The notes beneath the pieces are model-generated. The model was not told the DNA's origin. It saw only the letters and a list, made by a program, of their open reading frames with translations, and did not search any database. Of a stretch of 64,000 nt of DNA, positions 1-64,000 are shown one piece after another. Source of the stretch: Acidobacteriota bacterium (lineage in GTDB: Bacteria > Acidobacteriota > Vicinamibacteria > Vicinamibacterales > SCN-69-37); NCBI GenBank assembly GCA_020853395.1, contig JADYYY010000002.1, positions 332,609-396,608 on the forward strand. The letters are read 5' to 3'. A program made the position numbers and the translations under genes. Every line of letters begins with the position of its first letter. Position 1 is the stretch's first letter.

Positions 1-30
1 AAGAAGGACGCAGAGCTGCTCGGCCGGTAG
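1..30 (+). CDS. C-terminal tail of an upstream gene (partial)
   Basis: The first 30 bases read as nine codons (KKDAELLGR) followed by TAG, ending one base before the GTG start of the next gene. The tight spacing fits an operon. Too little is present to name the product, and the call rests only on frame and position. Confidence 0.4.
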   Translation, partial: KKDAELLGR

Positions 31-31
31 C

Positions 32-1222
32 GTGCCTACGTTCTTCTCCCACCTGGAGTGCTCGGTACCGTGCGGTGCCGGCCCCTTCGATCCGCGGCAG
101 CGCCACCAGACGTGCACGTGCGGCGCGCCGCTGCTCGCGCGCTACGACCTGACGGCCGCGCGGCGATGGCCGAAGTCGTCGCTCGCCGGCCGCGATACCT
201 CGCTCTGGCGCTACCAGGAGATCCTGCCGCTCTTCGAGAGCGACAACGGCGTCGATCCGCCGGTGTCGCTCGGCGAGGGGTGGACGCCCCTCCTGCGCAC
301 ACGGCGGCTCGGCAAGGCGCTCGGGCTCGACCGGCTGTACGTGAAGGACGAATCCGCGAATCCCACCGGCACCGTCCGCGCGCGCGGCATGGCGACCGCC
401 GCGACGCGCGCGCTGCACCTCGGCGCCCGCGTGCTCACGATGGCGACGGCCGGCAGCGGCGCGCCGGCCATGGCCGCGTACGCCTCGCGAGGCGGCCTCG
501 ATGCCCGCGTCTTCATGCCGCGTGATGCGCGCCGGCCGTTCGTCAAGGAGTGCGAGCTGGCGGGCGCGGTCGTGACGCTCGTGGACGGCCCAGCGACGAG
601 CGCCGTGGCGCATGCATCCGATCGCGTGGCGACGTCGGGCTGGTATCACGTGACCGCGTTTCACGAGCCGTATCGGCTCGAAGGCGAGAAGACCCTTGGT
701 TACGAGCTGGCCGAGCAGTGCGGCTGGCAACTCCCCGACTGGATCGGCTGCCCGGTCGGAGAAGGCACGGCCGTCGTGGGCCTCTGGAAGGCGTTTGCCG
801 AGATGGCGGCGCTCGGCTGGATCGATCCGGTCCGCCGGCCGCGCCTCGTCTGCGTGCAGGCGGCTGGCTGCGCGCCGCTCGTCCGCGCCTTCGGCGCCGG
901 CGCCGAGAAAGCGGTGGCGTGGGACCGGCCGCAGACGATCGCGGACGATCTGCGGATTCCCGACACGTCGGGAGACGCGCTGGCGCTCCGCGCAATCCGC
1001 GAGAGCGGCGGCGTCGCCACGGCGGTCGGCGACGCCGAGATGATCGCCGGCGTGAAAGAGTGCGGTCAGACGGAAGGGCTGAGCGCGTCGCCCGGCACGG
1101 GCGCCGTCGTGCACGCCCTGCGCGTGCTGGCCAGCGAAGGCCAGATCAAACCGCAGGAAATCGTCGTCGTCCTCAACACCGGCAGCGCCACGCGGTACTT
1201 GGATGTGCTCGCGGGCAGTTGA
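32..1222 (+). CDS. Threonine-synthase-like protein lacking the PLP lysine
   Basis: This 396-aa protein has the layout of the long ThrC family: a Cys-rich N-terminal ribbon (Cys10, 14, 28, 30), the SLGEGWTPLL block near residue 79, and the fold-type II PLP core ending in a NTGSATRYLDVL-like segment. ThrC normally converts O-phosphohomoserine to threonine using PLP bound to the Lys of a PTGSFKARG motif. Here the motif reads PTGTVRARG, so Arg116 (codon CGC, 377-379) replaces that Lys. The glycine-rich phosphate loop is also altered (GEGTA instead of GGGTG), as is the N-terminal loop (TAGSGAP instead of a GN-containing loop). Family membership is clear; a normal PLP reaction is unlikely. The start is GTG at 32. 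It may be a pseudoenzyme or may have a new role. Confidence 0.85.
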   Translation: MPTFFSHLECSVPCGAGPFDPRQRHQTCTCGAPLLARYDLTAARRWPKSSLAGRDTSLWRYQEILPLFESDNGVDPPVSLGEGWTPLLRTRRLGKALGLDRLYVKDESANPTGTVRARGMATAATRALHLGARVLTMATAGSGAPAMAAYASRGGLDARVFMPRDARRPFVKECELAGAVVTLVDGPATSAVAHASDRVATSGWYHVTAFHEPYRLEGEKTLGYELAEQCGWQLPDWIGCPVGEGTAVVGLWKAFAEMAALGWIDPVRRPRLVCVQAAGCAPLVRAFGAGAEKAVAWDRPQTIADDLRIPDTSGDALALRAIRESGGVATAVGDAEMIAGVKECGQTEGLSASPGTGAVVHALRVLASEGQIKPQEIVVVLNTGSATRYLDVLAGS

Positions 1223-1251
1223 CGACCTCACGTGTTAGACTGTGAGGTCGT
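1222..1251 (+). terminator. Hairpin at the end of the threonine-synthase-like gene
   Basis: A perfect 10-bp inverted repeat (ACGACCTCAC at 1222-1231, GTGAGGTCGT at 1242-1251) with a 10-base loop begins on the last base of the stop codon. It is followed only by TTGCC, so it is a terminator-like stem with a weak U tail. Confidence 0.5.
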
Positions 1252-1299
1252 TGCCTGCCGTGCGGACGCCATCGTACGCACGGCGGACACGCCACGAGT

Positions 1300-1375
<76 letters not shown>

Positions 1376-1417
1376 AATAGACTTTCACAGAATCAGCGTG
1401 TTCGAGGGTATAGCCGA

Positions 1418-1441
1418 GAAGCTGGTCGAGGTACCAGCTTC
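1418..1441. other. Short perfect hairpin between tRNA-Ala and mntA
   Basis: GAAGCTGGT (1418-1426) and ACCAGCTTC (1433-1441) form a perfect 9-bp stem with a 6-base loop, 43 bases downstream of the tRNA. There is no T run, so a terminator role is uncertain. The rest of 1376-1517 shows no gene. Confidence 0.4.
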
Positions 1442-1517
1442 TGTCGGGGGCGCCTTGGGGTGCGGGTGCCGAGGTCAGCGGGCGTCGCTTCACGCTCGGG
1501 TCGGTCGAGGGCGTATC

Positions 1518-1829
1518 ATGGCCATCGTGAGCCCTCATCTGGTCATCGACCGCGGCGCGGTGACGGCGTTCTGCCAGCGGCACCGTATCGCGCGACTGGC
1601 GCTCTTCGGCTCGGCACTCCGCGACGACTTCGGCCTACATAGCGACGTCGATGTGCTGGTGGAGTTCCAGCCAGGTCATGTTCCTGGACTCAACTTCGTC
1701 AGTATGGAGCGCGAGCTGTCTGCGTTGTTCCAGGGGCGCCGGGTGGACCTCGTCACGCCAAAGTTTCTGAACCAGCGGATCAGAGAACAAGTGCTGCGGG
1801 AGGCCGAAACGCTGTATGTCGCCGCGTGA
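1518..1829 (+). CDS. mntA: MntA-type nucleotidyltransferase antitoxin
   Basis: This 103-aa protein is a minimal nucleotidyltransferase. It contains the GS-x10-DxD metal and nucleotide motif (LFGSALRDDF...SDVDVLVEF, about residues 32-54). In characterised MntA/HepT pairs such a protein transfers AMP to a tyrosine of the HEPN partner and thereby silences its RNase activity. The gene overlaps the HEPN gene by 14 nt (1816-1829), so the two are translationally coupled. The ATG at 1518 is chosen because a GAGGG ribosome-binding sequence precedes it and the nucleotidyltransferase fold begins directly after it. Confidence 0.88.
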   Translation: MAIVSPHLVIDRGAVTAFCQRHRIARLALFGSALRDDFGLHSDVDVLVEFQPGHVPGLNFVSMERELSALFQGRRVDLVTPKFLNQRIREQVLREAETLYVAA

Positions 1830-2157
1830 TCTCGTCTACGTCGGGCACATGCTCGACATGGCGAGGAAGGCGGTGGCCAAGGTCAAGAATCTTCCCCGCG
1901 AGACCTACGACACCGATGAGAACCTGCGCCTCGCCCTCATTCATCTCGTTCAGGTGATCGGCGAAGCGGCCCGCCAAGTGTCACGCGAGTTCGCAGCGGC
2001 CCATTCCGAAATCCCTTGGGAGAACATCGTCGGGATGCGCCACAAAGTCGTGCACGACTATCTCGGCGTGGACGAAGACATCGTGTGGCAAGTCGTCACT
2101 GCGGATCTCCCGAAGCTCGTCAAGGCGCCGGAACCGCTGGTTCCACGGGCGTCTTGA
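1816..2157 (+). CDS. hepT: HepT-type HEPN (DUF86) ribonuclease toxin
   Basis: This 113-aa all-helical protein has the HEPN active-site motif R-x4-H (RHKVVH, residues about 75-80). It is followed by D-Y, which gives the RX4HXY form whose Tyr is the AMPylation site in known HepT toxins. The family cleaves RNA as a dimer and is neutralised by the adjacent nucleotidyltransferase. Here the antitoxin gene comes first, the reverse of the Shewanella hepT-mntA order. The pair sits just downstream of tRNA-Ala, but no integrase or transposase is visible nearby. Confidence 0.88.
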   Translation: MSPRDLVYVGHMLDMARKAVAKVKNLPRETYDTDENLRLALIHLVQVIGEAARQVSREFAAAHSEIPWENIVGMRHKVVHDYLGVDEDIVWQVVTADLPKLVKAPEPLVPRAS

Positions 2158-2508
2158 ACCCGAGATACGGGGCTAGCGTGTCAACACGACGGTATCCCCG
2201 GGAACCATAGCTCGCCCCGAGAACACGAGTTGATTCTCACCACGCTGGGCGCGCGTCGGGGAACGGCGTGGTCGTCTGGGACGGGGAGTGGGCGTGATCC
2301 GAATCGGTGGCGCCGGTGTGTCGGAAGCCCTGGCACGTGATGCCGCGGCTCTCGCTTGGACGGCACGCCAGCCCCGTATCGGCGCCGGTCCGCACGTCCA
2401 CGCATCGACCAGCCCTCCGCGTCGTGCATCGATTGCGAATGAGATAGGGCTACATGTGCGCGCGGCAGACGGCGCGCTCGACCAGGATCTCGGATCGACG
2501 CGCGCGCG
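2158..2508. other. Gene-free stretch, no recognisable content
   Basis: About 350 bases follow hepT without a convincing gene. The open frames on both strands are Arg/Pro/His-rich and look like GC-rich noise. I see no insertion-sequence ends, no array and no tRNA remnant. It may be degraded accessory sequence. Confidence 0.4.
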
Positions 2509-2805
2509 TCAGCCAACGGGAATCGCTTCGATGTCCTGGCGCAGCGCCTCCAACGCCGCGGAGACCTGCCGGTGTTCCTCGGCTGTCAAGGCGAGCAACG
2601 GCAGGAACGCGACCACCGTGTCGTAGGCGGCCTGTGCCTGGCGACGACTCCAGTGCCGGTTCTCACGATCGTGCGGCGCGGTGCGCGCCAGGCCGGCGAG
2701 CGTCGAACCCGCGGTCAGCTCGGCCCACAGAAACTGCAGTCCGCCCGACTCGAATCGACCATCGAGCTCGTCGTCCACCAGAGACGGGTTGCGGTCGTGC
2801 CCCAT
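2509..2805 (-). CDS. Hypothetical protein, 98 aa
   Basis: I do not recognise this protein. It has credible composition: an acidic N-terminus (SLVDDELDGRFESGG), then helical sequence with an HDRENRHWSRRQAQAAYD stretch and an amphipathic C-terminal helix (LTAEEHRQVSAALEALRQDIEA). No signal peptide or membrane segment is seen. The ATG at 2805 is preceded by GGGAG at ribosome-binding distance. It stands alone on the minus strand between hepT and another small gene. Confidence 0.6.
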   Translation of the reverse strand: MGHDRNPSLVDDELDGRFESGGLQFLWAELTAGSTLAGLARTAPHDRENRHWSRRQAQAAYDTVVAFLPLLALTAEEHRQVSAALEALRQDIEAIPVG

Positions 2806-3097
2806 CGCGCGCTCCCTCGCGCTCGCGCGCGTTTACGCACTAGGAGAGCAATCACCGTTCCGGCCGGTCACGCCGGTGCCTCGGGCATTTCGTCAGCCGC
2901 GGACGTGCTGGGCCGCGCCAAACGCACCGGACCCCCTGTAATCGCTACCCGCCGCCATTCAGCGGCTGGTCGACTCCGCCCGCCGGCCCGACGCGAGCGC
3001 AGAGCCGTTTCGCGGTGCCTTGGCGCAGCTCGACTCGACTGCGGCGGGCGCTCATCCGCAGGCTCGGCCGCCGCGTCAGGGCGCGCGGCGGCAGGCA

Positions 3098-3298
3098 CTA
3101 AACCGGCGCCTGCTCCAGGATGGCCTTGACGGCCGGATCCTGCGCGGCGGTGAGCGCCGCCGCCCGTGCGTCCTTCTTCGAGTAGCCGGTGCCTTTGGCA
3201 ACGATGGGACCCGTCGGGCGTTTCTGATCGTCGAGGCCGACGACCTCGCACATGATCTTGTCGTCTCGAATGGCGCGGTATCTGACGATGTACTCCAC
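3098..3298 (-). CDS. Small conserved-looking protein, 66 aa
   Basis: This 66-aa cytoplasmic protein starts MEYIVRYRAIRDDKIM and ends in a GTGYSKKDARAAALTAA segment. That ending resembles the Gly-x-Gly-x-Ser-Lys-Lys-x-Ala-x3-Ala turn and helix closing double-stranded RNA-binding domains, and the N-terminal part could supply the beta strands. The match is by eye and short, so an RNA-binding role is only a suggestion. The GTG start lies exactly six bases after a TAAGAT hexamer, which predicts a leaderless transcript. Confidence 0.72.
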   Translation of the reverse strand: MEYIVRYRAIRDDKIMCEVVGLDDQKRPTGPIVAKGTGYSKKDARAAALTAAQDPAVKAILEQAPV

Positions 3299-3304
3299 GA
3301 CGGC

Positions 3305-3310
3305 ATCTTA
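3305..3310 (-). promoter_or_regulatory. -10 box for the 66-aa gene (leaderless)
   Basis: TAAGAT on the minus strand ends six bases before the GTG start at 3298, so transcription should begin at or next to the start codon. No clear -35 is seen. Confidence 0.5.
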
Positions 3311-3367
3311 TAGGACCTCGGTAGCCGCGCCGAGCTCCGGAGCGCGCACGGCCCCTGGACGGGCTGC

Positions 3368-3373
3368 TAGACT
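3368..3373 (+). promoter_or_regulatory. -10 box of lolA (leaderless)
   Basis: TAGACT is followed by exactly six bases and then the lolA ATG at 3380. With usual -10 geometry the mRNA would start at the A of ATG. There is no ribosome-binding sequence upstream. Confidence 0.55.
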
Positions 3374-3379
3374 GGCCCT

Positions 3380-4066
3380 ATGGGTCCAACCCGACTCACG
3401 TTGACGGTCCTGCTCGCTGCCGCGTCCAGCGTGCTGGCGCAGGCGCCACCGGCGGCTGCCGATCTCGCGGCGCGCATCCAGGCGCGCTACGCGTCGGTCC
3501 GTGACTTCACCGCCGACTTCACGCAGACGCAGACGAGCGCGATCAGCCGCGGCACCTACGTCGACCGCGGCAAGGTTGCCGTCAAGAAGCCGGGCCGCAT
3601 GCGGTGGGTGACGAGCACCGGCAGCCGAAGCGAGCTCGTGGCCGACGGCTCGCAGCTCTACTTCTATCTGCCGAAGGACAAGATCGTCCAGGTGAGCCCG
3701 ATGCCGAAGGACTCGCAGGCGTCGACCGCGCTGCTGCTGCTCGCGGGCCGCGGCGACCTCACGAGGGACTTCACGCCGGATCCCGACGTCGAGCGCGGTC
3801 CGAACGACTGGCGCCTCACGCTCATGCCGGCCGCGCCGCAGCCGGATTTCAAGACGCTGACGCTGGCCGTGGACCGGTCGTCGCTGCAGCTTCGTGGGCT
3901 GACGGTCGTGGACGCCCAGGGCGGCGTGCAGCGCTTCGAGTTCTCGAACCTGCGCGAGAACCAGGGTCTTCCGGACTCGACCTTCGCCTTCACCATTCCC
4001 AAAGGCGTCGAAGTGCGCCGAGCGGGAACGCAAGGCCAGCCGGCGCGGCCGGCTCAGGTGCCGTAG
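3380..4066 (+). CDS. lolA: Outer-membrane lipoprotein carrier LolA
   Basis: LolA is the periplasmic chaperone that carries lipoproteins from the LolCDE complex to the outer membrane. The 228-aa product has a signal peptide (hydrophobic core LTVLLAAASSVLA, cleavage near residue 20). The typical LolA opening follows: an IQARYASVRDFTADFTQ helix and strand, then GRMRW, LVADGSQLYFYLP and the C-terminal FEFSNLRENQGLPDSTFAF signature. The last 13 bases overlap the convergent murA 3' end. A TAGACT-N6-ATG arrangement suggests leaderless expression. Confidence 0.93.
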   Translation: MGPTRLTLTVLLAAASSVLAQAPPAAADLAARIQARYASVRDFTADFTQTQTSAISRGTYVDRGKVAVKKPGRMRWVTSTGSRSELVADGSQLYFYLPKDKIVQVSPMPKDSQASTALLLLAGRGDLTRDFTPDPDVERGPNDWRLTLMPAAPQPDFKTLTLAVDRSSLQLRGLTVVDAQGGVQRFEFSNLRENQGLPDSTFAFTIPKGVEVRRAGTQGQPARPAQVP

Positions 4067-5316
4067 CGCACGACGTCCGCGCCCAGGCTGCGAAGCCGGT
4101 CCACCAGGTCTTCGTAGCCCCGCTCCACGGTCTCGATCTCCAGGATGGTGCTCTCTCCTTCGGCGACGAGCGCCGCCGCCACGAGCGCCATGCCGGATCG
4201 GATGTCGCGGCTGTCGAGCGTCCGGCCTCGCAGTTTCGTCGGACCGGTGACGATGATCCGGTGGGGATCGCACAGGAACAGATCCGCGCGCATGGCGCTC
4301 AACTGCTCGAGGGCGAAGAGCCGAAGCTCGTACATCCAGTCGTGCACGAGCGTGGCACCGGCGGCCTGCGTCGCCAGCACGGTCACGAGGCTGACGATGT
4401 CGCTCGGGAAGGCCGGCCAGAGCCCGGTGGTCAGCCGCCGCATCCCGACGAGCTGCGACGGACGCACGGCGAAACGCTGATCCGCCAGGTCGAAGTCGAG
4501 CCGCATCTCGGCCATCACGGCGGCGATGGGCTCGAGGTCTTCCGCGCACGCGCCGGTGATCTCGACCTCGCCGCCCGTGATCGCCCCGACGACGCCCCAG
4601 GACGCAGCCTCGATGTAGTCGCCGCGCAGGGTGTGCGTCGCGCCGCGGAGCCGGCCGGGCGGGTCGATGCGAATCGTCGACGTGCCGATCCCCTCCACCC
4701 CGCAACCCATGCTCTCGAGAAACGTGCAGAGCTCGGCGACGTGTGGTTCGCATGCGGCGTTCCGGATCTCGGTCGCGCCCTTCGCCAGCGCGGCGGCGAG
4801 CAACGCGGTCTCGGTGCCGGTCACCGACGCTTCGAGCAGGTACATCGACGCACCCGTCAGCCCGGATCCCGCCTCGAGCGTGTAGCCGGACGGCGTGTCG
4901 ACGAGGCGTGCCCCCATGGCAAGGAGCGCGCGGACGTGCGTGGCGATCGTCCGCCGCGCGGGGAAGTCGCCACCGGGAGGTGCCAGCACGGCGCGGCCCA
5001 TGCGGCCCAGCAGGGCGCCCAAGAGCAGCACCGAACCGCGCAGCCGCCCGGTGAGCGCCGCATCGGGAGAGGCCGACACGATGTCGCCGCACGTGACGCG
5101 CAGCGTCGACGTCCCCTCCCCTTCGACCGATGCGCCGATCGATCGCAGGAGCGCGCTCATCACGGCGACGTCTCGAATCCGCGGCACGTTGCGCAGCTCG
5201 CAGGTGTCGGTCGTCAGGAGCGTCGCGGCGAGGATCGGCAGCGCGGCGTTCTTGTTGCCGCTCACCGCCACTCGCCCGGACAGGCGCCGGCCGCCGCGCA
5301 GTGCAAGTTCCGCCAT
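4054..5316 (-). CDS. murA: UDP-GlcNAc enolpyruvyl transferase MurA, Asp variant
   Basis: MurA adds enolpyruvate from PEP to UDP-GlcNAc, the first committed step of peptidoglycan synthesis. The 420-aa protein has the expected inverted alpha/beta barrel motifs: SGNKNAALPI with Lys22, WPAFPSD with the catalytic Asp, and DIRSGMALV with the PEP-binding Arg. The active-site loop reads PPGGDFPARR, so Asp117 stands where most bacteria have the Cys alkylated by fosfomycin; Arg122 is kept. Asp at this site is known from Mycobacterium and Chlamydia MurA and confers natural fosfomycin resistance. The start ATG overlaps the murB stop (TGATG). It is the last gene of the nagZ operon. Confidence 0.95.
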   Translation of the reverse strand: MAELALRGGRRLSGRVAVSGNKNAALPILAATLLTTDTCELRNVPRIRDVAVMSALLRSIGASVEGEGTSTLRVTCGDIVSASPDAALTGRLRGSVLLLGALLGRMGRAVLAPPGGDFPARRTIATHVRALLAMGARLVDTPSGYTLEAGSGLTGASMYLLEASVTGTETALLAAALAKGATEIRNAACEPHVAELCTFLESMGCGVEGIGTSTIRIDPPGRLRGATHTLRGDYIEAASWGVVGAITGGEVEITGACAEDLEPIAAVMAEMRLDFDLADQRFAVRPSQLVGMRRLTTGLWPAFPSDIVSLVTVLATQAAGATLVHDWMYELRLFALEQLSAMRADLFLCDPHRIIVTGPTKLRGRTLDSRDIRSGMALVAAALVAEGESTILEIETVERGYEDLVDRLRSLGADVVRYGT

Positions 5317-6257
5317 CAGGACCTCCCGAGCCAGACCACTTCGTCGCGCAGCACGACGCCGAAACGCTCCCGCACCGCGCGGCGCGCGGCTTCGACGACC
5401 GCGCGCACGTCGGCCGCCGTCGCCGTACCGTCGTTGACGACGAAGTTGGCGTGACGGTCCGAGATGCTGGCGCCGCCCACCCGGAAGCCTTTCAGCCCGG
5501 CCCGGTCCACCAGCGCGCCCGCCGAGGCCGGCAAGCCGGGCGGCACGCGGTCGCGGTCCGGATCGGGGTTCTGGAAGACGCAGCCGGCGCTTGGCGCGGC
5601 CAGCGGCTGCGTCCGCTTCCGGAACGCGAGCGATGCCCGCGCCGTTGCCCTGAGCGTCTCGGGATCGCCCGGCCGCACGGTGAACTCCGCCCACACCGCG
5701 ATCTCGCCTGAACGCTGCAACCGGCTGGAGTCGTACCCGAAGTCCATCGCGGCGGCGTCGATCACCACCTGGCGCCCGTCGCGCGAGAGCACCATCACGC
5801 GCCGCACGAGATCGCCGATGTTGCGCCCAGCCCAGTGGGCGTTGCCGTGAATCGCGCCGCCGACCGTCCCCGGCGTCCCGGCCCATGCTTCTAGGCCAGC
5901 GAGCCCACGTCCCACCGTCCAGCGCACGAGCCCGTTGATCGTCGCGCCGGCCTCCGCCCTGACGGCATCGGCCGACGGCTGCGTGATGGCCGCGAGGTTC
6001 AGCCGCACGACGACGCCGCGGATCCCCTCGTCGGGCGCGACCACGTTCGAGCCGCCGCCGAGCAGCGTGAGGGGAACGTCCGTCGACGCCGCCAGCTCGA
6101 CGATGCGCGTCAGCTCCTCGATCGTGCGAACCTCCGCGAGCCGATCGGCCGGCCCACCCACGCGAAAGGTCGTGAGCGTCGCAAGCGGGACGTCCGCGCG
6201 CAGCCGCTCGAAGCCGAGCCACTCCCCCGCCGCGGCATCGAAGCGCTGCAGATCCAT
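5316..6257 (-). CDS. murB: UDP-N-acetylenolpyruvoylglucosamine reductase MurB
   Basis: MurB reduces the MurA product to UDP-MurNAc with NADPH and FAD. The 313-aa sequence shows the FAD-binding segments TTFRVGGPAD (29-38) and LGGGSNVV, the GTPGTVGGAIHGNAHW loop (about 127-142), and the C-terminal substrate domain. The proton donor position is Cys226 in SAGCVFQNP rather than Ser, a variation known in other bacterial MurB proteins. The catalytic Glu lies in RDEVVWLG near the C-terminus. It lies three bases downstream of mpl and is fused by overlap to murA, so the two enzymes are made together. Confidence 0.95.
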   Translation of the reverse strand: MDLQRFDAAAGEWLGFERLRADVPLATLTTFRVGGPADRLAEVRTIEELTRIVELAASTDVPLTLLGGGSNVVAPDEGIRGVVVRLNLAAITQPSADAVRAEAGATINGLVRWTVGRGLAGLEAWAGTPGTVGGAIHGNAHWAGRNIGDLVRRVMVLSRDGRQVVIDAAAMDFGYDSSRLQRSGEIAVWAEFTVRPGDPETLRATARASLAFRKRTQPLAAPSAGCVFQNPDPDRDRVPPGLPASAGALVDRAGLKGFRVGGASISDRHANFVVNDGTATAADVRAVVEAARRAVRERFGVVLRDEVVWLGRS

Positions 6258-6260
6258 CGG

Positions 6261-7658
6261 TCAGCGGGCGAGGGCCTCGAGCAGCCGTGCGTGCAGCCCA
6301 TCGAAGCCGCCGTTGGACATGACGATCACGAGGTCGCCGTCACGCGCTTCCTCGGCAATCGTCTCCGCAATCCTGGCGGCCGTCGAAACGTGCCGTGCGT
6401 GCACGCCCGCGGTCGTCACGGCCGCGACGAGATCCTCGACCGACAGCCGCTGGTCAGGCGGAAGCGTGCCGCGGAAGACGTCAGCGATCACGATCTCGTC
6501 CGCACCGGATTCGGCGAACGCCCGGGCGAAGTCGTCCTGGAAGATCCGGCGGCACGATGTCGCGGATCGCGGCTCGAACACGCCCCAGACACGCCGGCCG
6601 GGATACGACCAGCGGACCGCCCGCAACGTTTCGAGAATCGCCGTCGGATGGTGTGCGAAGTCATCGAAGACCGACACACCACGGACGACGCCTCGGAGCT
6701 CGAGCCGGCGTTTGACGCCGGCGAACGAGCGCAGCCCCTTCTCCATCGCATCGCTCGACAGCCCGACGGCATGACCGACGGCGATGCCCGCCAGGGCGTT
6801 GCGCACGTTGTGGACGCCAAGGAGCGGCGACTCGAACCGGCCGAACGGTTCGCCACGATGCCAGACGTCGAACCGTACTCTCCCCTCCGCGGCCTCGATG
6901 GCGGAGGCGCGCCAGTCGGCCTCCGCCGCCAGCCCGAACGTCTCGACGCTCGAACGCGCGAAGGGAATCAGGCCGGCGGCTTCGGCGCTGTCGATGCCGA
7001 CGAGCACGCGGCCATGCTGCGGCACGAGCGTCAAGAGCCGGCGAAAGGCCACGCGCAGCGATTCCATGTCGGGGTAAATGTCGGCGTGGTCGTACTCGAG
7101 GTTCCCGATGACGGCGACGTCAGGCAGGTATTTCAGGAACTTCGCCGTCTTGTCGAAGAACGCGCTGTCGTACTCGTCGCCCTCGATGACGAAGTCGCGT
7201 CCGCTGCCGAGCCGGTAGCTGCCGTCGAAGTTGCGCGCGATGCCGCCCACGAGCACGCTGGGATCCAGTCCCCCGGCCGTCAGCAGCCACCCCGTCAACG
7301 CGGTCGTCGTCGTCTTCCCGTGGGTGCCGGCGATCACGATCGAGTGCGCCTGCCAGAGGAACTGCTCGCGGATGACCTCCGGCAGCGACATGTACCGGAT
7401 CTTGCGATCCAGCACGTTCTCGAGCTCCGGGTTGCCGCGTGACACGGCGTTGCCAATCACCACCACGTCGAGCTCCGGCGTGATGTGCGCCGCATCGAAT
7501 CCGTCGAACACGCGCACCTCTTGGCGCGCGAGATACTCGCTCATCGGCGGATACATGGCGTGATCCGATCCTTGGACGTCGTGGCCACGAGCCCTGAGCA
7601 TCAGCGCCAGCGTGCCCATTGCCGTGCCGCAGATCCCGATGAAGTGAAAACGCGCCAT
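6261..7658 (-). CDS. mpl: Murein peptide ligase Mpl
   Basis: Mpl reattaches recovered L-Ala-D-Glu-mDAP peptide to UDP-MurNAc, so old wall peptides re-enter synthesis. The 465-aa protein is a Mur ligase: N-terminal Rossmann motif GICGTAMGTLA (8-18), P-loop GTHGKTT (111-117), and EGDEYDSAFFDKTAKF (159-174). The last motif and GTAMG in place of GIGG are typical of Mpl rather than MurC. The neighbours nagZ and ldcA act upstream in recycling, which supports Mpl. MurC is the alternative but fits less well. Confidence 0.92.
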   Translation of the reverse strand: MARFHFIGICGTAMGTLALMLRARGHDVQGSDHAMYPPMSEYLARQEVRVFDGFDAAHITPELDVVVIGNAVSRGNPELENVLDRKIRYMSLPEVIREQFLWQAHSIVIAGTHGKTTTTALTGWLLTAGGLDPSVLVGGIARNFDGSYRLGSGRDFVIEGDEYDSAFFDKTAKFLKYLPDVAVIGNLEYDHADIYPDMESLRVAFRRLLTLVPQHGRVLVGIDSAEAAGLIPFARSSVETFGLAAEADWRASAIEAAEGRVRFDVWHRGEPFGRFESPLLGVHNVRNALAGIAVGHAVGLSSDAMEKGLRSFAGVKRRLELRGVVRGVSVFDDFAHHPTAILETLRAVRWSYPGRRVWGVFEPRSATSCRRIFQDDFARAFAESGADEIVIADVFRGTLPPDQRLSVEDLVAAVTTAGVHARHVSTAARIAETIAEEARDGDLVIVMSNGGFDGLHARLLEALAR

Positions 7659-7659
7659 G

Positions 7660-8613
7660 CTACTCTGCCGCCGCTTCTTCGAAAATCACGCGCGGCCGAT
7701 GCGGCGCGGCGACGACCCGCACCTCGACGCCGAGCGGGATGCTCACGAACGGCACCACGGTGTGGCCGGACGGAAACCCGAACAGCACCGGGCCAGGAAA
7801 CGCGTCGAAGAACTCGGCGATCACCTCGCGGCCGGTGATGCCGCCGCCGGGCTCATCGCACCGCTCGAGCGCGCCGACCACGACGGCGGATGCGCCCGAC
7901 AACCGCCCCGCATGGGCGAGCTGCGTCAGCAGCCGCCGGAGCCGGTACGGCCGCTCGCCGACCTCCTCGCAGAACAGCACGTATCCGGCGGGCGGGTCGA
8001 AGGCGTACGGCGTGCCCAGCGAAGCGGCGAGCTGCGTGAGCGTGCCGCCGAACATCGCGCCCGACGCCTCTCCGGATCGCATCACCTCCAGGGCCGGCGA
8101 CGACTGCTCGCCGAGCGGCGTCGGCCCGAGGCTCGCGACGAACGACCGCGGGTCGTACGCCTCCTCGCCTCGCGACAGCCGGCCGTCGATCATCGCACCG
8201 TGGACGGACGTGACCCGGGCATGCGTATGGAGATAGGCATGGAGCGACGTGATGTCGCTGTAGCCGACGATCGCCTTGCGCGCGCGGGCAATCGCGTCGG
8301 CGTCGAGCCATGGCAGCAGCTCGGCGCTGCCGTATCCGCCTCGAATGGCCACGACCGCCGCGGTCCGGTCATCCGCGATCGCGCGCATGAGCTGGGCGGC
8401 GCGCCGCTCGGGCGTGCCGGCCACGATCGGATGGCGGTCGAACGCGTCTTCGTCGACGAGCGGCTCGAAGCCGAGGCGCCGGAGCTCCGCGAGCCCGGCC
8501 TCGAGCTCGCGCGGCTCGAAGGGACTGGCGGGCGCGACGAGCGCGATGCCGGCACCCCGCGGGACCCCGCGGAACTTCGTGAGCCCGCCGCGCGTCGTCG
8601 GCGTCAGCGCCAC
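7660..8613 (-). CDS. ldcA: LD-carboxypeptidase (peptidase family S66)
   Basis: LdcA removes the terminal D-Ala from cytoplasmic murein tetrapeptides, producing the tripeptide that Mpl uses. The 317-aa sequence starts near GAGIALVAPASPFEP, has the nucleophile loop AIRGGYGSAELLPWLD (the Ser of GYGS), and ends with a GFPSGHTVVPFVSIPLG segment carrying the catalytic His. The chosen start is GTG at 8613, which overlaps the nagZ 3' end by 10 nt. It follows directly after nagZ and one base before mpl, matching the recycling order. Confidence 0.9.
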   Translation of the reverse strand: MALTPTTRGGLTKFRGVPRGAGIALVAPASPFEPRELEAGLAELRRLGFEPLVDEDAFDRHPIVAGTPERRAAQLMRAIADDRTAAVVAIRGGYGSAELLPWLDADAIARARKAIVGYSDITSLHAYLHTHARVTSVHGAMIDGRLSRGEEAYDPRSFVASLGPTPLGEQSSPALEVMRSGEASGAMFGGTLTQLAASLGTPYAFDPPAGYVLFCEEVGERPYRLRRLLTQLAHAGRLSGASAVVVGALERCDEPGGGITGREVIAEFFDAFPGPVLFGFPSGHTVVPFVSIPLGVEVRVVAAPHRPRVIFEEAAAE

Positions 8614-9686
8614 GCAGCCATGTCCCGGGCGATGGTCTGGTGTTCGAGCGCCCCGACGCGATCGAGGCCGGCGCGCGCGCGGCGGGCCGGCGCGAGAAAC
8701 CGTGTCTTGGCCCTCGCCTGCCTGCCGAACGCGTCGTCGACGCGGTCCGTCGTCAGCCGGCCGGACTCGGCCGCGTAGATCAGCGCCTCGAGCGCTGCCA
8801 CCTGCTCGTCGACCGGCGCGTTGCACAGCAGCACGACGTCGCAGCCCGCCTCGATCGCGCTCACGGCCGCCTCCGGTCCCGGCATCTCCGCGGTGACGGC
8901 CTTCATCCCGAGGTCATCGGTCATGACGAGCCCGCCGAAGCCGAGATCGCGCTTGAGCAGGCCGCTGATCAGGCGCGACGACAGCGTGGCCGGGCGACGC
9001 TCGTCGAACGCGGGCATCAGCAGGTGCGCCGTCATGATCGCCGCCACGTCTTCGGCGATCGCGCGTCTGAAGGGAACGAGCTCGACGGCGTCGAGGCGCC
9101 GGCGATCGTGCTCGACCACGGGCAGCGCCTCGTGCGAATCGACGCTCGCATCGCCGTGACCCGGAAAGTGCTTTCCACACGCGGCAATGCCGGCCTCCTG
9201 CAGGGTCCGGATCACGACGGCGCCGAGGCGGGCGACGTCATCCGCTCGATCGCTGATCGCCCGATCGCCGACCACGGGATTGGCCGGGTTCGTGAGGACG
9301 TCGAGCACCGGCGCGAAGTCGAGGTTGATTCCCACGGCGTCGAGCTCGGCGGCGAGGGCTTGCGCGAACCGGCGGGCAAGCGTCTCGTCGCCGCTGTGCC
9401 CGAGCACGCGGGCGGGCGGCCATTCGGTGAAGGGCGCCGTCAGCCGTGCCACGCGGCCGCCCTCCTGGTCGACCGCGATCCACAGCGGCCAGTCGCCGGC
9501 GAGCGCGGCGACCTCGCGCGACAGCTCGGCGAGCTGCAGCGGGTCGCGGACGTTGCGCCGGAAGTAGACGACGCCGCCGAGATCGAACGCTCTGGCGAGC
9601 TCGCGCAGGCTGTCGGGCACGGACTCGCCGGTGAAGCCCACGATCGCCAGGCGGCCGACATGACGGCGGAAATCGCGCAGCCACAT
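8604..9686 (-). CDS. nagZ: Beta-N-acetylglucosaminidase NagZ (GH3)
   Basis: NagZ cleaves GlcNAc from anhydro-muropeptides in the cytoplasm. The 360-aa sequence is a single GH3 barrel with the NagZ signatures KHFPGHGDASVDSHEALPVV (catalytic His loop) and VMTDDLGMKAV (Asp nucleophile). There is no signal peptide, consistent with cytoplasmic recycling. The ATG at 9686 lies eight bases after a minus-strand TATAAT. It is the first gene of nagZ-ldcA-mpl-murB-murA. Confidence 0.93.
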   Translation of the reverse strand: MWLRDFRRHVGRLAIVGFTGESVPDSLRELARAFDLGGVVYFRRNVRDPLQLAELSREVAALAGDWPLWIAVDQEGGRVARLTAPFTEWPPARVLGHSGDETLARRFAQALAAELDAVGINLDFAPVLDVLTNPANPVVGDRAISDRADDVARLGAVVIRTLQEAGIAACGKHFPGHGDASVDSHEALPVVEHDRRRLDAVELVPFRRAIAEDVAAIMTAHLLMPAFDERRPATLSSRLISGLLKRDLGFGGLVMTDDLGMKAVTAEMPGPEAAVSAIEAGCDVVLLCNAPVDEQVAALEALIYAAESGRLTTDRVDDAFGRQARAKTRFLAPARRARAGLDRVGALEHQTIARDMAAWR

Positions 9687-9694
9687 GCGGCGCC

Positions 9695-9702
9695 ATTATA
9701 AT
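9695..9702. promoter_or_regulatory. Palindromic bidirectional -10 element
   Basis: CATTATAATG is its own reverse complement, so a perfect TATAAT is present on both strands: plus 9697-9702 and minus 9700-9695. It lies between divergent nagZ (start 9686) and the 72-aa gene (start 9720). No good -35 is seen on either side. A start site about seven bases after each hexamer would give a nagZ leader of only a few bases. Confidence 0.65.
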
Positions 9703-9719
9703 GCGCGGGTCGAAACGCC

Positions 9720-9938
9720 TTGGACGCGCGCGTGGACCCGCTCGACGAGATCAAACGCCTCTACTTCGCGACGACGCGCGCGACGATCGATCGCGACGTG
9801 CGCCGCGCGATCGACTGCCTCAAGCAGATGAAGACGCCCGACGAGCGGGACCGCGCCGCCGTCTACATGAGCGGCCTGGCCGAGATGCGGCGCGAATGGG
9901 CTAAGGGCGCCGGGCCCACCAAACGACCGCGACGATGA
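9720..9938 (+). CDS. Hypothetical protein, 72 aa
   Basis: I do not recognise this small charged protein, but its composition looks coding: DPLDEIKRLYFATTRATIDRD, then a helical stretch (VRRAIDCLKQMKTPDERDRAAVYMSGLAEMRREW) and a basic tail. There is no signal or membrane segment. The start is TTG at 9720, or GTG at 9732, which would begin the protein at DPLDEI. It is divergent from nagZ, sharing the palindromic -10. Its 3' end overlaps the convergent RodZ-like gene by 38 bases. Confidence 0.65.
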   Translation: MDARVDPLDEIKRLYFATTRATIDRDVRRAIDCLKQMKTPDERDRAAVYMSGLAEMRREWAKGAGPTKRPRR

Positions 9939-10314
9939 CCACGAGGACGACGAGCGCGAGCACCGCGCGCAGGGCACGGATGGCGAGCCGCTGGCGCGCG
10001 AGGAAATCGCGATCGTCCTGGCTGATCTCGGCGCGAATCGCGCCGCGCTCGGCCGCCTCGCGCTCGCTCTCCTCCAGCCGCGCCTGGAAGGCCGTGACCG
10101 TCTCGTCAGGATCGGCACCGATCTCGAGGGCGTAGGCCCGCACGAACGCTCGCCCGAAGATCCCGCCCGGAAGGCGCGAGTAGTCGTTGCGCTCGAGCGC
10201 CTCGAGCGTGCCGACGGAGATCTTCGTGCGGGCGGCGATCTCGCGCAGCGATACGCCCTGCGCCTCACGCGCGCTCCTGAGCCGGAATCCGAGATCGTCC
10301 ATCGACATCTCCAT
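9901..10314 (-). CDS. RodZ-like HTH protein with one membrane helix
   Basis: This 137-aa protein has an N-terminal Xre/RodZ-type helix-turn-helix (LRSAREAQGVSLREIAARTKISVGTLEALERNDYSRLPGG in outline, about residues 12-52). A charged linker follows, and then a single transmembrane helix near 112-133 with a short WWARRP end. This matches the cytoplasmic and membrane parts of RodZ, the MreB-anchoring shape protein, but the periplasmic domain is missing. The start could also be the third ATG at 10302, which has a better-placed GGAG. It is the last gene of the ffh-to-thiE run. Confidence 0.8.
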   Translation of the reverse strand: MEMSMDDLGFRLRSAREAQGVSLREIAARTKISVGTLEALERNDYSRLPGGIFGRAFVRAYALEIGADPDETVTAFQARLEESEREAAERGAIRAEISQDDRDFLARQRLAIRALRAVLALVVLVVIVAVVWWARRP

Positions 10315-10315
10315 C

Positions 10316-11011
10316 TCACGCAGCCGCGGCCATGGCCGCCGTCAACTCCCGCACGGCCCGACGGACGCCGAGCGCGCCCGCAACCGATCCTTCAGGAAGG
10401 AACAGCCGGATGCCGGCGACGCCGATGGCGCCCGCCCGCGCGCAGGCTGCCGCCTGGACCGGCGTCTCGATGCCCCCGATTGCGATGACGGGCGCACGCG
10501 ACGCCGTGACCGCGGCGGCCAAGCCGTCGAGGCCGACCGCGCGATGGCCCGCCGGCTTCGACGCGCTCGGGAACACCGTACCGAACAGCGCGTAGTCCAC
10601 GTCGTCCTCGAGGCCGCGCGGCTCGCCCGCGTGGACGGATCGTCCCAGAACCCAGGATGGGCGCAACTGGCGAATCCGATCGGCTGGTGGCGAGCTGGCG
10701 CGCAGGTGCACGCCATCGGCCGACGCCACGATCGCGACGTCCGCGCGGTCGTTGACCAGCACGAGCGTCGCGGCCGCCCCTTTGCGCAACACGATCCGCC
10801 GCACGAGCGCGGCGAGACTCGCGGCCGCGAGGTCGGGCTCCCGCACCTGGACCATCCCGATGCCCTCCGCGATGGCGTCGTCGATCAGGGCTTCGAGCGC
10901 CGTCAGCGCCGCGGCTTCGGTCCGGGCGTCCGGTGTCAGTTGCCGCCGGTCGGTGACGAGGCAGACGACCGGAGGCGTCAGCCGCGCAGGATCACCTGGA
11001 CGGACGGGCAT
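10316..11011 (-). CDS. thiE: Thiamine phosphate synthase family protein
   Basis: ThiE joins HMP-pyrophosphate and thiazole phosphate to make thiamine monophosphate. The 231-aa product has the family barrel motifs: VVCLVTDRRQL, GMVQVREPDL, VNDRADVAIVASADGVHL, LGRSVHA, ALFGTVFPSASKP, and VIAIGGI. QVREPDL in place of QLREK and the missing Gln after GVHL are departures, so it could instead be the ThiE-like regulator/enzyme TenI. No other thiamine gene or TPP riboswitch is near. The ATG at 11011 is chosen over a GTG at 11041, which would extend further into the preceding gene. Confidence 0.75.
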   Translation of the reverse strand: MPVRPGDPARLTPPVVCLVTDRRQLTPDARTEAAALTALEALIDDAIAEGIGMVQVREPDLAAASLAALVRRIVLRKGAAATLVLVNDRADVAIVASADGVHLRASSPPADRIRQLRPSWVLGRSVHAGEPRGLEDDVDYALFGTVFPSASKPAGHRAVGLDGLAAAVTASRAPVIAIGGIETPVQAAACARAGAIGVAGIRLFLPEGSVAGALGVRRAVRELTAAMAAAA

Positions 11012-11243
11012 CCGACGATCCACGGTCCCCGAACAGGCCACGGGCCTCGCGCAGCCCGCCGACGAGCGTCATGAAGCCGATCAGCACGACGGCCCAGCGG
11101 ACGATCGCGGTCGACATCCACACCGCCATCCAGGGAACGGCGGCCGCGAAGAAGTTCCGCCTCCACCAAGCGGTCCACGGCGCCCAGATCAGCAGCAGGC
11201 CCGTCTCGATGAAATAGAGCGCGATGATCAGACGGGTGATCAG
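10992..11243 (-). CDS. Small membrane protein with no ATG/GTG/TTG start
   Basis: An open frame from a CTG at 11243 to TGA at 10992 encodes 83 residues of clear membrane-protein sequence: ITRLIIALYFIETGLLLIW, then APWTAWWRRNFF, then a second hydrophobic helix (STAIVRWAVVLIGFMTLVGG). The frame has no ATG, GTG or TTG before codon 40. A perfect GGAGGT (11261-11256) precedes it: an in-frame ATC lies 6 bases further on and the CTG 12 bases further on. It sits between rnhB and thiE and overlaps thiE by 20 bases. The coding nature is convincing; the start is not settled. Confidence 0.65.
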   Translation of the reverse strand: MITRLIIALYFIETGLLLIWAPWTAWWRRNFFAAAVPWMAVWMSTAIVRWAVVLIGFMTLVGGLREARGLFGDRGSSDARPSR

Positions 11244-11275
11244 CGCGATGACGAGACCTCCATGCCGGTGTTCGA

Positions 11276-11890
11276 TTAGTCCTGCATCGTATCAAACAGC
11301 GACGGCGGCCTGAACGAGCGGCGGTGCACCGGCGAGTACCCATAGCGGCTCATCGCGTCGAGGTGTTCGCGCGTCGCGTAGCCCTTGTGCCGGTCGAACC
11401 CGTAACGGGGATCGCGCTCGTGCAGCGTGTTCATGTGCCGGTCGCGGATGACCTTCGCGAGGATGGAGGCCGCAGCGATGGCAGTGCAGCGGCGATCGCC
11501 GCCGGCGATCGCCCGCTGCGGCATGACGAGATCCGGGATGCGGAACGCGTCGACGATCACGAAGCCGGGAAGCGGCGCGAGCGCCATCACGGCGGCGCGC
11601 ATGGCGTGCAGCGACGCGCGGTGGATGTTCAGCCGGTCGATCTCGTCCGGCTCGACCATCGCCACGTGCCAGCACACGGCGGCGTCCACGATCTCTGCGA
11701 ACAGCCGATCGCGCTCCGCCGCGGTGAGCAGCTTCGAGTCCGCCACGCCCGCGACGTACCGATCGGGACGCAGGACGACGGCGCCGGCGGCCACCGGGCC
11801 GGCCAGGCAGCCCCGGCCGACCTCGTCCACGCCGGCCACGTGCGCGAACCGGGCGCGGCGGATGTCGTTCTCGATGGCGCGCGACGCCAC
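11276..11890 (-). CDS. rnhB: Ribonuclease HII
   Basis: RnhB cuts RNA in RNA-DNA hybrids and removes single ribonucleotides from DNA. The 204-aa product has the signature GVDEVGRGCLAGPV (Asp-Glu pair near residues 22-23), the VADSKLL turn, an IVDAF segment, and DPRYGFDRHKGYATREH. Length and order match bacterial RNase HII. The start is GTG at 11890, 18 bases after rplS. rplS-rnhB is a common gene order. Confidence 0.95.
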   Translation of the reverse strand: MASRAIENDIRRARFAHVAGVDEVGRGCLAGPVAAGAVVLRPDRYVAGVADSKLLTAAERDRLFAEIVDAAVCWHVAMVEPDEIDRLNIHRASLHAMRAAVMALAPLPGFVIVDAFRIPDLVMPQRAIAGGDRRCTAIAAASILAKVIRDRHMNTLHERDPRYGFDRHKGYATREHLDAMSRYGYSPVHRRSFRPPSLFDTMQD

Positions 11891-11908
11891 GGGCGAACCT
11901 GCCGGGCG

Positions 11909-12253
11909 CTAGGCGCGCTTCTGTTCCTTCATGCGCGCGGCCTTCCCGCGCAGGTCGCGCAGGAAGTAGAGCTTGGCCCGGCGGACCTTGGCGCCGCGGA
12001 CGACCTCGATCCGATCGATCGTCGGCGAGTGCAGCGGGAAGATGCGTTCGACGCCCTGGCCGAACGAGACCTTGCGCACGGTGAACGTGGCCCGCGCGCC
12101 GCCGCGATGCATGGCGATCACCGAGCCCTCGAACACCTGGATGCGCTCCTTGTCGCCCTCGCGGACCTTCACGTGCACGCGGACGGTGTCGCCAGAACGC
12201 ATGGCGGGCCGCTCGGTCAGGTGGCCTTGCTCAACAGCTTCGATCGCCTTCAT
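11909..12253 (-). CDS. rplS: 50S ribosomal protein L19
   Basis: L19 sits at the 30S-50S interface. The 114-aa product starts [12 protein letters not shown] and contains the L19 core: [37 protein letters not shown], and [29 protein letters not shown]. The ATG at 12253 is chosen because it is the family N-terminus and lies five bases after the trmD stop. Confidence 0.97.
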
Positions 12254-12258
12254 GACAG

Positions 12259-13011
12259 TCACTCCTCGGAAAAATGTCCGGCGGCCTTCCTGATCCGCTC
12301 GAATTCCCGCCGCTCCTCGTCGCCGAGCGCCGCCGGATCGACGAGGTCCGGACGCCGCGCTGCGGTGCGCCGCAACCGCTCGCGGCGACGCCACTGCGCG
12401 ATCTGGGCGTGGTTGCCCGAGAGCAGCACGTCCGGCACCACGCGGCCGCGAAACTCCGCCGGCCGCGTGTAGTGCGGGTAGTCCAGCCAGGGCCCCGCGA
12501 ACGAATCCTCGGCGACCGATCCCGCGTCGCCGACGGCGCCCGGCACCAGCCGGATGGCGGCATCGAGCAACACCATCGCCGGCAGCTCGCCGCCGGTGAG
12601 CACGTAGTCGCCGATCGAGACCTCGTCGGTCACCAGCGCCTCGACCACGCGCTCGTCCACGCCTTCGTACCGGCCGCAGATCACGATCAGCCTGGGCTCG
12701 CGGCTGAAGCGCTCCGCCACGGCGTGCGTCAGCCGGCGCCCCTGCGGCGACATCAACACGACCGACGTGGCCGGCCCGTGCTCGGCCTGCACGGCCTCGA
12801 CCGCGCGGAACATCGGCTCGGGCTTCATCACCATCCCGGGCCCGCCGCCGTACGGCACGTCGTCGACCGTCCGGTGCCGATCGCTCGTGTAGTCGCGGAG
12901 ATCGCGCACCGTGACGTCCACCAGCCCCTTCGCGCGAGCCCGCGCCACGATGCCCTCCGCGAGGATGGCCTGCACCATCGCGGGAAAGATCGTGATGACG
13001 TCCACCACCAT
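12259..13011 (-). CDS. trmD: tRNA (guanine-N1-)-methyltransferase TrmD
   Basis: TrmD methylates G37 of tRNAs reading CNN codons, preventing +1 frameshifts. The 250-aa protein is full length, with the SPOUT knot motifs [12 protein letters not shown] and [15 protein letters not shown], the [15 protein letters not shown] loop, and C-terminal [21 protein letters not shown]. It follows rimM by five bases and precedes rplS, the classic order. Confidence 0.97.
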
Positions 13012-13016
13012 GCGGG

Positions 13017-13532
13017 TCAGGCCTGCTTCCGGTTCAGCTCGATCAACCCATCTGGCGGGTCGATCCTAATCATCCGCGCGCCGACGTCCACCGACCGGCA
13101 GATGGCGTCGACGAAGGGAATCAACGGTTCGCCGGCGGCATCGAGCACCAGCATCGGCACGCCGGTCGCCAGATCGACGCGAGCCACCTGCCCGATCCGC
13201 TCGCCGCGCACGGTGACGACCTCGCATCCCACCAGCTCGTGCACCCAGAACGTGCCGGCCGCAAGCGGCTGCAGGGCCGATTCCGGCACGCGCAATTCCA
13301 CGTTGCGCCACGCCTCGGCCTCGTTCATCGTCTCCACGCCGCCGAACGCAATCACCCACCGCCCTTGGTGCGGCCGGCTCGAGGCGATCTGGAGTGGAAC
13401 CACCCCGGCGGCTCCCTTCGCGTACAGCGTCGCGCCCGTTTCGTACCGACGCTCCGGGAAATCCGTCTCCGGCGCGACGAGGACCTGCCCGCGATGTCCC
13501 TGCGGACGGACGATCCGCCCGACGACGACCAT
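13017..13532 (-). CDS. rimM: 16S rRNA processing protein RimM
   Basis: RimM helps mature the 30S head by binding S19 and pre-16S rRNA. The 171-aa sequence has the N-terminal barrel ([28 protein letters not shown]) and a C-terminal PRC-barrel ([22 protein letters not shown]...[24 protein letters not shown]). The ATG at 13532 begins the family N-terminus; a GTG at 13547 would add five residues. It lies between khpA and trmD. Confidence 0.95.
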
Positions 13533-13557
13533 CGCGTCCCAGTCCACGGGCTCGCGG

Positions 13558-13800
13558 CTACTCGTCGTGGAAATCGACCACGACCTTGCGGCCGTCGAGC
13601 TCACCGGCCGCGGCGGCCAGCGTACGCAGCGCCGTGGCGGTCCGTCCTTCGCGTCCGATGACGCGTCCGAGCTCGCCGGGCGCCATCCTCAGCTCCACGA
13701 CCGTGTTGCCTCGCCGCTCGGCTTCGGTCACCTCGACCTCCGCCGGCCTGGCCGCCAACGCACGGGTGACGACCTCGACGACGTCGCGCGCGCGGCTCAC
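13558..13800 (-). CDS. khpA: KH-domain RNA-binding protein KhpA
   Basis: KhpA is a small KH-domain protein that binds RNA, in several bacteria as a partner of KhpB. The 80-aa sequence carries the KH GxxG loop in LGRVIGREGRTATALRTL (about residues 44-61). The GTG start overlaps the rpsP stop (GTGA), so translation is coupled. The place between rpsP and rimM is the usual one for this gene. Confidence 0.93.
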   Translation of the reverse strand: MSRARDVVEVVTRALAARPAEVEVTEAERRGNTVVELRMAPGELGRVIGREGRTATALRTLAAAAGELDGRKVVVDFHDE

Positions 13801-14069
13801 GAGGCGGGCGCAGCCTCGGCCGCCGCCACCGCAGGCGGGGGCATCCGCGCGATCAGCGTCCTCACGGTGTCGCTCGGCGCGGCGCCCACCGACAGCCAGT
13901 GCGCCAGCCGCTCGCGATCCACCTGGACGCGCTCGGGCCGGGTGCGCGGGTCGTAGTGCCCCAGCACCTCCACGAACCGCCCTTCGCGCGCGGTCCTGGC
14001 TTCCGTTACCACGATGCGGAAGAACGGCCGGCTCTTCGAGCCAGCCCTCCGCAGACGAATCGCTAACAT
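13797..14069 (-). CDS. rpsP: 30S ribosomal protein S16
   Basis: S16 is an early 30S assembly protein. The 90-aa product begins MLAIRLRRAGSKSRPFFRIVV, the family signature, followed by EVLGHYDPRTRPERVQVDRERLAHWLSVGAAPSDTVRTL. It ends in an Ala/Pro-rich tail. It lies 18 bases after ffh and overlaps khpA. Confidence 0.97.
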   Translation of the reverse strand: MLAIRLRRAGSKSRPFFRIVVTEARTAREGRFVEVLGHYDPRTRPERVQVDRERLAHWLSVGAAPSDTVRTLIARMPPPAVAAAEAAPAS

Positions 14070-14087
14070 GCCATCTCCTTTTGCTGA

Positions 14088-15443
14088 CTACGCCTTGCCT
14101 CTGAGCATCTGCATGAGCCGCTGGCGGCCCTTGCGGCCGCCACCCATCGACGTCATCGCCTTGAGCATCTTGCGCATCTCGACGAACTGCTTGAGCAACC
14201 GGTTGACGTCCTCGACCGTCGTGCCGCTGCCGCGCGCGATCCGCTTCCGGCGGCTGCCGTTGATGAGCGAATGATTCCGGCGCTCGGCCGGCGTCATCGA
14301 GCAGACGATCGCCTCGACACGCGTCAACTGCCCATCGTCGATCTGCGCGCGCTGCTCGTTGAGCTGCTTCATGCCGGACAGCCCCGGGATCATTCCGAGG
14401 ATCTGGTCGAGCGGGCCCATCTTCTTGATCGTGCGCAACTGGTCGCGGAAGTCGTCGAGCGTGAAGTCGTCGAGGCGCGTCTTCGCGGCGAGGCGCTCAC
14501 GGCTCTCCTCGTCGATCGCTTCCTCGGCACGCTCGATGAGCGACAGCACGTCGCCCATGCCGAGCATCCGCGAAACGAGCCGCTCGGCGTTGAACGGCTC
14601 GAGATCCTGCAGGCGCTCGCCGACGCCGGCGAAGGCAATCGGCACGCCGACGACGCCGACGACCGAGAGCGCGGCGCCGCCGCGCGCGTCGCCGTCCATC
14701 TTCGTGAGCACGACGCCGGTCGTGCCGACACGGTGGTTGAACTCGCCGGCGCTCCGGACCGCGTCCTGCCCCGTCATCGCATCGGCGACGTACAGCCGGT
14801 CGGTCGGCTGCACGGCCTGCGAGATCGCCTCGAGCTCGCCCATCAGCTCGTCGTCGATGTGCAGGCGCCCGGCCGTATCGACGATCAGCGTGTCGAAGCC
14901 GAGATTGCGCGCCGCGGCCAGCGCCCCGGCCGCGCGGACGACCGGATCCATTTCCCCCTCGGGATCGTGGACCCGCACACCGGTCTGACCGGCCAGCACG
15001 GACAACTGCTGGATGGCGGCTGGACGCCGCACGTCGGTGGACACGAGCATCGGATGACGGCCCTGTTTCGCCAGCAGCCTCGCAAGCTTCGCCGACGTCG
15101 TCGTCTTGCCCGATCCTTGCAGCCCCAGCATCAAGACGACGCGCGGCGTCCGGTCCGCGGGCGGCAAGCCGCCGGCGGCGTTGCCGAAGAGCGCCAGCAT
15201 CTCGTCGCGGACGATGCGCACCACGTGCTGCGCCGGCGTCAGGCTGCGCAGCACCTCGTCGCCGACCGCCTTCGCCCGCACCCGCTCGATGAACGCCTTG
15301 ACGACGCGAAAGTTCACGTCGGCTTCGAGCAGCGCCATCCGGATCTCCCGAAGCGCGGCATCGACGCTGGCTTCGGTCAGCCGGGCTTCTCCCCGCAGGG
15401 ACTTGAAGACGCCTTGGAGGCGGGAGCTGAGGGACTCGAACAT
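14088..15443 (-). CDS. ffh: Signal recognition particle protein Ffh
   Basis: Ffh binds signal peptides and 4.5S RNA and docks with FtsY to bring nascent membrane proteins to SecYEG. The 451-aa product has the N domain (MFESLSSRLQGVFKSLRGEARLTE), G-domain motifs GLQGSGKTTTSAKLA, DTAGRLHIDDELM and TKMDGDARGG, and a Met-rich M domain ending in MRKMLKAMTSMGGGRKG. The ATG at 15443 gives the family N-terminus. It is the first gene of the operon and has a good promoter 61 bases upstream. Confidence 0.97.
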   Translation of the reverse strand: MFESLSSRLQGVFKSLRGEARLTEASVDAALREIRMALLEADVNFRVVKAFIERVRAKAVGDEVLRSLTPAQHVVRIVRDEMLALFGNAAGGLPPADRTPRVVLMLGLQGSGKTTTSAKLARLLAKQGRHPMLVSTDVRRPAAIQQLSVLAGQTGVRVHDPEGEMDPVVRAAGALAAARNLGFDTLIVDTAGRLHIDDELMGELEAISQAVQPTDRLYVADAMTGQDAVRSAGEFNHRVGTTGVVLTKMDGDARGGAALSVVGVVGVPIAFAGVGERLQDLEPFNAERLVSRMLGMGDVLSLIERAEEAIDEESRERLAAKTRLDDFTLDDFRDQLRTIKKMGPLDQILGMIPGLSGMKQLNEQRAQIDDGQLTRVEAIVCSMTPAERRNHSLINGSRRKRIARGSGTTVEDVNRLLKQFVEMRKMLKAMTSMGGGRKGRQRLMQMLRGKA

Positions 15444-15510
15444 GGTGCTCGGCGCGACAGCCTGGAGACGGCGTCCATGGCCGGACGCCTTGCCCCAAGC
15501 GCAAACGCTT

Positions 15511-15539
15511 ATCTTAGTGGAGTTTGCCGGACCGCTCAA
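15511..15539 (-). promoter_or_regulatory. Sigma-70 promoter of the ffh operon
   Basis: On the minus strand, -35 TTGAGC (15539-15534) and -10 TAAGAT (15516-15511) are separated by 17 bases. An inverted repeat (GCAAAC 15501-15506, GTTTGC 15522-15527) straddles the -10 and could be an operator. Confidence 0.7.
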
Positions 15540-15691
15540 GGCTGAAGTCCGGCCCGTTCGCCTCGACTCGGCCCAGCCTTGATGCCCAGTGCCGCCGATG
15601 CCCGGGCTGCCAGGTGGCGGCCATCCGAATGGGCAGGTGGCACGCCGGCAGCCCCGCAGCGCCGCGCGTCGGACGCGGAACGGGCCGACCG

Positions 15692-16936
15692 CTACACGCC
15701 GGTCAACGTGTGCCCGAGCTTGTCCTTCTTCGTCTTGAGGTACCGGCGCGAGAACTCGTTGGACGGCGGGATCTCGATCGGCAACGTCTGCACCACCGAG
15801 AGGCCGTAGCCCTCGAGCCCGACGAACTTCCGCGGATTGTTCGTCAACAGGCGCATCGTGCGCACCCCGAGGTCCCGGAGGATCTGCGCGCCGATCCCGT
15901 AGTCGCGCTGGTCGGCCTTGAAGCCGAGCCGCTCGTTGGCCTCGACCGTGTCGAGCCCCTGGTCCTGCAGCTCGTACGCGCGGAGCTTGTTGGCGAGGCC
16001 GATGCCCCGCCCCTCCTGATGGAGGTACAGCAGCACGCCCCGCCCCTCGGCGGCGATCCGCTTCATCGCCGCGTGCAGTTGGGGCCCGCAGTCGCAGCGC
16101 AGCGATCCGAAGACGTCCCCTGTCAGACACTTGGAGTGGACGCGGACCATGACGTCATCGCCGTCGGCGATATCGCCCCGGACGAGCGCGACGTGCGACT
16201 CGCCGTCGATCGCGCTCTCATAGCCGTAGACGGTGAACGGGCCGTAATCGGTGGGCAGTTGCGCGACCGCCACGCGACGCACCTGGCGCTCGGTCCTGAT
16301 CCGGTATCGGATCAGATCGGCGATCGTGATCATCGGCAGGCCGTGCTTGCGGCCGAACTTGGTCAGCTCGGGCACGCGCGCCATCGTGCCGTCGTCGTTC
16401 ATGATTTCGCAGATGACGCCGGCAGGTTCGAGGCCGGCGATGCGCGCGAGGTCGACGGCCGCCTCGGTGTGGCCGCTGCGCACGAGCACGCCGCCGGCGC
16501 GCGCGCGCAGCGGGAAGACGTGCCCGGGCCTGGCCAGATCGCGCGAGGTCGTCTCGGGCGCGATCGCGGCCTGGATCGTCCGCGCGCGATCGGCCGCCGA
16601 GATGCCGGTGCTCGTGCCTTCACGCGCGTCGATCGAGACGCAGAACGCCGTATCGCGCCGCGTGGAGTGCGCGGCGGCTTCGAGCGGGATCTCGAGCTGG
16701 TCGAGCCGTTCGCCCGGCATCGCCAGACAGATCAGCCCGCGCCCGAACCTCGCCATGAAGTTGACGGCCTCCGGCGTGACCTTGGAGGCCGCCATCGTCA
16801 GATCCCCCTCGTTCTCGCGATCCTCGTCGTCGACGACGATGATGATCTGGCCGTTGCGGAGGGCGTCGATCGCCGCGTCCACGGTGGCGAACGAGGCGCG
16901 GCGCGGGCGGCGGGCGAGTTTCAACGGGGTGCTCAT
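15692..16936 (-). CDS. ribBA: Bifunctional DHBP synthase / GTP cyclohydrolase II (RibBA)
   Basis: RibBA makes the two riboflavin precursors. The N-terminal RibB half forms dihydroxybutanone phosphate (motif [17 protein letters not shown] near 34-50, and [11 protein letters not shown]). The C-terminal RibA half opens GTP (zinc motif [18 protein letters not shown] and [17 protein letters not shown]). All key motifs are intact over 414 aa. It is the last gene of the ribD-ribE-ribBA series, overlapping the ribE stop by 4 nt. No ribH follows in the window. Confidence 0.96.
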
Positions 16937-17562
16937 CGGGGAGGCTCCATGGCGAGCACGCCGGCGGCCGCCGGCGTCGCGGTGCTCAGCAGCCGCGCGA
17001 CGTACTTGCCGAGCACGTCGGCTTCGAGATTGACGACGTCACCACGGCTCGCCTGCTGCAAGGCGGTGTGAGTGAACGTGAACGGCACGATCTGGATGCC
17101 GATGGCCGACGACGTCAGCGTCGCGATCGTGAGGCTGATCCCGTCGACAGCGATCGAACCTCTGGGGATCACGTAGGGCTGCAGCGGCGCCGGGACGTCG
17201 ATGTCGAGCCAGAAGCCGTCGCCGTCGGGCCTGAGCGCGGCAATCCGGCCGGTGGCGTCGACGTGGCCGAGCACGAAGTGCCCTCCGAGGCGCGCGTCCG
17301 CTCGCAGCGGCCGCTCCAGGTTGACCAGCCGGCCCGCAGTCAACCGATCGAGCGACGTGACTTCGAGCGTCTGCCGCGATACGTCAGCGCAGAACCCCGC
17401 GTCGTCCACGTCGGTCGCGGTGAGACAGACGCCGTTCACGGCGATGCTGTCGCCGGGACGCAGGTCCGCTGCGAGCGCGGTCGCAATCCGCAGCCTGCGG
17501 CCGCGCGACGTGCCGTCGCTGCGCTCGACCCGTCCAATCGCTTCAATCAGTCCCGTGAACAT
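16933..17562 (-). CDS. ribE: Riboflavin synthase (alpha subunit)
   Basis: This enzyme converts two molecules of 6,7-dimethyl-8-ribityllumazine to riboflavin. The 209-aa product has two similar lumazine-binding barrels: [13 protein letters not shown]...[13 protein letters not shown]...[15 protein letters not shown] and GHVDATG...[13 protein letters not shown]. The ATG at 17562 gives the standard MFTGLIE N-terminus and overlaps the ribD 3' end by 20 nt. Confidence 0.96.
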
Positions 17563-18616
17563 CCGTTTCCACCAGCAGGTCGGGCCCGAGACGGCGGGAA
17601 CGCGACGCGGGAAGGTCCGGCAGTCCGTTCGGCACGCCATGGTCGAGGACAACGGGCGTCCTGACGACCTGCACTCGATCGACGAGCCCCGCCTGCCACA
17701 GAGCACGATGCAAACGAGGGCCGCCTTCGACCAGGAGCGACACGACGTCGCGCGCCGCGAGACGCCCGAGCACGGTCCCGAGATCGACCGTGTCGAAGGG
17801 CTCGACCGTCACACCGGCCGAGGACAGCCGGCGAAAGTGGTCCGGCCGGCTGGCGACGGTTCGGGTGCTCACCACCATTATGACCGGCCCTGCATCCAGC
17901 GTGGCGAAGACACGGGCCGTCTCCGGCACGCGGCCGCGCCAATCGACGATCACCCGCGTCAGCGGTCGGGATCTGTAGGCCTCGCGCGCCGTCAGCACTG
18001 GATCGTCGACGAGCACCGTCCCGGCACCGACCGCGATGGCGTCCAGAGCCGCGCGCTGGCGCTGAAGGTAACGGTCGGCCTCCCGGCTCGTGAGCCCGAT
18101 GCGGCGATCCGTCCGGCCGACGAACCCGTCGGCGGACACCGCTACCTTCGCGATGACGAAGGGCCGATGTGCGGTGACCCAGGTGGCGAACGGCGCGTGC
18201 TCTCGCGTGGCCTCGTCCGCGCCAGGTCCGATCGACACGTCGACACCGTGGGCGCGCAGATACTCGAATCCGGCGCCGCGAACCCTGGGATTGGGATCGG
18301 CGATCGCCGCCACGACGCGCCGGATGCCCGCGGCGACGATCCGCGCGACGCATGGCCCCGTCCGTCCGGTGTGCGAGCACGGCTCGAGCGTGCAATAGAG
18401 CGTGGCGCCCGCGGCGGCGCCACCGGCACGCGCCAATGCGACGATCTCCGCGTGTGGCCCACCGGCCGGCTTCGTCGTGCCCTGGCCGACGACGATGCCC
18501 TCTGGGGAGACGATCACGGCGCCGACGTTGGGATTCGGCGTGGTCCGGCCGCGGCCGCGCTCGCCCAGCAAGAGCGCGCGCTCCATGAAGATCGCGTCGG
18601 CCGGCGCGATCACCAC
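17543..18616 (-). CDS. ribD: Bifunctional riboflavin deaminase/reductase RibD
   Basis: RibD deaminates and then reduces the pyrimidine intermediate of riboflavin synthesis. The 357-aa product has the deaminase zinc motifs PHAEIVAL and CTLEPCSHTGRTGPC in the first half, with NPNVGAVIV. The second half is a DHFR-like reductase (IAKVAVSADGFVGR, ITSREAD-like LTSREAD, VEGGPRLHRALW). It overlaps ftsY by 7 nt and ribE by 20 nt. Confidence 0.95.
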   Translation of the reverse strand: MVIAPADAIFMERALLLGERGRGRTTPNPNVGAVIVSPEGIVVGQGTTKPAGGPHAEIVALARAGGAAAGATLYCTLEPCSHTGRTGPCVARIVAAGIRRVVAAIADPNPRVRGAGFEYLRAHGVDVSIGPGADEATREHAPFATWVTAHRPFVIAKVAVSADGFVGRTDRRIGLTSREADRYLQRQRAALDAIAVGAGTVLVDDPVLTAREAYRSRPLTRVIVDWRGRVPETARVFATLDAGPVIMVVSTRTVASRPDHFRRLSSAGVTVEPFDTVDLGTVLGRLAARDVVSLLVEGGPRLHRALWQAGLVDRVQVVRTPVVLDHGVPNGLPDLPASRSRRLGPDLLVETDVHGTD

Positions 18617-19548
18617 GTCTCGCTGAACAGCGCCTCCACGTACGCGGCCGCATCGAACGGCGCGAGATCGTCGATCCCCTCGCCCACGCCGACGTACCGG
18701 ATCGGCAGCTTCAACTCGTGCGCGATCGCGATCGCGACGCCGCCCTTGGCGGTGCCGTCGAGCTTGGTCAACACGATCCCGGTGGCGCCGCTCGCCGCCT
18801 GGAACTCACGGGCCTGCACGAGCCCGTTCTGCCCGACGGTGGCATCGAGCACGAGGAGCACCTCGTGCGGTGCGCCGGGCAGCTCGCGGCCGACCACCCG
18901 CCGAATCTTGTCCAGCTCGGCCATCAGATTGGATCGCGTGTGGAGGCGGCCGGCGGTATCGACCAAGAGCACGTCGATGCCCCGCGCCTTGGCCGCCGTC
19001 ACCGCGTCGAACGTGACGGCCGCCGGATCGGCGCCGGCCTGGGCGCGGATGAGACCGACGCCCGCGCGCTCCGTCCAGATCGCCAACTGCTCCACCGCCG
19101 CGGCCCTGAACGTGTCGGCCGCGCAGACCATCACCGACTGGCCGCGGTTCTTGTAGTAGTTCGCGAGCTTGCCGATGCTGGTCGTCTTGCCCGTACCGTT
19201 GACGCCGACGACGAGGACGACGTGCGGGCGCGCGTTCGCGTCTGGCGTCTGCGGCACATCGGAGAGCATGCGCAGGATCACGCGTTGCACGCGGTCGCGC
19301 ACGGCGCCGCTTCGATCGCGCTTCACCTCGTCGACGATCCGTTCGGTCGCAGGCAGTCCGACGTCCGCGATCAGCAGCGCGTCTTCGAGCGCCTCGATCG
19401 TGTCGATCTCGGCCGGCCGGCCGCGCGAGGGCGTCCCGCGCGCCGGCGCCGCGGCTGTGCCGGCCTCCTCGGCCGGCCCGAGGCGTTCCCTGATCTGCTG
19501 CGCGGTCTTCGCGAGACCGGCGCGAATGCGCGACAGAAACGACGCCAT
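18610..19548 (-). CDS. ftsY: SRP receptor GTPase FtsY
   Basis: FtsY is the membrane-docking GTPase for the Ffh-ribosome complex. The 312-aa product has a short N-terminal region (MASFLSRIRAGLAKTAQQIRERL), the NG core with GVNGTGKTTSIGKLA, ADTFRAAAVEQL, DTAGRLHTRSNLM and TKLDGTAKGG, and ends SETW. The acidic A domain of E. coli FtsY is absent, as in many bacteria. The start codon overlaps the gpsA stop (TGATG). Confidence 0.96.
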   Translation of the reverse strand: MASFLSRIRAGLAKTAQQIRERLGPAEEAGTAAAPARGTPSRGRPAEIDTIEALEDALLIADVGLPATERIVDEVKRDRSGAVRDRVQRVILRMLSDVPQTPDANARPHVVLVVGVNGTGKTTSIGKLANYYKNRGQSVMVCAADTFRAAAVEQLAIWTERAGVGLIRAQAGADPAAVTFDAVTAAKARGIDVLLVDTAGRLHTRSNLMAELDKIRRVVGRELPGAPHEVLLVLDATVGQNGLVQAREFQAASGATGIVLTKLDGTAKGGVAIAIAHELKLPIRYVGVGEGIDDLAPFDAAAYVEALFSETW

Positions 19549-20570
19549 CAGGCGGCTCCGTCCCGTTCGCCGCGCTGGCGACGGAGCATGAGGCGGCCGA
19601 CGGCGTCCATCGCCGTCTGCCGGCCGGCGAGCACCTCCGCCATCTCGCACGCGATGGGCAGTTCCACCCCGCGCCGCTCGGCCAACGCCAGCGCGGCGGC
19701 CGTCGTGTTCACCCCTTCGGCCACCATCCGGGTGCTCGCGAGAATCTCGGCGAGCGGCCGGCCGCAGCCGAGCTCGACGCCCACGTGGCGATTCCGGCTG
19801 AGCGCCCCGGTGCACGTGAGGACGAGGTCGCCGAGGCCGCTCAGCCCCGCGAGCGTCTCGCGGCGCGCGCCCATGGCGCACGCCAGCCGCGAGATCTCGG
19901 CAAGCCCGCGCGTGACGAGCGCGGCGAGCGCGTTGTGCCCGAGCGCCGCCGACTCGACGACGCCGGCCGCAATCGCGATGATGTTCTTCAGCGCCGCTCC
20001 CACCTCCACGCCCGTGACGTCGTCCGATCCGTAGAGCCTGAAGTACGAACTTCGAAACTCCTCCTGCACGGCGCCGACGGCGTCCGCGTCGGTCGAGGCG
20101 GCCACGAGCGCGGTCGGAAGACCGCGCGCGACCTCGGACGCGAAGCTCGGTCCCGAAAGAACGACGACGGGGTGCCGGCCGGCTGTCTCCTCGGCGACCA
20201 CGTCGGACATCCGCTCGAACGTCTCGGGCTCGAGTCCCTTGACCGCGCTGACGAGGACGGCGCCGTTCGGAATGGCCGGAGCCGCCGACCGGACGACCGC
20301 GCGCAGGCCGTGCGACGGCACGGCGAAGATCACGAACCGCGCGCCGGCGAGCGCGCGTGCGAGGTCCGCGTCCGGACGGAGCGTGTCGGGAAAGCTGACG
20401 TCAGGTAAGTAGGTCGGGTTCGCCCGGCGCGACGCCATCTCGGCGACCAGGTGCGGATCGCGTCCCCAGAGACGCACGTCGTAGCCCGACGTGCCCAGGT
20501 GCACGGCGAGCGCGCTTCCCCAACTGCCGGCGCCCACCACCGTCGCGCGATGGCTCGAGTCCAAAGGCAT
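19548..20570 (-). CDS. gpsA: Glycerol-3-phosphate dehydrogenase GpsA
   Basis: GpsA reduces dihydroxyacetone phosphate to sn-glycerol-3-phosphate for phospholipid synthesis. The 340-aa product starts with the NAD(P) Rossmann motif VVGAGSWGSALAVHL. It carries SGPSFASEVARGLPTA, the catalytic-Lys segment GAALKNIIAIAAG, and LAGLSGLGDLVLTC. With pgpA in the same operon it covers two steps of phosphatidylglycerol synthesis. Confidence 0.96.
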   Translation of the reverse strand: MPLDSSHRATVVGAGSWGSALAVHLGTSGYDVRLWGRDPHLVAEMASRRANPTYLPDVSFPDTLRPDADLARALAGARFVIFAVPSHGLRAVVRSAAPAIPNGAVLVSAVKGLEPETFERMSDVVAEETAGRHPVVVLSGPSFASEVARGLPTALVAASTDADAVGAVQEEFRSSYFRLYGSDDVTGVEVGAALKNIIAIAAGVVESAALGHNALAALVTRGLAEISRLACAMGARRETLAGLSGLGDLVLTCTGALSRNRHVGVELGCGRPLAEILASTRMVAEGVNTTAAALALAERRGVELPIACEMAEVLAGRQTAMDAVGRLMLRRQRGERDGAA

Positions 20571-20597
20571 GCTGCCCCATTCTAGACCCCGCTCGTT

Positions 20598-21866
20598 TCA
20601 GGCCTGCTGGAGCGACTGCCGCACCATCTCGAGCGCGGCCGACGTCGCGTGGCGACGAATGGCGTCACGATCGCCGGGAAAGGCGTGAGTCCTCGCGAGC
20701 GGATCGCCGCCGGCCGACGTGGCCAGGGCGACGACGACGGTGCCGACCGGTTTCTCGGCGGTGCCACCCGCCGGGCCGGCGACGCCGGTGATTGCCACGC
20801 CGACGTCCACGCCGAGCGCCGCGATCACGCCGCTGGCCATCGCGCGCGCCACCGGCTCGCTCACGGCACCATGCGCGTCGATGAGCGTACGCGGCACGCC
20901 GAGCTGCGCAACCTTGACGTCGTTGGCGTAGGCCACGATGCCGCCGACGACCCAGGCCGAGCTGCCCGGCACCTCTGTCAACCGTCCCAGGAGCGTGCCG
21001 CCGGTGCACGACTCGGCAGCGCCGATACGCCACCCGCGGCGCCGGAGCGCCTCGCCGACCACCGCTTCGAGCGTCCGGCCGTCGGTGCTGAAGACACACG
21101 GTCCGAGTGCGGCGACGAGCGCGGCGACGCCCTCGTCGAGGCGGCGACCGAGCCGATCGACGTCTGCGCCCGCGGCCGAGAGATTCAACTCGATCTGCCC
21201 CGGCGTCGCGAGAATGGTCGTCGTGATCTCGACCTCTTCGTCTCCGAGCGCCGAGTAGATCGGATGCGTGATCTCCTCCACTTGTGACTCGGACCGGCCT
21301 GTCGTCTTGATCGCGCGGCGCAGCACGCGGCGTCCGCCCGTCCGCTGCTCGAGCCACGACCGCAGCTCGGCCTCGAACATCGGCTTCAGCTCGCGGGGCG
21401 GTCCTGGAAGGAGCACGACCAGCCGATCGTCTGCGTCGAGCAGCAGCCCCGGTGCGGTGCCGTTCGGATTCGGAAGCACGCGCGCACCGCGCGGCACCTG
21501 TGCCTGCCGGCGGTTGATCTCGGGCATGCGGACCCCGCGCCGATCGAACCGCGCGCGGATAGCGGCGAGGATGGCCGCGTCTTCGTCGAGCGGCCGGCCG
21601 AGCACCTCTGCGACCGCCTCTTTCGTGACGTCGTCGGCGGTCGGTCCCAGGCCGCCCGTCGTGATGACGAGATCGACCCTGGCGAGCGCCCCCCGGAGGA
21701 TCGTCGCCAGCTCGGCGCGATCGTCGCGGACGATCGCTTTCGCACGAACCTCGATCCCGAGCTCGTTGAGCTGGCCGGTCAGGAACAGCGAGTTGGTGTC
21801 GATGCGGTGCGGCGTCAGCATCTCGGTGCCGACCGCGATGATCTCCGCCGTGCGGACGAGCGCCAT
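20598..21866 (-). CDS. cinA: CinA: NMN amidohydrolase / nucleotide-binding protein
   Basis: CinA proteins recycle pyridine nucleotides; the C-terminal PncC domain deamidates NMN. The 422-aa product has the N-terminal MoaB/COG1058 domain (IIAVGTEMLTPHRIDTNS, TTGGLGPTADDVTKEAVA). Its C-terminal PncC domain carries ESCTGGTLLGRLTEVPGSS and VAITGVAGPAGGTAEKPVGTV. Both domains are complete. The ATG at 21866 overlaps the pgpA stop. Confidence 0.95.
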   Translation of the reverse strand: MALVRTAEIIAVGTEMLTPHRIDTNSLFLTGQLNELGIEVRAKAIVRDDRAELATILRGALARVDLVITTGGLGPTADDVTKEAVAEVLGRPLDEDAAILAAIRARFDRRGVRMPEINRRQAQVPRGARVLPNPNGTAPGLLLDADDRLVVLLPGPPRELKPMFEAELRSWLEQRTGGRRVLRRAIKTTGRSESQVEEITHPIYSALGDEEVEITTTILATPGQIELNLSAAGADVDRLGRRLDEGVAALVAALGPCVFSTDGRTLEAVVGEALRRRGWRIGAAESCTGGTLLGRLTEVPGSSAWVVGGIVAYANDVKVAQLGVPRTLIDAHGAVSEPVARAMASGVIAALGVDVGVAITGVAGPAGGTAEKPVGTVVVALATSAGGDPLARTHAFPGDRDAIRRHATSAALEMVRQSLQQA

Positions 21867-22324
21867 CACGCGACCCCGAGGGCCAGGTACGAGACGCCCC
21901 GCAGCAGCACCCACCCGAGCGCACCAGCGGCCAGGTCGTCGGCCATGATCCCCCACCCGCCGGGCAGCGCTTCCAGGCGGCGCACCGGCCACGGTTTGAC
22001 GATGTCGAACAGTCGGAAGACGAGGAATCCCAGGATGGCTCCGGCGGCGCCGACGCCGAGCAGCAGCACGGTCACCAGTTGCCCGGCGACTTCGTCGATG
22101 ACGACCTGGCCGGGATCCTTTCGCCGGAAGTGCAGCGCCGCGCGGCTGGCCGCCCACACGCCTGCCGCGCAGACGACGATCACGAGCGTCACCTGGGCGG
22201 GCGCGCTCCAGTGTCGAGTGAACCAGTAGAGAGCGATGCCGACCGCGGATCCAGCGGTGCCGGGCGCGACGGGGACGAAGCCTGCGCCGCCGGCGGTCGC
22301 GATCAGGACCGCCAGCCGCGTCAT
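21866..22324 (-). CDS. pgpA: Phosphatidylglycerophosphatase A
   Basis: PgpA dephosphorylates phosphatidylglycerophosphate in the inner membrane. The 152-aa product has the PgpA motifs GAGFVPVAPGTAGSAVG, VIDEVAGQLVT and the FRLFDIVKPWPVRRLEALPGGWGIMADDLAAG block, with about four hydrophobic helices. The ATG at 22324 starts the family N-terminus and overlaps the RDD gene stop by 4 nt. Confidence 0.93.
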   Translation of the reverse strand: MTRLAVLIATAGGAGFVPVAPGTAGSAVGIALYWFTRHWSAPAQVTLVIVVCAAGVWAASRAALHFRRKDPGQVVIDEVAGQLVTVLLLGVGAAGAILGFLVFRLFDIVKPWPVRRLEALPGGWGIMADDLAAGALGWVLLRGVSYLALGVA

Positions 22325-23304
22325 GCGCGCACGACGCGCGTGTGCGTCAGCCGATCGTGCAGCGCGCGTTCGTCGCCGATCAGCGCCGGGATGAAACCCA
22401 CTCCGAAGAGCAGGACCGACGGCAACGTCAGCACCGCCCGGAAGGCAGCCTGCCTCGTGCTCACCGCCGAGACCGTGTCTTCCTCCTCGCTCACCACGCG
22501 GATGCCGAACGCCATCTTTCCGAGCGTCTGCCCGCCGAACGCGGTGAACATCAAGAGGTATCCCGCGCCCACGAGCAGGAGGAATGCCGCCGTCGGCGCG
22601 ATCGGCAGCACGGACACGCGCGCAAGGGTCAGATCGCACCATCGCAGCGTGATCCACACGACGGCCGACGCCATCGTGCCGAGCAACAGCGCGTCCACGG
22701 CGGCCGCGGCAGCTCGCGCCCCCGCGCCCACCTTCCGTTCACCGGCGATGTCGGCCGAGCCCTCAGCGTACGCGGATCCGGAATCGGCCCGGTGCTCGAG
22801 ACGCTGCAAGTCTTCGAGCAGATCGCGGTCGAACGGCCCGAGCTTCTTCATCTCGGACGGCGTCGGCGTCGATCGCGGACGCTGCACCGCGTCGGCTGCC
22901 TTTCGCCGCACGGCGAGCGGTGGACGAGGATCGTTCGGGACCTTGACGAGCGGCTCCTCGCGCTGGACAGCCGGTTCCGACTCTTTGGCCGTGAGGGCCT
23001 TGACGAACAGCGGCAACTCCGTCGTCGGGGCCGGCCTCGGCGGTGTCGGCGCGGCCGGCGGCACGGCGGCCTTGGCGGCCGGCGGAAGTGCGGCGCCGCT
23101 CACGGCTCGATCGGACGTCGGTTCGTCGAAGGACGGTTGCGCCGATGCCGGCCGAAGGTCGAGGTCGGCGAATGGTCCGTCGCCGGCCTCCGGGGCGCGA
23201 ATCAACACGTCCGACTGCTCTTCGGCCAGCGAGAAACTGAAGCCGCAGTTGCGGCAGCGCGGCTCCGGTTCAAAGCTCAGGTAGTGGCACTTCGGGCATT
23301 TCAT
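22321..23304 (-). CDS. Zinc-ribbon RDD-family membrane protein
   Basis: This 327-aa protein begins with a zinc ribbon (CPKCHYLSFEPEPRCRNCGF, residues 3-22). A long Pro/Ala-rich disordered linker to about residue 190 follows, and then an RDD domain with three hydrophobic segments (VDALLLGTMASAVVWITL, FLLLVGAGYLLMFTAF, VLTLPSVLLFGVGFIPALIG). The sequence GGQTLGKMAFGIRVV is the RDD signature. RDD proteins are inner-membrane proteins of mostly unknown function, some linked to ion transport. It overlaps the TPR gene by an ATGA. Confidence 0.9.
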   Translation of the reverse strand: MKCPKCHYLSFEPEPRCRNCGFSFSLAEEQSDVLIRAPEAGDGPFADLDLRPASAQPSFDEPTSDRAVSGAALPPAAKAAVPPAAPTPPRPAPTTELPLFVKALTAKESEPAVQREEPLVKVPNDPRPPLAVRRKAADAVQRPRSTPTPSEMKKLGPFDRDLLEDLQRLEHRADSGSAYAEGSADIAGERKVGAGARAAAAAVDALLLGTMASAVVWITLRWCDLTLARVSVLPIAPTAAFLLLVGAGYLLMFTAFGGQTLGKMAFGIRVVSEEEDTVSAVSTRQAAFRAVLTLPSVLLFGVGFIPALIGDERALHDRLTHTRVVRA

Positions 23305-24086
23305 GGGCGTCGTGATTCGGCGGAGTCGTCGCCACGTCCGGTGGCGAGCAGCAACTGCTGGATCTCGGTCCTCAGCCGGTCTGCATCCGGCCGGGCGGGG
23401 CCATCGGCGTCGACGCGGTCGAGCGCGCGCAACGCGTCGGCCAGCCGCCCCCGCGAGTACAGGGTCCGCGCACGCACGAGCGCGACGTCCGACGTGGAAA
23501 GCACCGGCAGGGCCGCCGGCCTCGTCGCCGCCGCGAGCGGCAGGGTCGCGGACTCGTTCGCGAACCATCCCCGCGCGCGCGACACGGCCAGCCATCCCAG
23601 CACCAGCACGCCGGCGCCCGCCGCGATCATCGCGGCGGCGGCGGCACGCGACGGCCGCCGGCGGACCGGCACCGCGTCCACGACCGCGAGCCGAGGCCGA
23701 TCGGCCGGAGGCCGCGCGCGCTCCATCCGCTCGAGCCGCGCGCGAAGCTCGGCGGCGCGGTCGTCGTCGCCGGCGGCGGCGACCGCGCGATCGAGCAGAT
23801 CCCGCGCCGCAACGGTCTTCCCTTCCGCAAGCAGATCCTGCGACGCCTGGATCATCTCGTCCGCTCGCCGCTGCCGCTCGGCCACCGCCGTACGCGCGCG
23901 ATCGATGTAGGCACGGGCTCGCGCGTGCGATCGGTCCAGGAACAGCACGCGCGTCCAGAGATGGATGGCGTCTTCGTAGCGGCCCGCGATGTACTGATCC
24001 AGGCCCTCGACGAGCAGTGCCTCGGTCCGGCTGTCGCGGTCGGCAGCCTCGACGAAGGGCGACTCGAGGCGACGGAGATCGGGCAT
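23301..24086 (-). CDS. TPR-type protein with one membrane helix
   Basis: This 261-aa protein has N-terminal tetratricopeptide-like repeats (EGLDQYIAGRYEDAIHLWTRVLFLDRSHARARAYIDRARTA in outline, then LLAEGKTVAARDLLDRAV). A basic linker and a transmembrane helix near residues 149-169 follow, and a C-terminal part with a further repeat (ARTLYSRGRLADALRALDRV) ends it. It is probably a scaffold anchored in the inner membrane. It is the first gene of the nine-gene minus-strand operon; the ATG at 24086 lies 16 bases after a TATAAT. Confidence 0.85.
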   Translation of the reverse strand: MPDLRRLESPFVEAADRDSRTEALLVEGLDQYIAGRYEDAIHLWTRVLFLDRSHARARAYIDRARTAVAERQRRADEMIQASQDLLAEGKTVAARDLLDRAVAAAGDDDRAAELRARLERMERARPPADRPRLAVVDAVPVRRRPSRAAAAAMIAAGAGVLVLGWLAVSRARGWFANESATLPLAAATRPAALPVLSTSDVALVRARTLYSRGRLADALRALDRVDADGPARPDADRLRTEIQQLLLATGRGDDSAESRRP

Positions 24087-24102
24087 GCGCAGTGGTGAGC
24101 GG

Positions 24103-24108
24103 ATTATA
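24103..24108 (-). promoter_or_regulatory. -10 box of the TPR-to-ribBA operon
   Basis: A perfect TATAAT on the minus strand lies 16 bases before the first start codon, predicting a leader of about nine bases. I see no convincing -35. Confidence 0.55.
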
Positions 24109-24157
24109 CCGGCCCGCGGCCTTCGGTACAAGCCGTCCGCCGCTCGCGCGCGGCCCT

Positions 24158-25111
24158 GTGGTAGAACTCACGCCGGTGACGTGCGTCGAATCCGTCCCCA
24201 ACGTCAGCGAGGGTCGCGATCGCGCGGCGATCGAGGCCTGTGCCGACGCGATCCGATCGAGCGGTGCCTGTCTGCTCGACGTCAGCAGCGACGCGACCCA
24301 CCATCGAAGCGTCTTCTCGTTCGCCGGCAGCCCGGCGCAGGTGGCCGCCGCCGTGCTGGCCCTCTTCGACACCGCGGTGGCCGCGATCGATCTCCGTCGC
24401 CACACCGGGGCGCACCCGCGAGTCGGTGCCGTGGATGTCGTGCCGTTCGTCCCCATTGCCGGCGTCACGATGGCCGAGTGCGTGACGCTCGCGCGCGACG
24501 TGGCGAGAACGGTCGCGGCGCGCCATGACCTGCCGGTGTTTCTCTACGAGGCCGCCGCCTCGACGCCGGCTCGGCGCGATCTCGCCGAGATCAGACGAGG
24601 CGGGCTCGATGGTGTCGCGACGCGGCTCGGCGATCCCGCGTGGGCGCCAGACTTCGGTCCGGCCCGGCTGCATCCCTCCGCCGGCGCCGCGGTCATCGGC
24701 GCACGCGCACCGCTCATCGCGTTCAACGTGCAGCTCGCGTCGCGAGACGTCGGCGTCGCACGGCGCATCGCGCGGGCGATCCGGACGAGCTCCGGCGGGC
24801 TGCCCGCGCTGAAGGCGATGGCCGTGGATCTGCCGACGCTCGGGCTGGTGCAAGTCTCGATGAACCTCACCGACTTCATGCGGACGTCGATCGTCGACGC
24901 CTTCGACGCCGTCGCACGCGAGGCGGCACGCGCGGGCGTTCCGATCGTCGACAGCGAGATCGTCGGACTGGCCCCGGCGGCAGCACTGACCGCTGCGGTG
25001 GCTGCGCACGTCCGGCTGCGGCACGACGCCGAAACGTTCGTTCTCGAACGCCGGCTCCACGATTGCGGCATCCGCGCCGACAGCCTATCGGCCGCTTCCC
25101 GGCCGAACTAG
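24158..25111 (+). CDS. ftcD: Glutamate formimidoyltransferase
   Basis: This enzyme moves the formimino group between formimino-glutamate and tetrahydrofolate in histidine breakdown. The 317-aa product has the two family subdomains, with CVESVPNVSEGRD at the start and HTGAHPRVGAVDVVPFVPI containing the catalytic His. LIAFNVQLASRDVGVARRIA and VQVSMNLTDF follow. There is no fused cyclodeaminase domain and no hut gene near. The start is GTG at 24158, with a second GTG at 24176. Confidence 0.92.
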   Translation: MVELTPVTCVESVPNVSEGRDRAAIEACADAIRSSGACLLDVSSDATHHRSVFSFAGSPAQVAAAVLALFDTAVAAIDLRRHTGAHPRVGAVDVVPFVPIAGVTMAECVTLARDVARTVAARHDLPVFLYEAAASTPARRDLAEIRRGGLDGVATRLGDPAWAPDFGPARLHPSAGAAVIGARAPLIAFNVQLASRDVGVARRIARAIRTSSGGLPALKAMAVDLPTLGLVQVSMNLTDFMRTSIVDAFDAVAREAARAGVPIVDSEIVGLAPAAALTAAVAAHVRLRHDAETFVLERRLHDCGIRADSLSAASRPN

Positions 25112-25148
25112 CGCGCGTTCGACATCGGCACGGCGTCCCTGCGAGCCG

Positions 25149-26522
25149 TCAGGTGCTCGCGTCGTCCTTCTCGCGCGCCGGACCGATGCCGAGGCTTCGC
25201 ATCTTCTTGTAGAGGTGGCTCCGTTCGAGACCCAGCACGTCGGCCGTCCGCGAGATGTTGCCGTCGAACACCGACAGCGCGCCGAGGATGTAGGCCCGTT
25301 CCCAGGCTTCGCGCGCGTCGAACAGCGGCAGGATGCTGGCGGCCGGCTCCGATCGCGCGCGGCCGGCCACTTCGAGGAACGGAAGATCCGCGGCCGCCAC
25401 GACGTCGCCCGGCACCATGATCATCAGGCGCTCGATCGCGTTGCGCAGCTCGCGGACGTTGCCCGGCCACGCGTACGCGCGGAGCACGTCCACGGCGTCC
25501 GGCGAGAACACTTTCGGCCGCCGGCCGTACTCGCGCGAGAACTCCGCCACGAAATGTTCCGCGAGGCGGATGACGTCGTCGCCGCGCTCGCGCAACGGCG
25601 GCACGTGGATCGGGATGACGTTGAGCCGGAAGTACAGGTCCTCGCGAAACGTGCCTCGCCGGATCTCGTCGACGAGATCCTTGTTGGTGGCGGCGATCAC
25701 GCGGACGTCGACGCGCACGCTCGTCTGCCCTCCCACCGGCTCGACCACTTGTTCCTGCAACGCGCGCAGCACCTTGGCCTGCGTCTTCAGGCTCATGTCG
25801 CCGACTTCGTCGAGGAAGAGCGTGCCGCCGTTGGCCAGCTCGAACTTGCCCCGCCGATCGGCGACGGCCCCCGTGAACGCACCCCTGGCGTGGCCGAACA
25901 GCTCCGATTCGATCAGCTCCTCCGGAATCGCGGCGCAGTTGACCTCCACGAACGGTCCGCCGCGGCGATGGCTGAGGGCGTGAACCTGCCGGGCCACCAG
26001 CTCTTTGCCCGTCCCGTTCTCGCCGGAGATCAACACTCGGCCGTTGGACGGCGCCGCCATCGCGATCTCTTCCCGCAGCCGCTGGACGACCCGGCACTCC
26101 CCTACGATGGTGTGCCGCCGATCGACCCGCGCCCGGAGCACGAGGTTCTCCACTTCGAGCCGCCGTTGGCGAAGGGCGTTGCGCACCGACAACACGGTCT
26201 TCTCGAGCGAGAGCGGTTTCTCGATGAAATCGAACGCTCCGAGCTTCGTCGCCTTGACCGCCGACTCGATGTTCGCGTGGCCGGAGATCATGATCACCTT
26301 CGCGTCGACGTGGCGCTCTCGCAGCCGCTCGAGGGTGACGAGCCCGTCCATGCCCGGAAGCCAGATGTCGAGCAGGACCACGTCCACGCTGCGGCGCGCG
26401 AGCTCGTCGAGGCAGGCTTCGCCGCTCGCGACGGCGTCCACCGCATATCCTTCGTCGCGCAGCACGCCGCCCAGCGACGCCCGCACGCCCGCTTCGTCGT
26501 CGACGATGAGGATGGATGACAC
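25149..26522 (-). CDS. ntrX: Sigma-54-dependent response regulator, NtrX type
   Basis: This 457-aa transcription activator has a receiver domain (VDDE at 7-10, phospho-acceptor Asp52 in VVLLDIWLPGMDG, Lys in FIEKP near 102) and an AAA+ domain with Walker A GENGTGKE (167-174). The sigma-54 contact loop GAFTGA (214-219) is intact. A Fis-type DNA-binding helix ends the protein (ISRTADVLGLERSHLYKKMRSLGI). Its kinase partner is the gene ten bases upstream. NtrYX systems respond to nitrogen or redox state in other bacteria; the target set here is unknown. Confidence 0.93.
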   Translation of the reverse strand: MSSILIVDDEAGVRASLGGVLRDEGYAVDAVASGEACLDELARRSVDVVLLDIWLPGMDGLVTLERLRERHVDAKVIMISGHANIESAVKATKLGAFDFIEKPLSLEKTVLSVRNALRQRRLEVENLVLRARVDRRHTIVGECRVVQRLREEIAMAAPSNGRVLISGENGTGKELVARQVHALSHRRGGPFVEVNCAAIPEELIESELFGHARGAFTGAVADRRGKFELANGGTLFLDEVGDMSLKTQAKVLRALQEQVVEPVGGQTSVRVDVRVIAATNKDLVDEIRRGTFREDLYFRLNVIPIHVPPLRERGDDVIRLAEHFVAEFSREYGRRPKVFSPDAVDVLRAYAWPGNVRELRNAIERLMIMVPGDVVAAADLPFLEVAGRARSEPAASILPLFDAREAWERAYILGALSVFDGNISRTADVLGLERSHLYKKMRSLGIGPAREKDDAST

Positions 26523-26531
26523 CGGAGTCCG

Positions 26532-28820
26532 CTATGCCTCGGGCAGCTCGATGGTGAACGCCGTGCCGGACGGCTGCGCCGAGCTCACCTCGATGCCGCC
26601 GCCGTGCTCGACGACGATGCGGCGGACGATGGCCAGACCGAGCCCGCTGCCGCGGCCCTTCGTCGAGTAGTACGGCATGAACAGTTTGTCACGGTCGGCG
26701 GCCGGCACGCCCGGCCCGTTGTCCGCCACGACAAGACGCACGACGCCGTTGCGCGCGTCGTGCGCCGTCGTCAGCGTGATCGCGGGCGGAGCACCGCCCG
26801 GCCTCGGCGCGGCGGTCGGCCCACCGAGGGCTTCCATGGCGTTGTCCACGAGGTTGATGACGACCTGCCGGATCTGCTCCGCGTCCATCCTGACGGCCGG
26901 CAGCACGGACGCGAGGCGCACGTCCACCCTCAGCGTCCCCTGCTGGAGCACCGCGGCGTACAACGCCAGCGTCTCGCTCACGAGGCGGTTGAGGTCCGCC
27001 GGCAGGAGCCTCGGCGTGCGCAGCCTCGCGAACTGGGCGAACTCGTCCACGAGATTCATCAGCACGCCGACCTCCGTGACGATCGCGTCCGTGCACTCGG
27101 CGACGAGCGGTCCGGTTGGAGACGGCGCGCCGCTCAGGTGCCGGCGGATGCGTTCCGCGCTGAGCTGGATCGGCGTGAGTGGATTCTTGATCTCGTGCGC
27201 GAGACGGCGCGCGACGTCGCGCCATGCCGCGACGCGCTGCGCGCGGATGAGCGGCGTGACGTCGTCGAGCACGATCACCGCGCCTTCCGGGCGGCCGTCG
27301 TCGCCGGAGAGCGCGGTGGCGGCCGCCGCGAGATGCACCTCGCGGTCGTCGCGCGCGAGCGTGATTTCCCGTACGGCGCTGCCGCCCTGTTCCCGCACGC
27401 CGTCGACGAGCGGCTTGAGCGGCAGCAGGTCCTCGCGATTGAAGACGGTCGACGCGAGCTGGCCGATGCTGGACGGATCGAGACCGAGCAGCCGCTCGGC
27501 GGCGCCATTGACGGTGAGGATCCGTCCGACCGCGTCGAGCGAGATGACGCCGGTCGCGACCCGCTCGAGAATCGTCTCGATGTAGCGGCGACGGGCGTCG
27601 ACTTCGTGGTTCTTCCGCTCCAGCGCGAGCCGCGACTGCTCGATCTTCTCGCGGCTCGTCCGCAGCTCGGCAGCCATCATGTTGAAGGACTCGACGAGCG
27701 CGCCGAGCTCGTCGCCGGTTTCCGGCTCGAGCCGCCAGTCGAGCTGGCCGGCGCCGATCGCCCTTGCGCCTTCCGCCAGCAGGTGCACCGGCCGCGTGAT
27801 CCGCTTGGCGAGGTACAGGCCCAGCCACGTGGCGCTCATGAGGATGAGCAGGCTCACGGCGAGGAAGACCGACTGGTAGATGCCTTGAATCGGCGCCTTC
27901 AGGACGCGCAGGCCCTGATAGCTCTCGTACGCGGCGGTCGCGCGCACCGCGTGCGTCCGGATCGCGGGCCCCACGAGCTGCGACACGACGACGATCCCGA
28001 CGACGCCGTCGCCGTCGAGCACCGGCACGGCCGATCGCAGGAGCGAGCCGCCGGTGTTCAGATCCTCGGTCTGCGTTTCCTCGTGGCCGGACGCCACGGC
28101 GCGCGCGGCGAGCCGGTCGGCGGTGGCGTGCACGATGTCGTTCGGAAGCGTCGACTGCGCCGAGAACACGAACGCCACGTCGGCCGCCCGGCCCGGCTCG
28201 AGCACGGTGCGGTACACCTCGACCATGCCGTCGCGCAACGTCTTCGGGACGTCTTCGACCGCCGCGCCGATCGCCGCGATGTCGCCGGCCGACAGGGCCG
28301 CGGTGGGCAGGCTTCGCGCGAGACGCTGCGCCCGGACCGTGACCTCCTGCTGCCGCTCGTCGTAGTACTGCCGCGCGATCCGCTGCGCCGACTCCAGCAC
28401 CTCGTCCACCGGCTCGCTGAACCAGCGCGCGGCGCTGTCGCGGATGATCTGGCTGCCGCTGATCAGCACGAGCACTGCCGGCAGGATGCTCATGGCGAGC
28501 AGCGCGGCCACGAGCTTGGCGCGAAACCGGCCGAACGGCGCGGCCTGTCGCTGCTCGACCCACAGCTTCAGCAGGCTCCGCGCGAGGACGAACCCGAGCG
28601 CGAGCAACAGCACGAGGTCGACGGCGAGCAGCGAGTACAGCAGGACGTCGGTCAGCAGCGGGGCCGCGATCTGGTTCGACTGGCCGGCGAGCCAGAAGAG
28701 CGCCGCCAGCACGGCCACGAGCAGCAACCCGGCCAGCAGGAGCAGCCGCGGGCTGTCGAGCCATCGCCGGCGGGCGCCCGCGGGCACGAGATCGGGAGCC
28801 GGCGTCGCCCGCAGCGTCAT
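26532..28820 (-). CDS. ntrY: NtrY-type membrane sensor histidine kinase
   Basis: This 762-aa kinase has three hydrophobic helices in the first 125 residues, a periplasmic region of about 185 residues and a fourth helix near 318-338. HAMP and PAS domains (RRRYIETILERVATGVISLDAVGRILTVN in outline) follow. The phosphorylated His is His542 in LAHEIKNPLTP. The ATPase domain has NLVDNAMEAL, DNGPGVP and GRGSGLGLAIVRRIV. It is complete and lies five bases after the DUF4390 gene. Confidence 0.93.
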   Translation of the reverse strand: MTLRATPAPDLVPAGARRRWLDSPRLLLLAGLLLVAVLAALFWLAGQSNQIAAPLLTDVLLYSLLAVDLVLLLALGFVLARSLLKLWVEQRQAAPFGRFRAKLVAALLAMSILPAVLVLISGSQIIRDSAARWFSEPVDEVLESAQRIARQYYDERQQEVTVRAQRLARSLPTAALSAGDIAAIGAAVEDVPKTLRDGMVEVYRTVLEPGRAADVAFVFSAQSTLPNDIVHATADRLAARAVASGHEETQTEDLNTGGSLLRSAVPVLDGDGVVGIVVVSQLVGPAIRTHAVRATAAYESYQGLRVLKAPIQGIYQSVFLAVSLLILMSATWLGLYLAKRITRPVHLLAEGARAIGAGQLDWRLEPETGDELGALVESFNMMAAELRTSREKIEQSRLALERKNHEVDARRRYIETILERVATGVISLDAVGRILTVNGAAERLLGLDPSSIGQLASTVFNREDLLPLKPLVDGVREQGGSAVREITLARDDREVHLAAAATALSGDDGRPEGAVIVLDDVTPLIRAQRVAAWRDVARRLAHEIKNPLTPIQLSAERIRRHLSGAPSPTGPLVAECTDAIVTEVGVLMNLVDEFAQFARLRTPRLLPADLNRLVSETLALYAAVLQQGTLRVDVRLASVLPAVRMDAEQIRQVVINLVDNAMEALGGPTAAPRPGGAPPAITLTTAHDARNGVVRLVVADNGPGVPAADRDKLFMPYYSTKGRGSGLGLAIVRRIVVEHGGGIEVSSAQPSGTAFTIELPEA

Positions 28821-28824
28821 CGCG

Positions 28825-29370
28825 TCAACGGACGAACGTGAACCCCGCCCGCCCCGACGTGATGCCGCCGGCCCACGGCCAGAGCGTCATGGTGCGCTTC
28901 GGGCTGGTCTGGAGGCTGACGCGCACGTAGTACTCCGCGTTGGGCTCGAGCACGGTGTCGATGCCGAGCGGCACACGATCGAACGTCGTCAGCCACGCCT
29001 TCAGCGCGGCCACGTCCTGCGTGCGATCGGACCACACCACGCGCCCATCCTCGTACTTCGACACGAAGTACACGCCGGTCAGGTTGTCGAACTTCACGGA
29101 CGAGGCGACGACGACGCGGGCGATCGTGCGGTCGAACCAGACCGTCGACGGCCGCCGCAGCTCGACGTCGAAGGTGAAGGTCACGAGCAGGCCGCTGCGG
29201 ATGACCTCCCGCACGTCCTCGTCGAACGCGGAGGGAACGCTGAAGGAAGCCGACACGCGGCCGTCGGCGACGACGGGCGTCACCTCGATCGGCTGGATGG
29301 CCGCCGCCAGGCCGCCGCTGCCGGCGAGCAGCGCCAGGACGGCCGCCATGCATCGACGTGCGGCGCTCAT
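28825..29370 (-). CDS. DUF4390 secreted protein
   Basis: This 181-aa protein has a signal peptide ([17 protein letters not shown]) and a DUF4390-type beta-rich body: [42 protein letters not shown] in outline, ending [18 protein letters not shown]. The function of the family is unknown. Members often sit directly before ntrY-ntrX, as here, so a link to envelope sensing by NtrY is a fair guess. The ATG overlaps the nrdR stop (ATGA). Confidence 0.85.
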
Positions 29371-29825
29371 TCGCGCGTCCGGAGCAGCTCGTTGAGCTCG
29401 TGCTTGAACTCGTCCACGTCGCGGAAGTTCCGGTACACGGACGCGAACCGCACGAAGGCCACCTGATCGAGCTGCCGCAGCTCCTTCATCACGTACGCGC
29501 CGATCTCCTGCGCCGTGATCTCGCGTTCGGGCTTCTCCTGCAGCACGCCTTCGAGCCGGTCGGCGATCGCCTCGAGGGCGGCGACGCGGACAGGACGCTT
29601 CTCGCAGGCCTTGAGCAGCCCGCCGACGAGCTTCTGCCGATCGAACCGCTCGCGCCGGCCATCCTTCTTGACGACCATGTACGGGATCTCGTCGATCCGC
29701 TCGTAGCTCGTGAAGCGGCGACCGCAGCCGAGGCACTCGCGCCGGCGGCGAATGACCTCGCCCTCCTTGCTCTCGCGCGAGTCGACGACCTTGTCGCCCA
29801 GATGCGCGCAGTACGGGCACTTCAC
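29367..29825 (-). CDS. nrdR: Transcriptional repressor NrdR
   Basis: NrdR represses ribonucleotide reductase genes according to dNTP/ATP levels. The 152-aa product has the zinc ribbon (CPYC near residues 3-6, CLGCG near 31-35), the [17 protein letters not shown] signature, and an ATP cone ([24 protein letters not shown]). The start is GTG at 29825, overlapping the upstream stop as GTGA. No nrd gene lies in the window. Confidence 0.96.
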
Positions 29826-30880
29826 CGCGGGATCTCCGGCGTACCGGGCCCCTCGGCGCCGGTCTCCCGTTCGGCGACGGTCTTCATCTGCTTGAGTCCC
29901 CCGAACGTGAGGCCGTCCTGCCACATGTAGACGAGCCCGAGCAGCGTGACGGGAACGAACGACACGAGGTGCAGCACGATGGCAGCGGCGCCAGCGGCAT
30001 CCGCGGGCGCGTGGAAGAACTGCGTGAGCGCCAGCAGGTACATGGCGTGAAAGCCTCCCGCGGCACCAGGCGTCGGCGCCGCGACCCCGACGGCCACGTA
30101 CCCTACCACCAGGAACGAGCCCACGAAAGGCATCGACAAGCCGAACGCCCAGGTGACGCAGGCCATGCCCAGCGCGATCGAGAGCCAGAGCGGCAGGGAC
30201 CACAGCAGCGCCAGCGTCAGATGCCCGGGACTGCGCATCACCTGCAGCCCTTCGGTGAAGGTCCGAACGATCGTAGCGATCACGTGGCCGGCGCGGCCAG
30301 GCAGCCACGCCGTGAGCCGGCCCGCCCAGCGGCCGAGCCGCTCCGGATGGCCCGCCAGCACCGACAGCACGCCGAGCCCGACCACCGAGACGACGGCGGC
30401 CACCAGCCCCGCCGCGCGCGTCTCCGGACCAATCTCCACGCCGGAGCTGACGATCGCCAGCCCGAACAGGAGCATGACGGTGGACAAATCGAGCAGGCGC
30501 TCGACGATAACGGTGGCAAAGGCGGCGGTCGGATCGAACCCTTCGCGCCGAGCCAAGAGATAGGGCCGCAGGACCTCGCCGACCCGGGCGGGCATGAGGA
30601 AGCTCGCGGCGAAGCCGACGACCGTCGCGCGAAACGCCTGGCGGAAGCTCGCGCGCCCGATGGGCTGGAGCAGCACCTGCCAACGCCAGGCGCGAAGGGC
30701 GTAGGTTTGAAACGTCACCACGACGCCGCCGGCGATCCAGCGAACGTCGCTGCCGAGCGTCGCGTGCCAGGCTTCCTTCAGGTTGATGCTGCGCAGGAAC
30801 AGCGTGACGAGGCCGACGGTGAGCGCGGCGATGAGGACGGCGTGCCAGGGAAATCGGCGCGGAGCTGGGGAGGACGACAT
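29822..30880 (-). CDS. Flippase-like (LPG synthase TM region) membrane protein
   Basis: This 352-aa protein has seven to eight membrane helices and the family landmarks: [14 protein letters not shown], the conserved [16 protein letters not shown] segment, and [17 protein letters not shown]. The family (UPF0104, related to the MprF flippase domain) moves or binds lipids, but its substrate here is unknown. It is the first gene of the run to ntrX, with a minus-strand TATAAT 21 bases before its ATG. Confidence 0.88.
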
Positions 30881-30900
30881 TAAACGACGCAGGACGTTCG

Positions 30901-30920
30901 TATTATAAGATTGCCGGCAA
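30901..30920. promoter_or_regulatory. Divergent promoter with a TTGCCGGCAA palindrome
   Basis: TATTATAAG (30901-30909) offers a minus-strand TATAAT (30907-30902) for the flippase-like gene and a plus-strand TATTAT/TATAAG for the DUF4097-like gene. A perfect palindrome, TTGCCGGCAA (30911-30920), lies at the expected plus-strand start site and could be an operator. Confidence 0.5.
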
Positions 30921-30924
30921 GTCC

Positions 30925-32034
30925 ATGGGAAAACGCGAGTTAGTCCTCGTGTTGCTGTTCGTGGCGGCTGGCGTGGTCGCCTGGCGGTTCACCGCGCCGC
31001 CGGCGCCCTCGCGCGCGCCTCGGCTCTCCTGGACGGCGTTCCGTGATGCGTTGCGCCCTGGCGGTCCCCGGCCCGCGGGGTCGGCATCGGCGACCACTCG
31101 CGGCACCATCACCGTCGCGGCCGCGACCACCGAGGTACGGCTCTCGAACATCGCCCGTCTCCAGGCGACCGGCGAGGATCGGGACGACATCGCGTACGAG
31201 CTGACGGTGGACGCCCTCGCTGCGACGGACGAGGCGGCGCGCGACGCGGCGCGTTCCGCGACGCTCGTCGAGGACCGCGTCGGCGCGGTGCTGGCGCTGC
31301 GCCTCGATCGGCCGGCCGGTGCGCGCGCGACCGCCGGACTCATCGTGCGCCTGCCTTCGCGGCTCGCCCTCCGCACCGACGGCGGATCCGGAACGGGACG
31401 CGTCGAGATCTCCACGCTGGCGAGCGTGCGGCTCGAGTCGATCGTCGGCGACGTCCGGATCGCGGACATCGCCGGAGGCGTGAGCGGATCGCATCGCAAC
31501 GGCGAGCTGTCGATTGCGGGCGCAGAGGCCGTGCACCTGTCGCTCGTGTCGTCGAACGCCGAGGTGCGCCGTATTCGCGACGGCGTGACGGCGACGGCTC
31601 GCAACGGCCGGCTGCTCTTGGCGGAGAGCGACGGGCCGATCGAGCTGGACGTCACGAACGAACACGCGACCATCGCGCAGGCGGCAGGCTCCATCCACGT
31701 CCTCGGCTCGGGCGGCACGCTGCGGATGGACTCGCCGGCGGCGCCCGTCACGGTCGACGTGCGCGGCATGGCGATCGATCTGCGGCTCGCGCGCGCGGTG
31801 CCGGTCGCGCTCCTGACGGCCGATGCACCGATCCACGTCGCGCTGATCGGGCCGCCGCCCGTCACGCTCGACGCGAGCGCGAGCGACGGCGGGCACGTTC
31901 GCGTCGCGTCGCTGCCCATCGCCGTGCAGACGACGGGCGCCGAGATGCGCGCCGCGCACACGTTCGGCCACGGCGCCGCGACCGTCGCGCTGCGCAACCG
32001 GCGCGCGGACATTGTGATCGACGAGATGAAGTGA
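30925..32034 (+). CDS. DUF4097-like anchored beta-helix protein
   Basis: This 369-aa protein has an N-terminal hydrophobic anchor (LVLVLLFVAAGVVAWRF). A long body of short alternating strands follows: VRLESIVGDVRIADIAGG, GELSIAGAEAVHLSLVSSNAEVRRI, and LLLAESDGPIELDVTNEHATI. The periodicity of about 20 residues resembles the DUF4097 putative adhesin fold, a right-handed beta helix or prism. Function is unknown. It is divergent from the flippase-like gene and lies 30 bases before purC. Confidence 0.75.
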   Translation: MGKRELVLVLLFVAAGVVAWRFTAPPAPSRAPRLSWTAFRDALRPGGPRPAGSASATTRGTITVAAATTEVRLSNIARLQATGEDRDDIAYELTVDALAATDEAARDAARSATLVEDRVGAVLALRLDRPAGARATAGLIVRLPSRLALRTDGGSGTGRVEISTLASVRLESIVGDVRIADIAGGVSGSHRNGELSIAGAEAVHLSLVSSNAEVRRIRDGVTATARNGRLLLAESDGPIELDVTNEHATIAQAAGSIHVLGSGGTLRMDSPAAPVTVDVRGMAIDLRLARAVPVALLTADAPIHVALIGPPPVTLDASASDGGHVRVASLPIAVQTTGAEMRAAHTFGHGAATVALRNRRADIVIDEMK

Positions 32035-32064
32035 TAGGCTTCCGCTTCTTCGCGAAGCCCGCAG

Positions 32065-32958
32065 ATGAGCGCCGTTCTCCTCGAAACGAACTGCCCTGAC
32101 TTGACGCTCGCGCGCCGCGGTAAAGTGCGCGACGTGTACGATCTCGGCGAGCAGTTGCTGATCGTCGCCACGGATCGCATCTCGGCGTTCGACTACGTGC
32201 TCGGCTCCGGCATTCCCGACAAGGGCAAAGTGCTCACGCAGTTGTCGGCGTTCTGGTTCGATCAGCTCGGCGGGCGCGTGCCGCACCACTGCCTGTCGGT
32301 GGACGTGGACGCGTTTCCGGCCGCGACGCGGCCCTATCGCGACCAACTGCGCGGGCGTTCGATGCTGGTGCGCAAGACGGCGCCGCTGCCGATCGAGTGC
32401 GTCGCGCGCGGCTACCTCTCGGGCTCGGGGTGGAAGGACTACCAGCGCACGCAGGCGGTGTGCGGCCACGTGCTGCCGGCCGGCCTTCGCGAGTCGGATC
32501 GGCTGGCCCAGCCGATCTTCACGCCGGCGACGAAGGCCGAGAGCGGCCACGACGAGAACATCAGCGAGGCCCAGGCGGCCGCGATCGTCGGCGCGGCGCT
32601 CGCGACGCGGCTGCGCGACATCACGCTGGATCTCTATCGGCTGGGCGTCGAGTACGCGGACGAGCGCGGCATCATCATCGCCGACACGAAGTTCGAATTC
32701 GGAATGGCGGGCGACACGCTGCTCCTGATCGACGAGGTGCTGACGCCCGACTCGTCGCGGTTCTGGCCGAAGGACGCGTACGCGCCCGGCCAGGCGCAGC
32801 CGAGCTTCGACAAACAGTACGTGCGGGATCACCTCGAGGCCATCGGGTGGAACAAGCAGCCGCCGGTCCCCACGCTGCCCGACGACGTGATCGCGCGGAC
32901 GCGAGAGAAGTACCTGGAGGCGTACCGGCGCCTCACCGGACGCGATCTCCGGGCCTGA
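32065..32958 (+). CDS. purC: SAICAR synthase PurC
   Basis: PurC ligates aspartate to CAIR in purine synthesis. The 297-aa product belongs to the longer SAICAR synthase form. It has KVRDVYDLGEQLLIVATDRISAFD near the N-terminus, ECVARGYLSGSGWKDY, TPATKAESGHDENIS, and LLIDEVLTPDSSRFWP. The ATG at 32065 lacks a clear ribosome-binding site and follows a possible GGCTTC/GAAGCC hairpin. Confidence 0.96.
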   Translation: MSAVLLETNCPDLTLARRGKVRDVYDLGEQLLIVATDRISAFDYVLGSGIPDKGKVLTQLSAFWFDQLGGRVPHHCLSVDVDAFPAATRPYRDQLRGRSMLVRKTAPLPIECVARGYLSGSGWKDYQRTQAVCGHVLPAGLRESDRLAQPIFTPATKAESGHDENISEAQAAAIVGAALATRLRDITLDLYRLGVEYADERGIIIADTKFEFGMAGDTLLLIDEVLTPDSSRFWPKDAYAPGQAQPSFDKQYVRDHLEAIGWNKQPPVPTLPDDVIARTREKYLEAYRRLTGRDLRA

Positions 32959-32970
32959 GGCGGTCGGCCG

Positions 32971-33183
32971 ATGCTGCGTGACGATCTCGCCGCGCTGATC
33001 CAGCAGATGCTGGATCGCGGGATTCTGTTCGACGACGCGCAGCGCGAGTTCGAGCGCGTGTTCATCGCGCGGGCCCTGGCCAAGACGAACTACAACGTCT
33101 GCAAGGCGGCGAAGATCACCGGGCTCCACCGCAACACCCTGAGCCGCAAGATCACGGCCTACAAGATCCGGAAATCGGCCTGA
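32971..33183 (+). CDS. Small Fis-type helix-turn-helix regulator
   Basis: This 70-aa protein is essentially one Fis-type DNA-binding domain: ARALAKTNYNVCKAAKITGLHRNTLSRKITAYKI at residues 32-65, preceded by a short helical region (LAALIQQMLDRGILFDDAQREFERV). It resembles the isolated C-terminal domain of an NtrC-type activator. It starts 12 bases after purC and may be co-transcribed with it. Targets are unknown. Confidence 0.85.
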   Translation: MLRDDLAALIQQMLDRGILFDDAQREFERVFIARALAKTNYNVCKAAKITGLHRNTLSRKITAYKIRKSA

Positions 33184-33201
33184 GCGCGCGCGCGGCCGGC
33201 C

Positions 33202-33231
33202 TTGACCGTCGCCGTTTCTTTCCTCTATATT
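33202..33231 (+). promoter_or_regulatory. groESL sigma-70 promoter
   Basis: TTGACC (33202-33207) and TATATT (33226-33231) are 18 bases apart; CTATAT one base earlier gives 17. The start site would fall near 33238, inside the CIRCE operator. Confidence 0.8.
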
Positions 33232-33257
33232 TGGCAGTCGGACACCGTGAGTGCTAA
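33231..33257 (+). promoter_or_regulatory. CIRCE operator for HrcA
   Basis: TTGGCAGTC-N9-GAGTGCTAA matches the CIRCE consensus TTAGCACTC-N9-GAGTGCTAA. The right half is perfect and the left half has two changes. It overlaps the promoter -10 and start site, so HrcA bound here would block transcription of groES-groEL until heat shock. No hrcA gene is in the window. Confidence 0.9.
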
Positions 33258-33353
33258 CAGTCCGTGGTACGGACTGCCAGGCGCCGCACACGCTTTCAGC
33301 CCCGCCGCCCAGCGCCTCGCGGGCGGCCGTCGGCCTGCGGAGAGAGGACCATC

Positions 33354-35305
<1,952 letters not shown>

Positions 35306-35334
35306 GTCGCTCCGCCAGGATCCAGGAACACGAC

Positions 35335-35376
35335 ACGGCCCGGCCGATCGACCGATCGGCCGGGCCGTTGTTATTT
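35335..35376 (+). terminator. Strong intrinsic terminator after groEL
   Basis: A perfect 16-bp inverted repeat (35335-35350 with 35353-35368) is followed by TGTTATTT. This is the strongest terminator hairpin in the window and closes the groESL unit. Confidence 0.9.
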
Positions 35377-35482
35377 CACCGTCCGTGCGCGCGCGCCGAC
35401 AAGCGAGCGCAGCCCGGCTCGGTGCGCTCGCGCGGTTCCGTCGATGAAGCGATGGGGGCGGCTCGAGACGAGCGCTCGCGGC

Positions 35483-36334
35483 CTAGAAGATCCGGAACGA
35501 CAGCTCGAGGTGGGCGCGGTACGGCACCGGCTGCCCCTGCTTGTCGATGGCGGGCTGGAAGAGCCACATGCGCGCGGCTTTCATCGCCTCCTGATCGAGC
35601 CCGGTCGAGGCATCGAGGGACTTGACGACGCGCACGTCGCCGACCGTGCCGTCTTTCAGGATGATGATCTCCAGCAGCACTTTGCCCTGGATCTTGGCGC
35701 GCATCGCCTCCGTCGTGTACTTCGGCTGGACTTCCTTCAGCGCGATCGGGCCCTTCACGCCGCTGCCCGGACCGTAGACGCCGTCGCCGAATCCGCCGCC
35801 GGTGCCAGGCCCAACGCCGCTGCCGCGGCCCGCGCCGAGCCCCTCACCGCGGCCGCCCCCGCCATAAGCCTGGAGCGAGATATTGGAGGCTCCGGTCGCC
35901 TGCATCACCTGCGCATTGGGGGTGACGATCGGCGCACTCAGCGTCGGCGGCGCTACCGCGGGCGGCGGCACCTCAATCGGAGGCGGCGTGAGAGGCGGAG
36001 GATCCGGCGCCTTGTGCTCGGCCACCTGCATCGGCTTGGGCGGCGCGGGTGCGGGGCTGCCGCCTCCTCCGCCGCCAGGACCAGGATCCGGCAGGAAGAC
36101 GAACGTCAGGATCTCGTTGGGCGCCTGGAGCGGATTCGACGGCGAAATCGCGAAGGCCGCGATGATGATTGCGAGGAGAATCGCGTGCAGGACCATCGAC
36201 GCGCCGAGGCCGGCGCCGAGCCGGCGCTCCGGCCTGGTTTCGAACGTCGAATTCGCGGCAAGCCACCCGCTCGACACCACGCCCGGCCCGGTCACGGTCG
36301 GCGTGTTCCCTTCTCCGGTCGTCGGCGCAGTCAT
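35483..36334 (-). CDS. tonB: TonB-type energy transducer
   Basis: TonB carries proton-motive energy from ExbBD to outer-membrane receptors. The 283-aa product has a cytoplasmic N-terminus of about 42 residues, one transmembrane helix (43-63) and a Pro-rich region (PPPLTPPPIEVPPPAVAPP). A Gly-rich stretch comes next (GGGGRGEGLGAGRGSG) and then the TonB C-terminal domain (VQPKYTTEAMRAKIQGKVLLE...LDQEAMKAARMWLFQPA). The ATG at 36334 places the helix as expected. No exbB/exbD gene is near. Confidence 0.93.
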   Translation of the reverse strand: MTAPTTGEGNTPTVTGPGVVSSGWLAANSTFETRPERRLGAGLGASMVLHAILLAIIIAAFAISPSNPLQAPNEILTFVFLPDPGPGGGGGGSPAPAPPKPMQVAEHKAPDPPPLTPPPIEVPPPAVAPPTLSAPIVTPNAQVMQATGASNISLQAYGGGGRGEGLGAGRGSGVGPGTGGGFGDGVYGPGSGVKGPIALKEVQPKYTTEAMRAKIQGKVLLEIIILKDGTVGDVRVVKSLDASTGLDQEAMKAARMWLFQPAIDKQGQPVPYRAHLELSFRIF

Positions 36335-36472
36335 TGTGATGTCGGGACCCGTCTCAAACAGTATACCCACCCCGCGAACGGTTCCCTCTCTATTGGACGC
36401 CTGACGCCGGTCGCGCGTGTTGTGCTTAGGACGCGGGACACGGGCCGCCGGCCGTGGAACGCTCGCGGGTGC

Positions 36473-36478
36473 TAGAAT
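36473..36478 (+). promoter_or_regulatory. -10 box upstream of tatA
   Basis: TAGAAT lies 37 bases before the tatA ATG; this gene has its own AGGAG, so it is leadered. No clear -35 is seen. Confidence 0.4.
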
Positions 36479-36515
36479 CACTGGGCCGGCGCGTCATGTC
36501 CGGCAGGAGTGCGTC

Positions 36516-36668
36516 ATGCGCCTGGGCATCCCCGAGCTGCTCGTCATTCTCGCGATCATCGTGCTGATCTTCGGCGCGAGCCGCCTTCCCGAGCTGGGCA
36601 AGGGCATCGGCAAGGGCATCAAGAACTTCAAGGAAGCCACCCGCGAAGGCGGCGACAAGGACGCCTGA
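36516..36668 (+). CDS. tatA: Twin-arginine translocase subunit TatA
   Basis: TatA forms the protein-conducting patch of the Tat pathway. The 50-aa product is a minimal TatA: periplasmic start MRLGIPE, one membrane helix ([21 protein letters not shown]) and an amphipathic helix [14 protein letters not shown] with an acidic end. AGGAG (36505-36509) decides the ATG at 36516. No tatB or tatC is nearby. It is convergent with rnr, six bases apart. Confidence 0.95.
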
Positions 36669-36674
36669 CGCCCG

Positions 36675-38945
36675 CTAACGTCGGCGGCGTCCGCTGCCCG
36701 CCTTCTTGCGGGCCCGCTCGCGTCGCCCCGGCCGGCTCTTCCCGCTCCGTTTCGGCGTCTCGGTGGCCGCCGCCGGCCGCCTGGTCCGCTCACCGGTTCT
36801 GCCCCGCCGCACGCTCTCGAGGATCTCCGAAATCCCCAGATCGATCTGTCGCCGCTCGAGATCGACGCGGATGACCTGCACCGTCAGCCGATCGCCCAGC
36901 CGATAGACGCGACGCGTGTGCTCGCCGCGAAGAATGTGGGCCGCCTCCACGAACCGGTAGTAGTCGTCGGCCATCGTCGAGACGTGGACCATGCCTTCGA
37001 CGAAGTGCTCCACGAGCTCGACGTAGAGGCCGAACGCGCTCACGCCGGTCACGTAGCCGTCGAACTCGTCGCCGACCTTGTCGGCCATGAACCGGACTTT
37101 CTTCCACTGGACCAGCTCGCGCTCGGCGTCGTTCGCGCGACGCTCGCGTTCCGAGGTGTGCCGCGCGACTTCGGGCAGGTCGTCGGACAGCTCGCTGCGG
37201 CGCTCGTCGGTCGGACCGCGGCGCGATTCGCGGAGCGCACGGTGCACGACGAGGTCGGGATAGCGGCGGATGGGCGACGTGAAATGCGTGTAGGAGGCGG
37301 CGGCCAGCCCGAAATGGCCGACGTTCGCCACGTCGTACCGCGCCTTCTGCATCGTCCGCAACAGCAGGAAGGCGATCGGCTTCTCCTCCGGCGTGCCTCG
37401 CAGCCGATCGATCAGCTTCTGGAAGTCCTTGGGCTCCGGGCGATCGGCGGTGCGCGAGAGCGAGTGGCCCAGCGTCGAGATGAACTCCTCGAACGTCTCG
37501 ACCTTCGCCGGATCGGGATCCTCGTGGATGCGGTACAGCGCCGGCATCCGGGCCTTCTCGAGGTGCGACGCGACCGTCTCGTTGGCCAGCAGCATGAACT
37601 CTTCGATGATCCGGTGCGCGACGTTGCGTTCGGCCGCGACGATCGCCTCGACCTGGCCCTCGTCGTCGAGCACGAACTCCGACTCCTGGAGATCGAAGTC
37701 GATCGATCCGCGCCGGCGCCGCCGGCCGTGGAGGATCTCGAAGAGCTCGTGCATCCGCTCGAAGATGGGCACGAGCTCGTGGTACTGCAGCATCACGTCC
37801 GCGTCGCGCTCGGTCAGGATCGCGTTGACGGCCGTATAGGTCATGCGCGCGTCGCTGTGAATGACGCCGTCGTGGATCTCGTACCGCACGATGGCACCCG
37901 AGCGCCGCTCGATCTCCATGAGGCAGGACTGCACCAGCCGATCGACGTGCGGGTTCAGGCTGCAGAGCCCGGTCGCGAGCTCTGACGGGAACATGTGAAC
38001 GGCACGATCCGGGAAGTACACCGACGTCCCGCGCTCGTAGGCTTCCGCGTCGAGCGCGCTGCCCTCGGCCACGTAATGCGCGACGTCCGCGATGTGCACG
38101 CCGAGCCAGAAGTTGCCGTTCGGCAGCCGGTCGATCGAGATCGCGTCGTCGAAGTCGCGCGCGTGCTCGCCGTCGATCGTCACGGTGGTCCACTGGCGGA
38201 AGTCCGTGCGTCCGGCGAGATCGCGCTCGCGGACCGCCTGCCCCAGCCGGCGCGCCTCGGCGATCGCCGGCTCGCCGTGCGTATCCGGCAGGTTGTACTT
38301 CCGGATGATGACGGCGGTGTCGACGCCGGGCGCGTCGAGCGAGCCGAGCACCTCGATGATCCGGCCCAGCGCCGGGCGCGTCGGCGTCGGCCACCGCGTG
38401 ATCTGCGCGGTCACCATCTGGCCCGGCTCCGCCCCGTGCGTCTCGCCGTCCGGCACGAACATGTCGATCAGCAGCCGGCGATCGAATGGCACGACGAACC
38501 CGCGGCGCGCGTCGTCGATCTCGTAGCGCCCGACGATGCGCTCGGCGCCGCGCTCGAGAATGCGCAGGATGCGCCCTTCGGCACGATCACCGTCGCCGCC
38601 GTGCTCGATGCGCACGACGACGCGATCGCCGTGCATCGCCTGGTTGAGGTTGTTGCCGGCGACGTAGATGCTGGCCGGCGCGCCGTCGGCTTCGGGCTCC
38701 ACGAACGCGAACCCTCGCGGGTTCGTGGAGACCCGCCCGACCACGAGGTTCATCCGGTCGGGCAAGCCGAACCGCTGCCCCCGGATTTCGATCAGCGAGC
38801 CGGCGTTGACGAGCGACCGCAGGTGCCGCCGGAATGTCGCGCGCTCCTCGCGCGGAATCCGCAGCAAACGCAGCAGCTCGCGGGCCGTGGCCGGATGATC
38901 GGCCCGATCACGAATCAGCCGGAGGACATCCTGTTCCGAGTGCAC
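36675..38945 (-). CDS. rnr: Ribonuclease R
   Basis: RNase R is a 3'-5' exoribonuclease able to degrade structured RNA. The 756-aa product has an N-terminal winged-helix, cold-shock domains, the RNB catalytic core with DHARDFDDAISIDRLPNG-type metal-binding Asp residues, and an S1 domain. A long basic tail ends it (RRGRTGERTRRPAAATETPKR and on). The start is GTG at 38945, exactly six bases after a TAGACT, predicting leaderless mRNA. Confidence 0.95.
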   Translation of the reverse strand: MHSEQDVLRLIRDRADHPATARELLRLLRIPREERATFRRHLRSLVNAGSLIEIRGQRFGLPDRMNLVVGRVSTNPRGFAFVEPEADGAPASIYVAGNNLNQAMHGDRVVVRIEHGGDGDRAEGRILRILERGAERIVGRYEIDDARRGFVVPFDRRLLIDMFVPDGETHGAEPGQMVTAQITRWPTPTRPALGRIIEVLGSLDAPGVDTAVIIRKYNLPDTHGEPAIAEARRLGQAVRERDLAGRTDFRQWTTVTIDGEHARDFDDAISIDRLPNGNFWLGVHIADVAHYVAEGSALDAEAYERGTSVYFPDRAVHMFPSELATGLCSLNPHVDRLVQSCLMEIERRSGAIVRYEIHDGVIHSDARMTYTAVNAILTERDADVMLQYHELVPIFERMHELFEILHGRRRRRGSIDFDLQESEFVLDDEGQVEAIVAAERNVAHRIIEEFMLLANETVASHLEKARMPALYRIHEDPDPAKVETFEEFISTLGHSLSRTADRPEPKDFQKLIDRLRGTPEEKPIAFLLLRTMQKARYDVANVGHFGLAAASYTHFTSPIRRYPDLVVHRALRESRRGPTDERRSELSDDLPEVARHTSERERRANDAERELVQWKKVRFMADKVGDEFDGYVTGVSAFGLYVELVEHFVEGMVHVSTMADDYYRFVEAAHILRGEHTRRVYRLGDRLTVQVIRVDLERRQIDLGISEILESVRRGRTGERTRRPAAATETPKRSGKSRPGRRERARKKAGSGRRRR

Positions 38946-38951
38946 GCGAGC

Positions 38952-38957
38952 AGTCTA
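38952..38957 (-). promoter_or_regulatory. -10 box of rnr (leaderless)
   Basis: TAGACT on the minus strand is followed by six bases and the GTG start at 38945. Confidence 0.55.
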
Positions 38958-39043
38958 AGGCATCGGGACATCCGCCCGTCGGCTGCCGCTCGCTCCGATC
39001 GGCGGACCGGCTCAGAGCGGCGGCCGACGCGGCTGACCCGGTG

Positions 39044-39448
39044 CTATCCGCCGGCCTTCGTGAGCGCCTCGAAGGCCTGATCGGCGGCGAAGTGGGCTTT
39101 CGTTTGATCGAAGGCGGCTGACGCCTGTTGGGCATCGCTGAGATGCGTGATGGCGATTTCGAGCCGCCCCGCTTGATCGACCAGGCCCATCTGCCGGAGC
39201 TGGGCCTGGATCTGCCCGATCAGATCGCGCGAGCGCTGGAACCGCTCGACGGCGTTGCCGAAGTTGCTCTGGTAGAGGCTCACGCGGCCGTCGAGCACCT
39301 GGGCCCGCGCTTCCGCGAACTCGGCGCGCATCACCGTCCGCTGCTGCTCGAGCTCGAGCGCGGAGCGTCCCGACGCCCCTGCCATCCAACCCGCCCCGGC
39401 CGCGACGACGAGCGAGAGCAGCAGGATCCCGATGAGCTTCAAGGACAT
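39044..39448 (-). CDS. Membrane-anchored coiled-coil protein, 134 aa
   Basis: I do not recognise this protein. It starts with an uncleaved-looking hydrophobic anchor (LIGILLLSLVVAAGAGWMAG, residues 5-24). Helical, Gln/Ala/Glu-rich sequence without Pro follows (ALELEQQRTVMRAEFAEARAQVL and IGQIQAQLRQMGL), likely a coiled coil in the periplasm. TAGTAT lies seven bases before the ATG, close to the leaderless spacing of other genes here. It stands alone between rnr and the glycerate kinase. Confidence 0.75.
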   Translation of the reverse strand: MSLKLIGILLLSLVVAAGAGWMAGASGRSALELEQQRTVMRAEFAEARAQVLDGRVSLYQSNFGNAVERFQRSRDLIGQIQAQLRQMGLVDQAGRLEIAITHLSDAQQASAAFDQTKAHFAADQAFEALTKAGG

Positions 39449-39505
39449 GGGCCAAATACTACGCGACTTCCGAACAGCCGGCGCCCGGAACCCTGGTCTC
39501 GCCGC

Positions 39506-40741
39506 TCAGCGTGCCTGCGGTAGCAGCACGACCTGGAGGTCGCCGACGTTCGTCCCCGTCGGTCCGGTGCGGATGAGGCATCCGAGGCGGTCGAGCAGCG
39601 GGTAGGCATCGTTGCGGTCGAGCGCATCGGCAATGGTGGCCGCCGCACCTGCGCCCAACTGCTGGACGGTGCCGGCGTCGACGAACGCGCCGGCCGCGTC
39701 GGTCGGGCCGTCGACGCCGTCGGTGCCGATGCTGGCGAGCGCGGCTGGCGCGAGCCCGGCGAGCAGTTCCATCGCCGCGATCGCGACTTCCTGGTTGCGT
39801 CCACCCCGGCCGTGGCCCTTCACCTTCACGGTGGTTTCGCCCGAAGTGATGAGACAGTGCGGACGCTCGAGCGTTCGCACGCGATCGACCAGATCGCGCC
39901 CCGCGTGACGCGCCTCGCCGATCGTCGGCGCCTTGACGAGCGTGACGTCGTATCCGAGGCGACGGGCTACCTCGGCAGCGGCGCGCATGGCGTCGTGACG
40001 CGAGCCAACGATCCAGTACGCCGCCTGCCGCAGCCTGGGATCGCCGGATGGCACCGGTCCTTCCACGCGGCCCGCCTGGCCGGCCTCGAGATGCCTCATC
40101 ACGGCCGGAGGCAACTCGCCACGCAGGGCGTGTCGATCGATCACCCGGAGCGCGTCGGCGAACGTCGAGTCGTCGGCCGACGTGGGGCCCGACCCGATCA
40201 CCCTGGGATCGTCTTCGACGGGTGTGCAGACGTCCGAGATGGCGAGCGTGATCGACCGTCCGGCGCGCGCCGCGAGCTGGCCCCCCTTCACCGCCGACAG
40301 ATGGCGGCGGACGACGTTCAGCTCGGCGATGTCGAGGCCGGCGCGCAACAGCCGTCGCGTCGCCGCGAGCTTCTCGTCAATGGTCAGACCGGGTGCCGGC
40401 ACGGCCAGCATCGCCGACGCGCCCCCGGAGAGACAGACGAGCAGCAGGCCGCCGGCGGCTCGCGTGTCGTCGGCGAGGGCCAGCGCCGCGCGGCCCGCAG
40501 CCTCGCTTCCGGCAGACGGCGTCGGATGGGTGCCGGCATACGCCTGCCAGCGCGCGGGCAACGGCGCGTCGGCAGCGGCGGTCATCACGCCTGCGGCCAT
40601 GCGCCCGCCGATGGTTTGATCAACCGCCGTCGCCATCCCGACGGCCGCCTTGCCGGCGGCCACGACACGAACGGCGCGTTCGCGGCCGAGCGTCTCGTCG
40701 ATGTCGACGAGGGCGCGCGCGGTCAGACGACGAGCGTCCAC
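39506..40741 (-). CDS. gckA: Glycerate 2-kinase, MOFRL family
   Basis: The enzyme phosphorylates D-glycerate to 2-phosphoglycerate. The 411-aa sequence has RVVAAGKAAVGMA near the start, LSGGASAMLAVPAPGLT, and SDVCTPVEDDPRVIGSGPTSAD. The MOFRL domain has LITSGETTVKVKGHGRGGRNQE, GTDGVDGPTDAAGAFVD and TGTNVGDLQVVL. The first usable start is GTG at 40741. The frame is open upstream and reads LRQHLSAIVSAAVSAVD, which looks like the missing family N-terminus but has no ATG/GTG/TTG. An in-frame ATT (40798-40796) overlaps the stop of the preceding gene. Confidence 0.92.
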   Translation of the reverse strand: MDARRLTARALVDIDETLGRERAVRVVAAGKAAVGMATAVDQTIGGRMAAGVMTAAADAPLPARWQAYAGTHPTPSAGSEAAGRAALALADDTRAAGGLLLVCLSGGASAMLAVPAPGLTIDEKLAATRRLLRAGLDIAELNVVRRHLSAVKGGQLAARAGRSITLAISDVCTPVEDDPRVIGSGPTSADDSTFADALRVIDRHALRGELPPAVMRHLEAGQAGRVEGPVPSGDPRLRQAAYWIVGSRHDAMRAAAEVARRLGYDVTLVKAPTIGEARHAGRDLVDRVRTLERPHCLITSGETTVKVKGHGRGGRNQEVAIAAMELLAGLAPAALASIGTDGVDGPTDAAGAFVDAGTVQQLGAGAAATIADALDRNDAYPLLDRLGCLIRTGPTGTNVGDLQVVLLPQAR

Positions 40742-40793
40742 GGCTGAAACAGCCGCCGAGACGATAGCCGAGAGGTGCTGACGAAGGACGGTG

Positions 40794-41108
40794 CTAATGG
40801 AGGGTGTGCGGATCGGTCCAGGCGGACAGTTTCGTGACGGTGTCGATCTGCCGTAGCAGCTCGCCGATCTTCTGACAGGCGTCGTCTCGCTGGCAGAGCG
40901 AATCCAGATTGGCCATGACCCGGCTGATGGCGTCCTCCACCTGGGTGATCGCCGTATCCGAGAAGTACTCGCGCTGCTGCTCGAGGCAGCGATGGTGTTT
41001 GAGGAACTCTTCGCGGAAGAACTCGGCGAGACAGCTACAGGCGGATCTGCGACTCAAACCGTTCAGACCTGAAACGTCGACGGAAGTCGGACGACTCTTC
41101 AAGGCCAT
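40794..41108 (-). CDS. Hypothetical protein, about 104 aa
   Basis: I do not recognise this soluble helical protein. It has three Cys in the N-terminal half (RRSACSCLAEFF and RCLEQQ) and two near CQRDDACQKIGELL. The sequence FFREEFLKHHRCLEQQREYF and its lower GC than the neighbours look genuinely coding. An upstream TTG would lie inside a near-consensus promoter, so the ATG at 41108 is the likely start. It lies between gatB and glycerate kinase and may be co-transcribed with the kinase. Confidence 0.65.
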   Translation of the reverse strand: MALKSRPTSVDVSGLNGLSRRSACSCLAEFFREEFLKHHRCLEQQREYFSDTAITQVEDAISRVMANLDSLCQRDDACQKIGELLRQIDTVTKLSAWTDPHTLH

Positions 41109-41124
41109 CAGCAGGAGCACTTCG

Positions 41125-41153
41125 AGTGTACTTGCCTGCCGTACCTGTGTCAA
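41125..41153 (-). promoter_or_regulatory. Near-consensus sigma-70 promoter after gatB
   Basis: TTGACA (41153-41148), a 17-base spacer and TACACT (41130-41125) on the minus strand make one of the best promoters in the window. It drives the 104-aa gene and probably the glycerate kinase. Confidence 0.8.
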
Positions 41154-41175
41154 TCGAGTATCGAATCAGGGTGCC

Positions 41176-42618
41176 TCATGCCGAGAGCCGCTGCTTCAGC
41201 AGATCGGTGACGACCTTGGGGTTCGCTTTCCCGCCGCTCGCCTTCATCACCTGGCCCACGAGGAACCCGAGCGTGTTGGTCCGGCCAGCGCGGTACTGCG
41301 CGACGGCATCGGGATGCCGGGCCAGCACATCGTCGGCCAGGGCAGCCAGTGCAGCGCTGTCGGCGATCTGCGCAAGCCCTTCGGCGTCGATGATCGCCTG
41401 GGCGCGCTGGCCGGTCGTCCACATCTTGTCGAACACGTCCTTCGCCACCGTGCTGCTGATGACCCCACGCTCGGCCGCGACGATGAGCTCGGCCAGCGCG
41501 TCGGCCGGGACCGGCACGCGGGCCATGTCGTCTTCGCCGAGGTCCTTCAGCCGGCGGCGTATTTCGCCCTGCATCCAGTTGCTGGCGGCCTTGGCGGGCG
41601 CACCCGCCCCGACGACGGCCTCGAAGTAGTCTGCCCCGCCGTCGAGGAGCCGTACGAGCAGGTCGGCGTCGTACTCGCCGAGCCCGTGCGCCGCGACCAG
41701 CCGCTCTTTGCGCGCTTCAGGAAGCTCGGGCAGGGCCGTGCGAATCTCGGCGATCCAGGCCTCGGGCACGTCGAGCGGCGGCAAATCGGGCTCCGGGAAA
41801 TAGCGATAGTCGTGCGCTTCCTCCTTTCCGCGCATCGGCGTCGTCTCGCCGGTCTCGCTGTCGAAGAGCCGGGTCTCCTGGTGCACGTGCCCGCCGCGCG
41901 ACAGGACGTCGATCTGGCGATCGATCTCGTACGCGATCGCTTTCTGGACGTAACGGAACGAGTTGACGTTCTTGATCTCGGTCTTCGTGCCGAGCGTGGC
42001 CGACCCCACGGGCCGCACGGAGACGTTCGCATCGCAGCGCAGGCTGCCTTCTTCCATGTTGCCGTCGTTGGCGCCCACGGCGACGAGAATCTCTCGCAGT
42101 CTCGAGAAGCACTCCGCGGCGTCCGCCGCCGAACGCAGCTCGGGCTCCGTCACGATCTCGATGAGCGGCACGCCGCTGCGATTGAAGTCGAGCGAGGTCG
42201 TGCGCGCCGAGTCCGGCAGCCCATGGTGGAGCGACTTGCCGGCATCCTCTTCCATGTGAATCCGCGTGAGGCGGATGGCCTCCTGCCCGGCCGGCATCGG
42301 AATGGCGCCGCCGCGGGCGAGCGGCAACTCGTACTGGGAGATCTGGTATCCCTTCGGCAGGTCGGGGTAGAAGTAGTTCTTGCGGGCGAACACCGACCGC
42401 GGCTGGATGGCGCTGCCGAGCGCGAGCGCGACGCGGACGGCCAGCTCGACGGCCCGGCGGTTCAAGACCGGCAACGCGCCGGGCAGCCCGAGGCACACCG
42501 GACAGACCTCGGTGTTCGGCGGCGCGCCGAAGGCCGTGGCACATCCGCAGAAGATCTTGGTTGCGGTCGAGAGTTGCGCGTGGACTTCCAGGCCGATGAC
42601 GGGTTCGAACGCGGACAT
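41176..42618 (-). CDS. gatB: Asp/Glu-tRNA amidotransferase subunit B
   Basis: GatB, with GatA and GatC, amidates misacylated Glu-tRNA(Gln) or Asp-tRNA(Asn). The 480-aa product has PVIGLEVHAQLSTATKIFCGC, CPVCLGLPGALPVLN, LPKGYQISQYELPLARGG, EEDAGKSLH and the YqeY-like tail with LGFLVGQVMKASGGKANPKVV. The ATG at 42618 is preferred over a GTG at 42624 because TAAGAT lies exactly six bases before it. gatA and gatC are not in the window. Confidence 0.95.
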   Translation of the reverse strand: MSAFEPVIGLEVHAQLSTATKIFCGCATAFGAPPNTEVCPVCLGLPGALPVLNRRAVELAVRVALALGSAIQPRSVFARKNYFYPDLPKGYQISQYELPLARGGAIPMPAGQEAIRLTRIHMEEDAGKSLHHGLPDSARTTSLDFNRSGVPLIEIVTEPELRSAADAAECFSRLREILVAVGANDGNMEEGSLRCDANVSVRPVGSATLGTKTEIKNVNSFRYVQKAIAYEIDRQIDVLSRGGHVHQETRLFDSETGETTPMRGKEEAHDYRYFPEPDLPPLDVPEAWIAEIRTALPELPEARKERLVAAHGLGEYDADLLVRLLDGGADYFEAVVGAGAPAKAASNWMQGEIRRRLKDLGEDDMARVPVPADALAELIVAAERGVISSTVAKDVFDKMWTTGQRAQAIIDAEGLAQIADSAALAALADDVLARHPDAVAQYRAGRTNTLGFLVGQVMKASGGKANPKVVTDLLKQRLSA

Positions 42619-42624
42619 CGGCAC

Positions 42625-42630
42625 ATCTTA
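42625..42630 (-). promoter_or_regulatory. -10 box of gatB (leaderless)
   Basis: TAAGAT on the minus strand, then six bases, then the ATG at 42618. Confidence 0.55.
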
Positions 42631-42708
42631 TTCCCGGACCGCCGCGTGATCGTGCGCGTCGCCCCTGCGGTGTGTCGAGCCTGGCGTCACCGGCCGATAG
42701 GCGGATCA

Positions 42709-43725
42709 GTGCGTGCTCTCGCTCCATGCCGTCGCGTGCTCGTCGCCGTGCTCGCCGTGTCGACCGCCGCGTGCATCGGCCCTCGCACGCCCGCGCCGAC
42801 TCGATCCGCGCCGACCATCCCGGAGACCGTCCGCGTCAAGACCGGCGGCCGTATCGTGACCGTCCCGTTCGAGAGCTACGTGCTCGGGTCCGCGCTCTCG
42901 GAGGTCTCTCCAGTCGGCGAGTCGCCCGACGCAGCGGCCCGCATCTTCGCCGTGCAGGCGATCGTTGCTCGCACGTATGCCCTGGCCCACCTGGGTCGCC
43001 ATCGCGAAGAGGGCTTCGACCTCTGCGACACGACGCACTGCCAACTGTACGAACCGGCGCGGATCAGGACCTCGCGGTTCGCCGACCTCGCGCGGCGCGC
43101 CGTCGAGAGCACGCGACACACCATCCTTTTGTACGACGGGCGTCCTGCCGACGCCGTCTACCACGCGGACTGTGGCGGCCATACGGCGTCAGCCGATGCG
43201 GTCTGGGGCGGCCGGCCCGTCGCCTACCTCACCGGGGCCGATGACGACGTCCCCGCGGCGGCGCACCGGACGTGGGAGTACGCCGTGTCGGCCGCGCGGC
43301 TGCAGGCGGTGCTCGGCGACGACGCGCGGACGCGAACGGGGGGGCGGCTCCAACGCATCACGATCGCGACACGGGACGCCAGCGGGCGCGCCGACACGGT
43401 GGAGATTCGAGGGCAACGCGCCGCGACCGTGAGCGCGACGCTGTTTCGCGCCATTTTGGCCCGGGCCTTCGGCGAGCGGTCGATCATGAGCACGCGCTTC
43501 TCGCTCGCGCAACAGGGACCGGAGTACCGGTTCACCGGAACCGGCTTCGGTCACGGCGTCGGCCTGTGCCAGATCGGGGCCGCGGCACGTGCCCGCCGAG
43601 GAACGCCCGCCGAGATGATTTTTGCGGCATACTTTCCAGGAACCCGTCTCACGGCGATTGGCACGAGCGGCCGGGCCGCCACCGACGGGCCGCTGCCGTT
43701 TCCCGGCCTGGTGAGATCCCCGTAA
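42709..43725 (+). CDS. SpoIID/LytB-domain lipoprotein
   Basis: SpoIID-family proteins bind or cleave peptidoglycan glycan strands. The roughly 338-aa product begins with a probable lipoprotein signal (VLVAVLAVSTAAC, Cys near residue 23). The SpoIID core follows: VPFESYVLGSALSEVSPVGESPDAAARIFAVQAIVARTYAL in outline, YHADCGGHTASADAVWGG, and GTGFGHGVGLCQIGAAARARRG. The start is GTG at 42709 or 42736. It is divergent from gatB and lies 40 bases before the sigma factor gene. Confidence 0.87.
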   Translation: MRALAPCRRVLVAVLAVSTAACIGPRTPAPTRSAPTIPETVRVKTGGRIVTVPFESYVLGSALSEVSPVGESPDAAARIFAVQAIVARTYALAHLGRHREEGFDLCDTTHCQLYEPARIRTSRFADLARRAVESTRHTILLYDGRPADAVYHADCGGHTASADAVWGGRPVAYLTGADDDVPAAAHRTWEYAVSAARLQAVLGDDARTRTGGRLQRITIATRDASGRADTVEIRGQRAATVSATLFRAILARAFGERSIMSTRFSLAQQGPEYRFTGTGFGHGVGLCQIGAAARARRGTPAEMIFAAYFPGTRLTAIGTSGRAATDGPLPFPGLVRSP

Positions 43726-43765
43726 ACGCCCGCTGATTTGTGACGTAACTATGGCAGGAGACTCC

Positions 43766-44413
43766 ATGAGCGGTCGGGAAGAAGACGCCCGGGTCGCCGT
43801 GGAGATCAAGGCGCTCCAGGCGGGCGGCCGCCTGGCGGAAGCGCGCGAGCGCTTTGCCGAGCTCATCGGCCGGCATCAGCGGCGCGCCGTCAGGATTGCG
43901 CTGCATTACTTGCGCAATGCCGCCGACGCCGACGAGGCCGTGCAGGACGCCTTCGTGAAGGCCTACATGCACTTCGGGACGTTTCGTGAAGACCTCCCCT
44001 TCGAGGTGTGGTTCACGCGCATCCTGATCAATGGGTGCCTGGATCGGCTGAAGGCGAGGCGGCGGAGGGAACGCTGGATCGCGCCGGCCTCGGTCGACGC
44101 GTTCGGGACCGAACGGGATCCGGCGGAGTACCTGCCGTCGCGCGGGCCGAGCCCCGAGGACCAGGTGCTCTCGTCCGAGCGGCGCCGCCAACTGCTCGGC
44201 GCGCTGTCCAAGCTTCCGGAACGGCAGCGGCTCGTCTTCACGCTGAGCCATCTCGAGGGGCGATCGTCGCGCGACGTGAGCGCGATGACCGGGCTGAACG
44301 AATCGACGGTGCGGGTGCATTTGTTTCGGGCGATCCGCCGGCTCCGGACGCTGTTGAACGTCCCGGCGCCGGCAACATCGTCCAGTGGGAGAAGTAGCCA
44401 TGCGGCTCGTTGA
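43766..44413 (+). CDS. ECF-type RNA polymerase sigma factor
   Basis: The 215-aa product has sigma-2 (LRNAADADEAVQDAFVKAYMHFGTFRED) and sigma-4 (LPERQRLVFTLSHLEGRSSRDVSAMTGLNESTVRVHLFRAIRRLR) regions and no sigma-3, so it is a group 4 sigma factor. AGGAG (43756-43760) decides the ATG at 43766 over an ATG at 43751. It overlaps the anti-sigma gene by 14 nt. Confidence 0.93.
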   Translation: MSGREEDARVAVEIKALQAGGRLAEARERFAELIGRHQRRAVRIALHYLRNAADADEAVQDAFVKAYMHFGTFREDLPFEVWFTRILINGCLDRLKARRRRERWIAPASVDAFGTERDPAEYLPSRGPSPEDQVLSSERRRQLLGALSKLPERQRLVFTLSHLEGRSSRDVSAMTGLNESTVRVHLFRAIRRLRTLLNVPAPATSSSGRSSHAAR

Positions 44414-45005
44414 TGCCATCCTCCGCCAGGGTCACCTCTCCGAGGCGGCGCTCGTGGACGCGCTGATCACGGGTGAGCGCCCGGCGCATCTCGACCAGTG
44501 CGACATCTGCGGCGAGCGCGCGCTGGCGTTCGGCCGCGGCCTCGACGCCATTCGATTTGCCGCGACGACCGCGGCCGACGAGCTGTTCCCGCCCGACCGG
44601 CTCGCCGGGCAACAGGCCCAGATCCTGCGGCGGCTCGAGCAGCTCGACGAGCCCGCCAAGGTGATCGCGTTTCCGGCCGCCCCCGCGGCGATGCCCCGAG
44701 CCGCGTCGCGGTATCGGGTGGCCCCGGGCTGGCTTGGCGTGGCGGCCGCGGCCGGGCTCATCATCGGCGCCATCGGCGGACACGGTACGGCCAAGCTGTC
44801 GAGCCGGCCGTCGCCCCAGGCTCCCTCGAGCGTCGCCAGCGAACCGGCGACAGGTCAGCCCGCAGAGGCCGATCGCGGGAGCACGGCGAACGCCTCGGTG
44901 TTCGACATGGATCTGGAATCGTTCATCCCGGAGCCGCTCGGCGCGATCAACGAGCTGACGCCCCGCACGACCGTCGCGGTGAGGCTGAGCGCCTCGGCAC
45001 GATGA
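44400..45005 (+). CDS. Zinc-type membrane anti-sigma factor
   Basis: This 201-aa protein has the ZAS motif H-x3-C-x2-C (His30, Cys34, Cys37), a helical sigma-binding region, one transmembrane helix near 110-127 and a periplasmic tail of about 75 residues. Such proteins hold an ECF sigma at the membrane until a redox or envelope signal releases it. A GGAGA-type site supports the ATG at 44400; a GTG at 44385 is also open. It ends 37 bases before ispH. Confidence 0.85.
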   Translation: MRLVDAILRQGHLSEAALVDALITGERPAHLDQCDICGERALAFGRGLDAIRFAATTAADELFPPDRLAGQQAQILRRLEQLDEPAKVIAFPAAPAAMPRAASRYRVAPGWLGVAAAAGLIIGAIGGHGTAKLSSRPSPQAPSSVASEPATGQPAEADRGSTANASVFDMDLESFIPEPLGAINELTPRTTVAVRLSASAR

Positions 45006-45013
45006 GAACGCGG

Positions 45014-45055
45014 TAGAATGAGGGGATGCCCGACCGCGCGCAATGCCGTCCGTAA
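45014..45055 (+). promoter_or_regulatory. -10 box and leaderless 9-codon uORF before ispH
   Basis: TAGAAT (45014-45019) is followed by exactly six bases and ATG at 45026. That ATG opens MPDRAQCRP and ends with TAA at 45053-45055, overlapping the ispH start (45043) in another frame. The arrangement copies the leaderless genes of this window. Confidence 0.5.
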
Positions 45056-46233
45056 TCTTCCGCAAAGGGCTGAATCTCAAGGACGAGGTCGCCGGCGACC
45101 TGGCTGCCGCCTATCACAGCCAGATCGTGGAAACCGTGCAGGCGAACGGCTTCCTGCACGAGCGTGGACGGCTGACGCTTCATCTCGCCCGCGAGTTCGG
45201 CTTCTGCTACGGCGTCGATCGCGCGGTGGATTACGCCTACCAGACCCGTCGCCGGTTCCCCGACCGGCAGGTCTACCTCACCGGCGAGATCATCCACAAC
45301 CATCACGTCAACGATCGGCTGCGCGCGCAGGGGATCCGCTTCCTGAGCGATCCCGGCGAGCACTGGAGCCGCCTCGGTCCGGAGGACGTCGTCATCCTGC
45401 CGGCCTTCGGCGTCGCGGTCTCCGACCTCGTCGCGCTCGAACGGCAGGGCTGCACGCTCGTCGACACGACGTGCGGCTCCGTGTTGAACGTGTGGAAGAA
45501 CGTCCGCCGCTATGCGGAGGACGGCTTCACGTCGGTCATCCACGGCAAGGTGCACCACGAGGAAACGCGCGCGACGGCATCGCAGGCCACGCGGACGCCG
45601 GGCGCCCACTACCTCGTCGTGCGCGACGAAGCCGAGGCGGCCACCGTGTGCGACTTCATCCGTCGCGGCGGCGACGGTCCGGCGTTCGTGGCGGCATTCG
45701 GCGACGCCGCGTCGCCCGGCTTCGACCCGCGTCGCGATCTCGTCCGCGTCGGGTGCGCCAATCAGACCACGATGCTGATGAGCGAATCGCTCGCGATCGG
45801 CGAGATGTTGCGCAGGGCGATGGCCGATCGGTACGGCGCGGCGGCGCTGCCGGATCACTTCCGGGCCTTTGATACCATCTGCAGCGCCACCCAGGAGCGC
45901 CAGGACGCGGTCATGGCGCTGCTCGACGAGCACCAGATCGACCTGGCGGTCGTGGTCGGCGGCTACAACAGCAGCAACACTTGCAACCTCGCTCGCATCT
46001 GCGCCGAGCGTGTCCCGACGTTCCACATCGCCGATCCGGGGTGTCTGCTGTCGGCCCGCGAGATTCGGCATCGGCCCATCGGCCTGCCCTCGACGGCACA
46101 GGTCGGCGAGATGGTGACGGCGGGGTGGCTGCCGCCCGGTGCGGTCTCCATCGGCTTGACGGCTGGGGCCTCGACGCCCAACAGCGTGGTCGGCGAAATC
46201 ATCGAACGGCTCGAATCGCTGACCATTTGGTAA
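45043..46233 (+). CDS. ispH: HMBPP reductase IspH (long form)
   Basis: IspH is the iron-sulfur enzyme that ends the MEP pathway, making IPP and DMAPP. The 396-aa product is the long type also seen in cyanobacteria and plastids. The cluster ligands are Cys55 (FGFCYGVDRAV), Cys144 (DTTCGSV) and Cys280 (DTICSATQERQD). Substrate-binding His lie in EIIHNHHVND and HGKVHHEE. The ATG at 45043 gives the expected start, RKGLNLKDEVAGDLA soon after. Confidence 0.95.
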   Translation: MPSVIFRKGLNLKDEVAGDLAAAYHSQIVETVQANGFLHERGRLTLHLAREFGFCYGVDRAVDYAYQTRRRFPDRQVYLTGEIIHNHHVNDRLRAQGIRFLSDPGEHWSRLGPEDVVILPAFGVAVSDLVALERQGCTLVDTTCGSVLNVWKNVRRYAEDGFTSVIHGKVHHEETRATASQATRTPGAHYLVVRDEAEAATVCDFIRRGGDGPAFVAAFGDAASPGFDPRRDLVRVGCANQTTMLMSESLAIGEMLRRAMADRYGAAALPDHFRAFDTICSATQERQDAVMALLDEHQIDLAVVVGGYNSSNTCNLARICAERVPTFHIADPGCLLSAREIRHRPIGLPSTAQVGEMVTAGWLPPGAVSIGLTAGASTPNSVVGEIIERLESLTIW

Positions 46234-46265
46234 ACACTCGCGGCATTGGGAGCGTATTTTCGGGC

Positions 46266-46802
46266 GTGATTGGCCGTCAGTTGCTCTTCACAGAATTGTC
46301 ACGAATCGCGGGCGCCGTGCTGTCCGTCTCATTGATCATCGGCGGGTCGCCGCTGGCGGTGGCGGCGGCCCTTGCCGCACGTCCTCATCAGGGACAGGCG
46401 CCGCCCGATCGGTCTCGGGACCTCGGCCAGGCGCCGTTCGGCTGGCAGTGGTGGAACGACCCCAACGTCAAGTCGGATCTCAAGCTCAGCGACGAGAAGG
46501 CCAGGGTCATCGAGGGGATTTTCCAGAAGCGTCAGGCCGAGGCCAAAGCGTGGTGGGAGCAGCTCCAGAGGGAGCAGGATCGGCTGACGCGGATGACGCG
46601 CGAACGGGTGGCCGACGAAGCGACGTACGCGCTTCAGGTCTCCAAGGTGGAGACGCTGGCCGCGCGGCTGCGCGAGGGCCGCACCCTGATGCTCTATCGC
46701 ATCTACCTCGAGTTGCAGCCGGAGCAATTCAAGAAGCTGCAGGACTTGATGGACCGCCGCCGAGACGGCGGCCGCGGGCGAGGCGCCGACCCGGGGCGTT
46801 GA
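46266..46802 (+). CDS. Spy/CpxP-like periplasmic protein
   Basis: This 178-aa protein has a signal-like N-terminus (AGAVLSVSLIIGGSPLAVAAALA). A WQWWNDPNVKSDLKLSDEKARVIEGIFQKRQ segment in the style of Spy/LTxxQ proteins is followed by a long helical region and a basic GGRGRGADPGR tail. Spy-like proteins are periplasmic chaperones or metal-stress sensors. The GTG at 46266 is the best start. It opens the efflux cluster, 64 bases before tolC. Confidence 0.78.
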   Translation: MIGRQLLFTELSRIAGAVLSVSLIIGGSPLAVAAALAARPHQGQAPPDRSRDLGQAPFGWQWWNDPNVKSDLKLSDEKARVIEGIFQKRQAEAKAWWEQLQREQDRLTRMTRERVADEATYALQVSKVETLAARLREGRTLMLYRIYLELQPEQFKKLQDLMDRRRDGGRGRGADPGR

Positions 46803-46866
46803 CGATGCGGCTGGCCGGCGGTCGCCGGCACACCGTGGTTTCAGTTCTTTCAGGAGTGAGAACGGC

Positions 46867-48450
46867 ATGATGAACGTGCTTCGGAAGGCGAAGGTCTGGA
46901 CGCTCATGGGAGCGCTGTCCGTGGGTGCGCCGGCAGCCGCCCAACCACAGCAGACACCCGCCCCGCCGCCCGATCGCTATGTCGTCGGCCAGGCCAGGCC
47001 GACCGTCGATCCCGGAGGCCGGCTGCTCGACATGACGCTCGAGGAGGCCATCCAGATCGCGCTCGAGAAGAACCTGGATCTCAAGGCGGCGCGCCTCACG
47101 CCGCAGGCCGTGGACTATCAGTTGCAGGCCGCGCGCGCGGCCTTCAACCCGCGGCTGACGAGCAACTACCAGTACAACAACCAGAAGGCGCCGAACAACA
47201 GCACGCTCGAGCCCGGCCTCACGACGCTCACCACGCTGCGGCAGAACTTCAACGGGGCGATGACCCAGTCGCTGCCGTGGTATGGCGCCACGGCGGGCCT
47301 CACGTTCAACAACAACCGCACCGCGACCAACTCCAGGACGACGGTGTTGAACCCGAGCTACGGTTCGAACCTGCAGGCGAACTTCTCGATGCCGCTGCTC
47401 GCCGGGTTCCTCACCGACCAGACGCGCAACACGATCAAGACAACGACCATCCAGCGGCAGATCGAGGACGTGCGGCTCGTGGCGACCATCGAGAACACCA
47501 AGGCCAGCGTGCGCACCGCGTACTGGAACCTGCGGCAGGCGATCGAGCAGATCGAGATTCAGCGGCGCGCGCTCGACCTGGCCAACCGGCTGTATCAGGA
47601 CAACCGGATCAAGGTCGAGATCGGCACGCTCGCGCCGATCGACACCGTCCAGTCCGAGGCGCAGGTGGCTGCCGCCGAGCAGCAGTTGCTCAACGCCGAG
47701 ATCGCCTGGCGGACGGCCGAGCTGAACTTCAAGCGCCTGCTCGTCAGCGGTCCGGAGGACGAGCTCTACAGCGCGACGATCAACCCCACCGAGCAGGCGG
47801 CCGTGGCGCCGCGGACGGTGGACATCCCGAACGCCGTGCGCACGGCCATCGCCGAGCGGACCGACCTCGTGCAGTCGCGCAAGAACATCGAGATCTCCGA
47901 GCTGGGGCTCACGCTGAGCAAGAACCTGACGAAGCCGCAGCTCGACTTCTCGTCCTTCTACACGCTGGCCGGCCAGGGCGGACAGCGGCTCGTGCAGGGA
48001 TCGAACGATCGGCTGCCTGGCGGGTACAAGGACGCGCTCTCGCAGATCGGCAACATCACGAATCCGACCTGGAACATGAACTTCACCTTCACCTACCCGC
48101 TGGGCATGGCGGCAGCGAAGGCCAACTACGCGCGGGCGCAACTGCAGTTCGATCAGTCGCAAGCGCAGCTCAAGGCCCAGGAGCTGACCGTGTCGGCCGA
48201 CGTGACGAACGCGGGGCTCGCCGTCGACAACACGTACAAGCAGTACCTGGCGGCGCAGAAGTCGCGCGAAGCGTCGGAGCGCAACGCGGAAGCCGAGCAG
48301 ACGCGCTTCGACGTCGGCATGTCGACCAACTACAACGTGGTGCAGGCGCAGAACACCCTGACGCAGGCGCGCCTGAGCGAGCTGCGGGCCATCATCAGTT
48401 ACCTGAACGCGATCGCCGAGTTCGAGCGGGTTCAGCGCGTGGGCCGCTAG
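46867..48450 (+). CDS. TolC-family outer-membrane efflux protein
   Basis: This 527-aa protein has a signal peptide, the first helical repeat after LDMTLEEAIQIALEKNLDLKAAR, and two OEP repeats with long coiled helices (RQAIEQIEIQRRALDLANRLYQDNRIKVEIG and RFDVGMSTNYNVVQAQNTLTQARLSEL in outline). It would form the trimeric outer-membrane channel for the RND pump and/or MacAB encoded next to it. AGGAGTGAG precedes the ATG. Confidence 0.93.
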   Translation: MMNVLRKAKVWTLMGALSVGAPAAAQPQQTPAPPPDRYVVGQARPTVDPGGRLLDMTLEEAIQIALEKNLDLKAARLTPQAVDYQLQAARAAFNPRLTSNYQYNNQKAPNNSTLEPGLTTLTTLRQNFNGAMTQSLPWYGATAGLTFNNNRTATNSRTTVLNPSYGSNLQANFSMPLLAGFLTDQTRNTIKTTTIQRQIEDVRLVATIENTKASVRTAYWNLRQAIEQIEIQRRALDLANRLYQDNRIKVEIGTLAPIDTVQSEAQVAAAEQQLLNAEIAWRTAELNFKRLLVSGPEDELYSATINPTEQAAVAPRTVDIPNAVRTAIAERTDLVQSRKNIEISELGLTLSKNLTKPQLDFSSFYTLAGQGGQRLVQGSNDRLPGGYKDALSQIGNITNPTWNMNFTFTYPLGMAAAKANYARAQLQFDQSQAQLKAQELTVSADVTNAGLAVDNTYKQYLAAQKSREASERNAEAEQTRFDVGMSTNYNVVQAQNTLTQARLSELRAIISYLNAIAEFERVQRVGR

Positions 48451-48471
48451 TCGGTCTCCGGTCGGAGTCGC

Positions 48472-49839
48472 ATGCGTAAAGCTCTCGTTGGTCTCATCGT
48501 CGTTGCGGCGCTCGGTGGCGGCGCCTGGTGGTATCTCAGCCGCGGCACGGAAGCCGGCGCCACGGCGCCGGCGAGCGGCGGTGCGGCGGCCGGCGGCCGC
48601 GGGGGCGCCGCGGGAGGGCGCGGCCGCGGCGCGTCCATTGCCGTCGAGACGGCGGTCGCCAGCCGCCACGCCATCACCGACTACATCACCGTCGTCGGCA
48701 ACCTGATCGGCGAGACGACGGTCGACGTCGTCCCGCGCGTCGCCGGCCGCCTCGAATCGGTCCCCGTGAAGCTGGGCGATCGCGTCACCAAGGGGCAGCT
48801 CATCGCGAAGGTCGAGGACCGGGAGCTGCGCGAGCAGGTCAATCAGTCGGAAGCGAACATCGAGGTCAACAAGGCGACCGTCACGGCGCGCGAGAACGAT
48901 CTCAAGGTCGCGCAGAACGTGCTCGACCGCGCGGTCACGAGCTACGAGCGCGGCCTCGTCTCGAAGCAGCAGCTCGAGGACGCCGAAGCGCGGTACAACT
49001 CGGCGGCCTCCCAGGTGACCGTCGCGAAGGCGCAGCTCTCGTCCACCCAGGCGCGGCTCGACGAGCTGAAGATCAATCTCGCGAACACGAACCTGCTGTC
49101 GCCGATGGACGGCGCCATCAGCCGCCGCAATCTCGATCCCGGCGCCTTCGCCGGCATCAACACGGTCGTCGTCTCGCTCGTGGACATCGGCACCGTGCGG
49201 CTGATCGCGAATCTCGTGGAGAAGGATTTCAAGCGCGTGCTGCAGGGCGCGCAGGCCGTCGTCGAAGTGGACGCCTTCCCCGGCGAGCAGTTCACGGGAC
49301 GCGTGTCCCGGGTGGCGCCGGTGTTCGACCCCGCCACGCGCACGGCCACGATGGAGATCGAGATTCCCAACCCGGGCTTCCGGCTCCGGCCGGGCATGTA
49401 CGCGCGGGTGCGGCTCGTCGCCGACCACAAGCAGGATGCGCTGACCGTGCCGCGCAACGCGGTCGTCGACATCGACGGCCGGCGCGGCGTGTTCCTGATC
49501 GGCGAGGGCAACGTCGCCAAGTTCCAGCCGGTCACGTCCGGCCTGTCGGACGGCGAGCGGGTGGAGATCCTCGAAGGGTTGGGCGACGGCACGCGGATCA
49601 TCACCGCGGGGGCGCTCGCATTGCGCAACGGCGATCGAATCACCCTGATCGGCAACGAGGGTCGGGGCCGCGGGGGCCGGAACGGCCGCGCGGGCGGCGC
49701 CGAGAACGGCGCGGCGGCCGCGCCGCCTGCGGCCACGGCCGGCGACGTTCAGCCCACCGGCACGTCGGGCGCCGACGGCAGCCGCCGCGGCGGTCGCGGC
49801 AGCGGCCGCCGCGGCGACGCCGGCGCGAACGCACAGTAG
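48472..49839 (+). CDS. RND efflux periplasmic adaptor (membrane fusion protein)
   Basis: This 455-aa adaptor has an N-terminal membrane helix and a Gly/Arg-rich stretch (GGRGGAAGGRGRGAS). The lipoyl halves (VVPRVAGRLESVPVKLGDRVTKGQLIAKVED and LLSPMDGAISRRNLDPG in outline) flank a hairpin of coiled helices, and a beta barrel follows. The last 60 residues are a disordered RG-rich tail. It precedes the RND pump gene and follows tolC by 21 bases. Confidence 0.93.
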   Translation: MRKALVGLIVVAALGGGAWWYLSRGTEAGATAPASGGAAAGGRGGAAGGRGRGASIAVETAVASRHAITDYITVVGNLIGETTVDVVPRVAGRLESVPVKLGDRVTKGQLIAKVEDRELREQVNQSEANIEVNKATVTARENDLKVAQNVLDRAVTSYERGLVSKQQLEDAEARYNSAASQVTVAKAQLSSTQARLDELKINLANTNLLSPMDGAISRRNLDPGAFAGINTVVVSLVDIGTVRLIANLVEKDFKRVLQGAQAVVEVDAFPGEQFTGRVSRVAPVFDPATRTATMEIEIPNPGFRLRPGMYARVRLVADHKQDALTVPRNAVVDIDGRRGVFLIGEGNVAKFQPVTSGLSDGERVEILEGLGDGTRIITAGALALRNGDRITLIGNEGRGRGGRNGRAGGAENGAAAAPPAATAGDVQPTGTSGADGSRRGGRGSGRRGDAGANAQ

Positions 49840-49896
49840 AGTGGCGGCGCGGCGCCTGCCCGCCGCGCGGAGCGTGAGTCCAAGGAGTTCACCGGT

Positions 49897-52800
49897 ATGA
49901 GCATTCCTCGAGTCGCCATCGAACGTCCCGTCACGATGTTCATGATCTCGGCGGTCATCGTGCTGCTGGGCCTGCTCTCCCTCTGGCGTCTGCCAGTGGA
50001 CCTCATGCCCGACGTGAGCTACCCGAGCGTCACGGTCCGCGTGCAGTACTCCGGCGTCGGCCCGGCCGAGATCGAAGAGCTGATCGTCCGGCCGCTCGAG
50101 CAGAGCCTCGCGGCGGTGCCGGGCCTCGAGCAGATCAACTCGAGCGCCAACGAGGGCAGCGCCAACGTGCAGTTGAACTTCGCCTGGGGGACGAACCTCA
50201 GCGAGGCGGCCGACGAGGTGCGCACCCGCATCGACCGCGTGCGCGGCCGGCTGCCCGAGGATGCCGATCCGCCGTCGATCTTCAAGTTCGACTCCTCGTC
50301 GCAGCCGATCATCAGCCTTGGCGTCGAGGGCGACTTCGATCGCGTCACCCTGCGTGAGATCGCCGAGTACGAGCTCGTGCCCCGGTTCGAGCGCGTCGAG
50401 GGCGTGGCGGCCGTCACCGTCATGGGCGGGCTCCGCCGGCAGATTCACGTCGAGCTGTCGAAGGAGAAGATCACGGCGCTCGATCTGTCGGTCGACCGCG
50501 TCGTGCAGGCCATCCGGACCGAGAACCAGAACATCCCGCTCGGCGAGGTCGACGAAGGCGACACGACCTACCTGCTGCGCAGCCAGGGGCAGTTCCAGAA
50601 CCTCGACCAGATTCGCGACCTCGTCGTGCTGACCAAGAACAGCGTGCCGGTCTACCTGCGCGACATCGCCGACGTGCGCGACACGACGGAGGACGTCCGG
50701 TCGTTCCAGCGCATCAACGGCAAGCCGGGCGTCCGCATGCAGATCACGAAGCAGTCGGGCAAGAACACGGTCGCGATCGCCGCCGCCGTCCGCAACGAGA
50801 TCGAGCGCACGAACCGCGAGGTGCCGAAGGTGCGCCTGTCGGTCATCAACGACCAGTCGAAGTTCATCGAGCGGTCGATCGCCTCGGTGCGCGAGCACGT
50901 GTACATCGGCTCGTTCCTCGTCGTCGGCATCATCTTCCTGTTCCTGCGGAACCTGCGGGCGACGTTCATCGTCTGCCTCTCGATTCCGATTTCCGTCATC
51001 GGGACGTTCGCGCTGCTCTACTTCGCGGGCTTCACGCTGAACACGATGACGTTCGGCGGCCTGGCGCTCGGCGTCGGCATGATCGTCGACGCCTCCATCG
51101 TCGTGCTGGAGAACACGTTCCGCCACATGGAGAAGGGCAAGTCCCGGATGCAGGCGTCGATCGACGGCAGCGAGGAGGTCTGGTCCGCGATCCTCGCGTC
51201 GATCCTCACGCACATCGCGGTGTTCGTGCCGCTGCTCTTCCTGACCGGCGTCTCGAGCGTGCTGTTCGTGCAGTTGTCGGTCGTGGTCATGTTCTCGCTC
51301 GCGATGTCGCTGTTCGTCGCGGTGACGATCGTGCCGGTGCTCTGCTCACGGCTGCTGTCGCTGCCCGTCGAAGCGCACGAGCGCCGGGGGATGACCGGCA
51401 AGCTCTTCACCGCCACCGAGCGGCTGCTCGAGCGGATGGACGACAAGTACCGCGCGATCATCCACACCGCGCTGCAGCACCGGCCCACGGTCATCGGCGC
51501 GTCGGCCGGCCTGACGCTGCTGGCCTTCCTGATCCTGCCGACGATTCCGAGCGAGATGCTCCCGCAGACCGACGAGGGCGAGGTGCAGGTCACGGCCCGC
51601 CTGCCGCCCGGCACGCGCATCGAGCGCAGCGAGGCCATCGCGCTGCAGATGGAGGAGATCGTCCGCGCGAACGTGTCGGAAGCCACGACGATCATGAGCA
51701 ACGCGGGCGGCGGCGGCTTCGGCCCCGGCGGCGGCGGCAACTCCACGGCCAGCGTCACGATTCAGCTCACGCCGCGCACCGATCGGCAGCGCACGAGCGA
51801 CCAGATCGCCACCGACCTGCGGCGCGTGCTCACCGGCCTGCCGGGCGTGCAGATTTCGACGCGCGCCTCGGGCGGCAACCAGCAGCTCACGCGGCTGCTG
51901 AGCGGCGGCGGGGGCGACAGCCGCCTGGCCGTCGAGATCCGCGGCAACGACCTCGATCAGGCCAAGCGGATCGCCGACGACGTGCTCGCGGTGGTGCGGG
52001 AGGTGCCGGGCATCGCGAACCCGCAGCTCGGCCGCGAAGAGGGCCGGCCGGAGCTGGCCATCCGCGTCGATCGGCCGAAAGCCGCGCTGCTCGGCCTCTC
52101 GGTCTCGGGCGTGGCCAACACGATCCGCACGAACATCAGCGGCACGCAGGCAGCCCTGTTCCGCGAGCGCGGCCAGGAGTACCCGATCATCGTCCGGCTG
52201 CGCGAAGAGGATCGCGAGCGCTCCGAGTCGGTCAACGGCGTGCTGATCAGCACGCCGCAGGGCCAGGTGCTCCCGGCGCGCACGGTGCTCGATCTCAACC
52301 CGCAGTCGGGCCCGACGCAGATTCAGCGGAAGAACCAGCAGCGCATCACGCGCGTGAACGCGGAGCTCGACGCCGACGCGACGCTCGGCGACGTGGTTCG
52401 CGACGTCCAGTCGCGCCTGCCGCAGCTCGACGTGCCGCAGGGCTTCACGGTCGGCTTCGGCGCCGAAGTCGAGCAGCAGGCGCAGGCGTTCCAGCAGTTG
52501 CAGGTGCTGCTGATCCTCGGCGTGCTGCTGGTCTACGCCGTCATGGCGTCGCAGTACGAGTCGCTGCGCGATCCGTTCATCGTCATGTTCTCGGTGCCGG
52601 TCGCGGCGATCGGCGTCGTGCTCGCGTTGAAGCTGACGTCAACGGCGTTCAGCCTGCAGGCGTATATCGGAGTGATCATGCTGGCCGGTATCGTCGTGAG
52701 CAACGCGATCCTGCTCGTGGACTACACGAACGTGCTGCGCCGGCGTGACAAGCTGCCGCTGCGGGAAGCGGTCGAGCTGTCGGGCCGCACGCGGCTGCGG

Positions 52801-53025
52801 CCGATTCTGATGACGTCGATCGCCACCATGCTCGGGCTCGTGCCCATGGCGCTCGGCATCGGCGAGGGCGCCGAGCTGCAGGTGCCGCTCGCGCGCGTCG
52901 TCATCGGCGGCCTCCTGGCGTCCACGCTCGTGACGCTGGTGCTCGTGCCGGCGGTCTACACGTTGTTCGAGGAAGGGTTCCGGGGCGGGCGTCACGAGGC
53001 GCACTCGACTCCCGAGCAGGCCTAG
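49897..53025 (+). CDS. RND efflux pump, HAE1 type
   Basis: This 1042-aa proton-driven pump has the usual two sets of six helices and two large periplasmic loops. Motifs: opening [41 protein letters not shown] in outline, the TM4 segment [25 protein letters not shown] with the proton-relay Asp, and the second-half [16 protein letters not shown] Gly-rich loop ([13 protein letters not shown]) lies in the second porter domain. It exports amphiphiles or drugs; substrates are unknown. Confidence 0.95.
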
Positions 53026-53033
53026 TCACCTAT

Positions 53034-54866
53034 ATGAAGAAGCTGATCGCGGGTCTCGTGCTGTTGGCGGCCGCTGGGGGCGGCGCCTACTACTACTACA
53101 CCTACGGCAAGACCGAGGAGAAACCCCAGGTCGTCCAGGCGACCATCACGCAGGGCACGATCATCGAGCAGGTCCAGGCGACCGGTACGCTCGAAGCGTG
53201 GCGGACCGTGCAGGTCGGGCCGCAGGTGTCGGGCACGATTCAGTGGCTCGGCGCGGACTTCAACTCGATCGTCCGCGCCGGTGAGACCATCGCCCGCCTC
53301 GACCCCTCGTTGCTGCAGACGCAGGTCGACATCCAGACCGCCAACATCGAGCGGCAGGAGACCGAGATCGCCAGCCAGCGGGTGCAGCTCGAGGACGCGC
53401 AGCGCAACCTCGCGCGCACCAAGGAGCTGTTCGAGAAGGGCCTGGCGAACCAGACGCAGCTCGAGCAGGCGGAGCTCACGGTGAAGACGCGGCAGGCGCA
53501 GATCGCGTCGGCGGACAAGCAGCTCGTGCAGGCGCGGGCGAACCTCTCCCAGGCCAAGCTGAACGTGTCCTACACGGAAGTGAAGGCGCCGATCGACGGC
53601 GTCGTCGTCAACCGCCGCGTCGACATCGGCCAGACCGTGCAGTCGAGCATGAACATCACGCCGTTCTTCGACATCGCGACCGATCTGCGGGCGCTGCGGT
53701 TGTCGGCGCAGGTCGACGAAGCAGACATCGGCAAGGTGCAGCCCGGCATGCCGGTGGCCTTCACGGTGGACTCCTACGCCGGGCAGACGTTCCAGGGCAC
53801 GGTCAGCGCGGTGCGGCTGAACGCCTTCACGCAGAACAACGTCGTGACCTACCCGGTGTGGATCGACGCGCCGAATCCGGATCTCAAGCTGCGGCCGAGC
53901 ATGACCGCGACCGTGCGGATCCGTATCGCCGCGGCCGAGAACGTGGTGCGCGTGCCGAACCAGGCGCTCAGGTTCCGGCCGACGAACGACATCTACACGG
54001 CGCTCGGCCTGACGCCGCCGCCGCCCACGGCGGGTGGACGCGGCCGCGGCGGACGTGAGGGCGGCGCGGTGAACGGCGCCCCCGAGACGAACGCCTCGCC
54101 CGCCCAGGGCGGCCAGCGGCAGCAGATGGCGGCCAATCGGGCCGGCACGCGCGGGCAGGCAGCGGCCGGCGATCCGCAAGCCCAGGGCCGCGAACAGCGG
54201 CAGGCGCCGGCGCAGGGCGGCGAGGGCCGAGCGAATTCTGCCGGCGGCCGCGGCGGCTTCGGCGCGGGCGAAGGTCAGGGCTTCGGGCGCGGCCAGTTCG
54301 CGAACCTCTCGCCTGAGGAACGGCAGCGTCTGCGCGAGCAGTTCGGTGGCGGCCGCGGCGGCAACGGCCAGGGCGGCCGCGGCGGCGCCAACGCCGGTGG
54401 CTTCCAGGGCCGGCGTGGCGGCAACGCGCAGAACGTCGCGGCCGCGGCGCCCCAGGGCCGGAGCCTCAGCCGTTCGGGCGCCGATCTTCCGCCGCTCGAG
54501 GGCGCGAGCAAGATCGACGAGCTCTTCCAGCCGACGCCGCAGCGGATCACGCCGGGCTCGGTGTGGACCTGGGATGAAGCCGGCAAGAAGCTCACCGAGA
54601 TCCGCGTCACGACGGCGTTGACCGACGGCCAGTTCAGCCAGCTCGTCAGCGGCGATCTCAAGCCGGGCCAGCAGGTCGTGACGAACGTGATCGTCCCGAT
54701 CAGCCAGGCCCAGCGGAACCAGCAGAACAACATCTTCGGCAACCAGGGCCGCGGCGGATTCGGCGGCATGCAGCCCGGCTTCGGTCCTGGCGGCATGCCC
54801 GGCGGCGGCACGCCTGGTGGCGGTGGCGGCGGCAATCGCGGCGGCGGCGGCCGCGGCGGCGACTAA
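53034..54866 (+). CDS. macA: MacA-like adaptor with large Gly-rich insertion
   Basis: This 610-aa adaptor has a membrane helix (1-24), a lipoyl domain around VGPQVSGTIQWLG, a coiled hairpin (about 95-180), a second lipoyl half (VKAPIDGVVVNRRVDIG) and a beta barrel (215-320). Residues 329-488 are a low-complexity Gly/Gln/Arg insertion with many RGG groups; the membrane-proximal domain resumes at about 495-560. A second Gly-rich tail ends the protein. The insertion contains FANLSPEERQRLREQF, similar to Spy LTxxQ motifs. It is followed by MacB genes. Confidence 0.92.
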   Translation: MKKLIAGLVLLAAAGGGAYYYYTYGKTEEKPQVVQATITQGTIIEQVQATGTLEAWRTVQVGPQVSGTIQWLGADFNSIVRAGETIARLDPSLLQTQVDIQTANIERQETEIASQRVQLEDAQRNLARTKELFEKGLANQTQLEQAELTVKTRQAQIASADKQLVQARANLSQAKLNVSYTEVKAPIDGVVVNRRVDIGQTVQSSMNITPFFDIATDLRALRLSAQVDEADIGKVQPGMPVAFTVDSYAGQTFQGTVSAVRLNAFTQNNVVTYPVWIDAPNPDLKLRPSMTATVRIRIAAAENVVRVPNQALRFRPTNDIYTALGLTPPPPTAGGRGRGGREGGAVNGAPETNASPAQGGQRQQMAANRAGTRGQAAAGDPQAQGREQRQAPAQGGEGRANSAGGRGGFGAGEGQGFGRGQFANLSPEERQRLREQFGGGRGGNGQGGRGGANAGGFQGRRGGNAQNVAAAAPQGRSLSRSGADLPPLEGASKIDELFQPTPQRITPGSVWTWDEAGKKLTEIRVTTALTDGQFSQLVSGDLKPGQQVVTNVIVPISQAQRNQQNNIFGNQGRGGFGGMQPGFGPGGMPGGGTPGGGGGGNRGGGGRGGD

Positions 54867-54905
54867 CCGCGCGGCGGCGTCGGCGACCTGTTGGAAGAAT
54901 CACGC

Positions 54906-55703
<798 letters not shown>

Positions 55704-55720
55704 GGCGCGAGAGAGAGCCC

Positions 55721-56935
55721 ATGTCGATCTTCATGACCATCCGGATTGCCCTGAAGGCGCTCGCCCGCAACAAGCTGCGGACGGCCCTCACGATGCTCGG
55801 CATGATCATCGGCGTCGCCGCCGTCATCGCGATGGTCGCGCTCGGCACCGGCGCGTCGAACATGATCGAGGAACAGGTCAAGACCGCCGGCACGAACCTG
55901 ATCACCGTGCTGGCGGGCAGCTTCAACCAGGGCGGTGTGCGCGGCGGCGTCGGCACGGCCAGCCGCCTGATGCCCGAGGACGCGCAACTGCTGCGCGACC
56001 TGCCCGAAGTGCAGTACGTGGCCGAGAGCGTCAGCACCCGGCTCCAGGTGATCTACGGCAACCAGAACTGGAACACGAGCGTCGAGGGCACGAACGTGGA
56101 TCTGCCGGCCATCCGCTCGTGGCCCGTCAAGTACGGGACGTTCTTCACCGATGAAGACGTCCACGCCGCCGCGAAGGTCGTCGTGCTCGGCTCGAACGTC
56201 GCCAACACGCTCTTCGGCGAGAACGTCGATCCGACCGATCTGCAGATCCGCGTCCGCAACCAGGTCTTCCGGGTGCTGGGGGTGATGTCGTCCAAGGGCG
56301 CCGGCCAGGGCGGCATCAACATGGACGACCAGGTGTTCGTCCCCTACACCACCGTGATGAAGAAGCTCACGGGATTCCAGAACATCCAGCGCATCTACGT
56401 CTCGGCCGCCGCGGCCGACCTCGTGGACACGACGGCCGCGGCCGTGACCGCCGCGCTCCGTACCGCGCATGGCACGGCGGCCGGCGAGGACGACTTCACC
56501 GTGCAGACGCTCGAGGACATCGTCGCGCTCCGCACGCAGACCGCGAGCACCATGACCAACCTGCTCGCCGGCATCGCCGGCGTGTCGCTCGTCGTCGGCG
56601 GCATCGGCATCATGAACATCATGCTGGTGTCGGTCACCGAGCGCACGCGCGAGATCGGGCTCCGGCTCGCCATCGGCGCGCGTGGCTTCGACGTGCTGCT
56701 GCAGTTCCTGATCGAGGCAATCGTGATCAGCATCGTGGGAGGTACCTGCGGCATCGCGCTCGGCTACCTGGTCTCCGAGCTGCTCCGCATCTACCAGGGC
56801 ATGGCGGCGTCCGTGCCGATCAACGCCGTCGTCATCGCCGTGGGATTCTCGGCCGCCGTCGGCATCTTCTTCGGCTTCTACCCTGCCAGGAAGGCGGCAG
56901 GCCTCGATCCGATCGAGGCGCTCCGGTTCGAGTAG
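55721..56935 (+). CDS. MacB-type ABC permease
   Basis: This 404-aa mechanotransmission permease has TM1 (KLRTALTMLGMIIGVAAVIAMVALG in outline), a periplasmic MacB-core domain (about 45-270), and three C-terminal helices. The conserved GGIGIMNIMLVSVTERTREIGLRLAIGA segment and a closing YPARKAAGLDPIEALRFE are present. It pairs with the ATPase 17 bases upstream and with MacA and TolC. Confidence 0.94.
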   Translation: MSIFMTIRIALKALARNKLRTALTMLGMIIGVAAVIAMVALGTGASNMIEEQVKTAGTNLITVLAGSFNQGGVRGGVGTASRLMPEDAQLLRDLPEVQYVAESVSTRLQVIYGNQNWNTSVEGTNVDLPAIRSWPVKYGTFFTDEDVHAAAKVVVLGSNVANTLFGENVDPTDLQIRVRNQVFRVLGVMSSKGAGQGGINMDDQVFVPYTTVMKKLTGFQNIQRIYVSAAAADLVDTTAAAVTAALRTAHGTAAGEDDFTVQTLEDIVALRTQTASTMTNLLAGIAGVSLVVGGIGIMNIMLVSVTERTREIGLRLAIGARGFDVLLQFLIEAIVISIVGGTCGIALGYLVSELLRIYQGMAASVPINAVVIAVGFSAAVGIFFGFYPARKAAGLDPIEALRFE

Positions 56936-56998
56936 CCGGGCGCGAACGAGTTGGCCGGGGGCATTCGCCCGCCGGTTTGTCATGGTAAGGGAGCTCAT

Positions 56999-57484
56999 AT
57001 GCGACGTGTTACAGCACTACTCGGCGCCACGGCGATGGTCTTGATGACCATCGCGGTCTCGGCGCAGACGAACTTCGCGGGCAAGTGGGTCATGCAGCCG
57101 TCGGCGGACGCCGCGGGCGGCGGCGGTGGCGGGCGCGGCGGACGCGGCGGGCTCGGCCAGGAACTGACCATCACCCAGGACGCCGGCGCGCTCACGCTCG
57201 AATACGTGGGCGGTGGCCAGAATCCGGCGCCCGTGAAGCTCGTCTACAAACTGGACGGCAGCGAGAGCAAGAACATGATGATGGGCCGCGGCGGCCAGAC
57301 GGAACAGGTGTCCAAGGCCGCCTGGACCGGCAGCACGCTGACCATCACGACGACGACGCAGTTCGGCGAACAGAAGCGGACGCTGTCGCTCGACGGCGGC
57401 AACCTCGTGATCGAGACGTCGGCGCCCGGCCGCGATGGTGGCCCGGGCATGTCGGTCAAGCAGACGTACAAGAAAGCGTCCTAG
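56999..57484 (+). CDS. Secreted Gly-rich protein, 161 aa
   Basis: I do not recognise this protein beyond its type. It has a signal peptide (TALLGATAMVLMTIAVSAQ) and a FAGKWVMQPSAD start of a lipocalin-like or beta-rich body. A Gly/Arg run (GGGGGGRGGRGG) is followed by regular strands such as QELTITQDAGALTLEYVGG and LSLDGGNLVIETSAPG. The beta pattern suggests a small barrel in the periplasm. It follows the MacB genes and ends at a bidirectional terminator. Confidence 0.8.
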   Translation: MRRVTALLGATAMVLMTIAVSAQTNFAGKWVMQPSADAAGGGGGGRGGRGGLGQELTITQDAGALTLEYVGGGQNPAPVKLVYKLDGSESKNMMMGRGGQTEQVSKAAWTGSTLTITTTTQFGEQKRTLSLDGGNLVIETSAPGRDGGPGMSVKQTYKKAS

Positions 57485-57507
57485 CACCGGCCGCTTTCGG
57501 GTCCTCC

Positions 57508-57540
57508 ACGGCGCGTGGGTCGTTTCGGCTCACGCGCCGT
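57508..57540. terminator. Bidirectional terminator between convergent genes
   Basis: ACGGCGCGTG (57508-57517) pairs perfectly with CACGCGCCGT (57531-57540), and the loop can pair further to a TTT turn. It covers the folK stop codon and serves both directions. Confidence 0.7.
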
Positions 57541-58075
57541 TCCTCTGTACGGCGAGGTCGTCGAGCAGCACCGAGACTGTCCGGCCCGTCACGGGATCCA
57601 CCCAGGCCGGATCGAGCTCGGCCATCGGTTCGAGGACGAACCGGCGCTCGCGCAGCCGCGGGTGCGGAACGACGAGGTCTGGCGTGTCGATCCGCTCGTC
57701 TCCGTAGAAGAGCAGATCGAGATCGAGCGTTCTGGCTCCGCGATACGAACGGCGCTGCCTGCCCCGCTGCCGCTCCAGGCCCTGCAGCCGACGGTGCAGC
57801 TCGAAAACCGGGAGCGTGGTCTCGCCGGCGACGACGGCGTTGAGGTAGTCGGGCTGCGGGTCCGGCACGCCCACGGGTGCCGTTTCGCGGATGGACGAGG
57901 TGCGGAGATTGTCGAGCATCGTCTGGAGGGCGTCGATCGCCCACTCCAGGTGCCCGCGCCGGTCGCCCACGTTGGACCCGAGGGCGATCCACGCCGTGAC
58001 CTTCGCGCTACGCAGGGCCGACTTCTCTGGATGTGGTGCTGGATTGCCTGGATGTCGTTCCGACTGGTCGATCAT
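57530..58075 (-). CDS. folK: HPPK (folate pyrophosphokinase) FolK
   Basis: FolK transfers pyrophosphate to 6-hydroxymethyl-dihydropterin in folate synthesis. The sequence has WIALGSNVGDRRGHLEWAI, ETAPVGVPDPQPDYLNAVV, RTLDLDLLFYG with the metal-binding Asp pair, and VVPHPRLRERRFVLEPMAEL. The only canonical start before the GSN motif is ATG at 58075, which lies inside a heptamer repeat and adds an atypical N-terminus of about 25 residues. A CTG at 58015 behind GAGAAG is an alternative. No other folate gene is adjacent. Confidence 0.92.
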   Translation of the reverse strand: MIDQSERHPGNPAPHPEKSALRSAKVTAWIALGSNVGDRRGHLEWAIDALQTMLDNLRTSSIRETAPVGVPDPQPDYLNAVVAGETTLPVFELHRRLQGLERQRGRQRRSYRGARTLDLDLLFYGDERIDTPDLVVPHPRLRERRFVLEPMAELDPAWVDPVTGRTVSVLLDDLAVQRNGA

Positions 58076-58128
58076 GAGTCGTGAGTCGGTGCCACGTGGC
58101 CCACTCATGACTCACGGCTCACCACTCG
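58073..58128. repeat. Heptameric degenerate repeats in inverted halves
   Basis: The sequence divides into eight 7-base units: CATGAGT, CGTGAGT, CGGTGCC, ACGTGGC, then CCACTCA, TGACTCA, CGGCTCA, CCACTCG. The second half is roughly the reverse complement of the first, so it can fold. It fills the space between folK and the ferritin-like gene. Confidence 0.6.
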
Positions 58129-58138
58129 AAACTGCCGG

Positions 58139-58636
58139 TCACTGCCCCAACCAGCGCACCGGCAGGACGCCGTCGCCGGTGCCTGGCGAGCCGGGGCCGT
58201 TGGCGCGCCGCCCCAGCAGGTCCTCGCGGCCGGCCACCATCAGGTCGAAGAAGCGCTTCTGCTCGAGCGTCTCGCCGAGGACGACCTGCATCATGTTGCG
58301 GTGGCGCGCGTTCGCAACGTCCGAGAGACGCGGGCGCCAGCGGGCCACGAACGCCGCCGTCTCCCTGGCGTCCTCTGCCACGAGCGGCATGAAGTCCGGC
58401 TTTCGGCCCTCCGCCGTGACGCTTGGCTCGCCCACGGCTTCTGGCGTGCCGCCGAGCTCGGCGATGGCCGCCTCGAGCCATGCCAGATGCGCGTCCTCGC
58501 GGCCGATCACGTACTGGTAGGTGTTGTTGAAGTCGTAGTCGCTGACGAGACGCGCCACGGCCACGTGGCGCTGGCGCAGCGCCAGCTTCTCGCGGTGGAA
58601 CTCGCGGAGGATCGAGAGAAGGACGTCGGCGCTCAC
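58139..58636 (-). CDS. Ferritin-like helical protein
   Basis: This 165-aa protein looks like a four-helix bundle: REFHREKLALRQRHVAVARLV, then YVIGREDAHLAWLEAAIAEL with an ExxH metal-type pair, then ETAAFVARWRPRLSDV and MMQVVLGETLEQKRFFDLM. The Glu/His spacing suggests a diiron or ferritin-like fold, but this is by eye. The GTG start at 58636 overlaps the dksA-like stop (GTGA), so the two are translated together. Confidence 0.72.
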   Translation of the reverse strand: MSADVLLSILREFHREKLALRQRHVAVARLVSDYDFNNTYQYVIGREDAHLAWLEAAIAELGGTPEAVGEPSVTAEGRKPDFMPLVAEDARETAAFVARWRPRLSDVANARHRNMMQVVLGETLEQKRFFDLMVAGREDLLGRRANGPGSPGTGDGVLPVRWLGQ

Positions 58637-59001
58637 GCGTTCTGCTTCTGTTTGCAGGTGATGCACACCCGCGTCCAGGGGATGGCCTCGAGGCGAGCCG
58701 GCGCGATCGGCTCGCCGCAGTCGCGGCAGATGCCGTAAGTGCCCTTCTCCATCCGGTAGAGCGCCTCTTCGATGGCCTGCAGGATCTTCGCGTCGGTCTG
58801 CTTCAGCTTCAGTTGGATGTGGACTTCGTTGTTGCCGCTGGCCTGATCGGCGAGGTCCCCCTGCCGGCTGTTCACGTCCATGGAGGCGGGCAGCGGCCGC
58901 GTGCCCGTCGATGCGGCGAGGATCTCGCCCCGCTTCTGGATCAGGGCCTCTTTCAGGGTGGCGAGGAATGCGGCGTCGAGCTGCTTCTCTGGCATGGGCA
59001 C
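58633..59001 (-). CDS. dksA: DksA/TraR-family zinc-finger regulator
   Basis: DksA-type proteins enter the RNA polymerase secondary channel and, with ppGpp, adjust promoter activity. The 122-aa product has a coiled-coil with the tip motif D-x2-D-x-A (Asp49, Asp52, Ala54) and a C4 zinc finger (Cys92, 95, 113, 116). The tip acids suggest a DksA-like mode of action. Starts are GTG at 59001 or ATG at 58995. A CCGGGA/TCCCGG hairpin (59005-59021) lies just upstream. Confidence 0.88.
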   Translation of the reverse strand: MPMPEKQLDAAFLATLKEALIQKRGEILAASTGTRPLPASMDVNSRQGDLADQASGNNEVHIQLKLKQTDAKILQAIEEALYRMEKGTYGICRDCGEPIAPARLEAIPWTRVCITCKQKQNA

Positions 59002-59072
59002 GGTCCGGGAAAAGCTCCCGGCACAACTGAGTCATCTTATCAAATACGCCCGCGGTGCGACGCGGGGGCGCC

Positions 59073-61628
59073 TCAGCTCCGGAGCGTCGCGAGAGGCTTC
59101 TTGACCAGCACGTCGAGGCTGGCCGCCACGCCGACGAGGCACACGACGGCCGCCGCGGCGAACACGCCGGCGCCGAGCAGCGCGGCGTCCGGGCGCCACT
59201 CGATGTCGAAGAGGTACACGGCCAGGCCCCAGGAAAGCGCGAGCGCGCCGATCGCCCCGAGCAGGCCGGCCAAGGCGCCCAGCATCGCGTACTCGATCGC
59301 GAGCATCGTGGTCATCAGGCGGGTGCTCGCGCCGAGCGTGCGGTAGATCGCCGCGTCGTACTGGCGCTGGAACCGCGTCATGACGATGGCGCCGGCGAGA
59401 ATCAGCGCTCCCGAGGCGAGCGTGACGGCGCCGACGACCGTCACGCCGAAGGTGACGTTCGCCAGCACGTCTCGCACCGAGTCCAGGATGTCTCGGACGT
59501 TGATCAGCGAGACGTTCGGGTGGCTCTTGACGACGTCGCGCTGCAGGCGGCCCCTGGCCGCTGGGTCGTCGACGGCCTGCAGGAACCCCACGTAGTTGTG
59601 CGCCAGGCGCTCGACCGCCGGCGCGGGCCGGAGCACGAAGACGAACCCGCCGTTCTGGGAGTTCTCCCACGCCACCGCGCGCACGCTGCCGACGCGGGCC
59701 GTCAGCCGCTGTCCCGCCACGTCGAACGTGATGACGTCGCCGACCGTCAGGTGCGCGTCCCTGGCGATCTCGCGCTCGACCGACACCTCCGTGTCGGCGC
59801 CGGCGGCGCTCTCATCTGGCCCGAGCGGGCCGGGCCAGAACGTCCCGGCGAGCAGGCGTTCGTTCGGCTCGAGCTCGCTGCGGAACGTCATGCCGAACTC
59901 GCGCGACAGGCCGCGCACTTCCCGCACCGCATCGCGGTCCCTGAGCTGCGCCTCCCGACCCTCGACGGCGACCACGCGCCCTCGCATGAGCGGCGCGATC
60001 CGCGCGGGTGACCGGAGAAACGGGCGGACCACCTCGCGAAGGCTGGCGACCTGATCGGCCTGCACGTCGATCACGACGAAGTCCGGGGAGTTCGGTCCCA
60101 CCTGGTCGGACAGATGAGCGAGCAGGTTGCCCTGCAGCGCACGGATGCCCAGCACGAAGAAGCAGCCGAGCCCGACCACCATGAGAATCGCCCGGGTCTG
60201 GTTGCCGGGCCGCCCCAGGCTGATCACGGCGTGGCGCAGCGCGAAACCTCCGCGGCTGGACAGACGCCTGGCGGCTCGAATGAGCAGCCGGCTCGCGACG
60301 TCGAGCACGCACGCGACCGCGGCCAATCCTCCCGCGACGAACAGCCCCGCGCGAACGGAGTGGGCTTGCCACATCGCGACGAGCACGAGCAACAGGCCCA
60401 CGCCGAACGCCGCGCCGACCGTCCGCCAGTCGCGCCGCTTGGTCACGGCCGCCGTGCCGGCACGCAGCAGCAACAGCGGCTTGACCTCTCTGATCTCGAG
60501 CAGCGGCACGAGCGCGAACAGGAGCGACACGAGGAGGCCGACGGCGACGCCCTGCACCGCGGCCGATGGCGTCACCGACACGCCCGCGACGCCGAAGGAC
60601 GCGAGCGCTTCCGCAGGGACGAACGCGAGCGCCGCGGCCGCCAGCGCGAGCCCGATGCCGCCGCCCGCCGCCGCGAGCGTGAGCACCTGCAGCACGTAGA
60701 TGCTCAACACCCGGCCCGAGGTCGCGCCGATGCACTTGAGGATCGCCACGCTCGGCATCTTCTGCTGGACGATGACGCGCGTCACGCTCCAGACGCCGAT
60801 GCCGCCGAGCACGACCATCGCGAAGCCGACGAGGCTCAGGTAGTTCTCGGCCACGTCGAGGTTCTCGCCGATGCGATCCTCGAGCGTCCGCCAATTGCGC
60901 ACGCCGACGGCTTCCTGCCGCAGAGCCGTCCGGAGCTCGGCCGTGAGCGGCGCCAGCGCCGCTTCGTCCTCGATCTTCGCCAGCCGCTGGTAGGTGGCCC
61001 GGCTGCCGAAGCCAAGGAGCGACGTGGCCTCGAGGTCGGCGAGATCGACGAACACGCGCGGGCCGAACGCGATGCCGTTGCGCTGCGCGCGTTCGCGCGC
61101 GATCGTCCCGCGGATCGTGAACCGCTGTCCCGCCATGCGGATCTCATCGCCGACGGCGACCCCGAGCGCCGCGAGCAACTCCGGCTGCACCAGCGCCCCA
61201 TGATCTTTCAGGAGCGCGTGCGAGTACGGTCGGCCGCCGTCGAGCTCGATCGATCCGTAGAACGGGTACGCCGCCTCGACGCCGCGCACCTCCACGAGCT
61301 TGACCTGATCGTTTCCCTGCCCCTCGCCCGGCGATGCCATTGTCTGCGTGTCGACGACGCTCGTCGTGGCGCGAACGGCCGGAGCCGCCGCCAGCGCCGC
61401 GTCGATTTGCGCGCCGATCGGGCCGGTCATTGGACGCGGCGACTGGAGCACGAGGTCCGCACCGAGCAGGCTCCGTGCCTCCGACGTGAGCGACACCCTG
61501 ACCTGCTGGACGACGCTCCGCAGGACGACGATCGCCGCGACGCCGATGCCGACGCAGATGAAGAAGAACGCCAGCCGCGACCAGGACGACCGGACTTCGC
61601 GCCACCACATGCGCAGGACGAACGTCAT
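59073..61628 (-). CDS. ybbP: YbbP-like ABC permease (FtsX/MacB superfamily)
   Basis: This 851-aa permease starts with a membrane helix (RLAFFFICVGIGVAAIVVLRSVV in outline). A periplasmic region begins SLLGADLVLQSPRPM, and two FtsX-type helix bundles and a second periplasmic domain follow. It ends with a helix pair before DVLVKKPLATLRS. The architecture of about ten helices matches E. coli YbbP. It overlaps the ATPase gene by 4 nt and lies with tesA. Confidence 0.92.
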   Translation of the reverse strand: MTFVLRMWWREVRSSWSRLAFFFICVGIGVAAIVVLRSVVQQVRVSLTSEARSLLGADLVLQSPRPMTGPIGAQIDAALAAAPAVRATTSVVDTQTMASPGEGQGNDQVKLVEVRGVEAAYPFYGSIELDGGRPYSHALLKDHGALVQPELLAALGVAVGDEIRMAGQRFTIRGTIARERAQRNGIAFGPRVFVDLADLEATSLLGFGSRATYQRLAKIEDEAALAPLTAELRTALRQEAVGVRNWRTLEDRIGENLDVAENYLSLVGFAMVVLGGIGVWSVTRVIVQQKMPSVAILKCIGATSGRVLSIYVLQVLTLAAAGGGIGLALAAAALAFVPAEALASFGVAGVSVTPSAAVQGVAVGLLVSLLFALVPLLEIREVKPLLLLRAGTAAVTKRRDWRTVGAAFGVGLLLVLVAMWQAHSVRAGLFVAGGLAAVACVLDVASRLLIRAARRLSSRGGFALRHAVISLGRPGNQTRAILMVVGLGCFFVLGIRALQGNLLAHLSDQVGPNSPDFVVIDVQADQVASLREVVRPFLRSPARIAPLMRGRVVAVEGREAQLRDRDAVREVRGLSREFGMTFRSELEPNERLLAGTFWPGPLGPDESAAGADTEVSVEREIARDAHLTVGDVITFDVAGQRLTARVGSVRAVAWENSQNGGFVFVLRPAPAVERLAHNYVGFLQAVDDPAARGRLQRDVVKSHPNVSLINVRDILDSVRDVLANVTFGVTVVGAVTLASGALILAGAIVMTRFQRQYDAAIYRTLGASTRLMTTMLAIEYAMLGALAGLLGAIGALALSWGLAVYLFDIEWRPDAALLGAGVFAAAAVVCLVGVAASLDVLVKKPLATLRS

Positions 61629-62317
61629 CGCGTGGAAGCCTCGGCCTTCAGGATCCGATGCTCGACGACGCGTCCATCCCTGAGCGCGATCGTCTCGTCG
61701 GCCAGCGCCGCGAGGTCGGGATCGTGCGTCACGAGCACGAGCGTGCAGCCTCGCCGGCGATTGATGCCGACGAGCAGGTCGATCACGTGCCGGCCCGTCA
61801 CGCTGTCCAGGTTGCCGGTCGGCTCGTCGGCGAGCAGCACCGCCGGATCGTTCGCGAGCGCACGGGCGATCGCCACCCGCTGCTGCTCGCCGCCGGACAA
61901 CTGCGATGGATAGTGGTGAGCCCGGCCGGTCAGCCCGACGTCCTCGATGAGCTGGCGCGCGCGCTCGCGCGCGCCGGCCACGCCCGCGATCTCCATGGGC
62001 ACGAGCACGTTCTCGACCGCCGTGAGCGCCGGCAGCAGGTGGAAGAACTGGAAGACGATGCCGATCTTCTCGCCGCGGACGCGCGCGAGCGCCTCCTCGC
62101 CGAGCGCCGTGATGTCGACACCGTCCACGCGCACCCGGCCGGTCGTGGGCGCATCGAGGCCCGCCATGAGACCCAGCATCGTCGACTTGCCGCTGCCGGA
62201 TGCGCCGGTGATGGCCACGGTTCGCCCTCGCGCGATCGTCAGCGTCGTCGGATGCAGGATCGTGAGCGGTCCCGCTCCGCTGCTGACCGTTCTGGACACG
62301 TCGACGAGCTCAATCAT
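61625..62317 (-). CDS. ybbA: YbbA-like ABC ATPase
   Basis: This 230-aa ATPase has Walker A GASGSGKST, Q-loop VFQFFHLLP, signature LSGGEQQRVAIARAL, Walker B LLADEPTGNLD and the His loop VTHDPDLAALAD. It is a LolD/MacB-class ATPase and drives the adjacent permease. It lies 46 bases after tesA on the same strand. Confidence 0.94.
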   Translation of the reverse strand: MIELVDVSRTVSSGAGPLTILHPTTLTIARGRTVAITGASGSGKSTMLGLMAGLDAPTTGRVRVDGVDITALGEEALARVRGEKIGIVFQFFHLLPALTAVENVLVPMEIAGVAGARERARQLIEDVGLTGRAHHYPSQLSGGEQQRVAIARALANDPAVLLADEPTGNLDSVTGRHVIDLLVGINRRRGCTLVLVTHDPDLAALADETIALRDGRVVEHRILKAEASTR

Positions 62318-62363
62318 GCGTGAACCTGGAAGGGCGCCTCGGCGACGGCGGCTCGGCCGCGCG

Positions 62364-63089
62364 CTACCGGGCGGACGGCGGCAGTTGATCGATGATGTCG
62401 CGCAGGCGCGGATACAAGAGCGCGGCGATCACGCGCGCGCCCTCGGCCGTCGGGTGTACACCGTCGGCCTGCACGAGCTCCGCATGGCCGATGACGCCCT
62501 CCAGCAGGAACGGCACGAAGGCAATGGACGGATACTCGCGTCGCAGGCGGCTGAACACGCCCCGGAACCCGGCCTGGTAGTCCTCGCCGAGATTGGTCGG
62601 CGCGAGCATGCCGGCCAGCAGCACGGCGACGCCGCTCGCCTGCGCCCGGTCGATGATCGCCGCAAGGTTGTCGTGCGTCTGGGCCACCGTCAGGCCGCGC
62701 AGGGCGTCGTTGCCGCCGAGCGCGACGACGAGCACATGGGTGGCAGGGGTCAACAACTGTTCGGCACGGCGCAGCCCGCCGGCCGTGGTGTCGCCGCTGA
62801 TCCCGCCGTTCAAGACCTCGACCTCGCCGTATCCCTCGGCCGCGAACATCTCCTGGATTCGCGCCGGGTACGCCTCCTGCGCAGGCAGCCCAAAGCCGGC
62901 GGTCAAGGAATCGCCGAGGAAGGCGATCACGATCGTCTTGTCCGACGGGACGCTGCCTTGCGCCACCGGCCCCTGCGTCGTCAGCGCGTCGGGAGGCGAG
63001 GGACTGGAGCCGCCGCAGGAGGCGGCGAGCGCGGTGGCGCCGAGTGCCAGGACGGCCAGAATGACGGAGGACGACCGGCGGAAACGCAC
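62364..63089 (-). CDS. tesA: TesA-like SGNH esterase, predicted lipoprotein
   Basis: TesA-type enzymes are thioesterase/lysophospholipase SGNH hydrolases. The 241-aa product has the SGNH blocks FLGDSLTAGFGL (Ser61), GGISGDTTAGG, LGGNDALRG (Asn127) and DGVHPT (Asp209, His212). The N-terminus is a lipoprotein signal with LAASC (Cys25) and a Gly/Ser/Pro linker, so it is likely lipid-anchored; E. coli TesA is soluble in the periplasm. The GTG at 63089 is exactly six bases after TAGAAT. It is followed by ybbA-ybbP. Confidence 0.92.
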   Translation of the reverse strand: MRFRRSSSVILAVLALGATALAASCGGSSPSPPDALTTQGPVAQGSVPSDKTIVIAFLGDSLTAGFGLPAQEAYPARIQEMFAAEGYGEVEVLNGGISGDTTAGGLRRAEQLLTPATHVLVVALGGNDALRGLTVAQTHDNLAAIIDRAQASGVAVLLAGMLAPTNLGEDYQAGFRGVFSRLRREYPSIAFVPFLLEGVIGHAELVQADGVHPTAEGARVIAALLYPRLRDIIDQLPPSAR

Positions 63090-63095
63090 GTCCTG

Positions 63096-63101
63096 ATTCT
63101 A
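63096..63101 (-). promoter_or_regulatory. -10 box of tesA (leaderless)
   Basis: TAGAAT on the minus strand, then six bases, then the GTG start at 63089. It sits between the SPFH gene stop and tesA. Confidence 0.55.
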
Positions 63102-64000
63102 CGACGCCGGTTTGCCCTGGTTCTGGAACACCCGCATGGCCAGCGTGATCATCGACGCCACGTCGGCGACGTTGGCCGGCACGACCACCGTGTTGCTCTC
63201 CTGGGCGAGATTGCCGAACTGCTGCACGTACTGTTCGGCCACGCGCAACTGCGTGGCCTCAAGGCCGCCTGGCAGCCGGATGGCGTCGGCGACGAGCCGG
63301 ATGCCCTCGGCCGTGGCGTTCGCCACGGCCAGGATGGCGTTCGCCTGGCCCTCGGCCTCGTTGATCTGCTGCTGGCGGCGCGCCTCCGAGGACTTGATGA
63401 CCTGCTGCTTGTCGCCTTCGGCCGTGTTGATGACCGCGTCGCGCTGTCCTTCCGACGTCAAGATCACCGCGCGCTTCTCGCGCTCGGCCCGCATCTGCTT
63501 CTCCATCGCGGCCAGCACGTCCTGCGGCGGCGTGATGTTCTTGATCTCGTACCGCAGCACCTTGACGCCCCACGGTTCGGACGCCTTGTCCAGCTCGGTG
63601 ACCACCGCGGCGTTGATGTTGTTGCGCTCCTCGAACGTCTTGTCCAGATCGATCTTGCCGATCTCGCTGCGCAGCGTCGTCTGCGCGAGCTGCGAGATCG
63701 CGAACCCGTAGTCCGCGATGCCGTACGACGCCCGCTCGGGGTTCAGCACCTTCATGTAGAGGATGCCGTCGACGCCGACCTGCACGTTGTCGCGCGTGAT
63801 GCACACCTGCGCGGGGATGTCGAACGCCGCTTCCTTCAAGGAATGCCGGTAGCGAATCGTGTCGACGAACGGCACGAGGATGTGGAATCCGGCCGACAGC
63901 GTCTTCGAGTACCGGCCCAGGCGCTCGACGACGAAGGCGCTCTGCTGCGGCACGACGACCGCCGTGCGGACGATGACGATCAGCACGAACAGCGCGAGCG
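63099..64000 (-). CDS. SPFH/stomatin-family protein, QmcA-like (5' end outside window)
   Basis: SPFH proteins form membrane-bound cages that organise membrane microdomains. The visible 300 residues have the end of an N-terminal membrane helix (LALFVLIVIV) and the band-7 domain: VVPQQSAFVVERLGRYSKTLSAGFHILVPFVD in outline, LRSEIGKIDLDKTFEERNNIN. A long coiled region rich in Ala/Glu/Gln follows. The frame runs off the window edge, so the true start is not visible; a GTG at 63986 would cut the helix and is unlikely. Confidence 0.92.
   Translation of the reverse strand, partial: LALFVLIVIVRTAVVVPQQSAFVVERLGRYSKTLSAGFHILVPFVDTIRYRHSLKEAAFDIPAQVCITRDNVQVGVDGILYMKVLNPERASYGIADYGFAISQLAQTTLRSEIGKIDLDKTFEERNNINAAVVTELDKASEPWGVKVLRYEIKNITPPQDVLAAMEKQMRAEREKRAVILTSEGQRDAVINTAEGDKQQVIKSSEARRQQQINEAEGQANAILAVANATAEGIRLVADAIRLPGGLEATQLRVAEQYVQQFGNLAQESNTVVVPANVADVASMITLAMRVFQNQGKPAS

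Follow-up and report, generated by a model that had tools for sequence, protein, structure and literature searches.

A threonine synthase homologue that has lost its Schiff-base lysine lies behind frr in an acidobacterium with a separate threonine operon

The window analyzed here is a stretch of 64,000 nucleotides from an Acidobacteriota genome (assembly GCA_020853395.1, contig JADYYY010000002.1, positions 332,609 to 396,608). It opens with the last bases of frr, followed by a gene for a threonine synthase-like protein (referred to here as the ThrC-like gene and protein) and by a tRNA-Ala gene (Table 1). The ThrC-like ORF, which the first-pass annotation delimited identically, starts with GTG, and one base separates this codon from the TAG stop of frr. 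Because the gap is this short, translation of the two genes is likely to be coupled. The tRNA-Ala gene lies 77 bases 3' of the ThrC-like gene on the same strand. A toxin-antitoxin-type pair, an MntA/HepT-like nucleotidyltransferase and a HEPN protein, occupies positions 1530-2157 between the tRNA gene and lolA; no MntA/HepT-type pair was noted in the tRNA-Ala–lolA interval of the relatives compared.

Table 1. Features of the frr-linked locus, with positions in the window and the basis of each assignment. Residues in parentheses are those of the orthologues.
Feature	Position	Strand	Basis
frr (ribosome recycling factor), 3' end	1-30	+	sequence; TIGR00496 match of 218 bits in the upstream DNA (L055:10067-10636)
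ThrC-like gene, PRK08197-type threonine synthase orthologue of 396 aa without the Lys	32-1222	+	profile, alignment, model
Four-Cys module, N-terminal, zinc-ribbon-like (C10, C14, C28, C30)	59-121	+	orthologue alignment
Schiff-base motif, residues 111-119, PTGTVRARG (PTNSFKARG)	362-388	+	alignment
R116 codon, CGC	377-379	+	sequence
Asn loop, residues 139-145, TAGSGAP (TAGNAGN); N142S	446-466	+	alignment
Gly-rich phosphate loop, residues 242-247, VGEGTA (TGGGTG); G244E, G247A	755-772	+	alignment
Residues 353-358, SPGTGA (APEGGA); E355G, G356T	1088-1105	+	alignment
C-terminal cofactor loop, residues 383-388, TGSATR (TGGALK); T383 kept, G385S, L387T, K388R	1178-1195	+	alignment
tRNA-Ala (CGC), downstream syntenic landmark	1300-1375	+	also in sister genomes, whether or not thrC is present at the locus

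The ThrC-like protein scores 429.6 bits against the NCBIfam profile PRK08197 'threonine synthase' (NF006050, curated cut-off 303) and is assigned to that family; its score against TIGR00260 (thrC), 143.5, falls under the cut-off of 167.1. The four cysteines of the N-terminal module, which are 100% conserved among the orthologues, are all retained. An AlphaFold model calculated from 81 sequences has a pLDDT of 94.8 and a pTM of 0.93. The best Foldseek match of this model is the threonine synthase of A. thaliana (2c2b, TM-score 0.90), and the best 21 matches are all threonine synthases, which places the predicted model in the fold-type II class. Identity to the solved enzymes of A. thaliana, A. 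aeolicus (2zsj) and T. thermophilus (1uim) is 24-32%, with no TM-score above that of 2c2b. These proteins differ from the ThrC-like protein in being PLP enzymes, and the lysine is present in 2zsj, 1uim and 6cgq when they are aligned residue by residue. The fold is thus predicted to be intact while the cofactor site has been rebuilt, although AlphaFold models of decayed proteins may also look intact.

The gene order rpsI-rpsB-tsf-pyrH-frr-thrC is common to this genome (G000), to genera g4 and g5, and to the more distant G066. The ThrC-like gene is the syntenic, vertically inherited member of these frr-linked orthologues. Its synteny rules out an origin as a duplicated paralogue, and at E 1e-30 the genome has just two further ThrC-type matches, genes of a threonine operon whose products are 32-34% identical to the ThrC-like protein, which also counts against duplication. 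Like the ThrC-like gene, the orthologues of the same order follow frr, are of similar length, encode the four-Cys module and belong to the PRK08197 family. Unlike it, they have the Schiff-base lysine and intact Asn, phosphate and C-terminal cofactor loops, and an asparaginase-like gene is their neighbor. Compared with the g4 and g5 relatives, neighboring genes are mostly 69-85% identical and thrC 58-60%; among these relatives themselves thrC identity is 76-97%. Tree distances between G000 and the relatives are 2.3-2.8 times greater for thrC than for five concatenated translation-operon proteins, and the same ratio among the relatives is 0.8-2.1. Elsewhere in the order, G079 has a pair of PRK08197-type genes (L105 and L114) separated by about 40 kb, one of which departs at 6 near-invariant positions and keeps the lysine.

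Position 116 is lysine in all 89 same-order orthologues, in 5 of 5 distant homologues, and in the 80 other rows of a further alignment, thrB-linked paralogues included; in the ThrC-like protein it is arginine, so that the PTxSFK motif lacks its lysine. The first-pass annotation had reported this substitution and had judged a sequencing error unlikely because more than one base separates CGC from a lysine codon. Both statements are borne out: the orthologues use AAG (83) or AAA (6), and CGC differs from the usual codon at all three bases. These three changes, together with 28 other changes at near-invariant positions, all in frame, rule out sequencing error. A lysine elsewhere in the chain that aligns with the PLP site, a possibility raised in the same annotation, was looked for, and there is none. 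Its reading of the motif as PTGTVRARG stands, while the family form it quoted, PTGSFKARG, gives way to PTNSFKARG in the close family. It also listed two altered phosphate loops; GEGTA is one (GGGTG in orthologues), and TAGSGAP is instead the Asn loop. In enzymes of fold-type II, the Asn of that loop is in contact with the ring of PLP. This Asn is present in 89 of 89 orthologues and replaced by serine in the (S/T)xGN loop here, and both substitutions in the Gly-rich phosphate loop fall at invariant columns. The roles given to individual loops presumably follow those of fold-type II PLP enzymes, as transferred by the alignment.

Near-invariant positions, defined by a conservation of 97% or more in the orthologues, number 144. 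The ThrC-like protein departs at 29 of them; when the other orthologues of the order are left out in turn, the most divergent departs at 8. The departures include S114T, F115V, K116R, P138A, N142S, A143G, T209A, T242V, G244E, G247A, E355G, G356T, G385S, L387T and K388R. Several of these, among them T209A, E355G, G356T, G385S, L387T and K388R, had escaped the first-pass annotation, whose well-kept fold is supported by the predicted model. Changes affect 12 of the 29 near-invariant residues in the four canonical PLP motifs and 17 of the 115 elsewhere (Fisher p = 0.003, with motifs drawn by hand on an alignment already seen). Two tests that use no motif definition also find clustering along the chain, by mean nearest-neighbor distance (p = 0.003) and by the number of departures with a neighbor at most 3 residues away (p = 0.0002). 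Outside the motifs 98 of the 115 are retained, and the conserved R215/E217/K220 region is kept. That the protein lacks the residues needed for PLP catalysis is well supported, and the loss of ordinary PLP chemistry that the first-pass annotation expected is supported by the sequence.

It is improbable that the protein is still an enzyme, whether by binding PLP non-covalently or by a Lys-independent chemistry of the R116/E244 pocket on a metabolite of the threonine pathway. A few PLP enzymes of other fold classes do function without a Schiff-base lysine, and the predicted fold, the four-Cys module, T383 and the R215/E217/K220 region would be in keeping with this. However, the ring-contacting Asn and the Gly-rich loop are altered in addition to the lysine, an acidic residue stands where the cofactor phosphate should sit, and a search for the pattern NPTxxxRARG in the DNA of 396 genomes of the phylum yielded no other Lys-less ThrC (three other matches, in frames that are not ThrC-like). 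No match of more than 60% identity to the ThrC-like protein was found in the order (162 genomes) or the class (193), and five distant relatives from a collection of 84,980 species all have the lysine. Sister genera have either the intact lysine or no gene, and the R116 form is known from one genome.

A complete threonine operon, thrB-thrC-thrC-thrA, is present on contig C19 of the same genome. A second, intact ThrC, which the first-pass annotation had suggested looking for, thus exists in two copies beside thrB and thrA. The ThrB scores 206 bits against TIGR00191 (cut-off 168), both tandem ThrC proteins exceed the TIGR00260 cut-off, and thrA encodes a fused aspartokinase/homoserine dehydrogenase. 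ThrC1 and ThrC2 resemble the ThrC-like protein as members of the ThrC family but differ from it in their intact lysine and other PLP motifs and in their linkage to thrB and thrA.

Among 14 genomes of the family, the C19-type ThrB occurs in G000-G003 and was not detected in G004-G013. A PRK08197-type gene with the lysine is found in G004-G013, and none at a comparable level in G001-G003. Relatives with the old enzyme have the order frr-thrC-asparaginase-PFK-tRNA-Ala-lolA, G002 and G003 have frr-tRNA-Ala-PFK-lolA with no thrC, no asparaginase and no convincing remnant of either, and G000 has frr, the altered thrC, tRNA-Ala, the MntA/HepT pair and lolA; the G001 contig stops before frr. The translation-operon tree groups G000 with G001-G003 with modest support (67). 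Across the 162 genomes of the order, 8 have both systems, 89 the frr-linked ThrC alone and 28 this ThrB alone (Fisher p = 2e-7, uncorrected for kinship). Since the operon is present and the frr-linked copy absent in G002 and G003, and this ThrB was not detected in relatives with only the frr-linked copy, the ThrC-like gene looks caught during the displacement of one threonine synthase system by another. Redundancy permits loss of the enzyme and does not force it, because in seven further genomes that combine the two systems the frr-linked ThrC is still intact.

Two observations concern the older system in the relatives. The asparaginase-like gene lies directly 3' of thrC where the enzyme is intact (L056:7755-8759 and equivalents) and is absent from the locus in G000, G002 and G003; because of this distribution its product may act together with that ThrC. 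In genera g4 and g5 the frr-linked protein is the only ThrC found, no relative of the C19 ThrB was detected although other GHMP kinases are present, and a homoserine dehydrogenase gene adjoins or overlaps a gene for a family III (CaiB-like) CoA-transferase (G013 L144:2103-3338, G006 L142:2064-3257). The missing ThrB and this neighbor hint that the PRK08197-type 'threonine synthase' may take a homoserine ester other than O-phosphohomoserine.

Selection on the ThrC-like gene was estimated with a branch codon model for eight species, in which the background dN/dS is 0.055. Synonymous sites are saturated on the ThrC-like branch, a limit met in free estimation of dN/dS, so branch length was borrowed from control genes and dN/dS profiled. 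The values, which average over active and inactive phases, are 0.44-0.22 when the length is fixed at 1.5-3, close to what the control genes indicate, and 0.67 at length 1; for the control genes, dN/dS on this branch is near 0.1. Setting dN/dS to 1 over the whole branch costs about 14-25 lnL units. No stop or frameshift interrupts the 396 codons; in comparison with a close orthologue, the length differs solely by 12 bases inserted in frame. Had the excess arisen neutrally once function was abruptly lost, about 110-450 neutral substitutions would have accumulated, 1.2-3 of every 100 of them nonsense, and by rough estimate 1-13 stops plus frameshifts would be expected, compared with the none observed. 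Third-position GC (0.89) is similar to that of the neighbors. Rough as they are, these estimates favor selection that still maintains a folded protein; evolution of the gene is accelerated, its constraint weakened and not absent.

Part of this evidence would also suit a dying relic, in which the frr-linked thrC drifts neutrally since the takeover by the thr operon, has not yet met a stop or frameshift, and would next be cleanly deleted as in genus g3. The 4- to 8-fold rise in dN/dS over background and a protein distance about 2.5 times expectation agree with such drift, as do the loss of thrC and the neighboring asparaginase in G002 and G003 and the missing asparaginase beside the ThrC-like gene. 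Against drift stand the intact frame, the concentration of near-invariant changes in the active site where a uniform spread would be expected, and the retention of most near-invariant residues outside the motifs, and we regard a relic as possible and less than probable. Very improbable is a translated spacer, whose frame would be kept only to avoid polarity and let transcription of the ribosomal operon extend to the tRNA-Ala gene. The start codon next to frr and the same-strand tRNA fit this idea, which nevertheless predicts a dN/dS of about 1 without stops and changes independent of residue; the observed values are 0.2-0.45 and the changes are clustered. In G002 and G003, moreover, the tRNA follows frr directly with no gene between.

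A pseudoenzyme, the reading given in the first-pass annotation, is favored over a dying relic: the catalytic residue is lost, and the frame and predicted fold are kept, with the near-invariant changes clustered and enriched in the PLP motifs. A conserved R116 clade among close homologues, for which the annotation proposed to look, is a possibility at most; every orthologue in the sister genera has the lysine, which at the level of the genus is the pattern the annotation had named as contrary to its proposal. The pseudoenzyme reading survives this because the remodelling is clustered in an intact frame, and simple damage to a single copy is countered by the 28 other altered near-invariant residues.

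We therefore consider it rather probable that the displaced frr-linked ThrC has been kept as a non-catalytic pseudoenzyme. In a lineage whose threonine now comes from thrB-thrC-thrC-thrA, release of the frr-linked PRK08197-type enzyme from catalysis would have allowed the loss of the Schiff-base lysine (K116R) and the remodelling of the rest of the cofactor pocket (N142S, G244E, G247A, E355G, G385S). Judged by these residues, the protein should not be able to hold PLP as an aldimine or to synthesize threonine. It is presumably still produced from the ribosomal operon and may be retained for a non-catalytic role, the likeliest being, by analogy with plant TSB-like, to act as a partner or as a ligand-binding subunit, modulating an active ThrC or binding a metabolite of the threonine pathway. 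The regulatory subunit and ligand sensor suggested in the first-pass annotation are guesses. That the protein is co-produced with the ribosomal operon as a regulator or sensor of metabolites without catalysis, perhaps pairing with ThrC1/ThrC2 to tune threonine synthesis, is a tentative and somewhat doubtful proposal.

A literature search for fold-type II pseudoenzymes like the ThrC-like protein yielded the plant precedent only. In PMC12727527, plant TSB-like is described as a fold-type II PLP biosynthetic subunit turned pseudoenzyme that activates tryptophan synthase alpha. Both proteins are derived from such subunits, have lost catalysis, apparently so in the ThrC-like protein, and have an active copy in the same organism. 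They differ in that TSB-like is described as inactivated at two key residues other than the Schiff-base lysine, one of the changes being E190 to Ala/Ser, and that its activation of TSA has been tested, while the ThrC-like protein has lost the Schiff-base lysine itself and has a proposed role only.

The locus seems to capture one step as an essential biosynthetic enzyme is replaced: sister genera have the intact old enzyme or none, and G000 combines the new operon with a form of the old enzyme that is intact yet apparently no longer catalytic. It is also an annotation trap, as automatic pipelines would label the gene threonine synthase. Should the protein indeed serve a purpose, it would represent a bacterial Lys-less pseudoenzyme of fold-type II.
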